From the NCBI GenBank assembly GCA_004292605.1, contig RDXK01000102.1:1-44736 (forward strand): a stretch of DNA of 44,736 nt. Direction: 5' to 3'. Positions 1-44,736 of this stretch are shown piece by piece; the first letter of the stretch is position 1; each line of letters starts with the position of its first letter. Origin of the DNA: Bacteroidota bacterium. Lineage in GTDB: Bacteria; Bacteroidota; Bacteroidia; Chitinophagales; Chitinophagaceae. Both the position numbers and the translations under genes were made by a program. Under the pieces are notes generated by a model. It was not told the origin of the DNA. It saw nothing but the letters and a program-made list of their open reading frames with translations, and ran no database searches.

Positions 1-1
1 C

Positions 2-1210
2 TATACACGATTTAGGATACTAGACTCAAGCCTTTTTAGAAAATTAAGCCCGAATAGAGCGAAAATTGGTTTGGTAACCAGAAACCCACGAAACCCAGCC
101 TTACGCTATGAATATGTAACTAACTGTTATCATATCTATATAACAGTCGAGCATTGTACAACACCAGACGATCCTCGGTGCAGTAATGGTTGTGACGGCT
201 GTGAAGATTATTGTGCGGACTATCTTGACGGAGGGGTAGTATGCGACGTAACATTGCAGAACACAGGCGGCGGTAGTAGTGGCGGTGGTACTGGCGGTGG
301 TAGTAGTGGTAGTGGTACTGGCGGTGGATCGAGTGGTGGATCGGGAGGCGGATCGGGAGGTAGTGGCGGCAACGGCCCAGACCCAAATACCCCACCGTCA
401 GGTACAATAGGCTGGACACCAGAGCAACCTACTAACCCACATCAGCCACCACAAGATCCCTGCGAAAAGGCAAAAGCTGATGCGGAAAGGTTAGACTCAA
501 TTTGGCAAAATTCACCCATTGATTCCGCATTAGGTACCATATCTAATGCAAACTTAAACCGTTATGAATACGCTTTTAACATTATTCTACAGATGGATCG
601 AAACCCTAATGGACCGCCTCATTATATTAATCCAAGGTTAACAGTTGGTCAAGTGGAAACTCAATATAGCAACCAAACTGTGACTGCCCCAAGTGAAACG
701 CAGGATGCAATCAATGGCATCTCAAGAATTTGGTTAGGATTTACACATACGCATACTGATAGCGGCGTAGCGGCACCGTCGCCAAAGGATATTTATAAAG
801 TTTACGAACATTATGTAAGCGACAATAGAAGAAATGCAATTGGTAACTTTGTTCGCTCAAGTAATGGTGGCACATATGTGATAAAAGTAAACGATGAGCA
901 AAAGGCTGCACAATTTTTTAGTGGCATGCGTGACAATGTCGATACTGCAAAAAATCGGTTCAAAGACGGAAGCGAATTAGGGAATATTTTTGCTCAAGCT
1001 GAAAAATATTTCTTGAAAAAATTCGATGGTCAAACTAACCGAGAGGGCAAAGCGTTTGATATGGCCACTGCCGCAGTATTAAGCACTCAAAATACAGGCA
1101 TAACCCTATTTAGGCAAAATAGTGCGGGAAAATTTGAGCCATTAATTTTAACGCTTTCACCCAATCCAAGAAAACCATCACAATTGATCTTTACTAACGG
1201 ATGTAACTAA
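2..1210 (+). CDS. Cys-rich, Gly/Ser-linker protein with JAMM-like motif (5' truncated)
   Basis: The frame is open from the first bases of the window, so the gene starts upstream and only its 3' part is present; a TTG at 71 is not a convincing start. Three parts are visible. First comes a segment with seven cysteines encoded at about 125-244. Next is a low-complexity Gly/Ser/Thr linker (266-373) running into a Pro-rich stretch. Last is a globular C-terminal domain of about 260 residues. That domain contains His-Thr-His (746-754) followed by Ser (779-781) and Asp (788-790), a spacing close to the HxH...SxxD metal site of JAB/JAMM proteases; a glutamate-bearing strand lies upstream. I do not recognise the family. 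The modular build (exported N-part, flexible linker, enzyme-like end) and the small secreted gene 13 bases downstream resemble effector/partner pairs, but this is inference. No signal peptide can be judged because the N-terminus is missing. Confidence 0.75.
   Translation, partial: YTRFRILDSSLFRKLSPNRAKIGLVTRNPRNPALRYEYVTNCYHIYITVEHCTTPDDPRCSNGCDGCEDYCADYLDGGVVCDVTLQNTGGGSSGGGTGGGSSGSGTGGGSSGGSGGGSGGSGGNGPDPNTPPSGTIGWTPEQPTNPHQPPQDPCEKAKADAERLDSIWQNSPIDSALGTISNANLNRYEYAFNIILQMDRNPNGPPHYINPRLTVGQVETQYSNQTVTAPSETQDAINGISRIWLGFTHTHTDSGVAAPSPKDIYKVYEHYVSDNRRNAIGNFVRSSNGGTYVIKVNDEQKAAQFFSGMRDNVDTAKNRFKDGSELGNIFAQAEKYFLKKFDGQTNREGKAFDMATAAVLSTQNTGITLFRQNSAGKFEPLILTLSPNPRKPSQLIFTNGCN
266..373 (+). 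repeat. Gly/Ser-coding tandem minisatellite
   Basis: In-frame imperfect tandem repeat encoding the interdomain linker. Two 27-bp units (266-292 and 293-319) encode GGGSSGGGT and GGGSSGSGT, followed by degenerate GGA/TCG-rich units. The codon mix differs between units (AGT early, TCG late), which suggests stepwise expansion. Length variation in multiples of three would keep the frame. Confidence 0.7.
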
Positions 1211-1223
1211 AAAAAATATTAAA

Positions 1224-1670
1224 ATGAAACATACTATAGTACTTTTTCTACTGAGCCTGCTTTTATTACCAAAGTTATGCAACGCTCAAACGTACCCCAC
1301 CCCAATTACGGATACCGCAAGTTATTTACGGTACATTGTAACTAACAAACAACAATTTGTTGGCCAGCCGTTTAGTACATTGTATAATTTTTTACAAATC
1401 AGCCCTAAAATGTTTACGCCGTTTGCACATATACACCATAACCGTTTTGCCGAAACTAACATAACGCTTGCGTTCAAATTTGCCGCGACGGCCGAGGATT
1501 TATCGGATACCTACCCGCAATTAGGTATTGAATGGCAACCGCCATACCTTAACAGACAGGAAGGGTTAGCACTAATGTATCTATACGAACGGCAAGGCAT
1601 CGGCTGGAACGGTGTAATTTACAATAGATATAAAAATATTATAATTAAAGATATTTATATTTTGCAATAG
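1224..1670 (+). CDS. Small secreted protein, unknown function
   Basis: 148 residues starting at an ATG. It has a clear signal peptide: MKH, then a Leu-rich hydrophobic core, then a likely cleavage after NAQ near residue 22. The mature part is about 126 residues with no family I recognise. It has many aromatic residues, an HIHH cluster near residue 70 and a WNGVIYNRYKN segment near the end. It lies 13 bases after the Cys-rich/JAMM-like gene and is followed by a terminator, so the two probably form one transcript. A role as partner, chaperone or immunity factor of the upstream protein is a guess from context only. Confidence 0.75.
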   Translation: MKHTIVLFLLSLLLLPKLCNAQTYPTPITDTASYLRYIVTNKQQFVGQPFSTLYNFLQISPKMFTPFAHIHHNRFAETNITLAFKFAATAEDLSDTYPQLGIEWQPPYLNRQEGLALMYLYERQGIGWNGVIYNRYKNIIIKDIYILQ

Positions 1671-1684
1671 ACTAGTCTCTAACC

Positions 1685-1714
1685 AAAGCGGCCAATACAA
1701 AAGCCGCTTTTTTG
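1685..1714 (+). terminator. Rho-independent terminator
   Basis: Eight-base stem AAAGCGGC (1685-1692) with GCCGCTTT (1703-1710), a 10-base loop and a T-run. It lies 15 bases after the stop of the small secreted gene and ends the two-gene unit. The following 1715-1947 stretch holds only a weak AGAGAC/GTCTCT hairpin at 1860-1874. Confidence 0.75.
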
Positions 1715-1947
1715 TTGTTAGTTGTTATAATTTAGTGATTACGATTTGATAAGCAAGGTTAGCAAAATAATGGTGGTAACGGCAAAATTTTATGTCTATT
1801 GCTGGTTTATAAGCCAAAAACCAAGTTGGAGAAAAAATAAGCGTATGCAAAGAATAAACAGAGACAGGGTCTCTAATTTTCATAACAAGTAGGTAGAGCG
1901 GCAATACCTAACTCTACGGATAGTGGGGTTAGCCCTAGGTTTTAAAA

Positions 1948-2340
1948 CTAATGATTACAATCCGATGTGTGGCAATGATTGGCCTTGCGGCAAAGTTTGT
2001 AGTTAGCGTAATGGGCCCAAATAATACACACCACGGCTGGTACCAAAAATGCAATTTGCCAACTGTGAAATATTTGCTTGGCTATTAATAAACCAATACC
2101 AACAGTGAATAACAAAATGGGTACAACCGAATGGTGGTGGCGTTGGTAACCATGCCACAAGCTGTAAAACCCTATAGCGGCTGCTAGCAATATCATACCC
2201 ACTTCAAACCAACTATTATCTATTAATTCATGCCCAAAAATGGGCAAACTAGTTACAAAAATGGGTAGCAAGGCACAGTGTATGGCACAAGCTAAGGAAG
2301 TAGCTATGCCCAATGCGTCCCAGTTTATTTTAAATGCCAT
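1948..2340 (-). CDS. MerC-domain integral membrane protein
   Basis: 130 residues, four predicted membrane segments (about 10-30, 44-63, 70-88, 93-111). The first helix region carries the LACAIHCALLP motif, the Cys/His signature of MerC-type mercury or metal transporters. The C-terminal tail is rich in Cys and His (CRKANHCHTSDCNH), suggesting metal binding. MerC proteins move Hg(II) into cells in mer operons; chromosomal Bacteroidota members next to a Fur-family regulator more likely handle another soft or borderline metal. The gene is divergent from the SCO1 and Fur-family genes, with 124 bases between start codons, so the regulator may act on both sides. Family is fairly sure, substrate is not. 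Confidence 0.8.
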   Translation of the reverse strand: MAFKINWDALGIATSLACAIHCALLPIFVTSLPIFGHELIDNSWFEVGMILLAAAIGFYSLWHGYQRHHHSVVPILLFTVGIGLLIAKQIFHSWQIAFLVPAVVCIIWAHYANYKLCRKANHCHTSDCNH

Positions 2341-2430
2341 GCGGCGGCAAAACTAAATTAATTGCAACAAAGTTTTATTTTTTTGCCCTCATTTTACCGT
2401 ATTGGTAACAAGCCACCCCTATAAAAAATG

Positions 2431-2438
2431 TACATTTG
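2431..2438 (+). promoter_or_regulatory. Bacteroidota -7 promoter box for SCO1/fur
   Basis: TACATTTG matches TAnnTTTG and sits 26 bases before the ATG of the SCO1-like gene. The upstream -33 element is weak; ATTG at 2401-2404 is too far for the usual 19-21 spacing. Confidence 0.4.
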
Positions 2439-2464
2439 CACCATCAAATTATAAATACAACGGC

Positions 2465-3118
2465 ATGAAAAAATGGATGGTTTATAGCCTATTTTTCGTG
2501 GTACTTACCTTGGGTTTTTATTTTTTATTGTTCAATGGAAACGACCATTGGAAAAAGAAATCGGCCATTATAAGTTATGTACAGCCCTTTAAATTTACTA
2601 CACAGGATAGTTTGCCTTTTAGGCATACCGATATGCTTGGAAAAGTATGTGTAGTGGAATATTTTTTTACTACCTGTAAGGGTATTTGCCCCACCATGAA
2701 CCAAAACATGAAGGGCATTTATGAAACCTTTAAGGACGAACCTAATTTTATGGTGGTAGCACACACTTGCGACCCCGAACGAGATAGTGTAGCACGACTA
2801 AAGTACTATGCTGATAGCCTAAAAATAAATACTAAAAAATGGGTACTACTCACCGGCCGTAAGGATAGCCTGTACAGGCAAGCACGCAATAGCTATTTGC
2901 TAGACGACCCTAAGAATAATTTCGAGAAACTAGAAGACCAGTTTTTACACACACAGTTTTTTGCCGTGGTAGATAAAGACGGACAAGTACGTGGCCAAAT
3001 TTACGACGGACTAAAAAAGAAGGATATTGAAAAGCTGAAGGAACATGTAGCCAAATTACTACAAGAACCAAGCGGAAAACCACGATTTGTAAACAGTGTT
3101 TTTAGTGCAAAACCTTAG
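2465..3118 (+). CDS. SCO1/SenC family copper chaperone-like protein
   Basis: I place the start at the ATG at 2465 (MKKWMVYS), because it gives a clean N-terminal membrane anchor (about residues 5-22); a longer TTG-started reading adds 21 unconvincing residues. 217 residues. A thioredoxin-fold domain follows, with the SCO copper site CKGICP (CxxxC) after the VEYFFTTC strand and a conserved His in the LHTQFFAVVD segment. SCO proteins deliver copper to the CuA site of cytochrome c oxidase or act as thiol reductases on the outer face of the inner membrane. It ends five bases before the Fur-family gene, so the two are probably co-transcribed, which ties it to metal homeostasis. Confidence 0.88.
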   Translation: MKKWMVYSLFFVVLTLGFYFLLFNGNDHWKKKSAIISYVQPFKFTTQDSLPFRHTDMLGKVCVVEYFFTTCKGICPTMNQNMKGIYETFKDEPNFMVVAHTCDPERDSVARLKYYADSLKINTKKWVLLTGRKDSLYRQARNSYLLDDPKNNFEKLEDQFLHTQFFAVVDKDGQVRGQIYDGLKKKDIEKLKEHVAKLLQEPSGKPRFVNSVFSAKP

Positions 3119-3123
3119 CAGCC

Positions 3124-3540
3124 ATGAGCCAACTAGAAACCCTTTTAAAAAAGTATAACCTTAGCGTTACCGAAGGCCGTAAAAAAATATTACAGCTTTT
3201 TTTAGATGCAAATGCTGCTTTAGAACACGCCACCATTGAGCAAAACGCCCCATCGTTAGATAGGGTTACCATTTACCGTACTCTCCAAAGCTTTGTAGAA
3301 AAAGGTATCATACACACCATTCCTACCACGGATAGCAGCATTAAATATGCCCTGTGTAAAGATGAGTGTGGCCATGGGCACCACCACGATAATCATGTGC
3401 ATTTTTTATGCAATACTTGCGGCACTACTTTTTGTATAGAACAAGTAACTATTCCAAAAATCAAGTTACCTGCTGGTTTCGTTTCCCAGCAAGCCGATTT
3501 GGTGGTAAGCGGCCGATGCAATTTGTGTAACCAAAACTAA
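3124..3540 (+). CDS. Fur family metal-responsive regulator
   Basis: 138 residues, normal for Fur/Zur/PerR. The N-terminal winged helix includes the DNA-recognition stretch SLDRVTIYRTLQSF (about residues 42-55). The dimerisation domain has a His-rich loop (HGHHHDNHVHF) and two CxxC pairs, CNTC (about 97-100) and CNLC near the end, forming the structural zinc site. The His-rich loop and C-terminal CxxC resemble Zur or PerR more than classical Fur, but the metal cannot be settled from sequence. It is the second gene after SCO1 and divergent from the MerC gene, its likeliest local targets. Confidence 0.88.
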   Translation: MSQLETLLKKYNLSVTEGRKKILQLFLDANAALEHATIEQNAPSLDRVTIYRTLQSFVEKGIIHTIPTTDSSIKYALCKDECGHGHHHDNHVHFLCNTCGTTFCIEQVTIPKIKLPAGFVSQQADLVVSGRCNLCNQN

Positions 3541-3578
3541 ATTAACCTTTCCATACACACCGTAAACCTTGTAAACAG

Positions 3579-3586
3579 TACATTTG
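3579..3586 (+). promoter_or_regulatory. Bacteroidota -7 promoter box for paaZ
   Basis: TACATTTG matches TAnnTTTG, 25 bases before the paaZ ATG and inside the 71-base gap after the Fur-family gene. No convincing -33 TTTG at standard distance. Confidence 0.4.
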
Positions 3587-3611
3587 TTACGTACTAACAA
3601 GTGTTTGTTTT

Positions 3612-5654
3612 ATGGAAAAGTTACATAACTATATTTTAGGTGAATGGATAACTGGCGATGGCGACGGACAATTACTTACCAATGCCTACAATAGCCAACC
3701 TATAGCCACGGCATCTACCCAAGGCCTTGATTTTAAAGCCCTTACACACTACGCACGTACCGTAGGCTCACCAGCGCTACGCAAACTCACTTTTCATGAG
3801 CGGGGTTTAATGCTTAAGGCATTGGCATCGCACCTACGCAACCATCTGGATAAATTTTACCAAATAAGCTACCAAACTGGTGCCACCAAGGCCGATAGCT
3901 GGATAGATATTGAAGGCGGTATTGGTAACCTATTTGCTAATGCCAGCTTGCGTCGCAAATTTCCCAACGAACCTTTTTGTTTAGATGGCGAAAACCATGT
4001 GTTAGGCAAGCAAGGTAGTTTTGCAGCACAGCATTTACTATTGCCAAAGGAGGGTGTAGCCATACACATCAATGCCTTTAACTTTCCAGTGTGGGGTATG
4101 CTAGAGAAAATAGCGGTAAACCTTTTAGCCGGTGTACCTGCTATAGTAAAACCCGCTACAGTTACCAGCTATTTAACCCATGCCGTAGTGCAGGAAATAC
4201 ACAATAGCGGCCTTTTACCCAAAGGTGCTTTGCAGCTTATTTGTGGTAGTGCAGGCAGTTTGCTAAACCACGTAACCAGCCAGGATGTAGTAACTTTTAC
4301 AGGTAGTGCTAGCACAGGACTATTGCTAAAAAGTTCGAAAAACATATTAGAAGAAAACGTACCGTTTAATATGGAGGCCGATAGCTTAAATGCAATGGTG
4401 CTAGGCCCAGATGTAGAACCCACCATGCCTGAATGGGATTTATTTATAAAAGAAGTAAGAAAAGAAATTACCGTAAAAGCAGGACAAAAATGTACCGCCG
4501 TACGTAGAATTTTTGTACCCGAAAACAAACTAGAGGATGTAGAAATAGCTTTGGGTAAAGCATTGGCCCAAACTACCATAGGTATACCTACTAACGATAA
4601 AGTACGTATGGGTAGTTTAGCTGGTTTTGCACAAAAAAATGAAGTTACTGAGCAGGTGCAAAAACTGTTAGCTGCTAGTGCCATTATTTACGGTTCTTTA
4701 GATAGTGTTCAATTACTGGAGGGCGATAGTAGCAAGGGTGCGTTTGTAAGTCCGCTTTTATTACGCAATACCAATCCGTTTCAGTTTCAAGCGGTGCATG
4801 AGGTAGAGGCTTTTGGCCCTGTGGCCACCATTATGCCTTACCAACATTTAACCGATGCTATAGAGCTAGTAAAAAAAGGTAAAGGCAGTTTATGTACCAG
4901 CATTGTTACCAATAATACACAAGTAGCCAAAGATTTTGTAATGGGTGTGGGCACTTACCACGGCCGTATTTTAGTGTTAAACCAAGCTTGTGCTAAGGAA
5001 AATACGGGGCATGGCAGTCCGCTACCATTATTGGTACATGGCGGTCCTGGCCGGGCTGGCGGTGGTGAGGAAATGGGTGGTGTACGGGGCGTAAAACATT
5101 ATATGCAGCGTGTAGCCGTACAGGGTTCGCCTACTATGCTCACGGGTATTACTAACCAATACATTCCTGGGGCAGACTATTTGGAATTTGATATACACCC
5201 TTTTAGAAAATATTTCGACGATTTACAAATTGGCGAACGCCTTACCACTGCCAAAAGAACCATTACGGAAGCAGATATTGTAAACTTTGCAAACTTGAGT
5301 TGGGATCATTTCTACGCCCATACCGATCATACTAGTTTAGAAGGTACCCTTTTTGAAAAACCTGTAGCACATGGCTATTTTATTATCAGTGCAGCAGCGG
5401 GTTTATTTGTAGATGCAAAAAAAGGCCCGGTATTGCTAAACTATGGTTTAGATGAACTAAGGTTTACCAAACCCGTGTACGCAGGTACTACTATTGGTGT
5501 ACACCTTACGGTAAAAGAAAAAATTCCGCAGGAGTTACGCGATGAAAATGATGTGCCAAAAGGTATAGTAAAATGGCTGGTAGAAGTATACGACGATACG
5601 CAGGAAACCATAGCCGTAGCCACTATTTTAACGATGGTAAAAAAGAAAAGTTAA
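3612..5654 (+). CDS. paaZ: Bifunctional oxepin-CoA hydrolase / semialdehyde dehydrogenase PaaZ
   Basis: 680 residues, the usual PaaZ length. The N-terminal aldehyde dehydrogenase domain (about 1-520) has catalytic Glu255 in NMEADSLN and nucleophile Cys294 in GQKCTAV, matching E. coli PaaZ Glu256/Cys295. The C-terminal MaoC-like hydratase domain (about 540-680) has Asp565 and His570 in DHFYAHTD, with the spacing of the known hydratase pair. PaaZ opens the oxepin-CoA ring and oxidises the resulting semialdehyde to 3-oxo-5,6-dehydrosuberyl-CoA in aerobic phenylacetate breakdown. An enoyl-CoA hydratase gene follows after 50 bases, probably in the same operon. The monooxygenase (paaABCDE) and ligase (paaK) genes are not in this window. 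All active-site residues are intact, so both activities are expected. Confidence 0.93.
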   Translation: MEKLHNYILGEWITGDGDGQLLTNAYNSQPIATASTQGLDFKALTHYARTVGSPALRKLTFHERGLMLKALASHLRNHLDKFYQISYQTGATKADSWIDIEGGIGNLFANASLRRKFPNEPFCLDGENHVLGKQGSFAAQHLLLPKEGVAIHINAFNFPVWGMLEKIAVNLLAGVPAIVKPATVTSYLTHAVVQEIHNSGLLPKGALQLICGSAGSLLNHVTSQDVVTFTGSASTGLLLKSSKNILEENVPFNMEADSLNAMVLGPDVEPTMPEWDLFIKEVRKEITVKAGQKCTAVRRIFVPENKLEDVEIALGKALAQTTIGIPTNDKVRMGSLAGFAQKNEVTEQVQKLLAASAIIYGSLDSVQLLEGDSSKGAFVSPLLLRNTNPFQFQAVHEVEAFGPVATIMPYQHLTDAIELVKKGKGSLCTSIVTNNTQVAKDFVMGVGTYHGRILVLNQACAKENTGHGSPLPLLVHGGPGRAGGGEEMGGVRGVKHYMQRVAVQGSPTMLTGITNQYIPGADYLEFDIHPFRKYFDDLQIGERLTTAKRTITEADIVNFANLSWDHFYAHTDHTSLEGTLFEKPVAHGYFIISAAAGLFVDAKKGPVLLNYGLDELRFTKPVYAGTTIGVHLTVKEKIPQELRDENDVPKGIVKWLVEVYDDTQETIAVATILTMVKKKS

Positions 5655-5704
5655 ACTAACAATTGGTTGCCATCAAATACAGTATTTTAGAAAAAAACAA
5701 GAAT

Positions 5705-6475
5705 ATGGAAGCATTTGTAAAAACCGATGTGGTGGACCATGTAGCACACATTAGCTTTTTTACCCCACAGAGTAACAGTTTGCCAAAAAAAACACTGGTT
5801 GATTTAGCTCATCATATTACCGAAGCAGGTGCTAACCCTAAAGTAAATGTTTTACTGCTAAAAAGTGAAGGAAAGGTATTTTGTTCAGGCGCCAGTTTCG
5901 ATGAATTGGCCGCCATAGAAAATGAAACACAAGGCCATGAATTTTTTAGTGGTTTTGCCAAAGTAATTAATGCCATGCGTAAATGCCCCAAGTTTATAGT
6001 AGCCCGTGTACACGGTAAATGCGTAGGTGGTGGCGTAGGTTTGGCAGCCGCTGCAGATTATGCTATAGCGGTAGAAGGTGTAGATATTAAGCTGAGCGAA
6101 TTGGCTGTTGGCATCGGTCCATTTGTAGTAGGTCCGGCCGTGGAACGCAAATTAGGCTTGTCAGCTTTCAGTCAGCTAGCTATAGATGCTACCCTTTGGC
6201 GTAATGGCGATTGGGCCAGAAGAAAAGGCCTTTTTGCCGAGCTGCACCCCACTGTAGAAAGTATGGATGCTAGCATTGAACGCCTTACCAGCACCTTGGT
6301 AGCCAGCCACCCCAAAGCCATGCACGAAATGAAAAAAATGTTTTGGCAAGGAACCGATGATTGGGATAAACTATTAGATGAACGTGCGGCCATCAGTGGA
6401 CGTTTAATTTTAAGCGATTACGCAAGGCAAGCTATACAACGCTTTAAAGCAGCTACAGCTAAGGTAAACAGTTAG
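5705..6475 (+). CDS. Enoyl-CoA hydratase/isomerase family protein
   Basis: The ATG at 5705 gives MEAFVKTDVVDHVAHIS, the normal crotonase start; the upstream TTG extension is not supported. 256 residues. The crotonase fold shows the oxyanion-hole segments FCSGASFDEL and GGGVGLAAAADYA, and a Glu-containing LSELAVGIGP segment at the position of the first catalytic glutamate. It follows paaZ and precedes a terminator, so it is probably the 2,3-dehydroadipyl-CoA hydratase or ring isomerase step (PaaF/PaaG-like). Crotonase subfamilies are hard to separate by eye, and methylglutaconyl-CoA hydratase is an alternative. Confidence 0.85.
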   Translation: MEAFVKTDVVDHVAHISFFTPQSNSLPKKTLVDLAHHITEAGANPKVNVLLLKSEGKVFCSGASFDELAAIENETQGHEFFSGFAKVINAMRKCPKFIVARVHGKCVGGGVGLAAAADYAIAVEGVDIKLSELAVGIGPFVVGPAVERKLGLSAFSQLAIDATLWRNGDWARRKGLFAELHPTVESMDASIERLTSTLVASHPKAMHEMKKMFWQGTDDWDKLLDERAAISGRLILSDYARQAIQRFKAATAKVNS

Positions 6476-6502
6476 TTACCCGTAGCCGTGGTATTGCAAA
6501 CA

Positions 6503-6533
6503 AAAAAAAGGGGTTCTACAGGCCCCTTTTTTT
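6503..6533. terminator. Bidirectional terminator
   Basis: A-run plus GGGG (6510-6513) pairs with CCCC (6523-6526) plus T-run. It works in both directions and separates the paaZ unit from the convergent outer-membrane protein gene. Confidence 0.75.
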
Positions 6534-6554
6534 ATGACTACGGCTTTGGTATAT

Positions 6555-7193
6555 TTAAAACGTGTACGATAGCGTAGGTGCTAAAACAATCGCCTCCGGC
6601 ATAGCTGTAGAAAGTGTGTAATAGAATCTCGTTCTAAGTCCAAGATGTATATGCGTATCAATTTTGTACTTATACTCAAGGTCGACCGATGCACCAAGTT
6701 CCTCTAGTCGACTATTCTTAAAATTACGCTGCTCCAAAGCTATTCCTTGAAGCGAAGCATCAATTTCTTGTTGTTGAGATCGGAGGTAATAAAGCCCAAC
6801 ACCAGTGGAAATAATCACCTTCTTTTTCGAAAAATCTTTGTTAACAAATATGTTGTGAAAACTATTCCAATGAGTGATAGTGAAATCTTGAATATAGAAT
6901 GGAACGACATTTGAAGTGTAATTGATTGAACGAGAATTAGCACTTCTATCAAATCCCAATCCAAGGAATGTATTTTTTCCAATTCTATATTTTACCTCTA
7001 TCCCACCTATAGTTCCCACGAAGTTTTTGTTGTAGAATTGTGTGGCTCCGTTCGGACTTGTTAGCTCATCATAACTGCGAACAAAGAAATTGCCATTAAG
7101 TCGATAGTTTGCCTGAATCTGGAAACGATTTTTTGTTTGTGCCAAGCTGAAAAAAAATGAAACCATAAGCAGTAGAGATACTAGAGATTTCAT
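6555..7193 (-). CDS. Outer-membrane beta-barrel-like protein
   Basis: I use the ATG at 7193 (MKSLVSLLLMVSFFFS), which starts a good signal peptide cleaved near SLAQ; the longer reading adds 15 residues in front of it. 212 residues. The mature part alternates polar and hydrophobic residues in strand-like stretches (for example GGIEVKYRIGKNTFLGLGF, LEYKYKIDTHIHLGLRTRF) and ends in a Tyr...Phe strand (APTLSYTF), typical of small 8-10 stranded barrels. No specific family recognised. It is the right-hand partner of a bidirectional terminator and divergent from the 7356 gene. Word use looks less like the flanking chromosomal genes, consistent with an accessory island. Confidence 0.7.
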   Translation of the reverse strand: MKSLVSLLLMVSFFFSLAQTKNRFQIQANYRLNGNFFVRSYDELTSPNGATQFYNKNFVGTIGGIEVKYRIGKNTFLGLGFDRSANSRSINYTSNVVPFYIQDFTITHWNSFHNIFVNKDFSKKKVIISTGVGLYYLRSQQQEIDASLQGIALEQRNFKNSRLEELGASVDLEYKYKIDTHIHLGLRTRFYYTLSTAMPEAIVLAPTLSYTF

Positions 7194-7290
7194 AATTGCT
7201 TTTTTCGCAAAAAAAGAGCTTGTTTCGTAAACAATCAAACGAGCTCAAAATTGCTTTAGTAACATTAATTCGGTTTTAACAACTAAAAGG

Positions 7291-7322
7291 CAAAGTTCCT
7301 TGCTTCACGAAACAAGGCTTTG
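7291..7322. repeat. Inverted repeat between divergent genes
   Basis: CAAAG-tt-CCTTG (7291-7302) pairs with CAAGG-CTTTG (7313-7322), with a two-base bulge and a 10-base loop. It lies in the 162-base gap between divergent starts at 7193 and 7356, so it could be a shared operator or an RNA hairpin 33 bases before the small gene. Confidence 0.4.
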
Positions 7323-7355
7323 GAAGACTTTTCAAACTATTAAAATTACTGGCAA

Positions 7356-7736
7356 ATGAAAATTCGAAGTTCATCTGATGCATGGGAATGGTTGCAACCC
7401 CTATTAGCAGATATGCAAATCTCAAGCTTTTTTCGCCTTAGAAACTATGGTAATGAAGAAGTAGAGCTATTTTTTCTAATTGTATGTATAGGCGAAAATA
7501 CAAAAGCAACGGCCACATATGATACTAAAGAAAAAGTATTGTACTGGGATGCTGTGTTTAGCTATTTAGAAATGAAGTACGCAAAAGAAGAGGATCGAAA
7601 GTTTATGCGAGCTAACGGAATAATAAATTCGTTCGATATACTCGACAAGTATAATAAAAGTAGAAAACTACATATTGACAAACAAAAAATTCAGGAGGAT
7701 GCAAGATTTTATTTTGAAGGCTTAGGATGGTTGTAG
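7356..7736 (+). CDS. Hypothetical protein, 126 residues
   Basis: ATG start, no signal peptide, no membrane segment. The protein is charged and aromatic (AWEWLQPLLADM, FFRLRNYGNEEVELFF, ARFYFEGLGWL). I do not recognise a family. Its size, cytosolic nature and position beside a toxin-like module and a gene remnant would fit an orphan immunity protein, but nothing in the sequence proves that. Its last 28 bases overlap, on the opposite strand, the coding-like remnant at 7709-7843. Confidence 0.6.
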   Translation: MKIRSSSDAWEWLQPLLADMQISSFFRLRNYGNEEVELFFLIVCIGENTKATATYDTKEKVLYWDAVFSYLEMKYAKEEDRKFMRANGIINSFDILDKYNKSRKLHIDKQKIQEDARFYFEGLGWL

Positions 7737-7843
7737 AAAATCAGTTCCGGAGTGATATTTCGTACCGAGGCTTTCGAAGTATACAATATACCATCGCCGC
7801 GGTTAATGGCAGCAGCAACCATTTTATTGATCTCTTTGTCCCA
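7709..7843 (-). pseudogene. In-frame coding-like remnant after zeta-toxin amber stop
   Basis: Directly after the TAG of the zeta-like gene the same frame stays open for 44 codons to a TAA at 7709-7711. It begins WDKEINKMVAAAINRGDG and continues with ILYTSKASVRN, which reads like real protein rather than random sequence. Zeta-like proteins normally end near where this one stops, so the piece is probably the tail of another deleted gene rather than part of the toxin; amber readthrough is less likely. Confidence 0.35.
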
Positions 7844-8569
7844 CTACACAATTAAGTATTTTTCAAACCAATGAGGAACTTTATCAGTATCAAAAATTTT
7901 TACATCGATACCGTCGGTTATTTCCGCTATCAAAATACTTGCCTTACCCGAATTATCCCACACATATGCTCGATTGCTCAACTTTACGGCAGGCTTAAGA
8001 TGTCGCAAACTTCTATCATACCTGCTTCTCACAACCTCAGGGTCAACATTATGTCCATCTTGAACCACCCTTAGTTTCACACGACTTATATTTATTTCTG
8101 GATCTGCCGTCGCCACAAAATAAATATACACCCTGTAGCCCTTATCTTTCGCCTGTTGTAAAAAAGATAATTTGCTACCGTGGCTCATCACGGTTTCGTA
8201 TGTAAAGGAAATATCATTAAACAATAATTGCTGCCTTATAAATTCTGCTATCTCTGCAGCAAGATAAGAGTCTACAAATGTGTTTACGTGCAATACATTT
8301 TCCCTAACGTGTAACTTGGTGTACAAGTTTAATTCGTTTCTCTTTTCCGGTGCGAAGGTGCTATTCTTAAAGAACTCTTGCAATTGTGCTTCGTTAATCG
8401 CTAGGTGATAGGCACTAAATAGTAGAACCCTACTCTCCTTAAGCATTTTTTCAATATCATCGGCGTTTACATAAACCCCAAAGCCAATTTCCGCTCTTAA
8501 ACTATTTATAATAGTTGTTTTACCAGAACCATTGGGGCCGGCAAACACTCGCATGCGTTTGATTGCCAC
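7844..8569 (-). CDS. Zeta-toxin-like P-loop kinase
   Basis: 241 residues from a GTG at 8569; the ATG at 8554 (MRVFAGPNGSGKT) is an equally possible start. The Walker A motif GPNGSGKT sits at residues 11-18, followed by a NADDIEK segment and a TYETVMSHG segment, the order seen in zeta toxin/AAA_33-type kinases. Zeta toxins phosphorylate UDP-N-acetylglucosamine and block wall synthesis; chromosomal relatives may act on other small molecules. It lies one base after the stop of the small glycine-zipper gene, so translation is probably coupled. The pair looks like a toxin with an unusual partner. The family call is firm at the P-loop kinase level and moderate for toxin function. Confidence 0.78.
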   Translation of the reverse strand: MAIKRMRVFAGPNGSGKTTIINSLRAEIGFGVYVNADDIEKMLKESRVLLFSAYHLAINEAQLQEFFKNSTFAPEKRNELNLYTKLHVRENVLHVNTFVDSYLAAEIAEFIRQQLLFNDISFTYETVMSHGSKLSFLQQAKDKGYRVYIYFVATADPEINISRVKLRVVQDGHNVDPEVVRSRYDRSLRHLKPAVKLSNRAYVWDNSGKASILIAEITDGIDVKIFDTDKVPHWFEKYLIV

Positions 8570-8570
8570 T

Positions 8571-8864
8571 TTATACTAGTTTAAAATGTTCTGGTAATTT
8601 TAAATTTGGCTTCTCAATGTCGCGTATGTATTCCTTCGTACCGTCAGCACTTATTCGATATAATTTGCCATTTTCCTCCATTATCATTGGCACACGGCTT
8701 GCGTTGGCTTTCTCATTGGCTTTGTAAGTTCCTAAAACAGCCGCACCTATTAACGCACCAACGGACGCACCTTCGTCTTTATCGCTAGTTAACAACGCAC
8801 CGAGAGTTGCACCAATTACACCTCCAGCAATTAAAGATTCAAATATTTCATTATCATCCCTCAT
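8571..8864 (-). CDS. Glycine-zipper small protein upstream of zeta-like kinase
   Basis: 97 residues from an ATG. An acidic start (MRDDNEIFESLIAGG) leads into a Gly/Ala-rich glycine-zipper stretch (about residues 13-48), which could span or oligomerise in a membrane. A soluble tail follows with GKLYRISADGTKEYIR and a basic, proline-containing end. It precedes the zeta-like kinase by one base in the same direction. Classical epsilon antitoxins are small helical bundles and do not look like this, so if it is the antitoxin it is of another type. A membrane or assembly role is equally possible. Confidence 0.65.
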   Translation of the reverse strand: MRDDNEIFESLIAGGVIGATLGALLTSDKDEGASVGALIGAAVLGTYKANEKANASRVPMIMEENGKLYRISADGTKEYIRDIEKPNLKLPEHFKLV

Positions 8865-8914
8865 ATGCCAAATTTAATCATTTCCTTGCATAACCGATGC
8901 AGGAACTATGAGCG

Positions 8915-8948
8915 AAAAAAAGTGGTTCGTGCCGGCACGAACCACTTT
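8915..8948 (-). terminator. Perfect 30-bp palindrome acting as minus-strand terminator
   Basis: Bases 8919-8933 are the exact reverse complement of 8934-8948. On the minus strand the hairpin is followed at once by seven T (8921-8915), a textbook terminator. It stands between the SDR gene and the glycine-zipper gene, 51 bases before the latter's ATG. Confidence 0.65.
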
Positions 8949-8959
8949 ATTATAAAAAC

Positions 8960-8990
8960 AAAAAGAGCGGCCGAAAAACCACTCTTTTTT
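8960..8990 (-). terminator. Terminator of the SDR gene
   Basis: AAAAAGAG (8960-8967 region) pairs with CTCTTTTT (8982-8989), with a GG/CC extension and one mismatch. It lies 19 bases after the SDR stop codon and forms a tandem pair with the palindrome at 8915-8948. Confidence 0.6.
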
Positions 8991-9008
8991 AATAGCTATA
9001 ATTAACTG

Positions 9009-9824
9009 TTATACAAATAAATCTGGGTACAATTGTGCACCAGGTACTACACTATATTTTTCTAAATCGGTTACGCCTTCAGCACGTAAAACATCTTCAT
9101 CTATAAAAGTATTGCCGGTACATACTCGGCTACTTTTACTAACAATGGCATAAGCGGCATCCGCAATAATATCCACGGTTCGGCTCATATTAGCCAGTGC
9201 TTGTCCACCTAATAAATTTCTTACCGCCGCCGTATCTATGGTAGTTTTAGGCCACAATGCATTGGCTGCTATCCCGTATTGTTTTAACTCTTCTGCCCAA
9301 CCCAGCGCTAGCATGCTCATATTATATTTACTGATAGTATATGCTACATGCCCACCTAACCATTTTGGCGCCAAGTTTACTGGTGGCGATAAAGTAAGAA
9401 TGTGTGGGTTACTAGCTTTTTTCAAATGAGGAATGCAGTGCTGTGTCATCAAAAAAGTACCTCTTACATTAATGCTATGCATCAAATCAAAACGCTTGGC
9501 TTCTGTTTTTTCCGTGGGCGTTAATTGAATGGCACTCGCATTGTTGATGAGTACATCTATCCCTCCAAAACGCTCTACAGTTTTGGCTACTGCAGCGGCT
9601 ATTTGGTCTTCCTGCTGTATGTTTACTTGTACAGCCAACGCTTGTCCACCTGCCTCTTCCACTTCCTCGGCAGCGGAAAAAATGGTACCGCCTAGGCGTG
9701 GATCTTCCTCTACACTTTTAGCTGCTATTACTATATTGGCACCTTCCTTGGCAAATTTTAATGCCATGGCTTTACCTATTCCTCTGCTAGCGCCCGTAAT
9801 AAAAATGGTTTTGTTGGCAAACAT
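9009..9824 (-). CDS. Short-chain dehydrogenase, HSDL2-like
   Basis: 271 residues, normal for a classical SDR. The Rossmann NAD(P) motif TGASRGIGKA sits at about residues 10-19, NNASA at about 91-95, and the catalytic YTISK (Tyr-x-x-x-Lys) at about 161-165. The extended AAKSVEEDPRLGGTI insertion after beta-2 and the TLSPPVNL strand are characteristic of the hydroxysteroid dehydrogenase-like 2 group, whose substrate is uncertain but is linked to lipid metabolism. The serine usually in the catalytic triad falls in TLSPP. It lies 19 bases downstream of gmk on the same strand, so they may share a transcript. Confidence 0.88.
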   Translation of the reverse strand: MFANKTIFITGASRGIGKAMALKFAKEGANIVIAAKSVEEDPRLGGTIFSAAEEVEEAGGQALAVQVNIQQEDQIAAAVAKTVERFGGIDVLINNASAIQLTPTEKTEAKRFDLMHSINVRGTFLMTQHCIPHLKKASNPHILTLSPPVNLAPKWLGGHVAYTISKYNMSMLALGWAEELKQYGIAANALWPKTTIDTAAVRNLLGGQALANMSRTVDIIADAAYAIVSKSSRVCTGNTFIDEDVLRAEGVTDLEKYSVVPGAQLYPDLFV

Positions 9825-9843
9825 ATATTTCGTTTTATTTTAA

Positions 9844-10413
9844 TTATTTCCAACCAAGAAAACTAGCAATAATTTGCTCGGTTTCCCAGCAGGCTTTTTG
9901 TAAATCTACATTCATTACCACTTCATCGAACTGATTTTTAAAACTTAGTTCGTACGATGCTTTGTTTACCCTAGTAGCAATACTTTCCTTGGTTTCGGTA
10001 CCCCTACTTTCTAGTCGTTTACGCAACGTATCTATACTAGGTGGCTCTATAAAAATAGTAAGCGTGTTAGCTGGGTTTTGAGCCTTTATATGCATAGCTC
10101 CACGTACATCTATATCCAAAACCGGGGTTTGTGTATTACCCCAAATACGTTCTATTTCACTTTTTAGGGTTCCGTAATACTTACCTTCGTACACCATTTC
10201 CCACTCTAAAAATTCATCGTTTTTTATATGGGTTTGAAATGCGTCGGCCGTTATAAAATAATAAGCTTCGCCATGCCTTTCATCGCCCCGTGGAGCACGG
10301 GTAGCCGCTGAAATAGAAAACGCTAACTGCGGATACTTATTTAATAAAAAATGGGTAATACTTGTTTTACCTGCACCGGAAGGCGCCGTAATAATGATGA
10401 TTTTTTTATGGGC
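9844..10413 (-). CDS. gmk: Guanylate kinase
   Basis: Phosphorylates GMP to GDP with ATP. I start at the ATG at 10413 (MAHKKIIIITAPSGAGKT); an ATG at 10425 and a GTG at 10446 are in frame upstream. About 189 residues, normal length. The P-loop APSGAGKTS is near the N-terminus, followed by the GMP-binding segment with STRAPRGDE-like SAATRAPRGDERHG, EFLEWEMVYEGKYYGT, the DIDVRGA strand and the lid region RLESRGTE. All expected motifs are intact. It is followed by the SDR gene on the same strand and is divergent from the FAD/Fe-S dehydrogenase gene. Confidence 0.95.
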   Translation of the reverse strand, partial: AHKKIIIITAPSGAGKTSITHFLLNKYPQLAFSISAATRAPRGDERHGEAYYFITADAFQTHIKNDEFLEWEMVYEGKYYGTLKSEIERIWGNTQTPVLDIDVRGAMHIKAQNPANTLTIFIEPPSIDTLRKRLESRGTETKESIATRVNKASYELSFKNQFDEVVMNVDLQKACWETEQIIASFLGWK

Positions 10414-10569
10414 CATGGTTTCCATTTGGCTAAAATAAGCAAACACCGCAAAGCACCATAAAATATCGTAGCTATTTTACCCCTGCATAGTTAGCTTGCT
10501 AATTTCCTAAACAATAGTAGGTGGTTAGCACAGTCGTAGTATTTTTACCACCCACCAGCTTGTTTATTC

Positions 10570-13377
10570 ATGAATTTAGTTTCCGCATTATTGCAGCAGT
10601 TGCCGCCGCAGCGTGTGCTTTATAGTTTACACGATAGGTTAGCCTATGCAGGCGATGCCGGTTTTTATGAACTAATTCCACAAGTAATAGTACAAGTACA
10701 AAGCGTGGAGGAGGTGCAGTTTTTATTTAGCATTAGTCACCAATACCAAACACCGCTAGTATTTAGGGCCGGCGGTACTAGCTTGTCCGGACAGAGTATT
10801 ACCAACGGTATTCTGGTAGATATCAGTAAACACTGGAACAAAGTGGAACCCCTGCAAAAGGGAGAATTGGTATGGAGCCAACCCGGTGTTACTGGGGCCA
10901 TGGTAAATAAATATCTACTGCCTTACGGAAAAAAAATAGGGCCCGACCCAAGTAGTATATCAGCCGCCATGATGGGTGGTATAGTAAGTAATAATGCCAG
11001 TGGTATGTGCTGTGGCGTAACTTACAATAGCTACCATACCATGCAGGAAATTTGTTTTGTATTACCCAACGGAAGGGTGTACAACACCGCAGATGCCAAT
11101 GCACGTGAAAAATTTCTAACCCAAGAAACCGCAGTAGTAGAAACACTTACACAAGCAAAACAAATACTTGCAGCCAAGCCGGCATTAGTGAATAAAATAC
11201 GGCACAAATACAAAACTAAAAATACCGTTGGCTACAGCCTTAATGCCCTCTTAGATTATGATCATCCGCTCGATTGCTTTGCTCACCTATTAGTGGGTGC
11301 AGAAGGCACTTTAGGGTTTATAGCACATACGGTTTTAAAAACCATTCCTAACCATCCGTGCAATGCAACTGCCATTTTATATTTCAACAGTATAGAAGCA
11401 GCTTGTAGTGCCATAGTACCCTTAAAAAATACCCAAGCGGATGTACTAGAATTAATGGATAGAGCTAGCTTAAAAAGTGTAGAACACTTGGCAGGACTGC
11501 CTGATTTTTTTAAGAGTTTGCCCACAAGCGCCGCTGCTTTGCTTTGCGAATACCAAGCAGCCACCAAACCAGAACTTGATCAAATTTTAGCGAATGCCCA
11601 ACCCACTTTAGCAGCATTGCCATTGCTACATCACGCCAGTTTTACACAGGATGCTGCTACCCGAAATTTCTATTGGAAAATACGCAAGGGCATGTTTCCA
11701 AGTGTAGGTGCTGTAAGGGCTAAAGGCGCTACCGTGATTTTAGAAGATGTAACCTTTCCTGTAGAACAATTAGCCTCGGCCGTACTTGATTTACAAAACT
11801 TATTTCAAGAATTTGGGTACGATAATGCCATCATATTTGGGCACGCTAAGGATGGTAATATTCACTTTGTAATTACCCAATTGTTAGATACCGATGCAGA
11901 AATAAAAAGGTACGATGCGTTTATAAAATCACTCGTGAATTTGGTATTGCATAAGTACAACGGTGCATTAAAAGCGGAGCATGGTACTGGCCGTAATATG
12001 AGTCCGTTTGTAGAGGCGGAATGGGGTGGCGAACTGTATGCCATCATGAAACAAATAAAGCACACCGTAGACCCCCAAAACTTGCTGAATCCCGACGTAA
12101 TTATTAACCATAGTACAGAGGCACATATAGAACATTTAAAACAGTTACCTGCCGTAGAAGAAGAGGTGGATAAATGTATAGAATGTGGTATGTGCGAACA
12201 CCATTGCCCCAGCAAAAATATTACGCTTACACCAAGGCAACGAATACAAGTAAGACGGCAGCTAAAAAAGCTAGAAAAACAAGGTGCCACTAAGGAATAC
12301 AAAGAAGTATTACAACAATATCAATACAAAGGATTGGATACTTGTGCCACCGACGGACTGTGCCAAAGTGAATGCCCCGTAGAAATAAACACCGGCGATT
12401 TAGTAACCCGATTACGCAGAGAAAATCATAGCAGCACTGCTAAAAAAGTAGCTGTATTTATTGCCAAAAATTATGGCACTATAGAAACCTTAGGTAAGGT
12501 AGGCATACGTTTAGGCGCTGGCATAAATAAATTAGCAGGAGCTAATACCATGCGTACCATCACCACTACCACCCGTAAAATAAGTAAGCAGTTTCCTTTA
12601 TGGAACAATGGCCTTGCGGCTGGTAAGGCATTACCTACTATACAGCCAACAGCACCTAGTGTGGTTTATTTTACGGCTTGTATCAATCGGTTAATGAGTA
12701 CGCCCAACCAAGAAAAAACTGTTCAGCAGGCATTTCTGCATATTTGTGAAGCCGCTGGTGTACAAGTACTACTACCCAATAATATCACCAGCCAATGCTG
12801 TGGCCAACCCTTTAGCAGCAAGGGTTTTACGGATGCTGCCTTACTTAAATTTACCCAATGGATAGATGCTGCATGGGTTTGGAGCCAGCAAGGAACTTTA
12901 CCCATAGTGGTAGATTTTACCAGCTGCACTTACACATTTTTAAAGTATAAAAAAACATTGCCCGCAACGTACCAGCAAAAATTTGAACAGTTACAACTAA
13001 AAGATATCATTGCCTACTTAGCAGATTTATTACCCAAATTATCGCTCAAAAAAGTATCGCAAACTGTGGTATTACACCCCACTTGTTCCAGCCAAAAAAT
13101 GGGCTTAGTAAGTACCATGCAGCAGGTAGCACAAGCTTGTGCTACACAGGTAATAATACCTAAAAATGCGGGCTGCTGCGGTATGGCGGGCGACCGGAGC
13201 TTTTTTGTACCCGAGTTACCTGCCAGTGCTACCCTAGCGGAAGTAGCCGAGGTAGACTATACAAAAGTGCAAGGCTGCTATAGCACGGGGCACACTTGCG
13301 AAATGGCATTATCAGAAGCTAGTGGCGCCACGTATAGGAACTTGGTGTATTTGGTATACGAATCGCTAAAAAAGTAA
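10570..13377 (+). CDS. FAD-linked oxidase with Fe-S and CCG domains (D-lactate/2-hydroxyacid dehydrogenase type)
   Basis: 935 residues. N-terminal FAD_binding_4 domain with RAGGTSLSGQS and GPDPSSISAAMMGG; then an FAD-oxidase C domain with IIFGHAKDGNIHF and AEHGTGRNMSPF (metal and substrate region). A ferredoxin-like segment follows with CIECGMCEHHC from Cys536 and CATDGLCQSECP from Cys592, two [4Fe-4S] sites. At the end are two CCG (DUF3483-like) half-domains marked by CCGQPF and CCGMAG. This is the single-chain architecture of the large quinone-linked D-lactate or D-2-hydroxyacid dehydrogenases (YdiJ/Dld type). It probably works at the inner membrane feeding electrons to quinone. No transport or regulatory gene flanks it, so the substrate is not fixed. 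Confidence 0.88.
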   Translation: MNLVSALLQQLPPQRVLYSLHDRLAYAGDAGFYELIPQVIVQVQSVEEVQFLFSISHQYQTPLVFRAGGTSLSGQSITNGILVDISKHWNKVEPLQKGELVWSQPGVTGAMVNKYLLPYGKKIGPDPSSISAAMMGGIVSNNASGMCCGVTYNSYHTMQEICFVLPNGRVYNTADANAREKFLTQETAVVETLTQAKQILAAKPALVNKIRHKYKTKNTVGYSLNALLDYDHPLDCFAHLLVGAEGTLGFIAHTVLKTIPNHPCNATAILYFNSIEAACSAIVPLKNTQADVLELMDRASLKSVEHLAGLPDFFKSLPTSAAALLCEYQAATKPELDQILANAQPTLAALPLLHHASFTQDAATRNFYWKIRKGMFPSVGAVRAKGATVILEDVTFPVEQLASAVLDLQNLFQEFGYDNAIIFGHAKDGNIHFVITQLLDTDAEIKRYDAFIKSLVNLVLHKYNGALKAEHGTGRNMSPFVEAEWGGELYAIMKQIKHTVDPQNLLNPDVIINHSTEAHIEHLKQLPAVEEEVDKCIECGMCEHHCPSKNITLTPRQRIQVRRQLKKLEKQGATKEYKEVLQQYQYKGLDTCATDGLCQSECPVEINTGDLVTRLRRENHSSTAKKVAVFIAKNYGTIETLGKVGIRLGAGINKLAGANTMRTITTTTRKISKQFPLWNNGLAAGKALPTIQPTAPSVVYFTACINRLMSTPNQEKTVQQAFLHICEAAGVQVLLPNNITSQCCGQPFSSKGFTDAALLKFTQWIDAAWVWSQQGTLPIVVDFTSCTYTFLKYKKTLPATYQQKFEQLQLKDIIAYLADLLPKLSLKKVSQTVVLHPTCSSQKMGLVSTMQQVAQACATQVIIPKNAGCCGMAGDRSFFVPELPASATLAEVAEVDYTKVQGCYSTGHTCEMALSEASGATYRNLVYLVYESLKK

Positions 13378-13417
13378 AGAGAAAATACGGTGGCGATATA
13401 GTGAATTCTTAAACTAT

Positions 13418-14560
13418 TTAGCTAATGATTTCACCTTGCCATAGCTGTTTCAAAAATTCTTGCCACGGCATTATGATGATTCCATCGTGTATTCTAGTAA
13501 GTGGTTCGGTGCAAACCACAATGGCTTTTTGTACTGTATACTCCTCCATAAAAGCACGCAGGCCTCGCAAATGCTTGCTACTAATATTATCTGTACCCTG
13601 TACTTCAATAGCCACTTGGTTGGAACCTAGTATAAAATCTACCTCCAACTGCGAACTTGTTCGCCAATAACTAATTAAATATTCCAAACCAGCGTAGTGA
13701 CTGTGAGCACGTAATTCCTGGTATATAAACTGCTCAAACGCATAACCAAATGCTTCACTTTTGAATACAATACCTGTACGTTTTAATAGATGATTTACAA
13801 TACCTACATCAAAAAAATAAAACTTCGGTGCTTGAATAACTCGCCTTTTCGGTTGCCTTTGGTATACGGGTACAAAATTACCTATCAAAGTATCTTGTAA
13901 TATTTGAAAGTACTCTTTTATAGTGGGGGCACTTACCCCACAATCCGATGCAATATTGGCATAGTTTACTATCTCGGCATTGCTAAATGCAGCACTTTCC
14001 AAAAACTGTGCAAATACTTGTACGTTTCTAATTTTTGCCTCGGAAATAATTTCATCGTTCAAATAGCTTCCCACATAAGCCGCCAATAATTTTTTCGGTT
14101 GGGCGGCTTGATAGTGCCTTGGAAGCAAGCCATGGTTCAAAGCTTTCAACAAATCAAAATCTGGAATTTCGGCGGATACCAACGGATAAAGTTGATACCG
14201 TAACGCCCTACCACCTAATAAGTTAGTATTGGACCGCAAAATTTTTCTGGCACTGGAGCTACTCATAATAAACCTACACTTGGTGTTGGCAATAAGCCAA
14301 TGAATTTCGTTCAATAACTCAGGCAATCGTTGAACTTCATCTATCACTACTGTAGTAATATCGGGTTTTGCAAGCACCGTTTCCCGTAAGTAAGTGGGGT
14401 TTCGTAGTAATCGTTCGTATACGTCTGCCATCAACAAATCGAACCACAACGCGTCAGGAAAAAGACTGGCCAACAAAGTGCTTTTCCCCGTTTGCCTGGC
14501 ACCCCAGAAAAATAAACTTTCGTGGGCACTTTCAGTAAATATTTGTCGCCTTAATAACAT
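13418..14560 (-). CDS. AAA (AAA_14) ATPase with DUF4143 domain
   Basis: 380 residues. Walker A GARQTGKST at residues 20-28, Walker B VVIDEVQR with Asp74/Glu75, and a sensor-like IMSSSSARK segment. The C-terminal DUF4143 region (about 185-350) contains FYFFDVGIVNHLL, FEQFIYQEL and a nuclease-like LEVDFILGSNQVAIEVQG segment (ExD...ExK-like but with Gln in place of Lys). The family is widespread and its role is unsettled; mobile behaviour and defence or regulatory functions have been proposed. The start codon lies inside one of two tandem 17-bp repeats, which suggests self-regulation. It is flanked by unrelated housekeeping genes. Confidence 0.85.
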   Translation of the reverse strand: MLLRRQIFTESAHESLFFWGARQTGKSTLLASLFPDALWFDLLMADVYERLLRNPTYLRETVLAKPDITTVVIDEVQRLPELLNEIHWLIANTKCRFIMSSSSARKILRSNTNLLGGRALRYQLYPLVSAEIPDFDLLKALNHGLLPRHYQAAQPKKLLAAYVGSYLNDEIISEAKIRNVQVFAQFLESAAFSNAEIVNYANIASDCGVSAPTIKEYFQILQDTLIGNFVPVYQRQPKRRVIQAPKFYFFDVGIVNHLLKRTGIVFKSEAFGYAFEQFIYQELRAHSHYAGLEYLISYWRTSSQLEVDFILGSNQVAIEVQGTDNISSKHLRGLRAFMEEYTVQKAIVVCTEPLTRIHDGIIIMPWQEFLKQLWQGEIIS

Positions 14561-14604
14561 GATAATCGAAAGTACTACTTTATTTTTACATGATAAACGA
14601 AAGT
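14557..14604 (-). promoter_or_regulatory. Tandem 17-bp repeats over start of AAA/DUF4143 gene
   Basis: ACATGATAATCGAAAGT (14557-14573) and ACATGATAAACGAAAGT (14588-14604) match at 16 of 17 bases with a 31-base period, about three helical turns. The first copy contains the ATG of the AAA/DUF4143 gene on the minus strand. A 12-bp palindrome TATCTTAAGATA follows at 14617-14628. The arrangement looks like a two-site operator, perhaps bound by the gene's own product. Confidence 0.55.
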
Positions 14605-14780
14605 GACATTTTATTATATCTTAAGATAATTGACTGTTTTTATGGCTGGCAAGTACCCAAAACAACCTACTTCCATCGCTCCTACATTTTCGGTTACCGA
14701 TATTTTTTACCTATTACACTTAGTTTTCAGTACTAAACAGCATTAGCGCTGAAAATAACCCACCTTTGCCCCCAAATACG

Positions 14781-15131
14781 ATGAATATGAGTCCGCTTGT
14801 AGCAGAGTTTAATGAGTACCGCGTTAAAATGAACGAGGTAATTTTAAGCAAGAATAATTTAGTGTTGAAACGTCTTTGGAACCTAGATTCCAATACGTAC
14901 GACGAAGGTGCCCTACCCACCAAAACCAAGGAAATGCTGGGCTTAGTAGCTAGTATGGTACTACGCTGCGACGATTGTATAAAATACCATGTAGGCAAGT
15001 GTTTTGAATTAGGTGTAACCACCGCAGAGCTGTATGAAATATTTGCCGTGGCAAACATTGTGGGCGGAACCATTGTTATTCCACATACAAGGCGTGCGGC
15101 CGAGTATTGGGAAGCCTTACAGCAACCCTAA
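14781..15131 (+). CDS. Carboxymuconolactone decarboxylase / AhpD-like protein
   Basis: The ATG at 14781 (MNMSPLVAEF) is chosen over an upstream in-frame non-ATG; a second ATG at 14787 is also possible. 116 residues, normal for the CMD family. The AhpD-type redox motif is Cys63-Asp-Asp-Cys66 followed by Tyr-His70 (CDDCIKYH). Such proteins are peroxidase partners or general alkyl-hydroperoxide reducing proteins; no decarboxylase function should be assumed. It sits 57 bases before the oxidoreductase beta-subunit gene, which has its own promoter box, so co-transcription is uncertain. A CACCTTTG box at 14761-14768 is a weak promoter match. Confidence 0.85.
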   Translation: MNMSPLVAEFNEYRVKMNEVILSKNNLVLKRLWNLDSNTYDEGALPTKTKEMLGLVASMVLRCDDCIKYHVGKCFELGVTTAELYEIFAVANIVGGTIVIPHTRRAAEYWEALQQP

Positions 15132-15161
15132 CAGTTTACTATTTAACTGGTGCTGGTTTTG

Positions 15162-15169
15162 TACCTTTG
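15162..15169 (+). promoter_or_regulatory. Bacteroidota -7 promoter box for korB
   Basis: TACCTTTG fits TAnnTTTG and lies 19 bases before the ATG at 15189; TTTA at 15135-15138 is a possible -33 element at 23-base spacing. Confidence 0.5.
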
Positions 15170-15188
15170 CACCACAAAATTTGGATGA

Positions 15189-16223
15189 ATGAGTGCTGAA
15201 AATATTGTTGCTCCCGTATTAACTGCGAAAGATTTTGCTACCGACCAGGAAGTGCGTTGGTGCCCTGGCTGTGGCGACTATTCCATACTTGCCCAAGTGC
15301 AAAAAGTAATGCCCACCATTGGCGTACCCAAGGAAAATATTGCAATCATTAGCGGTATTGGCTGTAGCAGTCGCTTTCCTTATTACATGAACACCTTTGG
15401 CATGCACAGTATTCATGGGCGTGCTACGGCTGTGGCCAGTGGTTTAAAAGCTACACGGCCCGAACTGAGTGTGTGGATTGTAACGGGTGATGGCGATAGT
15501 TTGAGCATTGGTGGTAACCATACCATTCATTTATTGAGAAGAAATTTTGACGTAAATATTTTGGTGTTCAATAACCAAATTTATGGTTTAACCAAGGGGC
15601 AATATTCCCCCACTTCGGAAGAGCAAAAAATAACTAAAAGTACCCCTGTAGGTAGCATTGATCATCCGTTTAATCCATTGGCTTTAGCCTTAGGGGCCGA
15701 TGCTAGTTTTATAGCTAGAAGTATGGATAGAGACCCTAAGCATTTACAAGCTATGCTAAGTAGAAGCCACCAACACAAGGGTTCCTCCTTCCTAGAAATT
15801 TACCAGAACTGTAATATTTTTAACGACGGTGCTTTTGAAATTTTCACTGAAAAATCTACCAAACCAGAAGAAGCCTTGTTTTTAGAACAAGGTAAACCCT
15901 TGGTGTTTGGCGCCAACCAGCAAAAAGGCATCAAGCTGGATGGTTTACGCCCCGTAGTAGTGGAGCTAGGCGATACCTACAATTTGGATGATTTATGGAT
16001 ACACGATGAAACTGATTTTTACAAAGCACAAACGCTGGTAAGACTGTTTGATAACCCAAGTGAGCTCAACCATTTCCCAAGACCGTTTGGCGTATTTTTC
16101 GCGAAAGCAAGAGCCTGCTATGAGGATATGCTGCAGCTACAAATTCAGGAAGCCATTGCTACGAAAGGAAAAGGCGATTTAAACAAACTACTAAGAGGCA
16201 GAGAAGTTTGGACGATTGATTAA
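15189..16223 (+). CDS. korB: 2-oxoacid:ferredoxin oxidoreductase, beta subunit
   Basis: 344 residues, normal for the thiamine-diphosphate-binding beta subunit of 2-oxoglutarate (or pyruvate) ferredoxin oxidoreductase. The N-terminal RWCPGCGD is the family cysteine motif; GIGCSSRFPYYMNTFGMH and IHGRATAVASGLK follow, and the TPP/Mg site is VTGDGDSLSIGGNH (GDGD). NNQIYGLTKGQ is the usual beta-subunit segment. It forms CoA thioesters and reduced ferredoxin together with an alpha (KorA) subunit, often encoded next door, but the gene before it here is AhpD-like and the one after is convergent. The alpha gene must be elsewhere. Substrate (2-oxoglutarate versus pyruvate or branched) is inferred from overall resemblance. 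Confidence 0.9.
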   Translation: MSAENIVAPVLTAKDFATDQEVRWCPGCGDYSILAQVQKVMPTIGVPKENIAIISGIGCSSRFPYYMNTFGMHSIHGRATAVASGLKATRPELSVWIVTGDGDSLSIGGNHTIHLLRRNFDVNILVFNNQIYGLTKGQYSPTSEEQKITKSTPVGSIDHPFNPLALALGADASFIARSMDRDPKHLQAMLSRSHQHKGSSFLEIYQNCNIFNDGAFEIFTEKSTKPEEALFLEQGKPLVFGANQQKGIKLDGLRPVVVELGDTYNLDDLWIHDETDFYKAQTLVRLFDNPSELNHFPRPFGVFFAKARACYEDMLQLQIQEAIATKGKGDLNKLLRGREVWTID

Positions 16224-16237
16224 TTACTACATAGGTG

Positions 16238-16280
16238 CTTAACTTTCCTTGGCGTAAACTACCACCCAAGGAAAGTTAAG
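16238..16280. terminator. 15-bp stem-loop between convergent genes
   Basis: Bases 16238-16252 and 16266-16280 are perfect inverted copies (arms CTTAACTTTCCTTGG and its complement) with a 13-base loop. There is no T-run, so it may work as an RNA-stabilising or Rho-assisted end. The right arm includes the stop codon of the minus-strand serine hydrolase. Confidence 0.5.
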
Positions 16281-17370
16281 GCCATACCTGCCGCAAATAG
16301 CCCCATAATTCATTATCAAAACTACTAGCTGCTAATTGTACATTACCAGCCGAGTTCCCCATTCGAATTACCACTAAATTTTTACTGGGTACTACGTAAA
16401 TTTTCTGGTCGTTCTTGCCCAAGGCTGCCAACATATCGGCCGGTGCATTGGGTACTAAGGAACCATTGAAAACCGTTTGCACTGTAGGCAACATATAACT
16501 TGGTTTACCTGCAAGCCATGTTAGCAGTCCGTACGATTGGTTCAAACTGTTGCTAGTGGTAGCCATACTATCTACGTATGTATTATTAATAATGTTAGTT
16601 CCGTTCCATTGGCCCTTGGCCAGGAGTAGTAAACCAAACCTTGCCATGCTACGGGCGTTGCTATAGTATACATTGTTAAAACCATTGTTTATCCAAAGGC
16701 CTCCCATACCTATAGGCGTACCTACTTGCTGCCTTGTATAGGTTTGAAAATTAGTTTGTGTGGCGTTTTCTATCACTTTATCCAGCAAGGTATACGGTGC
16801 GTTATGGTAAGCCCAGCGTGTACCCACATCGGCCTTAAACAGCAAACAAGCGGGTGTGGTACAATCATCGTTCGGTACACCATCATCTAGCCCGGTAGTC
16901 ATCGTGAGTTGATGAAAAATAGTAATGGCATTTTCTTTAGCCAAAGGTGCATTGGTAAAACCAGCACCTAAATATCTATTGGTTCTATCGGTCAATCGTA
17001 GCTTACCCTGCTGCTGTGCTATACCTACCAACACAGCCGTTAATGTTTTTGCGGCACTTGCCCAGTACCAAACACTATCCTGCGTAAAATTTCCAAAATA
17101 TTTTTCTACTACTAACTCGCCATTTTTTAAAACTATAAAGGCCTTGGTATTTTTTTGATCTAAAAAACCAAACGTACTATTCAGCGCTGCCGAGTTCCAC
17201 CCAAGGGCGGCCGGTGTAGTAGTTTGCCATGCTCCTGTAGTAGGTGGGAAATACAAGCTGTTATTCACAGGAACTGTACCATCGATAACAGGCTTTTTAC
17301 AAGAAGCGAAAAGTATAGTACCTAGTAGTACCCACCACGCAAAAGAACGTATAGCTGCCATAGCAATCAT
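16276..17370 (-). CDS. Serine hydrolase lipoprotein, class C beta-lactamase fold
   Basis: 364 residues. Signal peptide ending in a lipobox with Cys24 (LFASC), so a lipoprotein. The beta-lactamase/esterase fold has nucleophile motif Ser105-Ala-Ala-Lys108 (SxxK) and Tyr188-His-Asn190 (YxN). A C-terminal KTG-like segment is not clear. The family includes esterases, D-amino peptidases and penicillin-binding-like hydrolases; true beta-lactamase activity should not be assumed. It stands upstream of nothing on its strand, and the PPIase gene starts 15 bases behind its ATG on the same strand, so the two may be co-transcribed. Confidence 0.86.
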   Translation of the reverse strand: MIAMAAIRSFAWWVLLGTILFASCKKPVIDGTVPVNNSLYFPPTTGAWQTTTPAALGWNSAALNSTFGFLDQKNTKAFIVLKNGELVVEKYFGNFTQDSVWYWASAAKTLTAVLVGIAQQQGKLRLTDRTNRYLGAGFTNAPLAKENAITIFHQLTMTTGLDDGVPNDDCTTPACLLFKADVGTRWAYHNAPYTLLDKVIENATQTNFQTYTRQQVGTPIGMGGLWINNGFNNVYYSNARSMARFGLLLLAKGQWNGTNIINNTYVDSMATTSNSLNQSYGLLTWLAGKPSYMLPTVQTVFNGSLVPNAPADMLAALGKNDQKIYVVPSKNLVVIRMGNSAGNVQLAASSFDNELWGYLRQVWP

Positions 17371-17385
17371 TTATATAAAGACTAG

Positions 17386-19299
17386 CTATTGAAGCAATTG
17401 TTTAACCACGGCATCATTAAACTTAATGGGGTACTTTTTTTGCAAACTAGCTACCCATTGTTTCTCTAAAAACTGCTGATAGCCCGCAATGGCTAAACCT
17501 CGAGCATCTTGGAAACTTTTAGGGTCGTTGGCCGGGTGTACTGCAATGATGTACACAAAAGTATAACCATCATCGTTGGTATTTTTTTCGGGGGTACTGC
17601 AAGCACCTACGGTATACGCTAACGGCTGTGTGGTAGGCAATTGTTCTATTTCAAACCTACTGCTATCGGCAAATCCTTCGCCGGCCAATAACTGCGTTAC
17701 TTGCTTCCAGCGGGTAGGATTTGCCTTTACAAACTGTGCCATACTATCAGCCTTAGCCTTACCTAATGCGGTAACTACTATAGCACTTACACTTTTTGTC
17801 CATACATACTTGCCCTTGTTAGCAGCATAAAATTTTTGTAGTCCTACGGTATCGGCAGCAGCTTTGCTCCACACCTCTTGGTCCATCATGCTAAATAGCA
17901 AATTGGCTTCGTTAAACTCTTGTAATTGAGCAGCCACTTTAGTATTGAATAGCTCAAGGTTATTTTTATAATATTCGCCTGTAGCAATTTTGTAAAACTC
18001 ATCCAGCAATACCTCGTACGGTGCGGTAGAAATGCTATTCCCTGAAAGGCGTACCGCCTTGGCAAATTTGCCAAATTCCTCTGCCGTTACTTTTTGCTTA
18101 GGATACGTAAAAATTACGGTGCTGCGTTGTATACCTACCACACTATCTAAGCTTCTACCACCTACATACGCATCGGCAAAATCAAACAAAGCCTTTGCAG
18201 GAATATTGGCTTTACTCAGCTGCGTTTGCTGCATCCACTTTTTTATTAATACGTTTCTGGCTTCCTCCATCCTATTATCGCTTTCTACTTTGGCACGGAG
18301 TGCCTGTACGGTTTCGGCTTGGGTAGTATCGGTAGCAATGGGCTGCTGACTTTTTAGTTGTAATACATGCCAGCCATACTGTGTTTCAAAGGGAGCAGCT
18401 AGATCGCCTTTACGTTTAAGTGCATACGCTTTGTTGGCATACACTTCATCGTATTGGCCCACGGCCACTTCTATATCTACCGGTGTAAGGTTAAACATAC
18501 TAGCGGCTACTTCAAAACCTTTGGCGGATTGTGCTATTTCATATAAACTATCTGCCTTGCGTTTTGCATATTTTTTCTCTGCTTCATTGGCACCATTAAA
18601 TACCGGAATAAGTACCTGCTGTACGGTGCACTTACCTATGGCATTTCGCTTTTGCACCACTTTAAAAATATGGTAACCTTTTGAGCTACGGTAAGGTGCG
18701 GTAAACTTACCAACTGGGGTATTGTAAACCATTTTTTCTAAATCGTACGGAAGGGTAAAAACGGTAATCCACCCTATCATTCCCTGCTGTTTACGCACAG
18801 CTTCATCGCTCGAAAATTCTAACGTGGTAGATAAAAAATCTCTACCGCCTTGTAACTGTTTGTACGCCTTTTGTATTTGATTATAGGCAGTAGTAGAATC
18901 TGCTCCTGGCGCTACTTCTATAGCTACATGTTGTAACTGAATATCAAACAAACTGTGGGCAAAAGCTTCCTTGGTAAGCTGCTGCACATTAGCTTCTTCG
19001 TTAATGGCATTGGCCACAATGCTGCGTTTAAAATTGGCACTTTCATATTTGAAATTCTCATTGCTATCAAGCCCAGCATCGTACGCCGCCTGAACTTTAA
19101 GTTTGTACTGGGAATAAAGCGTTAGATATTCTTCTAATGCCTTTTTCCTGTTTTTTTCGAGGGTAGGATTTTTTTGAAAAGCTTGTAAAAATTCTTGCTT
19201 ATCTACCTTTTTGTTTCCGTACGTAAATACCGTTTGTGCTTGGGCTACCTGTATAGTGCCCACTAAACATAAGATGTGGCACAGCCATTTCTGTATCAT
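17386..19299 (-). CDS. SurA-like peptidyl-prolyl cis-trans isomerase
   Basis: 637 residues with a signal peptide (cleavage near VAQAQ, residue 22). An N-terminal chaperone-like helical region is followed by two PpiC/parvulin domains (about 115-220 and 225-330), recognised by the LQHVAIEV...GGRDFLSTTLEFSSD and GMIGWITVFTLPYDLE segments, then a long C-terminal region. This matches periplasmic folding factors that assist outer-membrane protein assembly. The TlpA-like oxidoreductase gene follows upstream at a 13-base gap in the same direction, and the serine hydrolase lies 15 bases downstream, so all three may be one envelope operon. Confidence 0.88.
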   Translation of the reverse strand: MIQKWLCHILCLVGTIQVAQAQTVFTYGNKKVDKQEFLQAFQKNPTLEKNRKKALEEYLTLYSQYKLKVQAAYDAGLDSNENFKYESANFKRSIVANAINEEANVQQLTKEAFAHSLFDIQLQHVAIEVAPGADSTTAYNQIQKAYKQLQGGRDFLSTTLEFSSDEAVRKQQGMIGWITVFTLPYDLEKMVYNTPVGKFTAPYRSSKGYHIFKVVQKRNAIGKCTVQQVLIPVFNGANEAEKKYAKRKADSLYEIAQSAKGFEVAASMFNLTPVDIEVAVGQYDEVYANKAYALKRKGDLAAPFETQYGWHVLQLKSQQPIATDTTQAETVQALRAKVESDNRMEEARNVLIKKWMQQTQLSKANIPAKALFDFADAYVGGRSLDSVVGIQRSTVIFTYPKQKVTAEEFGKFAKAVRLSGNSISTAPYEVLLDEFYKIATGEYYKNNLELFNTKVAAQLQEFNEANLLFSMMDQEVWSKAAADTVGLQKFYAANKGKYVWTKSVSAIVVTALGKAKADSMAQFVKANPTRWKQVTQLLAGEGFADSSRFEIEQLPTTQPLAYTVGACSTPEKNTNDDGYTFVYIIAVHPANDPKSFQDARGLAIAGYQQFLEKQWVASLQKKYPIKFNDAVVKQLLQ

Positions 19300-19312
19300 A
19301 CTATTATGAGTT

Positions 19313-20806
19313 CTATTTTTTGTCTTGCTTAATTTTTGCGTCTATCAATCCATCAAACTGCTCCAAACTCAAGCGTTTAGCAATGATCTTTTTATCCTTA
19401 TCTAATAAATAAAAAGTAGGGGTTTGGTACACATCGTACAATTGCTTGAAGCCCGCTTGCTGATTGGCTATTTCTTCCTCTCGTTTATTTTTGGGTTGAT
19501 ATACCTGAATCCAATCCGTAATATTTTTCTCTTTTAAAAAGTTCGACCATTCGTTTACGGCTTTAGCAAAACCAGCTTTGTCGTGCAATTTATCGCAGCT
19601 GTTTACACTGTATACTTTTATACCCAATGTTTTCCATTTGGCTTTGTAAATACTATCGTATCTAGGTATTTGCTCCTTACAGTGCCCACAAGTATGATCC
19701 CAAAATGCTATCAAAGTATACGGCGCTTGCACACTATATAAACTTTGCTCCTTACCCAACGTATCGTACAAGGTTAAAGTAGGTGCAGGTTCGTTAAGCT
19801 GGTTAGCCATTAAACTATAGGCTCTATTGAAAATAAATTCTCGCTGCTTCACACTTAACCAAGCAGTATCTCCTTTGGAAAAAAAGTTATTGAATAGAAA
19901 AATAAATACTTTATCCTGCCCCATTATTTCAGGGTTTACATACTTATCGGTAAACTTTCCTAATAAGTATTTAAACATATCGTTTGCAGGGCGTGAGGCT
20001 AGTAACATATAGTTCACCTCTGGTATAATGCTATCCGGCTCTGGCGATACATAGTTTTTAAAATACTCATCTACCTTAGGATCGAAAAATGGTGTTCGTA
20101 AAATTCGCTCATCACCAAAATCTACATCATCCCAAAAATGCTCCTTTACAAATCGAAAAGGATAGGCACTATCTGGTTTACCATTTACAGTAGGTATGGC
20201 GGGTGGTTCCGGACGTTTGATGGTATTAAAAAACGCAGCCAACATACTGGTAGGATTTGCCTTTACTATATTATCGCGGTAAGTGGTTAGGGCTTTATTT
20301 TGATCGATGATGATGGAACGCCATTTAGCACTATCCTCCGCAGTTTTGGCTTGCTTAAAATTATTTTGTGCGGCCGTCATGGCAGGTACTTGTGTACCTA
20401 AGTACTTGGTATAGGTTTGAAACAAATCGTTATCCTTACTACCCGTAATAATAGCTTTCTCCACCTCGGCACTATCCGCTTTTACGGTCATTTGCTGCTT
20501 ATCGTCCATTAAAATTTCGAAGAGAATAGTTTTGGTAGGACTCACCAAAAAATACAAACCACCGGGTAGCTTTTTGCTTCCCTTAAATTCGGCTTGGCTT
20601 TGGGCGTTTACATAAGCACTATCCACCAAGTTGCGGTATTTACCATAGTAACAGCCTAGATACAGCCAACAGTTTTTATACGGTGTAATGGTAGCTTTTA
20701 TGCTATAACCCGTTTTTGCAGGTGCAGCAGCCGCTTTTGGCTTTACTTGTGCCAAACAAATAGTCGAAAAAAATATACTCAATACGCTTACCAATAGCTT
20801 GCTCAT
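19313..20806 (-). CDS. TlpA-family thiol-disulfide oxidoreductase
   Basis: 497 residues. Signal peptide (cleavage near CLAQ, about residue 20), an N-terminal DUF4369-like beta domain (about 35-130), a helical DUF5106-like middle, and a C-terminal thioredoxin domain. The redox motif is Cys373-Gly-His-Cys376 in FWDHTCGHCKEQ, with the cis-proline in YQTPTFYLL. Such proteins reduce or exchange disulfides in the periplasm, often supporting cytochrome c maturation or stress resistance. It is the first gene of the run on this strand and probably co-transcribed with the PPIase. Confidence 0.88.
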   Translation of the reverse strand: MSKLLVSVLSIFFSTICLAQVKPKAAAAPAKTGYSIKATITPYKNCWLYLGCYYGKYRNLVDSAYVNAQSQAEFKGSKKLPGGLYFLVSPTKTILFEILMDDKQQMTVKADSAEVEKAIITGSKDNDLFQTYTKYLGTQVPAMTAAQNNFKQAKTAEDSAKWRSIIIDQNKALTTYRDNIVKANPTSMLAAFFNTIKRPEPPAIPTVNGKPDSAYPFRFVKEHFWDDVDFGDERILRTPFFDPKVDEYFKNYVSPEPDSIIPEVNYMLLASRPANDMFKYLLGKFTDKYVNPEIMGQDKVFIFLFNNFFSKGDTAWLSVKQREFIFNRAYSLMANQLNEPAPTLTLYDTLGKEQSLYSVQAPYTLIAFWDHTCGHCKEQIPRYDSIYKAKWKTLGIKVYSVNSCDKLHDKAGFAKAVNEWSNFLKEKNITDWIQVYQPKNKREEEIANQQAGFKQLYDVYQTPTFYLLDKDKKIIAKRLSLEQFDGLIDAKIKQDKK

Positions 20807-20880
20807 ACATTACCTATTCAATAGCGTAAATGTAAAACATTGCAAGCAAACACCCTATATTCAAATGGTTTGGTGGTAGG

Positions 20881-21465
20881 CTACCAGCCTAATAAATGAA
20901 AAAACTCCTTTTGAGAAAACGACACCAAATCGGCAGGTTGCATATTTTCTATTGTTATTTTTTCCATGCTGTAGCGTACTAAGCGTAAGGTAGGAAAACC
21001 TACAGCGGCTGTCATTTTACGTACTTGCCTATTCTTACCTTCGTGTAGGGTGATAGACACCCATGAGGTAGGAATATTTTTTCGAAAACGTATAGGTGTA
21101 GAACGTGGTGGAAGCAAGGGCTCCTGCGGTAATATTTTAACCTTGGCAGGCAGGGTGGTATGCTGTTTACCATTGATAGAAATAGAAACACCCTGAGCTA
21201 ATTGCTGTATGGCTTGTGGCGTAATGGCACCTTCCACTTGTACCCAATAGGTTTTACTATGCTTGGTTTTTGGATGTAGCAATTTTGCGTTTACACTTGC
21301 ATCATTGGTAAGTAATAATAAACCTTCGCTATCATAATCTAAACGGCCTAGCGGGTACACATTACTAGGTACATCTATTATATTTTTCAAACACAATTTA
21401 TCGGCCTCTGGCGTAAACTGCGATAGCACTTGAAATGGTTTGTATAAGGCGTAATAATGAAACAT
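20881..21465 (-). CDS. rluE: 23S rRNA pseudouridine synthase, RluE type
   Basis: 194 residues, lacking the N-terminal S4 domain, as in RluE and short RsuA-family members. Catalytic Asp43 is in GRLDYDSEGLLLLTND, and the other family segments KTYWVQVEG and HEGKNRQVRKM are present. RluE modifies U2457 of 23S rRNA; RsuA-family members are close, but length and first motif favour RluE. Standalone gene, 74 bases behind the TlpA-like start. Confidence 0.85.
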   Translation of the reverse strand: MFHYYALYKPFQVLSQFTPEADKLCLKNIIDVPSNVYPLGRLDYDSEGLLLLTNDASVNAKLLHPKTKHSKTYWVQVEGAITPQAIQQLAQGVSISINGKQHTTLPAKVKILPQEPLLPPRSTPIRFRKNIPTSWVSITLHEGKNRQVRKMTAAVGFPTLRLVRYSMEKITIENMQPADLVSFSQKEFFHLLGW

Positions 21466-21474
21466 AGTTTACAA

Positions 21475-21503
21475 GCAAAAGCCCCGATAAATCGAGGCTT
21501 TGC
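21475..21503. repeat. Inverted repeat upstream of rluE
   Basis: GCAAAAGCCCCGAT (21475-21488) pairs with ATCGAGGCTTTGC (21491-21503) with small bulges. On the minus strand it is followed by a short T-rich run, so it could be a terminator or attenuator in front of rluE, 10 bases from its ATG. Confidence 0.4.
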
Positions 21504-21805
21504 GTATGAATGGGTTAGTAAGTAATAAAGAAATTTCTTTCTTCATTACAATATTACTAAGTGTTTGTACTATGTACAAAAAAATGCGAAACTATTTTAT
21601 GCACAATTTAAAACAGCGTTTGTTAATTACTGTATTTATAGAACTGTTATGGAAGGCAACTACGTGTTACAAAACTTAGCAACTACCTACTTTGAAAAAA
21701 TAAGCGATACTTGGAAAGCATTGTAAACAATAGCTTTCAGCCGATGGTATTTTAATACGGTGCATGTGGTACTTGCTTTGTATTTTAGATGCTCAAATAG
21801 TTTTT
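21504..21805. other. Intergenic stretch, no supported gene
   Basis: About 300 bases without a convincing gene. Short frames exist (a 25-codon one from 21649, a 36-codon one from 21572) but they lack signal, composition and context support. AT-rich and without clear stem-loops; probably the promoter region of the LpxD-like gene. Confidence 0.4.
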
Positions 21806-22747
21806 ATGCGTTTTATTACTCCGTTATCTGTAGCGTATTTAGCAGAAATAATTGGTGCAGAAATTATAGGCGATGCTACTGCCTATGCTACTGGCATCAA
21901 CGAAATTCATAAAGTAGAAACGGGAGATATTTGTTTTGTAGATCATCCAAAGTATTACAACAAATGTTTGCAGAGCAATGCAAGTTTTATCATCATTAAT
22001 AGTAAAGATGTTACCATACCTGCAGGTAAAACTATACTGGTATGCAGTGAACCGTTTGAAGCATATTTAACCATTGTACAAAAGCTACAACCCTTTGTTC
22101 CTGCTACACAGGCTATAGCTACTACAGCTACTATTGGTAGTAACGTAACCATACAGCCCAATGTGTTTATAGGTGAACATGTAGTGATAGGAAATAATGT
22201 AGTACTACATGCCAATGTAAGTATACAAGCACATACCGTAATTGGAAATAATGTGGTGATACAAAGTGGTACTACCATTGGTAGCGATGCGTTTTACTAT
22301 AATGGAAAAAAGAACCGAGAAGTTTGGTATAAACGAATGGATAGCTGTGGCTATGTACATATAGAAGATGATGTAGAAATAGGTGCTAACTGTACCATCG
22401 ACCGGGGTGTAACACATATTACAAAAATTGGTGCTGGAACCAAGATAGATAATCTAGTACATATAGGGCACGATGTAGTGATAGGCAAAAATTGCTTACT
22501 AGCATCGCAAGTGGGTATAGCGGGTGCTACCGAGTTAAAAGATGGTGTAATACTGTGGGGCCAAGTAGGTGTAAATAAAACCATTACCTTGGGCGAAAAT
22601 GCCGTGGTAATGGGGCAGGCCGGTGTAACCAATAGTATAGAGGGCAACCAAGTATATATGGGCACGCCAGCTATACCTGCCATGCAAAAGCGTAGAGAAT
22701 TTGTATGGGTAAGTAGAATAGAAGAACTGTGGAAGAAAATGCAATAA
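21806..22747 (+). CDS. lpxD: LpxD-like UDP-3-O-acylglucosamine N-acyltransferase
   Basis: The ATG at 21806 (MRFITPLSVAYLAEI) is preferred; an upstream in-frame reading has no support. 313 residues. The N-terminal LpxD substrate-recognition domain (about 1-100) is followed by a left-handed beta-helix of hexapeptide repeats (IGNNVVI-type, from about 110) and a catalytic His222 in HIGHDVVIG, equivalent to E. coli His239. The enzyme adds the N-linked hydroxyacyl chain in lipid A synthesis. It is not beside lpxC/fabZ/lpxA as in the usual cluster, so it may be a second, specialised copy; that cannot be checked in this window. Confidence 0.85.
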   Translation: MRFITPLSVAYLAEIIGAEIIGDATAYATGINEIHKVETGDICFVDHPKYYNKCLQSNASFIIINSKDVTIPAGKTILVCSEPFEAYLTIVQKLQPFVPATQAIATTATIGSNVTIQPNVFIGEHVVIGNNVVLHANVSIQAHTVIGNNVVIQSGTTIGSDAFYYNGKKNREVWYKRMDSCGYVHIEDDVEIGANCTIDRGVTHITKIGAGTKIDNLVHIGHDVVIGKNCLLASQVGIAGATELKDGVILWGQVGVNKTITLGENAVVMGQAGVTNSIEGNQVYMGTPAIPAMQKRREFVWVSRIEELWKKMQ

Positions 22748-22843
22748 CAAAAACTTTATTACACCAAGCAAAGCAGCTTGCAGGGCAAATGGCTGGAATA
22801 AAATAGAAGCGTTGGGCAAAACATTCCGTAGGTGAAACGCATA

Positions 22844-22874
22844 AAAAAAGTGTCATGGTTAGTGACACTTTTTT
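22844..22874. terminator. Bidirectional terminator
   Basis: A-run with GTGTCA (22850-22855) pairs with TGACAC (22863-22868) and a T-run; 7-base loop. It separates the convergent lpxD and adk genes. Confidence 0.8.
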
Positions 22875-22900
22875 ATTAGCATGGTAAATACCCAACTAGT

Positions 22901-23476
22901 CTATTTTCTACCGTCGATTTCAATACGCAGACTTTCAAAAATTTCATCTACGCTGCCTTCTCCGGCTATATGTACTACTTTATTAAACTGAGCATAGTAC
23001 TGGGCCACCGTAGTCGTTTTGTTCTTATATTCAATAATACGGGCACGAATAATTTCCTCATTGGTATCATCGCTACGGCCGCTGGTTTTACCGCGGTTTA
23101 GTAGTCGACCTACTAACTCTTCCTCACTTACATCTAACGCCAATACTACTCCTATTTCGGTGTGTTTTAGCGCTAGTAATTTATCTAAGGCTTCAGCTTG
23201 TGCTACGGTACGTGGAAACCCGTCGAACAAAAAGCCTGGTACGGTGGGGTTACGCTCTAGTGCACTACTTATCATACCTATCACCACTTCATCGGGTACT
23301 AGCTGGCCTTTATCCATCACGCTTTTGGCTTCTAAACCTAGCGGCGTGCCTTGGGCTATTTCTGAGCGAAGCAAATCGCCCGTACTAAGGTGTTTTACAC
23401 CATAGTGTGCAATTAATTTTTCGCTTTGGGTACCTTTTCCGCTACCCGGCGGACCAAATAAAATAACATTGAACAT
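22901..23476 (-). CDS. adk: Adenylate kinase
   Basis: 191 residues, converting ATP and AMP to two ADP. P-loop GPPGSGKGTQ at about residues 8-17, the STGDLLRSE AMP-binding segment, GFLFDGFPRT, and a short LID region (LLNRGKTSGRSDDT) with no zinc cysteines, so it is the short-lid type common in Bacteroidota. All catalytic segments are intact. It is a standalone gene convergent with lpxD and divergent from msrB. Confidence 0.95.
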   Translation of the reverse strand: MFNVILFGPPGSGKGTQSEKLIAHYGVKHLSTGDLLRSEIAQGTPLGLEAKSVMDKGQLVPDEVVIGMISSALERNPTVPGFLFDGFPRTVAQAEALDKLLALKHTEIGVVLALDVSEEELVGRLLNRGKTSGRSDDTNEEIIRARIIEYKNKTTTVAQYYAQFNKVVHIAGEGSVDEIFESLRIEIDGRK

Positions 23477-23635
23477 ACTCTACAGGGTTTGCTTGCTTGA
23501 GTTGCAAATATAATTGATTGCCGATAAACTGACCTATATGCCACCCATGCTGAACTACATACCCTGAATTTTGTTAAAATAGCCGTAAGCACAACCATGT
23601 ACCCTAGTTTTACGTACATGTATAAAATTACCAGC

Positions 23636-24193
23636 ATGAAATACTTAGTTTTTGCCGCATTAATAGGCTTTGGCAGTAGCTGCCAAGGGCAGGCCACCAA
23701 AATGAATAACCAAACAAAAAGTAAAAAAATGGATACCACTAAAAACCCTGTGTACAACCGTGCCGATAGTAGTACGGTACAATTAAGCGATGAGGAATGG
23801 AAAAAAGTACTATCGCCAGAAGTGTTTTATATAGCCCGCCAAAAAGGTACTGAAAGGCCCTTTACAAGTAAGTTTGAAAACTCGAAAGAAGTAGGTACTT
23901 ACTACTGTGCCGCCTGTGGTAACGCTTTATTTAAAAGCGATACGAAATTTGAAAGTGGCTGTGGCTGGCCTAGCTTTTATGAGCCTATAAGCAAAGGAGC
24001 CATTATTTATACGCCCGATAACAGTCATGGTATGCAGCGTACCGAAGTACAGTGTGGCCGTTGTAAAGCACATTTAGGACATGTGTTTGAAGATGGACCA
24101 AAACCCACTGGTTTACGCTACTGTATTAACGGTGTAGTTTTAGATTTTGAAAAGGCAAAAGAGGCCGAAAAGCAGTACAATAAAAAAGGATAA
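23636..24193 (+). CDS. msrB: Methionine-R-sulfoxide reductase B, lipoprotein form
   Basis: The ATG at 23636 (MKYLVFAALIGFGSSC) is chosen because it begins a lipoprotein signal with lipobox Cys16. 185 residues. SelR/MsrB domain: zinc pairs CAACG and CGRC, GCGWPSFYEP substrate region, and catalytic Cys163 in RYCINGVVLDF. Reduces the R form of oxidised methionine in envelope proteins. It is followed by the RNA-like element at about 24.21 kb. Confidence 0.93.
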   Translation: MKYLVFAALIGFGSSCQGQATKMNNQTKSKKMDTTKNPVYNRADSSTVQLSDEEWKKVLSPEVFYIARQKGTERPFTSKFENSKEVGTYYCAACGNALFKSDTKFESGCGWPSFYEPISKGAIIYTPDNSHGMQRTEVQCGRCKAHLGHVFEDGPKPTGLRYCINGVVLDFEKAKEAEKQYNKKG

Positions 24194-24213
24194 GCCAGTA
24201 CCAAAGGCAGTAT

Positions 24214-24311
24214 GCCTGCGTTAGGGATAGCAACGGAAAGCCCGGAACCCTTACAGCCATGTAGGGGTGAGAACTTGGAGTGAATAGCCCGACCCCTTGT
24301 GGGTAACGCCC
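24214..24311 (+). ncRNA. Probable structured RNA / recurrent Bacteroidota intergenic element
   Basis: A GC-richer stretch in an otherwise AT-rich gap. An outer stem GCGTTA (24218-24223) pairs exactly with TAACGC (24304-24309). Inside are hairpin CCCTTACA (24248-24255) with TGTAGGGG (24260-24267, one G-U) and hairpin ACCC (24292-24295) with GGGT (24301-24304, competing with one base of the outer stem). Two near-copies of a short motif, AAAGCCCGG and ATAGCCCGA, flank the central hairpin. From memory, elements with GGAAAGCCC and ATAGCCCG recur between genes in many Bacteroidota genomes; I cannot name an Rfam family with confidence. It could be a small RNA, an msrB 3' UTR element or a mobile repeat; orientation is assumed. 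Confidence 0.55.
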
Positions 24312-24323
24312 AATATAAAAAAG

Positions 24324-24359
24324 AAAGGCCGCAGCTGATACAACAACTGCGGCCTTTTT
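24324..24359. terminator. Strong bidirectional terminator
   Basis: Eleven-base perfect stem AAAGGCCGCAG (24324-24334) with CTGCGGCCTTT (24347-24357), 12-base loop, T-run on the plus side and T-rich run on the minus side. It ends the msrB/RNA unit and, in reverse, the TolB-like gene. Confidence 0.85.
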
Positions 24360-24386
24360 ATGTGATAATGGTTTGTGAAACGGACA

Positions 24387-27300
24387 CTAAAAATCGATAC
24401 CCATAGCAAAATAGGAAACGGGCGAACCGCTGAAGAAACCGCTCATGGGCCAAGAAACATCAAACTTTAGGAAGTAGCCTAACAAAGTGCTACGAGCACC
24501 AAAGCCATAACCGCCGGCAAACGGACCGATACCACCAGCACGAATATTTACCGTGAGTGGGTTAGTACTGCTTAGCTGACCAAATGTTTGGCTTGGGCGG
24601 GCAATATTGCCTATGCCCCCTAACCATGCCGTACCTAAATCGGTAAACTGCACTAACTGCAAATTACGCAGGAAGGCATTGTTTACGGGCCTATTAAAGA
24701 AGGTAGAAAATATGGGTAACCGAAACTCGCTATTAAATACCATAGCATTGTTACCACGCTCTAAATTTTGGTTATAGCCACGCATGTTAATGGCTAAGCT
24801 TTGGAAGGCCACGGTAACATCGGTAGGTGGTGGAGCATTGTTAAAACGTGGGTTTATCCATCCATCTACACCACCTAAGTAGTACAGAATTTTAGCATCA
24901 CCAAAACTGAAATCGCCAGCGGCACGGCCCGCCCAAATAAAGTTGCGATAAATAGGTATGTACTTTCGCACATCGTACCCAATATTATAGGTTTGCTTAC
25001 CTCGTAGGCTACTGCCTTTGCCGGTAGGCATATTCATATCAATATAAACTTTATAGCGTAGGCCATTCCAAATATTGAGGGCTTTGTTGATGGTATTATC
25101 GTGTACATATTCAAAGCGGGTAACTATAGAACTACCTACGGAATCGGGGATACCAAGGCCGGCCCTATCAGGATCACCAGTGAAAATATTGAACGGGCGA
25201 ATAACGCCTCTATCTGTACGGTAGGCCACGGTGGCTCTAAAGCTTTTTACTTCATTCAGGGGTAAGGTAGCGTTAAGCTGGTACAAACTAGTGATCATGT
25301 TGTTACCATAACGGGCGTTAACACCGGTAAAAAAGTTTTGGAAATTGGTAATATTGCTACGGTAGTAGGTAACACCCCAATCTATTTTCCGGCGTACGTT
25401 TTGGAAGCTCAAAAACACATCCTTATCGCGTAGGCTGTTAAACCCTAAACGGTAGCCGCCTATGAATTTAATATCTTCCAGTAAATCGCTTACACCTACT
25501 CTAAAGCTCCAGTTTAAATCGTTACCGTTGTTTAACTGTATGGGGCCAGCACCACGGGCATAGGGCTGGTAGCGGTTAATAAGTATATTATTGGTGATAC
25601 CTGCCAAAACAAAATCGGTACTAAATTTCAGTCGGTAATTAAATAGTTTGCTTTGCTGTAGTGTGTTAGGTTTTACTTGTACCAAACCGCCGGTGCGTGG
25701 TAGGTTATTAATAACACTATCAGCAGCATCGTCTTCAAATCCGTTTTGAAAAACTTTAGCCTTTATTTTATCGGCTTGTGGTAGCGGTGCGTAAGGATTG
25801 CCCATTCTATCGGTACCGCCACTATTATTATCAAAACTGGTGGCCCTAGCTTGCTGTATTACTTTACGCATATAATTGCTGGGTACTGCGTTGATATTTC
25901 TTTTGCGTAGGGTGCTACTATCTACCCGTAGTTTGTACAAATACTTATCGGTACCCTCTTGCCGCGTTTCAGTAACCAAACCTTTATCGCCTGCTATACG
26001 GGTTTCTATCAAGTTAGTAGCGTAGTTAGTAATAGGAAAAGTATAGGTACTATCCTTAAATACTTGAAAAAAGCTTACGCTATCGGGCTCTTGTTTGTTC
26101 CAGGCAGCAAGGGTGCTATCGAATTCTTTGGCGGATGGATTTCTTAACAATTCTTCACCGATATAATACAGCGTATCTACGCCATTACGGGCCGTGCTAA
26201 AAAAGCCTGCCCAGCGGTTAGCAATACCATTTTCATCGGCCACAAAAGTGAAGTGATTATTATTGTACTGCATGGGAAAGCGAGCATTGCCGTAAGTAAG
26301 GTTGGTAAGTTGGCTTACTTGTTTTAAATCGCTTTTATTAAAATTATCTATCAAAAACACATTAAAATTATATCGACTAGGTAAAACGGTATCGGCATTT
26401 ACCGCATTAGAACCTGGGCGATTACTGGAGAACAATATACCGCTACGGTTAGGGAAACTTACAAACGAGGGATTCAAATCGTCGTACACATCGTTGGTCA
26501 TTTGTGTAAGCTTGTTTCGCTCTATATCGTACGTGTAAATATCGGAGTGGCCGTTTTTAGTGGCACTTAGCAATAGTGTATTAGCATTGAGCATAAAGCT
26601 AGCATCTAACACCTGATCTACATCGGTAATTACTTGTTTAAAGCGTTTTATTTTGGCTACCACATCGTACACAAACATATTGATGGCTCCTTCCTTCCAG
26701 TAAAGTACTAGTAAACGTGTGCCTTTATTATCCCATGCTAAAATGGGGTAATTGGGGTTAATATCGCCCTGGCGGGTACGTACACCATAGCTTATCAGGG
26801 TTTTAGGATCTTCATAATTCAGCACCAATTTAGCACTGTACACACCCTTGTTAAATTCTACATAAGCATAATCGTTGCTTTTAGGATTGGGGTTGGCTTG
26901 AAAGCGGAAGAAATCTTTCTTAGTTATATCTTCTACAATGCTAAGCTTGCCCTTAGGGGTGTTTTTACGCTTTTTTATATCCTCGGTGTATTTGGTGTTT
27001 TGGTATTCCATAAACTCCTTCAATACATCCTTAAATTTCTTCTTGCAAATTTTATAACTGGCGCTGTTTAGGTTTTTATACAAGCGAGCTAGGTATAGGA
27101 AATACCCTACGTTTTCTCGTTTATACACTTCATCTATATACCACCAAAAGGCATGACCCGCCAATTCGGGTTTTTCAAAAGCAAACTGATAAAAGTTTTT
27201 ATAAGTTTCGCCCAGCATGGCATTTTTAAGAGCATCGTCGCGTTCCACACTCCATCTTTCGGCTACGTAATAAATATAGCCTTCGGTGAGCCATTTGGGT

Positions 27301-27815
27301 AAATCGAGCAAAGCTTGGTTACTGGCTATTTCACCCAAATCGTCGCCAAATAAAATATTCTCTGTCAGAATTTTGGCTATGCCTTGGCGTATTTGTTTAC
27401 GTAGATTTTGGTGGTTGCCATCAAAATATACAATGATTTTGTTGTTCACCAATTTGGTAACGCCACCGCTACTTTGCCAATCGGTTCCGAGGCCTATATT
27501 GGTACTCTTATAATCGTCGTAAGAATTGTATACCACAATGTTTCCTCGGCGTTGCAAACTATATTCTACTTGTTCCTCTATACCGCCTAATTCCTCCTCA
27601 GCTATTTGGGTAACAAATTTGCCTAGTTCCAAACCACCTTGGTTAAAATAAGTATTGAAGTTGGGCGACTGGTACAGTTTCCAATCGAACTTTTTATACT
27701 GCATTCGGTTTTTACCAAACGTAACCGCGTTTACCTGTGCGGTGCCCGTTTGCAGCATACTTACAAAAAAACTCACGAAAAGTAGTAAACCTATTCTATG
27801 CCCACTAAATTGCAT
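24387..27815 (-). CDS. Giant TolB-like beta-propeller and outer-membrane barrel protein
   Basis: The ATG at 27815 (MQFSGHRIGLLLFV) starts the signal peptide; a TTG two codons earlier is not needed. 1142 residues. After the signal peptide comes a peptidase_MA-like domain (about 50-290 in this numbering) with PKWLTEGYIYYVAERW, the zinc-ligand helix region of gluzincins, but the position of HExxH reads IRQGIAKILTE, so no catalytic HExxH is visible. A WD40/TolB-like propeller follows (about 300-620; SDIYTYDIERNKLTQMT, ILFSSNRPGSN). The C-terminal half is strand-rich and ends like an outer-membrane barrel (PVSYFAMGIDF). The architecture is known in Bacteroidota but function is unclear; a surface scaffold is my inference. 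Confidence 0.8.
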   Translation of the reverse strand: MQFSGHRIGLLLFVSFFVSMLQTGTAQVNAVTFGKNRMQYKKFDWKLYQSPNFNTYFNQGGLELGKFVTQIAEEELGGIEEQVEYSLQRRGNIVVYNSYDDYKSTNIGLGTDWQSSGGVTKLVNNKIIVYFDGNHQNLRKQIRQGIAKILTENILFGDDLGEIASNQALLDLPKWLTEGYIYYVAERWSVERDDALKNAMLGETYKNFYQFAFEKPELAGHAFWWYIDEVYKRENVGYFLYLARLYKNLNSASYKICKKKFKDVLKEFMEYQNTKYTEDIKKRKNTPKGKLSIVEDITKKDFFRFQANPNPKSNDYAYVEFNKGVYSAKLVLNYEDPKTLISYGVRTRQGDINPNYPILAWDNKGTRLLVLYWKEGAINMFVYDVVAKIKRFKQVITDVDQVLDASFMLNANTLLLSATKNGHSDIYTYDIERNKLTQMTNDVYDDLNPSFVSFPNRSGILFSSNRPGSNAVNADTVLPSRYNFNVFLIDNFNKSDLKQVSQLTNLTYGNARFPMQYNNNHFTFVADENGIANRWAGFFSTARNGVDTLYYIGEELLRNPSAKEFDSTLAAWNKQEPDSVSFFQVFKDSTYTFPITNYATNLIETRIAGDKGLVTETRQEGTDKYLYKLRVDSSTLRKRNINAVPSNYMRKVIQQARATSFDNNSGGTDRMGNPYAPLPQADKIKAKVFQNGFEDDAADSVINNLPRTGGLVQVKPNTLQQSKLFNYRLKFSTDFVLAGITNNILINRYQPYARGAGPIQLNNGNDLNWSFRVGVSDLLEDIKFIGGYRLGFNSLRDKDVFLSFQNVRRKIDWGVTYYRSNITNFQNFFTGVNARYGNNMITSLYQLNATLPLNEVKSFRATVAYRTDRGVIRPFNIFTGDPDRAGLGIPDSVGSSIVTRFEYVHDNTINKALNIWNGLRYKVYIDMNMPTGKGSSLRGKQTYNIGYDVRKYIPIYRNFIWAGRAAGDFSFGDAKILYYLGGVDGWINPRFNNAPPPTDVTVAFQSLAINMRGYNQNLERGNNAMVFNSEFRLPIFSTFFNRPVNNAFLRNLQLVQFTDLGTAWLGGIGNIARPSQTFGQLSSTNPLTVNIRAGGIGPFAGGYGFGARSTLLGYFLKFDVSWPMSGFFSGSPVSYFAMGIDF

Positions 27816-27874
27816 ATACAATTTTATTATTGTTTAAAAGTACTATAAACGCATTAAATATACCCAATACTAGC

Positions 27875-28510
27875 ATGTTAAACGTACATAGGTTTATGTT
27901 TAGTCCCATACAGGAGAATACTTACGTAATTTCTACCGAAGATGGTTTGGCCGCCATAGTAGATCCGGGCTGCTATTTTGAAGCAGAAAGGCTACGCCTG
28001 CAGCAGTTTATAACCCAGCAAAACCTTACAGTAAAATATTTGATAAACACCCACTGCCATTTAGACCATGTATTTGGCAACAAGTTTATAGCAGCCACCT
28101 ACCAAGTAGTGCCGCATTTACACAGTTTAGAAAAAATGATGCTTAGCTATGCACCTACTAGCGGCGAAAAATGGGGCTTACCTTTTGAAAACTATGAAGG
28201 CCCCACTGTGGATATAGCCGAGGGTGATATTTTAAAGCTAGGCTTAGATGATTTGAAAATATTGTTTGTACCGGGCCATTCTCCAGGGCATATTTGTTTA
28301 TACCATGAGCCGCAAGGTTTTGTAATAGCCGGCGACACTCTTTTTAAAGAAAGTATTGGCCGAACCGATTTACCCATGGGCCACCACGCCACACTGGTAA
28401 AAGCTATTCAGGAAAAATTATTTTCATTGCCCGATGAAACGGTGGTATACCCAGGCCATGGGGAGAGCACTACCATTGGTTGGGAGAAACAGCATAACCC
28501 GTTTATGTAA
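27875..28510 (+). CDS. MBL-fold hydrolase, glyoxalase II-like
   Basis: The ATG at 27875 (MLNVHRFMFSPIQENTYV) is the natural start; an upstream TTG reading adds 15 residues. 211 residues. Metallo-beta-lactamase fold with His60-Cys-His62-Leu-Asp64-His65 (THCHLDH), a later GHSPGHICL and AGDTLF, and the final PGHG, giving the dinuclear metal site. It resembles the hydroxyacylglutathione-hydrolase-like group lacking the glutathione-binding C-terminus, so the substrate is a thioester or unknown. It converges with the next gene with only three bases between stops. Confidence 0.88.
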   Translation: MLNVHRFMFSPIQENTYVISTEDGLAAIVDPGCYFEAERLRLQQFITQQNLTVKYLINTHCHLDHVFGNKFIAATYQVVPHLHSLEKMMLSYAPTSGEKWGLPFENYEGPTVDIAEGDILKLGLDDLKILFVPGHSPGHICLYHEPQGFVIAGDTLFKESIGRTDLPMGHHATLVKAIQEKLFSLPDETVVYPGHGESTTIGWEKQHNPFM

Positions 28511-28513
28511 CTG

Positions 28514-30619
28514 TTATCTGTTGTAAGCCATCATAAAAATAGCACCCAAATTTTTGTGCGGCGGTACATAATCATTGAACATTTCATTGTTAGCAAAAGT
28601 TTTGCTGAGTTGCTTCCAAAGGCCGGGCCAGTATAAATCTTTCCCCTGCCGCAAATCTTCACAAATGTTGTTAATTAACCCTTGGTTAATCAATCCCGTT
28701 CCTACTTGTTTGCTAGCAATGATATGGGCTTCCGGACAAATTTTTAATACCTCATTCAGATTGTTATAACCACCACAACTACCCAATAATACCACTTTAG
28801 CGCTTGGTACCAACTGCTGTAAAGTACTACGTAAAAAATAGCTGTGGCCACGGTGTATAACCACGGTGGGCTCTATACCATTTTCCTGTAAATAGCTATT
28901 CATACGCTGCTGTGCTAAAGCATCTAAATTTTGTGTTTCATCTAGCGGTTTATTGGCATAAATAACTATGGGTGTGCCTTTAATGGATGTTACAGTGGCA
29001 AAATCGTCGTTTTGTACTATACGCCAATTGCCGTTTCTAAAATGGTTTAAAAAAGCACTATAAATGTTCATGCCATCTTTATCGCCATAAAAAAATTGCT
29101 GAATTACAATTTGCTTTTTCACAGTATCGGTTAATAATTTCTGTGGCATGGTATACACCGGTGGAATACCTAATTTTTCGGTTAGGTTTATACGCATACT
29201 AGTGTCGCTACTAGCAAAAATAGTTTGTAATATATAATACAATTTTTTACCCCGTTCATTGTTGGTAAGCAACGCCTGTTCATAGTTTTGCTGTACAGTA
29301 GCTAGTATTTGTTTTTGTATGGCAAGGTTGGCTATACTGCCGTAGCTATCGGCCACATCTACTGCATCTTCCAGGCTATTTGTTTTATCTAAACCATTTA
29401 CAAACGCTTGCAAAAGCACATCGGCGTTACCGGGTTTCATTGTGGCTAAAAATGCATCTAAAGTATTGTAGCCCGCTGCCATTTTTATCCATTTCTTGAA
29501 ATGATCAAAGCGTACACTCATCAGCAATTCATCGCCTGTAATGGGCTTCTTAGTTCCAAAAATTGCTTTGAAAACACCCAGATAGCTACTGGTATAAATT
29601 TCCTCCTCACCTTGTACACACAAGTAGTACAGCTGCTGTGGAGTAAGGCTTTGCAGTATATTAAACCGTACAGCATCGGACTCATCGTGCAGGGCATTGA
29701 TGGTATTTATAAACGTTTCCTTTGCTTGAATTTTTAAACGGGTTTGTAAGGCATTATACACCAATGGTGTATCCTGCTTACGCATACGGTTGGCATACTG
29801 TATAGCGGTTTCCACTAATAATTTATAATAAGCAATACTATCCTGCGAAATACTATCTATGGTAGCAATGCTGAGTTGGTTTTGGTAAACCCTATCTAAC
29901 ATAGGAAAGTATAAACGGCCACGCTTAAACTTGGCCATAGAAACTATGGTGCGTACCAAACTATCGGTGCTGTTGCGTATTAAACCACCCAAGGCATCGG
30001 TAGCTGCGGCAAAATTGTAAAACACATCAGGATTGTGCTTGGCAGCTATGGGTAGTAAATCGCTAGCAAAATACACGCTAGGGTTACGGCTTAATACGGG
30101 TAGAATTCTATCTTTATTAGCCACACATTCCTTGTACAATAAAATTTCTTTGCACTTAGGAACACTGGCATTGTCAGCAAAGCAATAGCTGCTTAATAAA
30201 ATATTACCAATAGCTATGGTGTTGGCCTCAATTACCGGCTCTAAACTAGCAGCAGTTTGCTGTAAAGGAATAGCTTCTGCAAAGGCGTTTAGTAGTGTAG
30301 GTAAATCTTTCGCAGCAATACGCCTAGTTTTTACATCGGTAATATATTTACTCAAAACATCTTCCAACCCACGCAGGTAGGAAATTTTCTGGTTGTTAGT
30401 CAATGCAGTATCCCGTTCAAAAAAAGCTTGAAATTGAAAAATATGGGCTACACTAGTAGTATCGGCAGGTAGAAACTGCTCAATAGTAGGCTTATGAGCG
30501 TCAATTTTTTCATGAAAAATTTTACGCATCAGCGGAATATTAGGAATAGAATCCGCCGTTTGTGCATAGCCAACTAAACCGCAACACCATAAAGCCAAAC
30601 AGAAAAATAACTTTGCCAT
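28514..30619 (-). CDS. Secreted protein with caspase-like C-terminal His/Cys pair
   Basis: 701 residues with a signal peptide (cleavage near GYAQ, residue 20). The middle (about 30-500) is helix-rich with no motif I recognise. The last 170 residues alternate strands and helices: TPIVIYANKP, TVVIHRGHSYFL and KVVLLGSCGGYNN. His592 in HRGHS and Cys615 in LGSCGG sit at the ends of successive strands, as the catalytic His and Cys do in caspase/gingipain/CHAT (clan CD) folds. Family and substrate are unknown; it may be a periplasmic or surface cysteine protease or a non-catalytic relative. It stands alone between a convergent hydrolase and a divergent two-component system. Confidence 0.7.
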   Translation of the reverse strand: MAKLFFCLALWCCGLVGYAQTADSIPNIPLMRKIFHEKIDAHKPTIEQFLPADTTSVAHIFQFQAFFERDTALTNNQKISYLRGLEDVLSKYITDVKTRRIAAKDLPTLLNAFAEAIPLQQTAASLEPVIEANTIAIGNILLSSYCFADNASVPKCKEILLYKECVANKDRILPVLSRNPSVYFASDLLPIAAKHNPDVFYNFAAATDALGGLIRNSTDSLVRTIVSMAKFKRGRLYFPMLDRVYQNQLSIATIDSISQDSIAYYKLLVETAIQYANRMRKQDTPLVYNALQTRLKIQAKETFINTINALHDESDAVRFNILQSLTPQQLYYLCVQGEEEIYTSSYLGVFKAIFGTKKPITGDELLMSVRFDHFKKWIKMAAGYNTLDAFLATMKPGNADVLLQAFVNGLDKTNSLEDAVDVADSYGSIANLAIQKQILATVQQNYEQALLTNNERGKKLYYILQTIFASSDTSMRINLTEKLGIPPVYTMPQKLLTDTVKKQIVIQQFFYGDKDGMNIYSAFLNHFRNGNWRIVQNDDFATVTSIKGTPIVIYANKPLDETQNLDALAQQRMNSYLQENGIEPTVVIHRGHSYFLRSTLQQLVPSAKVVLLGSCGGYNNLNEVLKICPEAHIIASKQVGTGLINQGLINNICEDLRQGKDLYWPGLWKQLSKTFANNEMFNDYVPPHKNLGAIFMMAYNR

Positions 30620-30671
30620 ATATAATTGGCAAAAATAGTTGCAAATTCACTTAACAAATTGATAATAAGCC

Positions 30672-30706
30672 TTTACAAGTTACTGTGAAGTAGAAAATTA
30701 TTTTTG
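30672..30706 (+). promoter_or_regulatory. Promoter of the two-component system
   Basis: TATTTTTG (30699-30706) fits TAnnTTTG, with TTTA at 30672-30675 as possible -33 element, 23 bases apart. The ATG of the response regulator follows 17 bases later. Confidence 0.5.
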
Positions 30707-30722
30707 TGTAAATAGATTGTTA

Positions 30723-31406
30723 ATGGAATCCAAGGCCAAAAAAATATTAATTGCGGATGATGAGCCCGATATTCTTGAAATTGTAAGCTACAATTTACAG
30801 AAAGAAGGGTACGATGTGTATACCGCCAAAGACGGACAAGAGGCTTTAGATATGGCCAAAATGCTGCAACCCGATTTGATTATTTTAGACATCATGATGC
30901 CCAAAAAAACGGGCATTGAAGTATGTGCTACCCTACGCAGTTTGCAAGCTTTTAAGGATACATTGATTATTTTCCTAACTGCGTTAAACGATGAAAGCTC
31001 CCATATAAAAGGTTTGGAAACTGGAGCCGACGATTATGTAAGCAAACCCATAAGCACTAAAATTTTGGTGAGTAGGGTAAATGCCATTTTTAGAAGAATT
31101 ATTAAGGATACTTCTATTGATAAATCTATTTCTATAGGCAATGTATTTATTGATCCTGTAATGTTTTTAGTACGCATCAATGAGCAAGATTTGGTACTAG
31201 CTAAAAAAGAATTTGAATTGTTGTATCTACTTGCTAGCAGACCGGGACGAGTATTTTTACGCAACGAAATTTTAAACCAAGTGTGGGGTGCCGAAGTAAT
31301 AGTAGGCGATAGAACCATAGATGTACATATCAGAAAAATTCGGCAAAAGTTGGGCATCGATTGTATTACCACCGTAAAAGGTGTGGGTTATAAATTTGAG
31401 TTATAA
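30723..31406 (+). CDS. OmpR/PhoB-type response regulator
   Basis: The ATG at 30723 (MESKAKKILIADDEP) is preferred over a TTG six bases upstream. 227 residues. Receiver domain with acidic ADDEPDI, phospho-Asp in IILDIMMPKKTG, Thr in FLTALN and Lys in YVSKPI; C-terminal winged-helix with LAKKEFELLYLLASRPG and RTIDVHIRKIRQKLG. It regulates transcription upon phosphorylation by the histidine kinase encoded 48 bases downstream. The pair resembles PhoB/PhoR, but the signal is unknown and no phosphate genes are here. Confidence 0.93.
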   Translation: MESKAKKILIADDEPDILEIVSYNLQKEGYDVYTAKDGQEALDMAKMLQPDLIILDIMMPKKTGIEVCATLRSLQAFKDTLIIFLTALNDESSHIKGLETGADDYVSKPISTKILVSRVNAIFRRIIKDTSIDKSISIGNVFIDPVMFLVRINEQDLVLAKKEFELLYLLASRPGRVFLRNEILNQVWGAEVIVGDRTIDVHIRKIRQKLGIDCITTVKGVGYKFEL

Positions 31407-31454
31407 CTGCTACAAAACGGCTTGGTTTGCGCTGGTTTGCTTACTTTGTAAAAC

Positions 31455-32507
31455 ATGTTTTCTACCAAAAACTTATCGCCGAATCAATTATCGGCACTTA
31501 CGGCATTGTGGCTGGCAGCCCCTATATCCATTGGTATTTATGTAATTAGTCCGAACGTACAAATAGCCCTTATAAGCTTTGGTGTAATTTATATAGGCTG
31601 TTTTTTACTTATAAAATGGGTACTAGAATGGTTTATTTATAGAAAAATAAAACTCATTTACAAGTTCATATTTCAAACCAAGGCCTCTAAAAAAGAGGAA
31701 ATGTATTACCGCTATATTTTGCCACAAAAAAGTATAGATGAAGTACGGGAAGATGTGGAACGCTGGGCCGTACAGCGCCGAAATGAAATAGAGGAATTAA
31801 AAAGTAACGAGGCCTACCGAAAAGAGTTTTTACAAAACCTTTCGCATGAATTTAAAACACCCGTTTTTGCCATTCAAGGCTATGTAGATACGTTGCTAGA
31901 TGGTGCTATGGAAAACCCTGCTTTGGCACAGCGATTTTTAGAAAACACCTCAAAAAATGTGCAACGCCTCTCTACCCTTTTGAACGATTTAGATGAAATA
32001 ACCAAACTTGAAAGTGGCGAACAACCCTTGTACAAGGAAAACTTTATTATTCAAGAAGTAATAAAAGAAGTGTTTGACGAACTTTCCATCAAAACCATGG
32101 CACGTCACATGCAAGTAAGCATAAAAAAGGGCTGTGAAGTACCCATAACCGTTTTTGCCGACCGTGATAAAATAAAACAAGTACTCACCAATTTAGTAGC
32201 CAATGCTACCAAGTATGGTAAGGAGTATGGCCAATTAGTTGCTAGCATTTATAAAACTGATGGCGAACATGTTTTGGTAGAAATTAGCGACGATGGTATG
32301 GGCATAGCGGAAGAACATTTGCCTCGGGTATTTGAGCGTTTTTATAGGACCGATAAAGGTAGAAGTAGAGATAAAGGTGGCTCTGGTTTGGGCCTAGCTA
32401 TTTGTAAACACATTATTGAAGCCCATGAAGAAACCATACATATACGTAGTAAATTAGATATTGGTACCACCGTAGGTTTTACCATAAGTGCTAAAAAGGA
32501 AGGCTAA
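31455..32507 (+). CDS. Sensor histidine kinase, PhoR-like
   Basis: 350 residues. Two membrane helices near the N-terminus (about 13-30 and 36-55) enclose only a few external residues, so there is no periplasmic sensor domain and no clear PAS. HisKA domain with phospho-acceptor His131 in LSHEFKTP, then HATPase_c with N box NLVANATKYG, DDGMGIAEEHLP and GSGLGLAICKH. Partner of the response regulator upstream. Its stop overlaps the stop of the convergent recO by four bases. Confidence 0.92.
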   Translation: MFSTKNLSPNQLSALTALWLAAPISIGIYVISPNVQIALISFGVIYIGCFLLIKWVLEWFIYRKIKLIYKFIFQTKASKKEEMYYRYILPQKSIDEVREDVERWAVQRRNEIEELKSNEAYRKEFLQNLSHEFKTPVFAIQGYVDTLLDGAMENPALAQRFLENTSKNVQRLSTLLNDLDEITKLESGEQPLYKENFIIQEVIKEVFDELSIKTMARHMQVSIKKGCEVPITVFADRDKIKQVLTNLVANATKYGKEYGQLVASIYKTDGEHVLVEISDDGMGIAEEHLPRVFERFYRTDKGRSRDKGGSGLGLAICKHIIEAHEETIHIRSKLDIGTTVGFTISAKKEG

Positions 32508-33250
32508 CTTAATACAGTACGTACAATGGGTAGAGATTGTAGTGCTGTGAAATTAGGCACATGCAATTGTAAAAAATATAAGTACTGATCTAGCGTATAA
32601 TTTCGTTGGGCGTGGGGTAAACGTATAAGCAATAAATCGCTCATATTTTCTAAGCGTTGTAGCGTATGTATTACCTCTGCACTTTGGTCGGATACATAAT
32701 GTGGGTGAAGCGGTGTATTGGCCACAAATCGGCCCAAGGAAAAATCTATCACCGTAGTATCGGCGGAATATTCACCTAGAATTTGAAAGCCTAAATTTTT
32801 ACAAATACACACTAAAAAGTATAGTGGTAAAATGGCTGTAAGTGGCTTATCGGCCTGCTCCAGAACCAACCAAATTTTTTCAAGTAGTAAAAACACATCT
32901 TGCTGTGGTAATGTGGAATTGTGTAGGCATTTGTATACACACTCCACCATAAAAATACATACCGCATTTTTAGTAATATCTAAATGTATATTAGGTAAAA
33001 TATGTAACCACTGTACTTCCTTTACAAACTGAAGTTGTTTGCTAGGATGCTCGTAAATAGTAAGCTCTACAAAACTACCGGGCTGAAAATACAAAGCCTT
33101 TCCGGAGCGTTTTTTAGTGGCTGTTCGTGCTCCTTTTACCATGTAGGATTGTACACCATACTGCCGCGTAAAAACAGAAACCACCAAGCTAGTATCGCCA
33201 TACTTTACTGCTTTCAAAACCAATCCGCTTGTGGTTACCTGCACGCTCAT
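32504..33250 (-). CDS. recO: DNA repair protein RecO
   Basis: 248 residues. N-terminal OB fold with TTSGLVLKAVKYGDTSLVV and RQYGVQSYMVKGAR, followed by the helical domain. RecO helps load RecA on SSB-coated DNA with RecR. The cysteine-bearing zinc site of some RecO proteins is not obvious (VCICKNLGFQ has two cysteines only). Convergent with the histidine kinase gene, overlapping by four bases at the stops. Confidence 0.9.
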   Translation of the reverse strand: MSVQVTTSGLVLKAVKYGDTSLVVSVFTRQYGVQSYMVKGARTATKKRSGKALYFQPGSFVELTIYEHPSKQLQFVKEVQWLHILPNIHLDITKNAVCIFMVECVYKCLHNSTLPQQDVFLLLEKIWLVLEQADKPLTAILPLYFLVCICKNLGFQILGEYSADTTVIDFSLGRFVANTPLHPHYVSDQSAEVIHTLQRLENMSDLLLIRLPHAQRNYTLDQYLYFLQLHVPNFTALQSLPIVRTVLS

Positions 33251-33376
33251 GCTGCTAAAGTAGCCAAACTAAATAGCCACTAAAACTAATTTTTTCCAAT
33301 AATGGTAAATGGTTTTTACGTATTTCAATACTACACCCATACTACCGCTACCTACCTTGCTAAAAAAAATAAATGT

Positions 33377-33700
33377 ATGCGATACTGTTGGGTACAGAAC
33401 AAACTAGGCTACGTGGTGGAGTGTGTGCACTGCCAGCAAATGCAAATAGCGTTTGGCACCAGCTGCTTTACCATTGCATCGCATCGGTTTCATCATCTTT
33501 TGGCCAATGTAATCAAGCTAGTTGCGGCCGGTAACTGCCCCCATAACAGCTGTATACAAAAAACTAACTTTATAGAGTTACCAGCAGATGGCTATTTTTT
33601 AGGCTTAACCCCAAGTGAATTACAGGCGTTTTATACCCTATTAGATTCCGCCGATACTGAACGAAAAATATTTAACTTGCAACAATTAATACAACTATAA
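33377..33700 (+). CDS. Small hypothetical protein with Cys pair, DUF6686-like
   Basis: The ATG at 33377 (MRYCWVQNKLGYVVEC) gives a compact 107-residue protein; an upstream in-frame start adds 25 residues of doubtful value. No signal peptide. A CVHCQQMQIAFG segment (CxxC) is followed by SHRFHHLLANV, a pattern I recall from a Bacteroidota family of unknown function, possibly DUF6686; the name is uncertain. The TAA overlaps the ATG of the DUF4920 gene by one base, so the two are translationally coupled. Confidence 0.6.
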   Translation: MRYCWVQNKLGYVVECVHCQQMQIAFGTSCFTIASHRFHHLLANVIKLVAAGNCPHNSCIQKTNFIELPADGYFLGLTPSELQAFYTLLDSADTERKIFNLQQLIQL

Positions 33701-34173
33701 TGATGAAATCAATTGTAACCAGTTTTTTTGTACTTGCTAGTTCAGCGGTAAGTATAGCACAGCCGCCTGCGGGTAAAGCCAAAACAGGCGATTTTTATGG
33801 TAAAGATATCTCTACAGAAAACGTAAAACCATTAGAGGAATTTATTACCCAACTTACGCCAAACCAAAAGTTAAGTGTAGTGGCACAAGCCACTGTAACC
33901 GATGTGTGCAGTAAAAAAGGCTGTTGGATTACGTTAGCAATGCCTAACGGACAAACAGCTTTTGTAAAAATGAAAGACTACGCATTTTTTGTACCAGTAG
34001 CTGCCAAAGGAAAAACCGTAGTAATTGAGGGTACTTTAGAAGAAAAAGTTACCAGCGTAGAGGAGTTAAAACATTATGCGGAAGATGCTAAAAAACCCAA
34101 GGCAGAAATTGATGCCATTACCGAGCCTAAAAAAGAGTATAAGTTAATGGCTAGCGGTATAAAAGTTATTTAA
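33700..34173 (+). CDS. DUF4920 family secreted protein
   Basis: 157 residues with a signal peptide (cleavage near SIAQ, about residue 20). The body contains VTDVCSKKGCWITLAMP, the two-cysteine signature of DUF4920, and an OB-like strand set (VKMKDYAFFVP, GKTVVIEGTLEE). Function is not established; the cysteine pair could bind metal or form a disulfide. Start could be the ATG at 33700 or 33703. A terminator follows. Confidence 0.82.
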   Translation: MMKSIVTSFFVLASSAVSIAQPPAGKAKTGDFYGKDISTENVKPLEEFITQLTPNQKLSVVAQATVTDVCSKKGCWITLAMPNGQTAFVKMKDYAFFVPVAAKGKTVVIEGTLEEKVTSVEELKHYAEDAKKPKAEIDAITEPKKEYKLMASGIKVI

Positions 34174-34193
34174 TAAAAAACTGTTTTTAATAG

Positions 34194-34226
34194 AAAAGGC
34201 TGTTTCGGTTTGAAACAGCCTTTTTT
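34194..34226. terminator. Bidirectional terminator
   Basis: AAAAGGCTGTTTC (34194-34206) pairs with GAAACAGCC and T-run (34212-34226), 5-base loop. Separates the DUF4920 gene from the convergent ferritin gene. Confidence 0.85.
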
Positions 34227-34249
34227 GTAACTATTATTTTTATGGCGGG

Positions 34250-34747
34250 TTAGTCGTTTTCCATAGTCATAATATCTCTATCAAACAAGTATAAACCACT
34301 TTTATCGTCGCCTATCATTTCTAGTTTATCGTTACAATCTCTGGCTAACTTTTCTTCTTCCATTTGTTCCATTACATACCACTGTAAAAAATTATGGGTA
34401 GCGTAATCTTTTTCTTTCAAGGCTATATCTACTAATTCGTTAATACTATTGCTTACAGCTAGTTCATGTTTTAGCAACTCCTCAAATGCCTTTTTTACGG
34501 AAACAAACGTGAGCACTGGCTGCTGTAAAGCTGGCACTACTGCGAACCCACCCCGCTCATTAATAAAGTGAATTAATTTAAGCATGTGCATACGCTCCTC
34601 ATCGGCGTGTTTGAAGAAAAAATTAGTTACACCTTTTAGTCCTGGCTGTATCTCGGCCCAGCTAGCCATTGCTAAATAAGCCTGCGAACTTTGGGCCTCC
34701 ATAGCTACTTGAGCATTGAGAGCATCCTGCATTATTTTCGATAACAT
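34250..34747 (-). CDS. ftnA: Ferritin
   Basis: The ATG at 34747 (MLSKIMQDALNAQ) is the standard ferritin start; the longer reading adds ten residues. 165 residues. Ferroxidase-site ligands are visible: Glu in the QVAMEAQSSQAYL helix, EER in KHADEERMHML, and later glutamates in HNFLQWYVMEQMEEE. Stores iron as a 24-mer cage. It is divergent from the TonB siderophore receptor, with duplicated 12-bp motifs in the gap, suggesting opposite control by iron. Confidence 0.93.
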   Translation of the reverse strand: MLSKIMQDALNAQVAMEAQSSQAYLAMASWAEIQPGLKGVTNFFFKHADEERMHMLKLIHFINERGGFAVVPALQQPVLTFVSVKKAFEELLKHELAVSNSINELVDIALKEKDYATHNFLQWYVMEQMEEEKLARDCNDKLEMIGDDKSGLYLFDRDIMTMEND

Positions 34748-34814
34748 ATTTTTAAAAATTTGAATAAAGGTAACCAAAAAATTACCCGCTTTTACCTAAC
34801 ACAGCGTTAAACGT

Positions 34815-34848
34815 TTTCCGCATTACGCTAATAGCATTTCCGCATTAC
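34815..34848. promoter_or_regulatory. Duplicated 12-bp motif between ferritin and TonB receptor
   Basis: TTTCCGCATTAC occurs at 34815-34826 and 34837-34848, a 22-base period (about two helical turns), in the 153-base gap between the divergent iron genes. Candidate operator for an iron-responsive regulator; it is not a classical Fur box. Confidence 0.45.
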
Positions 34849-34900
34849 ACAACTATGATGAGCTGTATAGCCAGTTGCTTTGCGGCCAAATTATACCATT

Positions 34901-37360
34901 ATGAGATTTTTTTACGCTATAGTAATTACCATAGTACCACTGCTCGCTTTTGCACAAGAAAAATTAACCATTCAAGGCAGTGTAACCAATGATGCCGGCG
35001 AACCCTTAGCCAATGCCACTATTATAATAAAGCCCACAAATACTACCACCATAACCAAAGCTAACGGCTTTTTTTCCATACAAACCACTGCTGCTGCAAA
35101 TCTTTCCCTTCAAGTACAATATGTAGGTTATAAAACATATACCAAAAAAATAACCACTAATAAATCTTCCACGGTAGAAGCCAATATTATACTTGATGAG
35201 CAAGATACCACCACCCTACAACAAGTAGAAATACTGGGAAGAAAACAAAAAAGTTATAAAAACGATTACAGTTTTGCAGGTAGTAAAGTAGCTATGCGTA
35301 CCAAGGATATACCACAGAGTATTAGTGTAGTTACCAAAGAACTGATGGATGACCGACAAATTTTTCGCTTAAACGATATTGGAAAAGCTACCACAGGGGT
35401 AAACCAATTTAGTGCCAATAACGATTTAACTATTCGCGGCTTTAGAGCATCCGAAGAAGCTCGATTAATTAATGGCTTAAGAAGTGGTCAGTTCTTCTTT
35501 ACACAGCCCATTACCGTAAACCTAGAACGTGTAGAAGTAATAAAAGGCCCTGCTAGTGCACTTTTTGGTAATGCACAACCCGGTGGAACCGTTAATATGG
35601 TAACCAAAAAACCATTGGCCTTTAAACGCCAAGCTGCGAATGTAACCGTGGGAAGCTTTAATACTTTCCGATCTGCTCTAGATTTTACTGGGCCGCTTAA
35701 CCAAGAAAAAACCTTGCTATACCGTTTTAACGTAGGCTATGAAAATGCCGGAAGCTTTAGAGATTTACAAGGTGGAGAAGTGTATATGATAGCACCATCG
35801 CTTACATTTTTACCATCGCCAAAAACCAGTGTAAATGCCGATTTAGTATTGGTGAATAACAATACCAAGCTCGACCGCGGCCAAGCAGTATTTGGTGCAG
35901 TAGCTGGTGTAACCAATTTACAAAGTACGCCCATTAACTTAGCCTTAGCTGCCACCAACGATCATTATCGAGTACAAGATTTAAGTGTAACACTCTCCTT
36001 ATCGCACAAGTTTAGCGAGAATTTTACCTTCAATGCCAGCTATATGAAATTTAGATGGAGTGAAGATTTAGCCGAGCACCGCACCTCAAATGCGTATGCC
36101 GTAGATACCTTAGGACAAACCATTAATACCATGGCGGGAATGCAAGTTTTTCTACGCCAACAGCAAATAATTACTGATAATATTGCCACCTACTTCAGCT
36201 ACAAGTTTACTACAGGCTTAGCAGAGCATACACTTGTTGCCGGACTCGATTATCTACAACAAGTGCGTCCGGTAGGTGGCAGCCAACTTACAGCTAGCGG
36301 CTACCGAAACCGTACGAATACCGCTGCAAGTGCCTATAATCGTGCCAATGGGGCCAATTTTAGTATGACCTCTATTGCAGGTGTACGGGCACCCGTGCCT
36401 AACGTACCACACTTTGATTTAACCAATGCTGGTGGTTACGGTTTTCGACTTTTTAGTAACTACTTATTCACCAATGCAGCCCTTGCAGCCACAAAATTTA
36501 CCAGTACAGGAGGCTATGTTCAGCACCTAGTAAAGTATAAAAAATGGCAGGCTTTGGTTGGGGCACGCTACGAAACTTACACCGACGTAGTGCGGTACCG
36601 AACCGGTAACGATAGCAATGTAGTACAACTAGCCTTTATACCAAGAATAGGCCTAACCTACGCCTTAACAAAAAATATTAATATTTACGGCACATATGCA
36701 CAAGGCTATATGCCTCAAGTGGCCGCTACATTAAGCAATCCGAATGCTGGCGGCCCTTTCGATCCACTTACTTCTAAACTAATAGAAGCGGGTGCAAAAG
36801 GAGAATTTTTTAACCAGCGATTACTAGCAAGTGTAGCTATTTACCAGCTGCAGCAAACCAATGTACTAGTACCCGACCCTCAACCAGGCAACCCCGATTT
36901 TAGGCGCCAGCGTGGGCTGCAAGAGGCAAAAGGCGTAGAGCTAGAAGCCACAGGCTACATTACTAATAACCTAAGCATAAGTATGGGATACGCGTATAAC
37001 GATGCCAAAATTGTAGATGATATAGCTACTGTAAAAGGCTTAGTAAAAGAAAATGCCCCGTTACACAATGGTAACTTATGGCTTAAATACCACGCGAAAA
37101 ACGGAAGGTTCAATGGCCTAGGAATTGCCGCTGGTATAAACCATGTAAGCGAACGTAGCCCCAGCCTTACCAGAACCTTTATAATACCCGCTTACACACT
37201 AATAGATGCAGCTGTTTACTATCAATATAATAAGTATAAACTATCTGTAAACTTCAATAATATTACCAACCAAAAACATTGGGTAGGTGGTTACGATTTT
37301 TTAAGAATGTTTCCAGGTGCACCTAGAAACGTATTATTTTCCTTTGGGTATATTCTTTAA
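34901..37360 (+). CDS. TonB-dependent siderophore receptor
   Basis: The ATG at 34901 (MRFFYAIVITIVPLLAFAQ) begins a good signal peptide; an upstream TTG is not needed. 819 residues. N-terminal carboxypeptidase-regulatory-like domain (about 22-105), then plug domain (RTKDIPQSISVVTKELMDD, ...VIKGPASALFGNAQPGG) and 22-strand barrel with the siderophore-receptor end (terminal Phe/aromatic, FSFGYIL). Imports a ferric siderophore; the substrate cannot be named. Followed by PepSY and DUF6607-like genes in the same direction. Confidence 0.93.
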   Translation: MRFFYAIVITIVPLLAFAQEKLTIQGSVTNDAGEPLANATIIIKPTNTTTITKANGFFSIQTTAAANLSLQVQYVGYKTYTKKITTNKSSTVEANIILDEQDTTTLQQVEILGRKQKSYKNDYSFAGSKVAMRTKDIPQSISVVTKELMDDRQIFRLNDIGKATTGVNQFSANNDLTIRGFRASEEARLINGLRSGQFFFTQPITVNLERVEVIKGPASALFGNAQPGGTVNMVTKKPLAFKRQAANVTVGSFNTFRSALDFTGPLNQEKTLLYRFNVGYENAGSFRDLQGGEVYMIAPSLTFLPSPKTSVNADLVLVNNNTKLDRGQAVFGAVAGVTNLQSTPINLALAATNDHYRVQDLSVTLSLSHKFSENFTFNASYMKFRWSEDLAEHRTSNAYAVDTLGQTINTMAGMQVFLRQQQIITDNIATYFSYKFTTGLAEHTLVAGLDYLQQVRPVGGSQLTASGYRNRTNTAASAYNRANGANFSMTSIAGVRAPVPNVPHFDLTNAGGYGFRLFSNYLFTNAALAATKFTSTGGYVQHLVKYKKWQALVGARYETYTDVVRYRTGNDSNVVQLAFIPRIGLTYALTKNINIYGTYAQGYMPQVAATLSNPNAGGPFDPLTSKLIEAGAKGEFFNQRLLASVAIYQLQQTNVLVPDPQPGNPDFRRQRGLQEAKGVELEATGYITNNLSISMGYAYNDAKIVDDIATVKGLVKENAPLHNGNLWLKYHAKNGRFNGLGIAAGINHVSERSPSLTRTFIIPAYTLIDAAVYYQYNKYKLSVNFNNITNQKHWVGGYDFLRMFPGAPRNVLFSFGYIL

Positions 37361-37371
37361 TTTTTATAAAT

Positions 37372-38499
37372 ATGAAGAAAATAAAAAGTCAATTACTATG
37401 GCTACATCGCTGGCTAGGCATCATCACCGGGCTGGTGGTATTCCTTGTTTCGCTTAGTGGCTGTATTTATGTGTTTGAAGAAGAATTACGTGCTACTTTT
37501 CAAAAGGACTATTTATTTGTGCAGCCCGAAGGTGCAAGAAAATCTGTAGATCAATTATTGGCCATCATACTTACGGCACACCCAAAAGAAACTATAACGC
37601 AGCTACGATTTAAAGAAGAAACCAATGCTGCATTTATAGCCATTACACAATCGGATAAAGCTATTTCTGTGAATCCGTATACTGGAAGCATTTTGGGTGT
37701 TAGAAATTTGAAAGCCGATCTTCTCACACTCACCATTCAGTTTCATGAAACACTTTTCTTGGGCGATGTAGGCAAGGAAATTATTAAATGGAATGTACTC
37801 ATCTTCTTTTTTTTATGCATCACGGGCTTGGTGCTTTGGTGGCCCAAACAAAAGCGATTTTTACGTCAGGCACTCACCATAAAATGGAATGCAAAATTTA
37901 AACGGGTAAACTGGGATTTACACAGTGTATTGGGTTTTTACGCATTGATAATTTTGGTACTCATTAGTGCTACTGGTATTTTCTGGACTTTTGATAATGC
38001 AAAGAAACTTGTTTCCTTTGCCACAGGTGCACCCATTACTAAAACAAAGGCCCCTGAAGTGCCCAAGCAAACACCCAGAGTATATAGCTGGCAAGCAGCG
38101 TATGATTATTGCAAAAATACCTATCCGGGAGCCTATCAAGTATTTATCAATCAGCCGCCAAAACCTACCGAACCATTGCGAGTGTTAATGCGGTATCCCT
38201 ACCAAGTGGTTCGTAAACAAAACACTATTTTCTTTCACCCAGAAAACGGACAAGTTTTACGAGCCGATTTGTTTGCTAATTATACAGCGTACGACAAAGT
38301 AATGCGAAGCAATTTTGATTTTCATACGGGTAGAATTCCTGCACTTGGCTTGTTCGGAAAACTACTATACTTTTTTGCAAGCCTAATAGCCACATCACTT
38401 CCTGTAACTGGTTTTATCATCTGGTGGGGGCGTGGAGCAAAAAAGAAAAAGCCGCTGAAACAGCCCGTAAAAATTGAATTACAGCCTAGTTTGGCCTAA
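37372..38499 (+). CDS. PepSY-associated membrane protein, ferric-reductase-like
   Basis: 375 residues, starting 12 bases after the receptor stop. PepSY_TM architecture: first membrane helix (about 14-34) with WLHRWLGIITGLVVF, central PepSY-type loops, helices at about 140-160, 185-205 and near 335-355, and the His residues LHRW, FHETLF, DLHSVLG and DFHTG typical of the family, which could bind heme. Such proteins next to siderophore receptors are thought to reduce or help release iron at the inner membrane; this is family knowledge, not proven here. Confidence 0.87.
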   Translation: MKKIKSQLLWLHRWLGIITGLVVFLVSLSGCIYVFEEELRATFQKDYLFVQPEGARKSVDQLLAIILTAHPKETITQLRFKEETNAAFIAITQSDKAISVNPYTGSILGVRNLKADLLTLTIQFHETLFLGDVGKEIIKWNVLIFFFLCITGLVLWWPKQKRFLRQALTIKWNAKFKRVNWDLHSVLGFYALIILVLISATGIFWTFDNAKKLVSFATGAPITKTKAPEVPKQTPRVYSWQAAYDYCKNTYPGAYQVFINQPPKPTEPLRVLMRYPYQVVRKQNTIFFHPENGQVLRADLFANYTAYDKVMRSNFDFHTGRIPALGLFGKLLYFFASLIATSLPVTGFIIWWGRGAKKKKPLKQPVKIELQPSLA

Positions 38500-38535
38500 G
38501 TACCTAGAGTTCGTTTTGTTGCTACTTTTTTATAC

Positions 38536-38566
38536 AACCATTGCCAGTACAGGTGATGGTTTTTTT
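38536..38566 (+). terminator. Terminator after PepSY gene
   Basis: AACCAT (38536-38541) pairs with ATGGTT (38556-38561), inner CC/GG pair, then T-run. Weak to moderate stem. Confidence 0.5.
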
Positions 38567-38601
38567 ATCAATACTAACAAGGAAAATATCATTCAAAAAT
38601 G

Positions 38602-38620
38602 GCCAATAGCTTTTATTGGC
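38602..38620. repeat. Inverted repeat upstream of DUF6607-like gene
   Basis: GCCAATA (38602-38608) pairs exactly with TATTGGC (38614-38620) around a 5-base loop, about 115 bases before the ATG. Possible operator; no known motif match. Confidence 0.4.
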
Positions 38621-38735
38621 ACAAATCAGATTTTACCATTTACGTAAATGAGTTTTCCCAATAGCAACAGTGTTTGTCATTCTATTGCAATTTTTTTGTC
38701 ATGTAATTATCATTTACAAATTCAAATAAAAAAAT

Positions 38736-39671
38736 ATGCGATTAGGATCCGTTTTAGTGAGTGTAGGTTTGCTTTTAGCAAGTAGTGTAGGTGCACAGTT
38801 TAAAGAGGGCAAACAGTTGATTGAGAAAATGTGTGGCTGCTATGAAGTAAGCTTTCAATATGCCGAAACATTTGCCGCCGATACCAGTTATAAATTTCAT
38901 GCCAGAGAAAAAACCAAAGCACTCGAGTGGGTTACTCCAGCGTATGAAGGTAATACCATTGTTCTACAACATATTTTAGTGATAAATGATTCCACTATAA
39001 TAAAACATTGGCGACAAGATTGGGAGTATGAAGCTAAAGAAGCCCTAACCTTTGTGGGCAATAAAGAATGGCGAAAAACAGCGGTTAGTAGCCCTAAAAA
39101 AACATGGACCCAAACCGTGTGGGAAGTAGATGATGCTCCACGCTACCAAGGCACCAGCACTTGGGTAACTACGCCACAGCAAACATTTTGGTACAATGTT
39201 ACCGATGCTCCGCTACCACGTAGGGAGTATACCAAAAGGAACGACTACCAAATACTACGAAGAGGTAATAAAATATATATGAATGAAACTGGATGGGTAC
39301 ACGAGCAAGACAATGAAAAAATACGTACCACAGGAAATATCCGTGAAACTATTGCCCATGAAAAAGGCCTTAATGACTACAAAAAAATAAGCGATAGTAA
39401 ATGTGCCCAAGCCCAAGTTTGGTGGCAACAAAACGCTCCTTTTTGGAAGACGGTTCGCCAGCAATGGATGCAGAAAATAAAAGCTGCTAATGGTGTTAAA
39501 CTACAACCAAAAGTAGAGGGTAAACGCATGGATGAATATTTTACTACCCATTGGAAACTATGGCAGCAAGGCAAAGCCACAGCAGCAAATACGCAGGAAG
39601 CTATTGGTAAAACGATCGACTTATTTCTGCAGGAAACACCATCTTCATCCATCACCGCACAAGCTAGATGA
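38736..39671 (+). CDS. DUF6607-like secreted protein
   Basis: 311 residues with a signal peptide (cleavage near VGAQ, residue 21). The mature part begins with a conserved MCGCYEVSFQYAETF segment that I associate with the DUF6607 family; later segments are WRQDWEYE, WEVDDAPRYQG and YTKRNDYQILRR. Function unknown, but the family often lies near TonB receptors and PepSY proteins, as here, so a periplasmic role in iron or heme handling is likely. It is separated from the PepSY gene by 236 bases with its own upstream repeat, so it may have its own promoter. Confidence 0.7.
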   Translation: MRLGSVLVSVGLLLASSVGAQFKEGKQLIEKMCGCYEVSFQYAETFAADTSYKFHAREKTKALEWVTPAYEGNTIVLQHILVINDSTIIKHWRQDWEYEAKEALTFVGNKEWRKTAVSSPKKTWTQTVWEVDDAPRYQGTSTWVTTPQQTFWYNVTDAPLPRREYTKRNDYQILRRGNKIYMNETGWVHEQDNEKIRTTGNIRETIAHEKGLNDYKKISDSKCAQAQVWWQQNAPFWKTVRQQWMQKIKAANGVKLQPKVEGKRMDEYFTTHWKLWQQGKATAANTQEAIGKTIDLFLQETPSSSITAQAR

Positions 39672-39739
39672 TTAGTGTACGGTAGCAAATACTTACAGCA
39701 GTGATTAAGTAGTACAGGGCACAAATAACAAGAAAAATA

Positions 39740-39776
39740 AAAACGGATAAGCAGCGAGACTACTTATCCGTTTTTT
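39740..39776. terminator. Bidirectional terminator
   Basis: AAACGGATAAG (39741-39751) pairs with CTTATCCGTTT and T-run (39763-39776), 11-base loop. Separates the DUF6607-like gene and convergent prfA. Confidence 0.85.
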
Positions 39777-39799
39777 ATGAAATAATTATCGAGGCTCTA

Positions 39800-40861
39800 T
39801 TACTTATTCAGCATTTTTTCTGCGTTTTCAGCTACTTGCAAGGCCTCAATAAATTCTTCTAATTCACCATTTACCACCGCATCTAAATTATAGCTAGTAA
39901 GGCCAATTCTATGGTCGGTTACACGGCCTTGTGGCCAGTTATACGTACGTATTTTAGCACTTCTATCACCCGTACTTACCAAGGTTTTTCTGTGGCGGGC
40001 TATTTCATCTTCCTGCTTACGTACTTGCTCCTCGTACAGTTTTGTACGAAGCATATTCATGGCTTTTTCGCGGTTGCCTAACTGACTACGTTCCGTTTGG
40101 CACACTACCACCACACCCGTGGGTAAGTGGGTAAGCATTACTTTAGTTTCTACCTTGTTTACGTTCTGTCCACCAGCACCACCGCTTCGGGCAGTTTCCA
40201 TTTTTACATCGGCATCTCTTAATTCAAAATCTATTTCTTCCGCTTCGGGCATTACCGCCACGGTGGCAGCACTAGTGTGTACCCTACCTTGTGTTTCTGT
40301 ACTTGGTACCCGCTGTACACGGTGTACACCACTTTCAAATTTTAAAGTTCCATATACATCTTCACCACTTACCTCCAGCATTACCTCCTTGTAGCCACCT
40401 ACGGTACCTTCGCTTTCGCTTACTACAGCAGTTTTCCAGCCCTTTTTAGCACAGTAGCGTAGGTACATACCTAATAAGTCGCCTACAAACAAACTGGCCT
40501 CATCACCACCTGTTCCGGCACGTAATTCTATCACCGCATTCTTATCATCTTGCGGATCTTTTGGTATCAACAGCTTGGTGAGTTCCTTTTCTAATCGAGT
40601 TTTATTTTCCTCAAGTTCAGGCAATTCTAGCTTGGCTAGTTCCTTCATTTCCTCATCATTGCCATTCAAACTTTCCTTTGCAAATTCATAATCGGCCATT
40701 ACTTTTCTATACTCCTCGTAAGGCTGAACTATTTTTTCTAATTGACGGTATTCTTTGCTATGCTGTTGAAATTGCTTTTGGTTATTGATTATTTCAGGGT
40801 TGGTAAGGGCTATACCTACTTGCTCAAACCTGGCTTTTAAACTATCTAACTGTTCTATCAT
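39800..40861 (-). CDS. prfA: Peptide chain release factor 1
   Basis: 353 residues. Catalytic GGQ at 230-232 in [13 protein letters not shown]. The codon-recognition motif reads Pro-Ser-Thr in [13 protein letters not shown], against Pro-Ala-Thr in E. coli RF1; the PxT pattern is kept. Releases peptides at UAA and UAG. No frameshift element is visible. Divergent from the amidohydrolase gene. Confidence 0.95.
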
Positions 40862-40986
40862 ATCAAACTATTTTACCGAAAACCATGGCCGACGAACGTA
40901 TAAACCTTTGCCGTGTGCCCAATTTTATACTAAGGAACATTTTTCCGGTGTGCAAAATTACTGTTTTTCCTTCGGTTTTTGCCTGC

Positions 40987-40994
40987 TACCTTTA
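40987..40994 (+). promoter_or_regulatory. -7 box almost touching the amidohydrolase start
   Basis: TACCTTTA, one base off TAnnTTTG, ends four bases before the ATG at 40999. If used, the transcript would begin at or next to the start codon and be leaderless. Confidence 0.4.
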
Positions 40995-40998
40995 GCCC

Positions 40999-42135
40999 AT
41001 GCCTTACAAAAGCTATTTGCCTACGGCGCTATTTAACGGTACCGAATTTTTATACAATCACACTATTACAGTTACCAGTGAAGGTGTGGTACACGCTATT
41101 GAGCCGGAGCAGAACGTTCCCGATGCGGTGAAAATGGATGGAATTATTTGTGCAGCTTTTGTAAATGCACATTGCCATTTGGAGCTGAGTCATTTACACC
41201 AAATCATTCCCCAAAAAACGGGGTTGGTAGGGTTTATTGAGCAAATATTAGCCTGTAGGCAAGCGGATGATACGTTGATAAGTAAAGCTGCATTGCAGGC
41301 CGATGGGGCTATGTATGTCCAAGGTATACAAGCTGTGGTAGATATTAGTAACACCGCTATTACGGCTCCTATAAAAAAGCAAAGTTCCGTTAGGTATTAT
41401 ACTTGTGTGGAAACCAGTGGATTTCACCCTGCCATTGCGGAAACAAGGTTTACTGTGGCGGAACAAGTTTGGCAGTTATTTACGGAGCATGGATTATTGG
41501 CAGGTATAGTACCCCATGCACCTTATTCGGTAAGTACGGAACTTTTCCAACTTATACGCCAAGCGGGTGCAGCATTACAAAGTATACATAATCAAGAAAC
41601 TGCGGCAGAGCATCGCTTTTTCATGGAAAAACAAGGCGATTTTTTACAATTGTACCAGCATTTAGGTGTATCGTTAGAGCATTTTTCTGCCTCCGGTAAA
41701 TCGAGCATTGAAACCATCACACCTCAATTGGCCACCGACCGACCCTTTATTTTAGTGCACAATACCTTCACCACTGAAGAGGATGTGGCCTTTATTAAGA
41801 ACCACTTTGCCCAACCCTATTTCTGCATTTGTGCTAACGCCAATTTGTATATAGAAAATAGCTTGCCCAACATTCCTTTACTAGTATCCTCAGCCATTCC
41901 ATTATTGTTAGGTACCGATAGTTTGGCCAGTAATCACACCCTGAGCATTGCGGAGGAGATAAAAACCCTAACCCAGTTTTTTCCTGAAATTTCGCTACAA
42001 GTGTGGCTACAAGCAGCTACATACAACGGGGCTAGAGCGATGGGCCTAGAGCATGAATTGGGTAAACTTGCGGTGGGTAAACAGCCTGGTATAGTTTGCC
42101 TACACCCAAACTTTAGTGTAACCCGTTTAGCATAA
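40999..42135 (+). CDS. Amidohydrolase superfamily deaminase-like protein
   Basis: 378 residues. Metal ligands are NAHCHLELSH (HxH), HAPYSVS, VHNTF and the catalytic Asp in LGTDSLASNHTLS, the order of ATZ/TRZ-chlorohydrolase and aminodeoxyfutalosine-deaminase-like enzymes; the HxHLELS signature is typical of that subgroup. The substrate is probably an amino-substituted purine or nucleoside derivative, but context gives no help. ATG start supported by N-terminal beta-strand and promoter box. A terminator follows immediately. Confidence 0.85.
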   Translation: MPYKSYLPTALFNGTEFLYNHTITVTSEGVVHAIEPEQNVPDAVKMDGIICAAFVNAHCHLELSHLHQIIPQKTGLVGFIEQILACRQADDTLISKAALQADGAMYVQGIQAVVDISNTAITAPIKKQSSVRYYTCVETSGFHPAIAETRFTVAEQVWQLFTEHGLLAGIVPHAPYSVSTELFQLIRQAGAALQSIHNQETAAEHRFFMEKQGDFLQLYQHLGVSLEHFSASGKSSIETITPQLATDRPFILVHNTFTTEEDVAFIKNHFAQPYFCICANANLYIENSLPNIPLLVSSAIPLLLGTDSLASNHTLSIAEEIKTLTQFFPEISLQVWLQAATYNGARAMGLEHELGKLAVGKQPGIVCLHPNFSVTRLA

Positions 42136-42165
42136 AAAAGGCAACCATTGCTAGTTGCCCTTTTT
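42134..42165. terminator. Bidirectional terminator
   Basis: AAAAAAGGCAAC pairs with GTTGCC plus T-run, 8-base loop. The left arm overlaps the amidohydrolase TAA. Shared with convergent frr. Confidence 0.75.
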
Positions 42166-42176
42166 AAAAGTATTTG

Positions 42177-42740
42177 CTACACCGTCATCATTTCTTTTTC
42201 CTTGGCGGCCAGTAGTTTATCTACAAGATTAATGTGTTTATCTGTGGCTTCTTGGATAGTTTTTTCTGCGTCCTTAGCAGTATCCTCGCTTAAGCCATCT
42301 TTCTGTAATTTCTTAATGCCTTCTATACCATCGCGGCGGTTATTGCGGATGGTTACTTTGGCTTGTTCGCCTTCGGCAGCGGCCCGTTTTACTAGTTCAC
42401 GGCGGCGTTCCTCTGTTAAAGGAGGTAAAAATAGTCGAATTTGTACACCATCGTTCTGTGGTGTTACGCCAATATTGGCCATTAAAATAGCACGCTCTAT
42501 GGGGGCGATCATATTTTTTTCCCAAGGTTGAATGCTTAGGGTACGAGCATCTAAAATATTAATATTAGCTATTTGAGAAATGGGCGTGGGTGCACCATAA
42601 TACTCCGCCATAATACCGTTGAGCATATCCGGACTAGCTTTACCAGCTCGAATTTTAACCAATTCACCCTCAAAAAAATGAATCGCTTTTTTCATCGATT
42701 CTTCCACACTGTCAATAATAATATCCAATTCTTCAGACAT
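42177..42740 (-). CDS. frr: Ribosome recycling factor
   Basis: The ATG at 42740 (MSEELDIIIDSVEESM) is the usual start; the longer reading is not supported. 187 residues. Family segments are KIRAGKASPDML, the IQPWEKNMI turn, and NDGVQIRLFLPPLTEERRREL. Releases ribosomes after termination with EF-G. pyrH, often adjacent, is not here; the upstream neighbour is a WecA-type gene. Confidence 0.95.
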   Translation of the reverse strand: MSEELDIIIDSVEESMKKAIHFFEGELVKIRAGKASPDMLNGIMAEYYGAPTPISQIANINILDARTLSIQPWEKNMIAPIERAILMANIGVTPQNDGVQIRLFLPPLTEERRRELVKRAAAEGEQAKVTIRNNRRDGIEGIKKLQKDGLSEDTAKDAEKTIQEATDKHINLVDKLLAAKEKEMMTV

Positions 42741-42813
42741 GGTATAAATAATTATAAGGTCGCAAAAATAAGCGATGATTTTGCTCGGCAATAAAAAAGC
42801 TCAGGGAAAGGAA

Positions 42814-43962
42814 TTAATTCGACTGTTCTAAACTGCTTGTCTTAGATTTTGAATCGAAAATATTTACCAACTTAACAGCGGCCTTAGGCAGTTCGGTTTT
42901 AATATTTCCATCGGCACCTACCACTTTCATGCCTATAGCATGCCTAGTAATGTACAACACATAAATTAGTGCAAAGAACAAAAGTATCAAGGTACAGATA
43001 GTTAATGTACTATCGTAAGGAGCCAACAGCAACTCAAGCCCAATAAAACCAACGCTACAAAAAGCGATAGTGAGCGTTACGGTGCGGTGATTTAAACCTC
43101 TATCTAATAAAAAATGGTGAAAATGGTTTCTATCGGGAGAAAAAGGTGAACGGCGTTTGAAAATCCTCAATGCAAATACCCTCAGCGTATCTAACAATGG
43201 CACCAAAATTACCGCAAAACCCAGGGCGGCAGAGTGTGGAACCGGATATTTGCCATAAGTGGGGGCGGCAGCTATAAAATGTATCACTAAAATGGAAGCC
43301 ACGGTACCTATTAAAAGCGAACCTGTATCGCCCATAAAAATACGTGCTGGCTGGTAATTGTAAATTAAGAAACTAGCTACGGCACCGGAGGCACAAAAGG
43401 CCAAAATAGCATAACTCCAATCCTGGTTTATGGCAAACAGAATACCTAAAGTAATAAAGGTTACGCTAGCCACCGTACCTGCCAAACCATCTACCCCGTC
43501 AATCAAATTAAAAGCATTGATGGTAACTAAAATAGTAAAGGCCGTAAGCAACCAAGCAAAGCTTTCGTTCAACACGCCAAAACCCAAAAAACCTTGCATA
43601 TCGCCAATAATCAATTTTGCTTTGAAAATGAGGATTACCGCGGCGAATATTTGACCGATAAATTTTTTATGAGCAGAAATAACCACTATATCATCCTTTA
43701 CACCCAAAAAGAAAATGATTAAAAAGCTCAATATATAATACTGAAATTCCGGATTGGCAGAAAAACTTATGTTAAGCAAGCAGCTCACCAAAAGACCGGC
43801 AAAAATGCCGATGCCGCCTAAACTAGAAATAGGGTTTTTATGAACTTTACGTTCGTCGGGCAAATCGTATAATTTCTTATCTGCCGCTATTTGTATAATT
43901 ACAGGAATAGAGTAAAAGCTTATGAAAAACGCTACAATCCAGCCAGTTATAATATGATCCAT
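42814..43962 (-). CDS. WecA/MraY-type UDP-GlcNAc (or related) undecaprenyl-phosphate transferase
   Basis: The ATG at 43962 (MDHIITGWIVAFF) places the first helix at the start; the upstream extension is polar and unsupported. 382 residues with about ten membrane segments. Family motifs: LGVKDD (first Asp pair), NAFNLIDGVDGLAG, FMGDTGSLLIG, and the His-rich DRNHFHHFL cytoplasmic loop. It links a sugar-1-phosphate to undecaprenyl phosphate, starting O-antigen, capsule or other glycan. The His motif favours WecA over MraY; the sugar is not certain. Confidence 0.88.
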   Translation of the reverse strand: MDHIITGWIVAFFISFYSIPVIIQIAADKKLYDLPDERKVHKNPISSLGGIGIFAGLLVSCLLNISFSANPEFQYYILSFLIIFFLGVKDDIVVISAHKKFIGQIFAAVILIFKAKLIIGDMQGFLGFGVLNESFAWLLTAFTILVTINAFNLIDGVDGLAGTVASVTFITLGILFAINQDWSYAILAFCASGAVASFLIYNYQPARIFMGDTGSLLIGTVASILVIHFIAAAPTYGKYPVPHSAALGFAVILVPLLDTLRVFALRIFKRRSPFSPDRNHFHHFLLDRGLNHRTVTLTIAFCSVGFIGLELLLAPYDSTLTICTLILLFFALIYVLYITRHAIGMKVVGADGNIKTELPKAAVKLVNIFDSKSKTSSLEQSN

Positions 43963-44125
43963 GCAGTTTTCTTTTAGTTCGGAAAATGGTGCACTATGGG
44001 TTTGGGCTGCAAGATAGTCTTTTTGGGACATCCCTTTGCCTTATTGTAAAGAATTGCGTAAGTACACAATTTGATACCTTTTCGGTTAAAAATGTTGCCT
44101 TTAGTTCTTGTATATTCGCTGCATT

Positions 44126-44736
44126 ATGAAAAATAATTTAACTATTCCCGAACTAGAGGCAGTAGCTACCCAAATTAGAAGAGATATTGTACGCATGGTA
44201 CACGGTGTGCAAAGTGGCCACCCCGGTGGTTCGCTGGGCTGTACCGATTATTTTGTAGCCTTATATTTTTCCATCATGCACCATAACCCAGCATTTTCTA
44301 TGGATGGTGTGGGTGAAGATGTGTTTTTTCTATCGAACGGACATATTTCCCCAGTTTACTATGCTACCCTAGCAAGGGCAGGTTATTTTGATATAGCGGA
44401 GTTAGCAAGTTTCCGTAAACTTAATAGCCGATTACAAGGCCACCCTACTACGCATGAGCATTTACCCGGCATACGAATAGCGTCTGGCTCGCTAGGTCAG
44501 GGTATGAGTGTAGCCATAGGTGCAGCACTGGCCAAAAAATTAAATAACGACGACCATTTAGTTTATTCTTTACACGGCGATGGCGAACTAGAAGAAGGAC
44601 AAAACTGGGAAGCTATTTTGTTTGCTGGAGCAAAGAAAGTAGACAACTATATTGCCACCATCGACTGGAACGGACAGCAAATAGATGGATCGGTAGAGGA
44701 GGTAATGGATTTAGGTAACCTAGCCCAAAAATTTGA
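44126..44736 (+). CDS. Transketolase, N-terminal subunit (3' truncated by window)
   Basis: Open from an ATG at 44126 to the window end, about 203 codons. Clear transketolase N-terminal motifs: GHPGGSLGCTDYF, FLSNGHISPVYYA, GSLGQGMSVAIGAALA, and the thiamine-diphosphate site HGDGELEEGQNWEA. Two-carbon transfer in the pentose phosphate and Calvin-type carbon shuffling. Bacteroidota often have split transketolases, so the C-terminal subunit gene probably follows, but full-length protein cannot be ruled out. Confidence 0.9.
   Translation, partial: MKNNLTIPELEAVATQIRRDIVRMVHGVQSGHPGGSLGCTDYFVALYFSIMHHNPAFSMDGVGEDVFFLSNGHISPVYYATLARAGYFDIAELASFRKLNSRLQGHPTTHEHLPGIRIASGSLGQGMSVAIGAALAKKLNNDDHLVYSLHGDGELEEGQNWEAILFAGAKKVDNYIATIDWNGQQIDGSVEEVMDLGNLAQKF

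Follow-up and report, generated by a model that had tools for sequence, protein, structure and literature searches.

What is the compact structured element that stands just downstream of msrB in contig RDXK01000102.1 of a Chitinophagaceae bacterium, and does it belong to that gene, to an RNA family or to a repeat that moves? The original prediction placed here an exact outer stem, at least one internal hairpin and a repeated AGCCCG-type motif, in a gap without genes before a strong terminator. In the analysed window (the whole stretch of 44,736 nt) the two arms of the outer stem are indeed perfectly complementary, the internal hairpin has 9 bp, and the motif is found as GGAAAGCCCG at 24235-24244 and as GAATAGCCCG at 24282-24291. 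The gap, too, holds no ORF of 60 codons or more between the end of msrB (24193) and a convergent ORF ending at 24387. The strong inverted repeat is also present, but the terminator scan scored it as a terminator on the minus strand only, because part of the T run falls inside the stem when the plus strand is read; this part of the description stands for one strand. The features of the locus are:

23597-24193, plus strand: msrB (SelR domain, PF01641; Pfam match), the upstream neighbour
24209-24298, plus strand: match to Rfam Flavo-1 (RF01705)
24218-24311, plus strand: complete type-A Flavo-1-like element (GCGT...CGCCC), 94 nt
24218-24223, plus strand: P1 outer stem, 5' arm GCGTTA, exact complement of 24304-24309
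24224-24290, plus strand: P2 long hairpin, composed of GGG/CCC, A.G, TA/AT, a GNA/GNA loop, AC/GT, a GGA/GNA loop, AAG/CTT, C/G and a variable apical hairpin
24230-24232, plus strand: internal-loop strand 1, G-N-A, facing 24282-24284
24235-24237, plus strand: internal-loop strand 2, GGA, facing G-N-A at 24277-24279
24247-24268, plus strand: P2 apical hairpin, 9 bp with loop GCCA (minimum-free-energy fold)
24293-24303, plus strand: P3 small hairpin, CCCC-TTGT-GGG
24304-24309, plus strand: P1 outer stem, 3' arm TAACGC, followed by two conserved C
24324-24357, no strand assigned: inverted repeat/terminator between convergent genes, outside the element

The element beside msrB is real. Its folding energy is unremarkable (z = -0.68; 52 of 200 shuffles fold as well) and was dropped as proof of structure; what lifts the element above chance is homology, to Rfam and to its BLAST copies, together with covariation. 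Its ends were set by the match to a covariance model, R1 (model positions 1-86), and by agreement with an exactly copied 78-nt unit of Rufibacter; the R1 score was 75.4 bits, the window copy being one of the 65 R1 training sequences. Among the consensus pairs examined in this copy, 17 of 18 are Watson-Crick, the broken one being 24242/24272 (C-A), and at 24233/24281 the consensus G-C pair is replaced in a compensatory manner by A-T. P3 is identical in the own-genome copies L001-L008 and takes a different form in L018 and L019.

Relationship to Flavo-1

A scan of the whole window gave no Rfam match above a family's cut-off. At open threshold the best match to the element was Flavo-1, with 31.3 bits over the whole model (positions 1-76) and an E-value of 4.5e-5 that holds for the 251 bases searched. 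Because this score is below the curated cut-off of 42 bits, the window copy is, judged by its sequence, a Flavo-1 relative formally outside RF01705. The model gave 15 matches in the same genome, four of them passing the cut-off (51.5-69.1 bits). The earlier view that no Rfam family could be named is therefore superseded by the existence of a named relative.

Window copy and Flavo-1 have in common a core hairpin with conserved, G.A-rich internal loops, an occurrence in Bacteroidetes and a high number of copies per genome. The window copy adds the closing stem P1 and the third hairpin P3, both beyond the 76-position Rfam model, and reads AGCCCG where the Rfam consensus reads AGCGGG. We refer to the common extended form as type A (GCGTKAGGGAT..., the long hairpin, AGCCCG, the small hairpin and MACGCC(C)) and to the AGCCCCGAT...AGCGGGA copies of genome G018 as type B, the Rfam model spanning the core only. 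Flavo-1 dates from 2010, when it was described as a candidate RNA found in Bacteroidetes (Weinberg et al. 2010, PMC2864571), and PMC9029176 gives no function for it. Among the titles and opening lines of abstracts found on Bacteroidetes repeats and on Bacteroides leading regions, mostly of open-access papers, none presents Flavo-1 as a repeat that moves or as a site on plasmids.

Covariation of the folded strand

Compensatory change in the outer stem (24218-24223/24304-24309), proposed as a check of the original description, was found in homologues. At least 123 copies matched the pattern, and among those listed 107 had a recognised 3' end; alignment A1 contains 65 type-A copies, namely 64 distinct ones out of 100 usable under a length limit, and the window copy. 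The search pattern fixes A1 columns 1-4, 6-11, 13, 15, 16 and 18-27, so that A1 is uninformative on variation there. The fifth P1 pair covaries in all 65 copies, with 35 G-C, 30 T-A and no mismatch, the pattern having limited its two positions to G/T and A/C with the combination left free. Core pair 12 occurs as all four Watson-Crick types and is mismatched in 2 of 65. In each internal loop the pattern fixes one strand, 24230-24232 in the first loop, and leaves its partner free. The first loop has G.A in all 65 copies and A.G in all but one, with a free middle base, and over both loops no G.A or A.G position is kept in fewer than 64 copies.

The R1 model returned 83 matches, 79 of them distinct, from loci that were mostly not chosen by the pattern. 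Two-sided changes were seen in 15 of 16 pairs and summed to 129 compensated cells, a level reached in none of 500 shuffles, although the alignment is fitted to the model, which favours the count. Together the alignments show that one strand of the family carries a conserved, covarying predicted structure composed of P1, P2 with its G.A-rich loops, and P3.

Pairing in the R1 set is Watson-Crick in 1194 of 1231 cells, with 16 G.T and 9 A.C, and in type B in 423 of 429, with 3 G.T. A TPP riboswitch control (30 sequences from relatives, with their own RNAalifold structure) had 23 G.U against 84 compensated cells, compared with 16 against 129 for Flavo-1 (p = 0.03). The scarcity of G.U pairs leans weakly towards pairing at the DNA level, and we did not retain it as proof. 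Single-stranded DNA forms stable G-N-A/G-N-A loops in which the pairs are sheared. A literature search for support of such loops in single-stranded DNA gave nothing useful.

Copies across genomes

By BLAST the element has 14 matches within its own genome (best E 5e-14; the last four with E > 1). Flavo-1 was detected at E <= 0.01 in 10 of 29 genomes, the own genome included, one of them with 110 matches, and R1 found between 1 and 96 copies per genome among 38 named genomes, both sets of counts being lower bounds. The recurrence of such motifs in Bacteroidota, stated in the original prediction, was borne out, the window-type pattern occurring in at least 119 stretches of one-genome-per-species data and a Bacteroidota taxon being named in 78 of 80 titles among the matches listed.

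Copies within one genome proved more alike than copies from different genomes, at least in their apical loops: among 31 copies, drawn from the 12 genomes that have at least two named copies each, apical loop likeness was 0.69 within and 0.40 between genomes, with none of 500 label shuffles as high, and likeness of the 60-nt 5' flanks was 0.61 and 0.55, respectively.

Some copies had unusual forms. Short ones (L120:4375-4420, L179 and L181) lack the stretch that separates the two AGCGGAWAGCCCG motifs, which fits an inter-repeat deletion, and type-A copies were found in tandem or nested at L159 and L163. Flavobacterium cyanobacteriorum (L375-L378, loci masked in part) has several identical copies with about 50 nt of common 5' flank and 3' A runs of varying length.

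Copying and persistence at individual sites

The prediction had suggested a family of small RNAs or of RNA-level mobile elements, and Rufibacter genomes fit the mobile part of it, whether at RNA or at DNA level. A 78-nt unit is present there as four letter-identical copies in one genome (G209) and two in another (G049), with largely different surroundings: the 100-nt flanks of the six copies are 0.49-0.71 identical over 15 pairs, the top value belonging to the 5' flanks of L437 and L438, which both contain part of another repeat. At the L437 site the element is absent from all 13 other Rufibacter genomes having both flanks. It was found in 0 of 11 other genomes at the L383 site and in 1 of 13 at the L382 site, matches to other repeat families being left out of these two comparisons. 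Identity and flanks thus show a precisely bounded 78-bp unit that was evidently copied to different Rufibacter sites. By eye, no target-site duplication is common to the six copies, and no clean insertion of a single element was seen in the Rufibacter comparisons. At L437 and L382 the regions with the element exceed most of those without it by several hundred bases, a difference larger than the element itself, and they contain other repeats as well. Identical dispersed copies could in principle also arise by gene conversion.

Copies can also persist, as shown by the sequences of one Flavobacterium site compared across 28 species. The element was present in 15 and not in 13 of them, presence being scored by motif search and one locus scored absent (L246) resembling a remnant; the tree needs 7 changes, at least 4 of them by well-supported branches. 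Identity over the 15 copies is 0.82 in the element against 0.62 and 0.72 in the flanks and 0.58 for a shuffled flank. This higher conservation suggests that a kept function or gene conversion may maintain the copies, which are therefore not only noise. At one orthologous Flavobacterium site (L225-L241), P3 is replaced wholesale between species with a hairpin retained, which points to exchange between copies.

Setting relative to genes and flanking sequences

Its position between the msrB stop codon and the terminator would suit an element that regulates msrB and other genes in cis or stabilises their 3' ends. At 19 other msrB loci of relatives, all full length, none had the element within 1.5 kb of msrB. 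Among 106 named copies, ORFs of 80 codons or more, many of them probably spurious, overlap 31, and another 6 are at the edge of a contig; the remaining 69 were classed as convergent (21), sense (18), antisense (14) or divergent (16), without clear preference for gene ends or sense orientation. Given the 0 of 19 loci and the lack of a preferred orientation, the link to msrB and its terminator is accidental, and a cis-acting role of this kind is very improbable.

The same indifference to neighbours would be expected of genes with their own promoters, and Flavo-1 is classed in Rfam as 'Gene; sRNA'. The family could accordingly be imagined as independent small RNA genes, spread by duplication and acting in trans, for which the compensated structure also speaks. 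Against this, the promoter-like sequence TANNTTTG is not enriched in 96 upstream flanks (8 sense and 10 antisense occurrences; shuffled mean 7.2), and 5' flanks are unconserved past about 3 nt. In Flavobacterium psychrophilum, according to the relevant part of PMC9723704, Flavo-1 matches seem to lie indistinctly sense or antisense to transcripts and many lie outside them, and this relation to transcripts gave no real functional clue. An own promoter or terminator around the element was rejected for lack of enrichment, and we consider a small RNA gene family quite unlikely.

On the 3' side the element is often followed by CAAA (86, 64, 70 and 83% per position). Heptad tandem repeats of the types GTTCTGA/GTCTTGA, GAATTAG/GAATTAA and ATCATTA/ACCATTA, with a period of 7 exceeding shuffles, occur near copies, in the 3' flanks of L435, L438, L440-L446 and L448 and in the 5' flanks of L078 and L394, and are possibly akin to the TAACTGA repeats of PMC4679880. 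With a looser threshold they were found in Rufibacter on the 3' side of 6 of 16 copies and on the 5' side of none of 16, and elsewhere in 7 and 8 of 97. Little was left at the strict threshold and many repeat matches lie away from the element, and the heptads were discarded as a 3' tail.

Search for a mobilising enzyme

High-copy palindromic intergenic repeats are known in bacteria as REPs, moved with RAYTs or, for CGTC REPs, found without a transposase (passages of PMC3733652 and PMC6006769). A REP-type repeat moved by a RAYT/Y1 transposase could draw on the Y1 proteins encoded in 15 of the 22 genomes searched and on the RAYT subclass 2.6 of Bacteroidetes, which the text consulted in PMC6006769 describes as flanked by its own atypical structures. 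R1 matches occurred, however, in just 2 of 30 Y1 loci, both weak. The 7 genomes without a Y1 match include the isolate genomes G062 and G046, with 44 and 27 copies, and the repeats flanking 11 RAYT-like genes examined were, where readable, other than Flavo-1. No Y1/RAYT transposase therefore accompanies the element in this systematic search, which covered Y1, and such a partner was rejected. The element is longer than the 20-40 bp of REPs, does not lie beside Y1 genes or flank a RAYT gene, and showed by eye no GTAG or CGTC foot in its flank composition; the REP-type explanation has hardly any probability left.

Pairs of neighbouring copies might enclose the gene of an autonomous version; in the ORFs of 8 of 20 such regions no recurrent gene was seen by eye. 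Terminal inverted repeats with a target-site duplication, as in a classical MITE, were not found, terminal pairing being limited to 5-6 bp.

The flanks of the RAYT-like genes L268, L269, L276 and L283 carry repeats such as CACTGGCGCAAGTCT/AGACTTGCGCCAGTG (L269, L283), distinct from Flavo-1. Copy L002 adjoins a repeat resembling those around the RAYT-like gene of the window's own genome.

A probable dispersed mobile repeat

Taken together, the window feature is probably a single member of a dispersed repeat family of Bacteroidota that is mobile but non-autonomous and is related to Flavo-1. The relationship to Rfam, covariation, copy numbers, orientations, Rufibacter copies, apical loops and carriage on plasmids (below) argue for it; the failure to find an enzyme in a systematic search of Y1 transposases, the missing target duplication and clean insertion, the persistence in Flavobacterium and possible gene conversion argue against it. 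In such a scheme an enzyme supplied in trans would recognise the folded single strand, either single-stranded DNA or RNA, and would copy or move it without visible target-site duplication. The window copy would have inserted itself between msrB and the terminator of that gene, and its transcription there is probably passive.

In behaviour, the only level of this comparison, the repeat resembles the ERIC/IRU sequences of enterobacteria, likewise structured, dispersed intergenic repeats of about 100 bp (PMC2759123, PMC2229807); it differs from them in belonging to another phylum and in its structure, which has a third hairpin, G.A loops and a stem that closes the whole. Remarkable as the family is, the copy in the window is an ordinary one. 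A candidate small RNA motif known since 2010 thereby gains defined ends, an extended structure and a testable copying behaviour.

Plasmid and phage copies

A consensus-like copy matched 82 plasmid records by BLAST, all from Bacteroidales genera, at 84 places. Of 13 inspected contigs that are plasmids or resemble them, 10 have the element upstream of an ArdC or RadC gene and in the orientation opposite to that gene; the assignment was made with Pfam for seven of these genes, the gene tables of PLSDB being incomplete (the ArdC gene of L474 is absent from the PLSDB annotation and was found on search).

ArdC (L474, L475, L476, L520): element upstream in opposite orientation, at 348-859 nt in L475, L476 and L520
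RadC (L473, L477, L521, L522, L523, L471): element 204-275 nt upstream in opposite orientation
Neither gene found (L478, L524, L472): L472 has only 476 nt on that side

This arrangement is the best lead on how the folded form acts. It recalls the Frpo/ssi promoters of plasmid leading regions, which in the material seen from PMC11541004 are likewise structured and upstream of anti-restriction genes on conjugative plasmids. The element could correspondingly be a single-strand DNA site for DNA processing, comparable to a Frpo-like promoter or a primosome/ssi site, where the entering plasmid strand would fold and RNA polymerase or primase would start, giving early ArdC/RadC expression or complementary-strand synthesis, the chromosomal copies being dispersed derivatives. 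Besides the plasmid records and the ten gene arrangements, the few G.U pairs (16 in 1231 cells) and the strand favour this: on L475 (MOBP) and L476 (MOBB), which have different relaxase types, the strand that folds would be the first into the recipient, assuming from mob gene position that these genes are transferred last, and R1 detected a second copy on p5482/L476 on the same strand.

Other observations weigh against such a site. The RadC cases are near-copies of one module and L474/L475 belong to one plasmid family, so that independent contexts are few. Plasmid pBFY46 (L525) has ArdC without the element; on pBACSA01 (L479), which also has ArdC, the sole match is partial and weak; and three of the inspected contigs show neither gene. 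In L477 and L523 the nearest mob genes predict the opposite transfer strand. In the 125 loci that surround non-plasmid copies (119 from genome contigs and 6 viral contigs) ArdC was found in none and RadC in 2. No TAnnTTTG motif was seen inside the element in the eight cases examined, and 21 of 51 chromosomal copies lie on the G-rich strand, without GC-skew bias, in a test that is weak because skew in 20-kb windows is small. In a Microviridae record the copy lies on the strand opposite the capsid genes. Unlike the Frpo/ssi sites, the element has no recognised -10/-35 mimic and is also dispersed in chromosomes, and its strand evidence is partial. A site of this kind as the whole explanation is unlikely.

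A combined form retains the mobile repeat and joins it to the plasmids: Flavo-1 and its type-A relatives would be folded single-stranded DNA sites and not RNA genes, serving conjugative plasmids of Bacteroidales as a strand-specific entry element (a promoter or primer site on single-stranded DNA) upstream of anti-restriction genes and dispersed in chromosomes across the phylum as a mobile repeat by an enzyme acting on single strands. We regard it as doubtful, and put it forward tentatively. If the plasmid reading is true, an entry element for single strands can be recognised on plasmids of gut Bacteroidales. Annotations that score Flavo-1 matches as non-coding RNA genes would need re-examination.

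Carriage by phages is rare (4 and 2 stretches in IMG/VR; 3 of 50,697 phage records), and two of the three phage-record matches look like plasmids by gene content. The Microviridae copy is at L470:22-89, and records related to L470 align only elsewhere in the query stretch. On the plasmid contigs, a second motif, AAATCTCCAKCC...GGTAGTATTT, apparently inside an inverted repeat, was seen by eye between the element and the ArdC or RadC gene in L476, L520, L473, L477, L521, L522 and L471.
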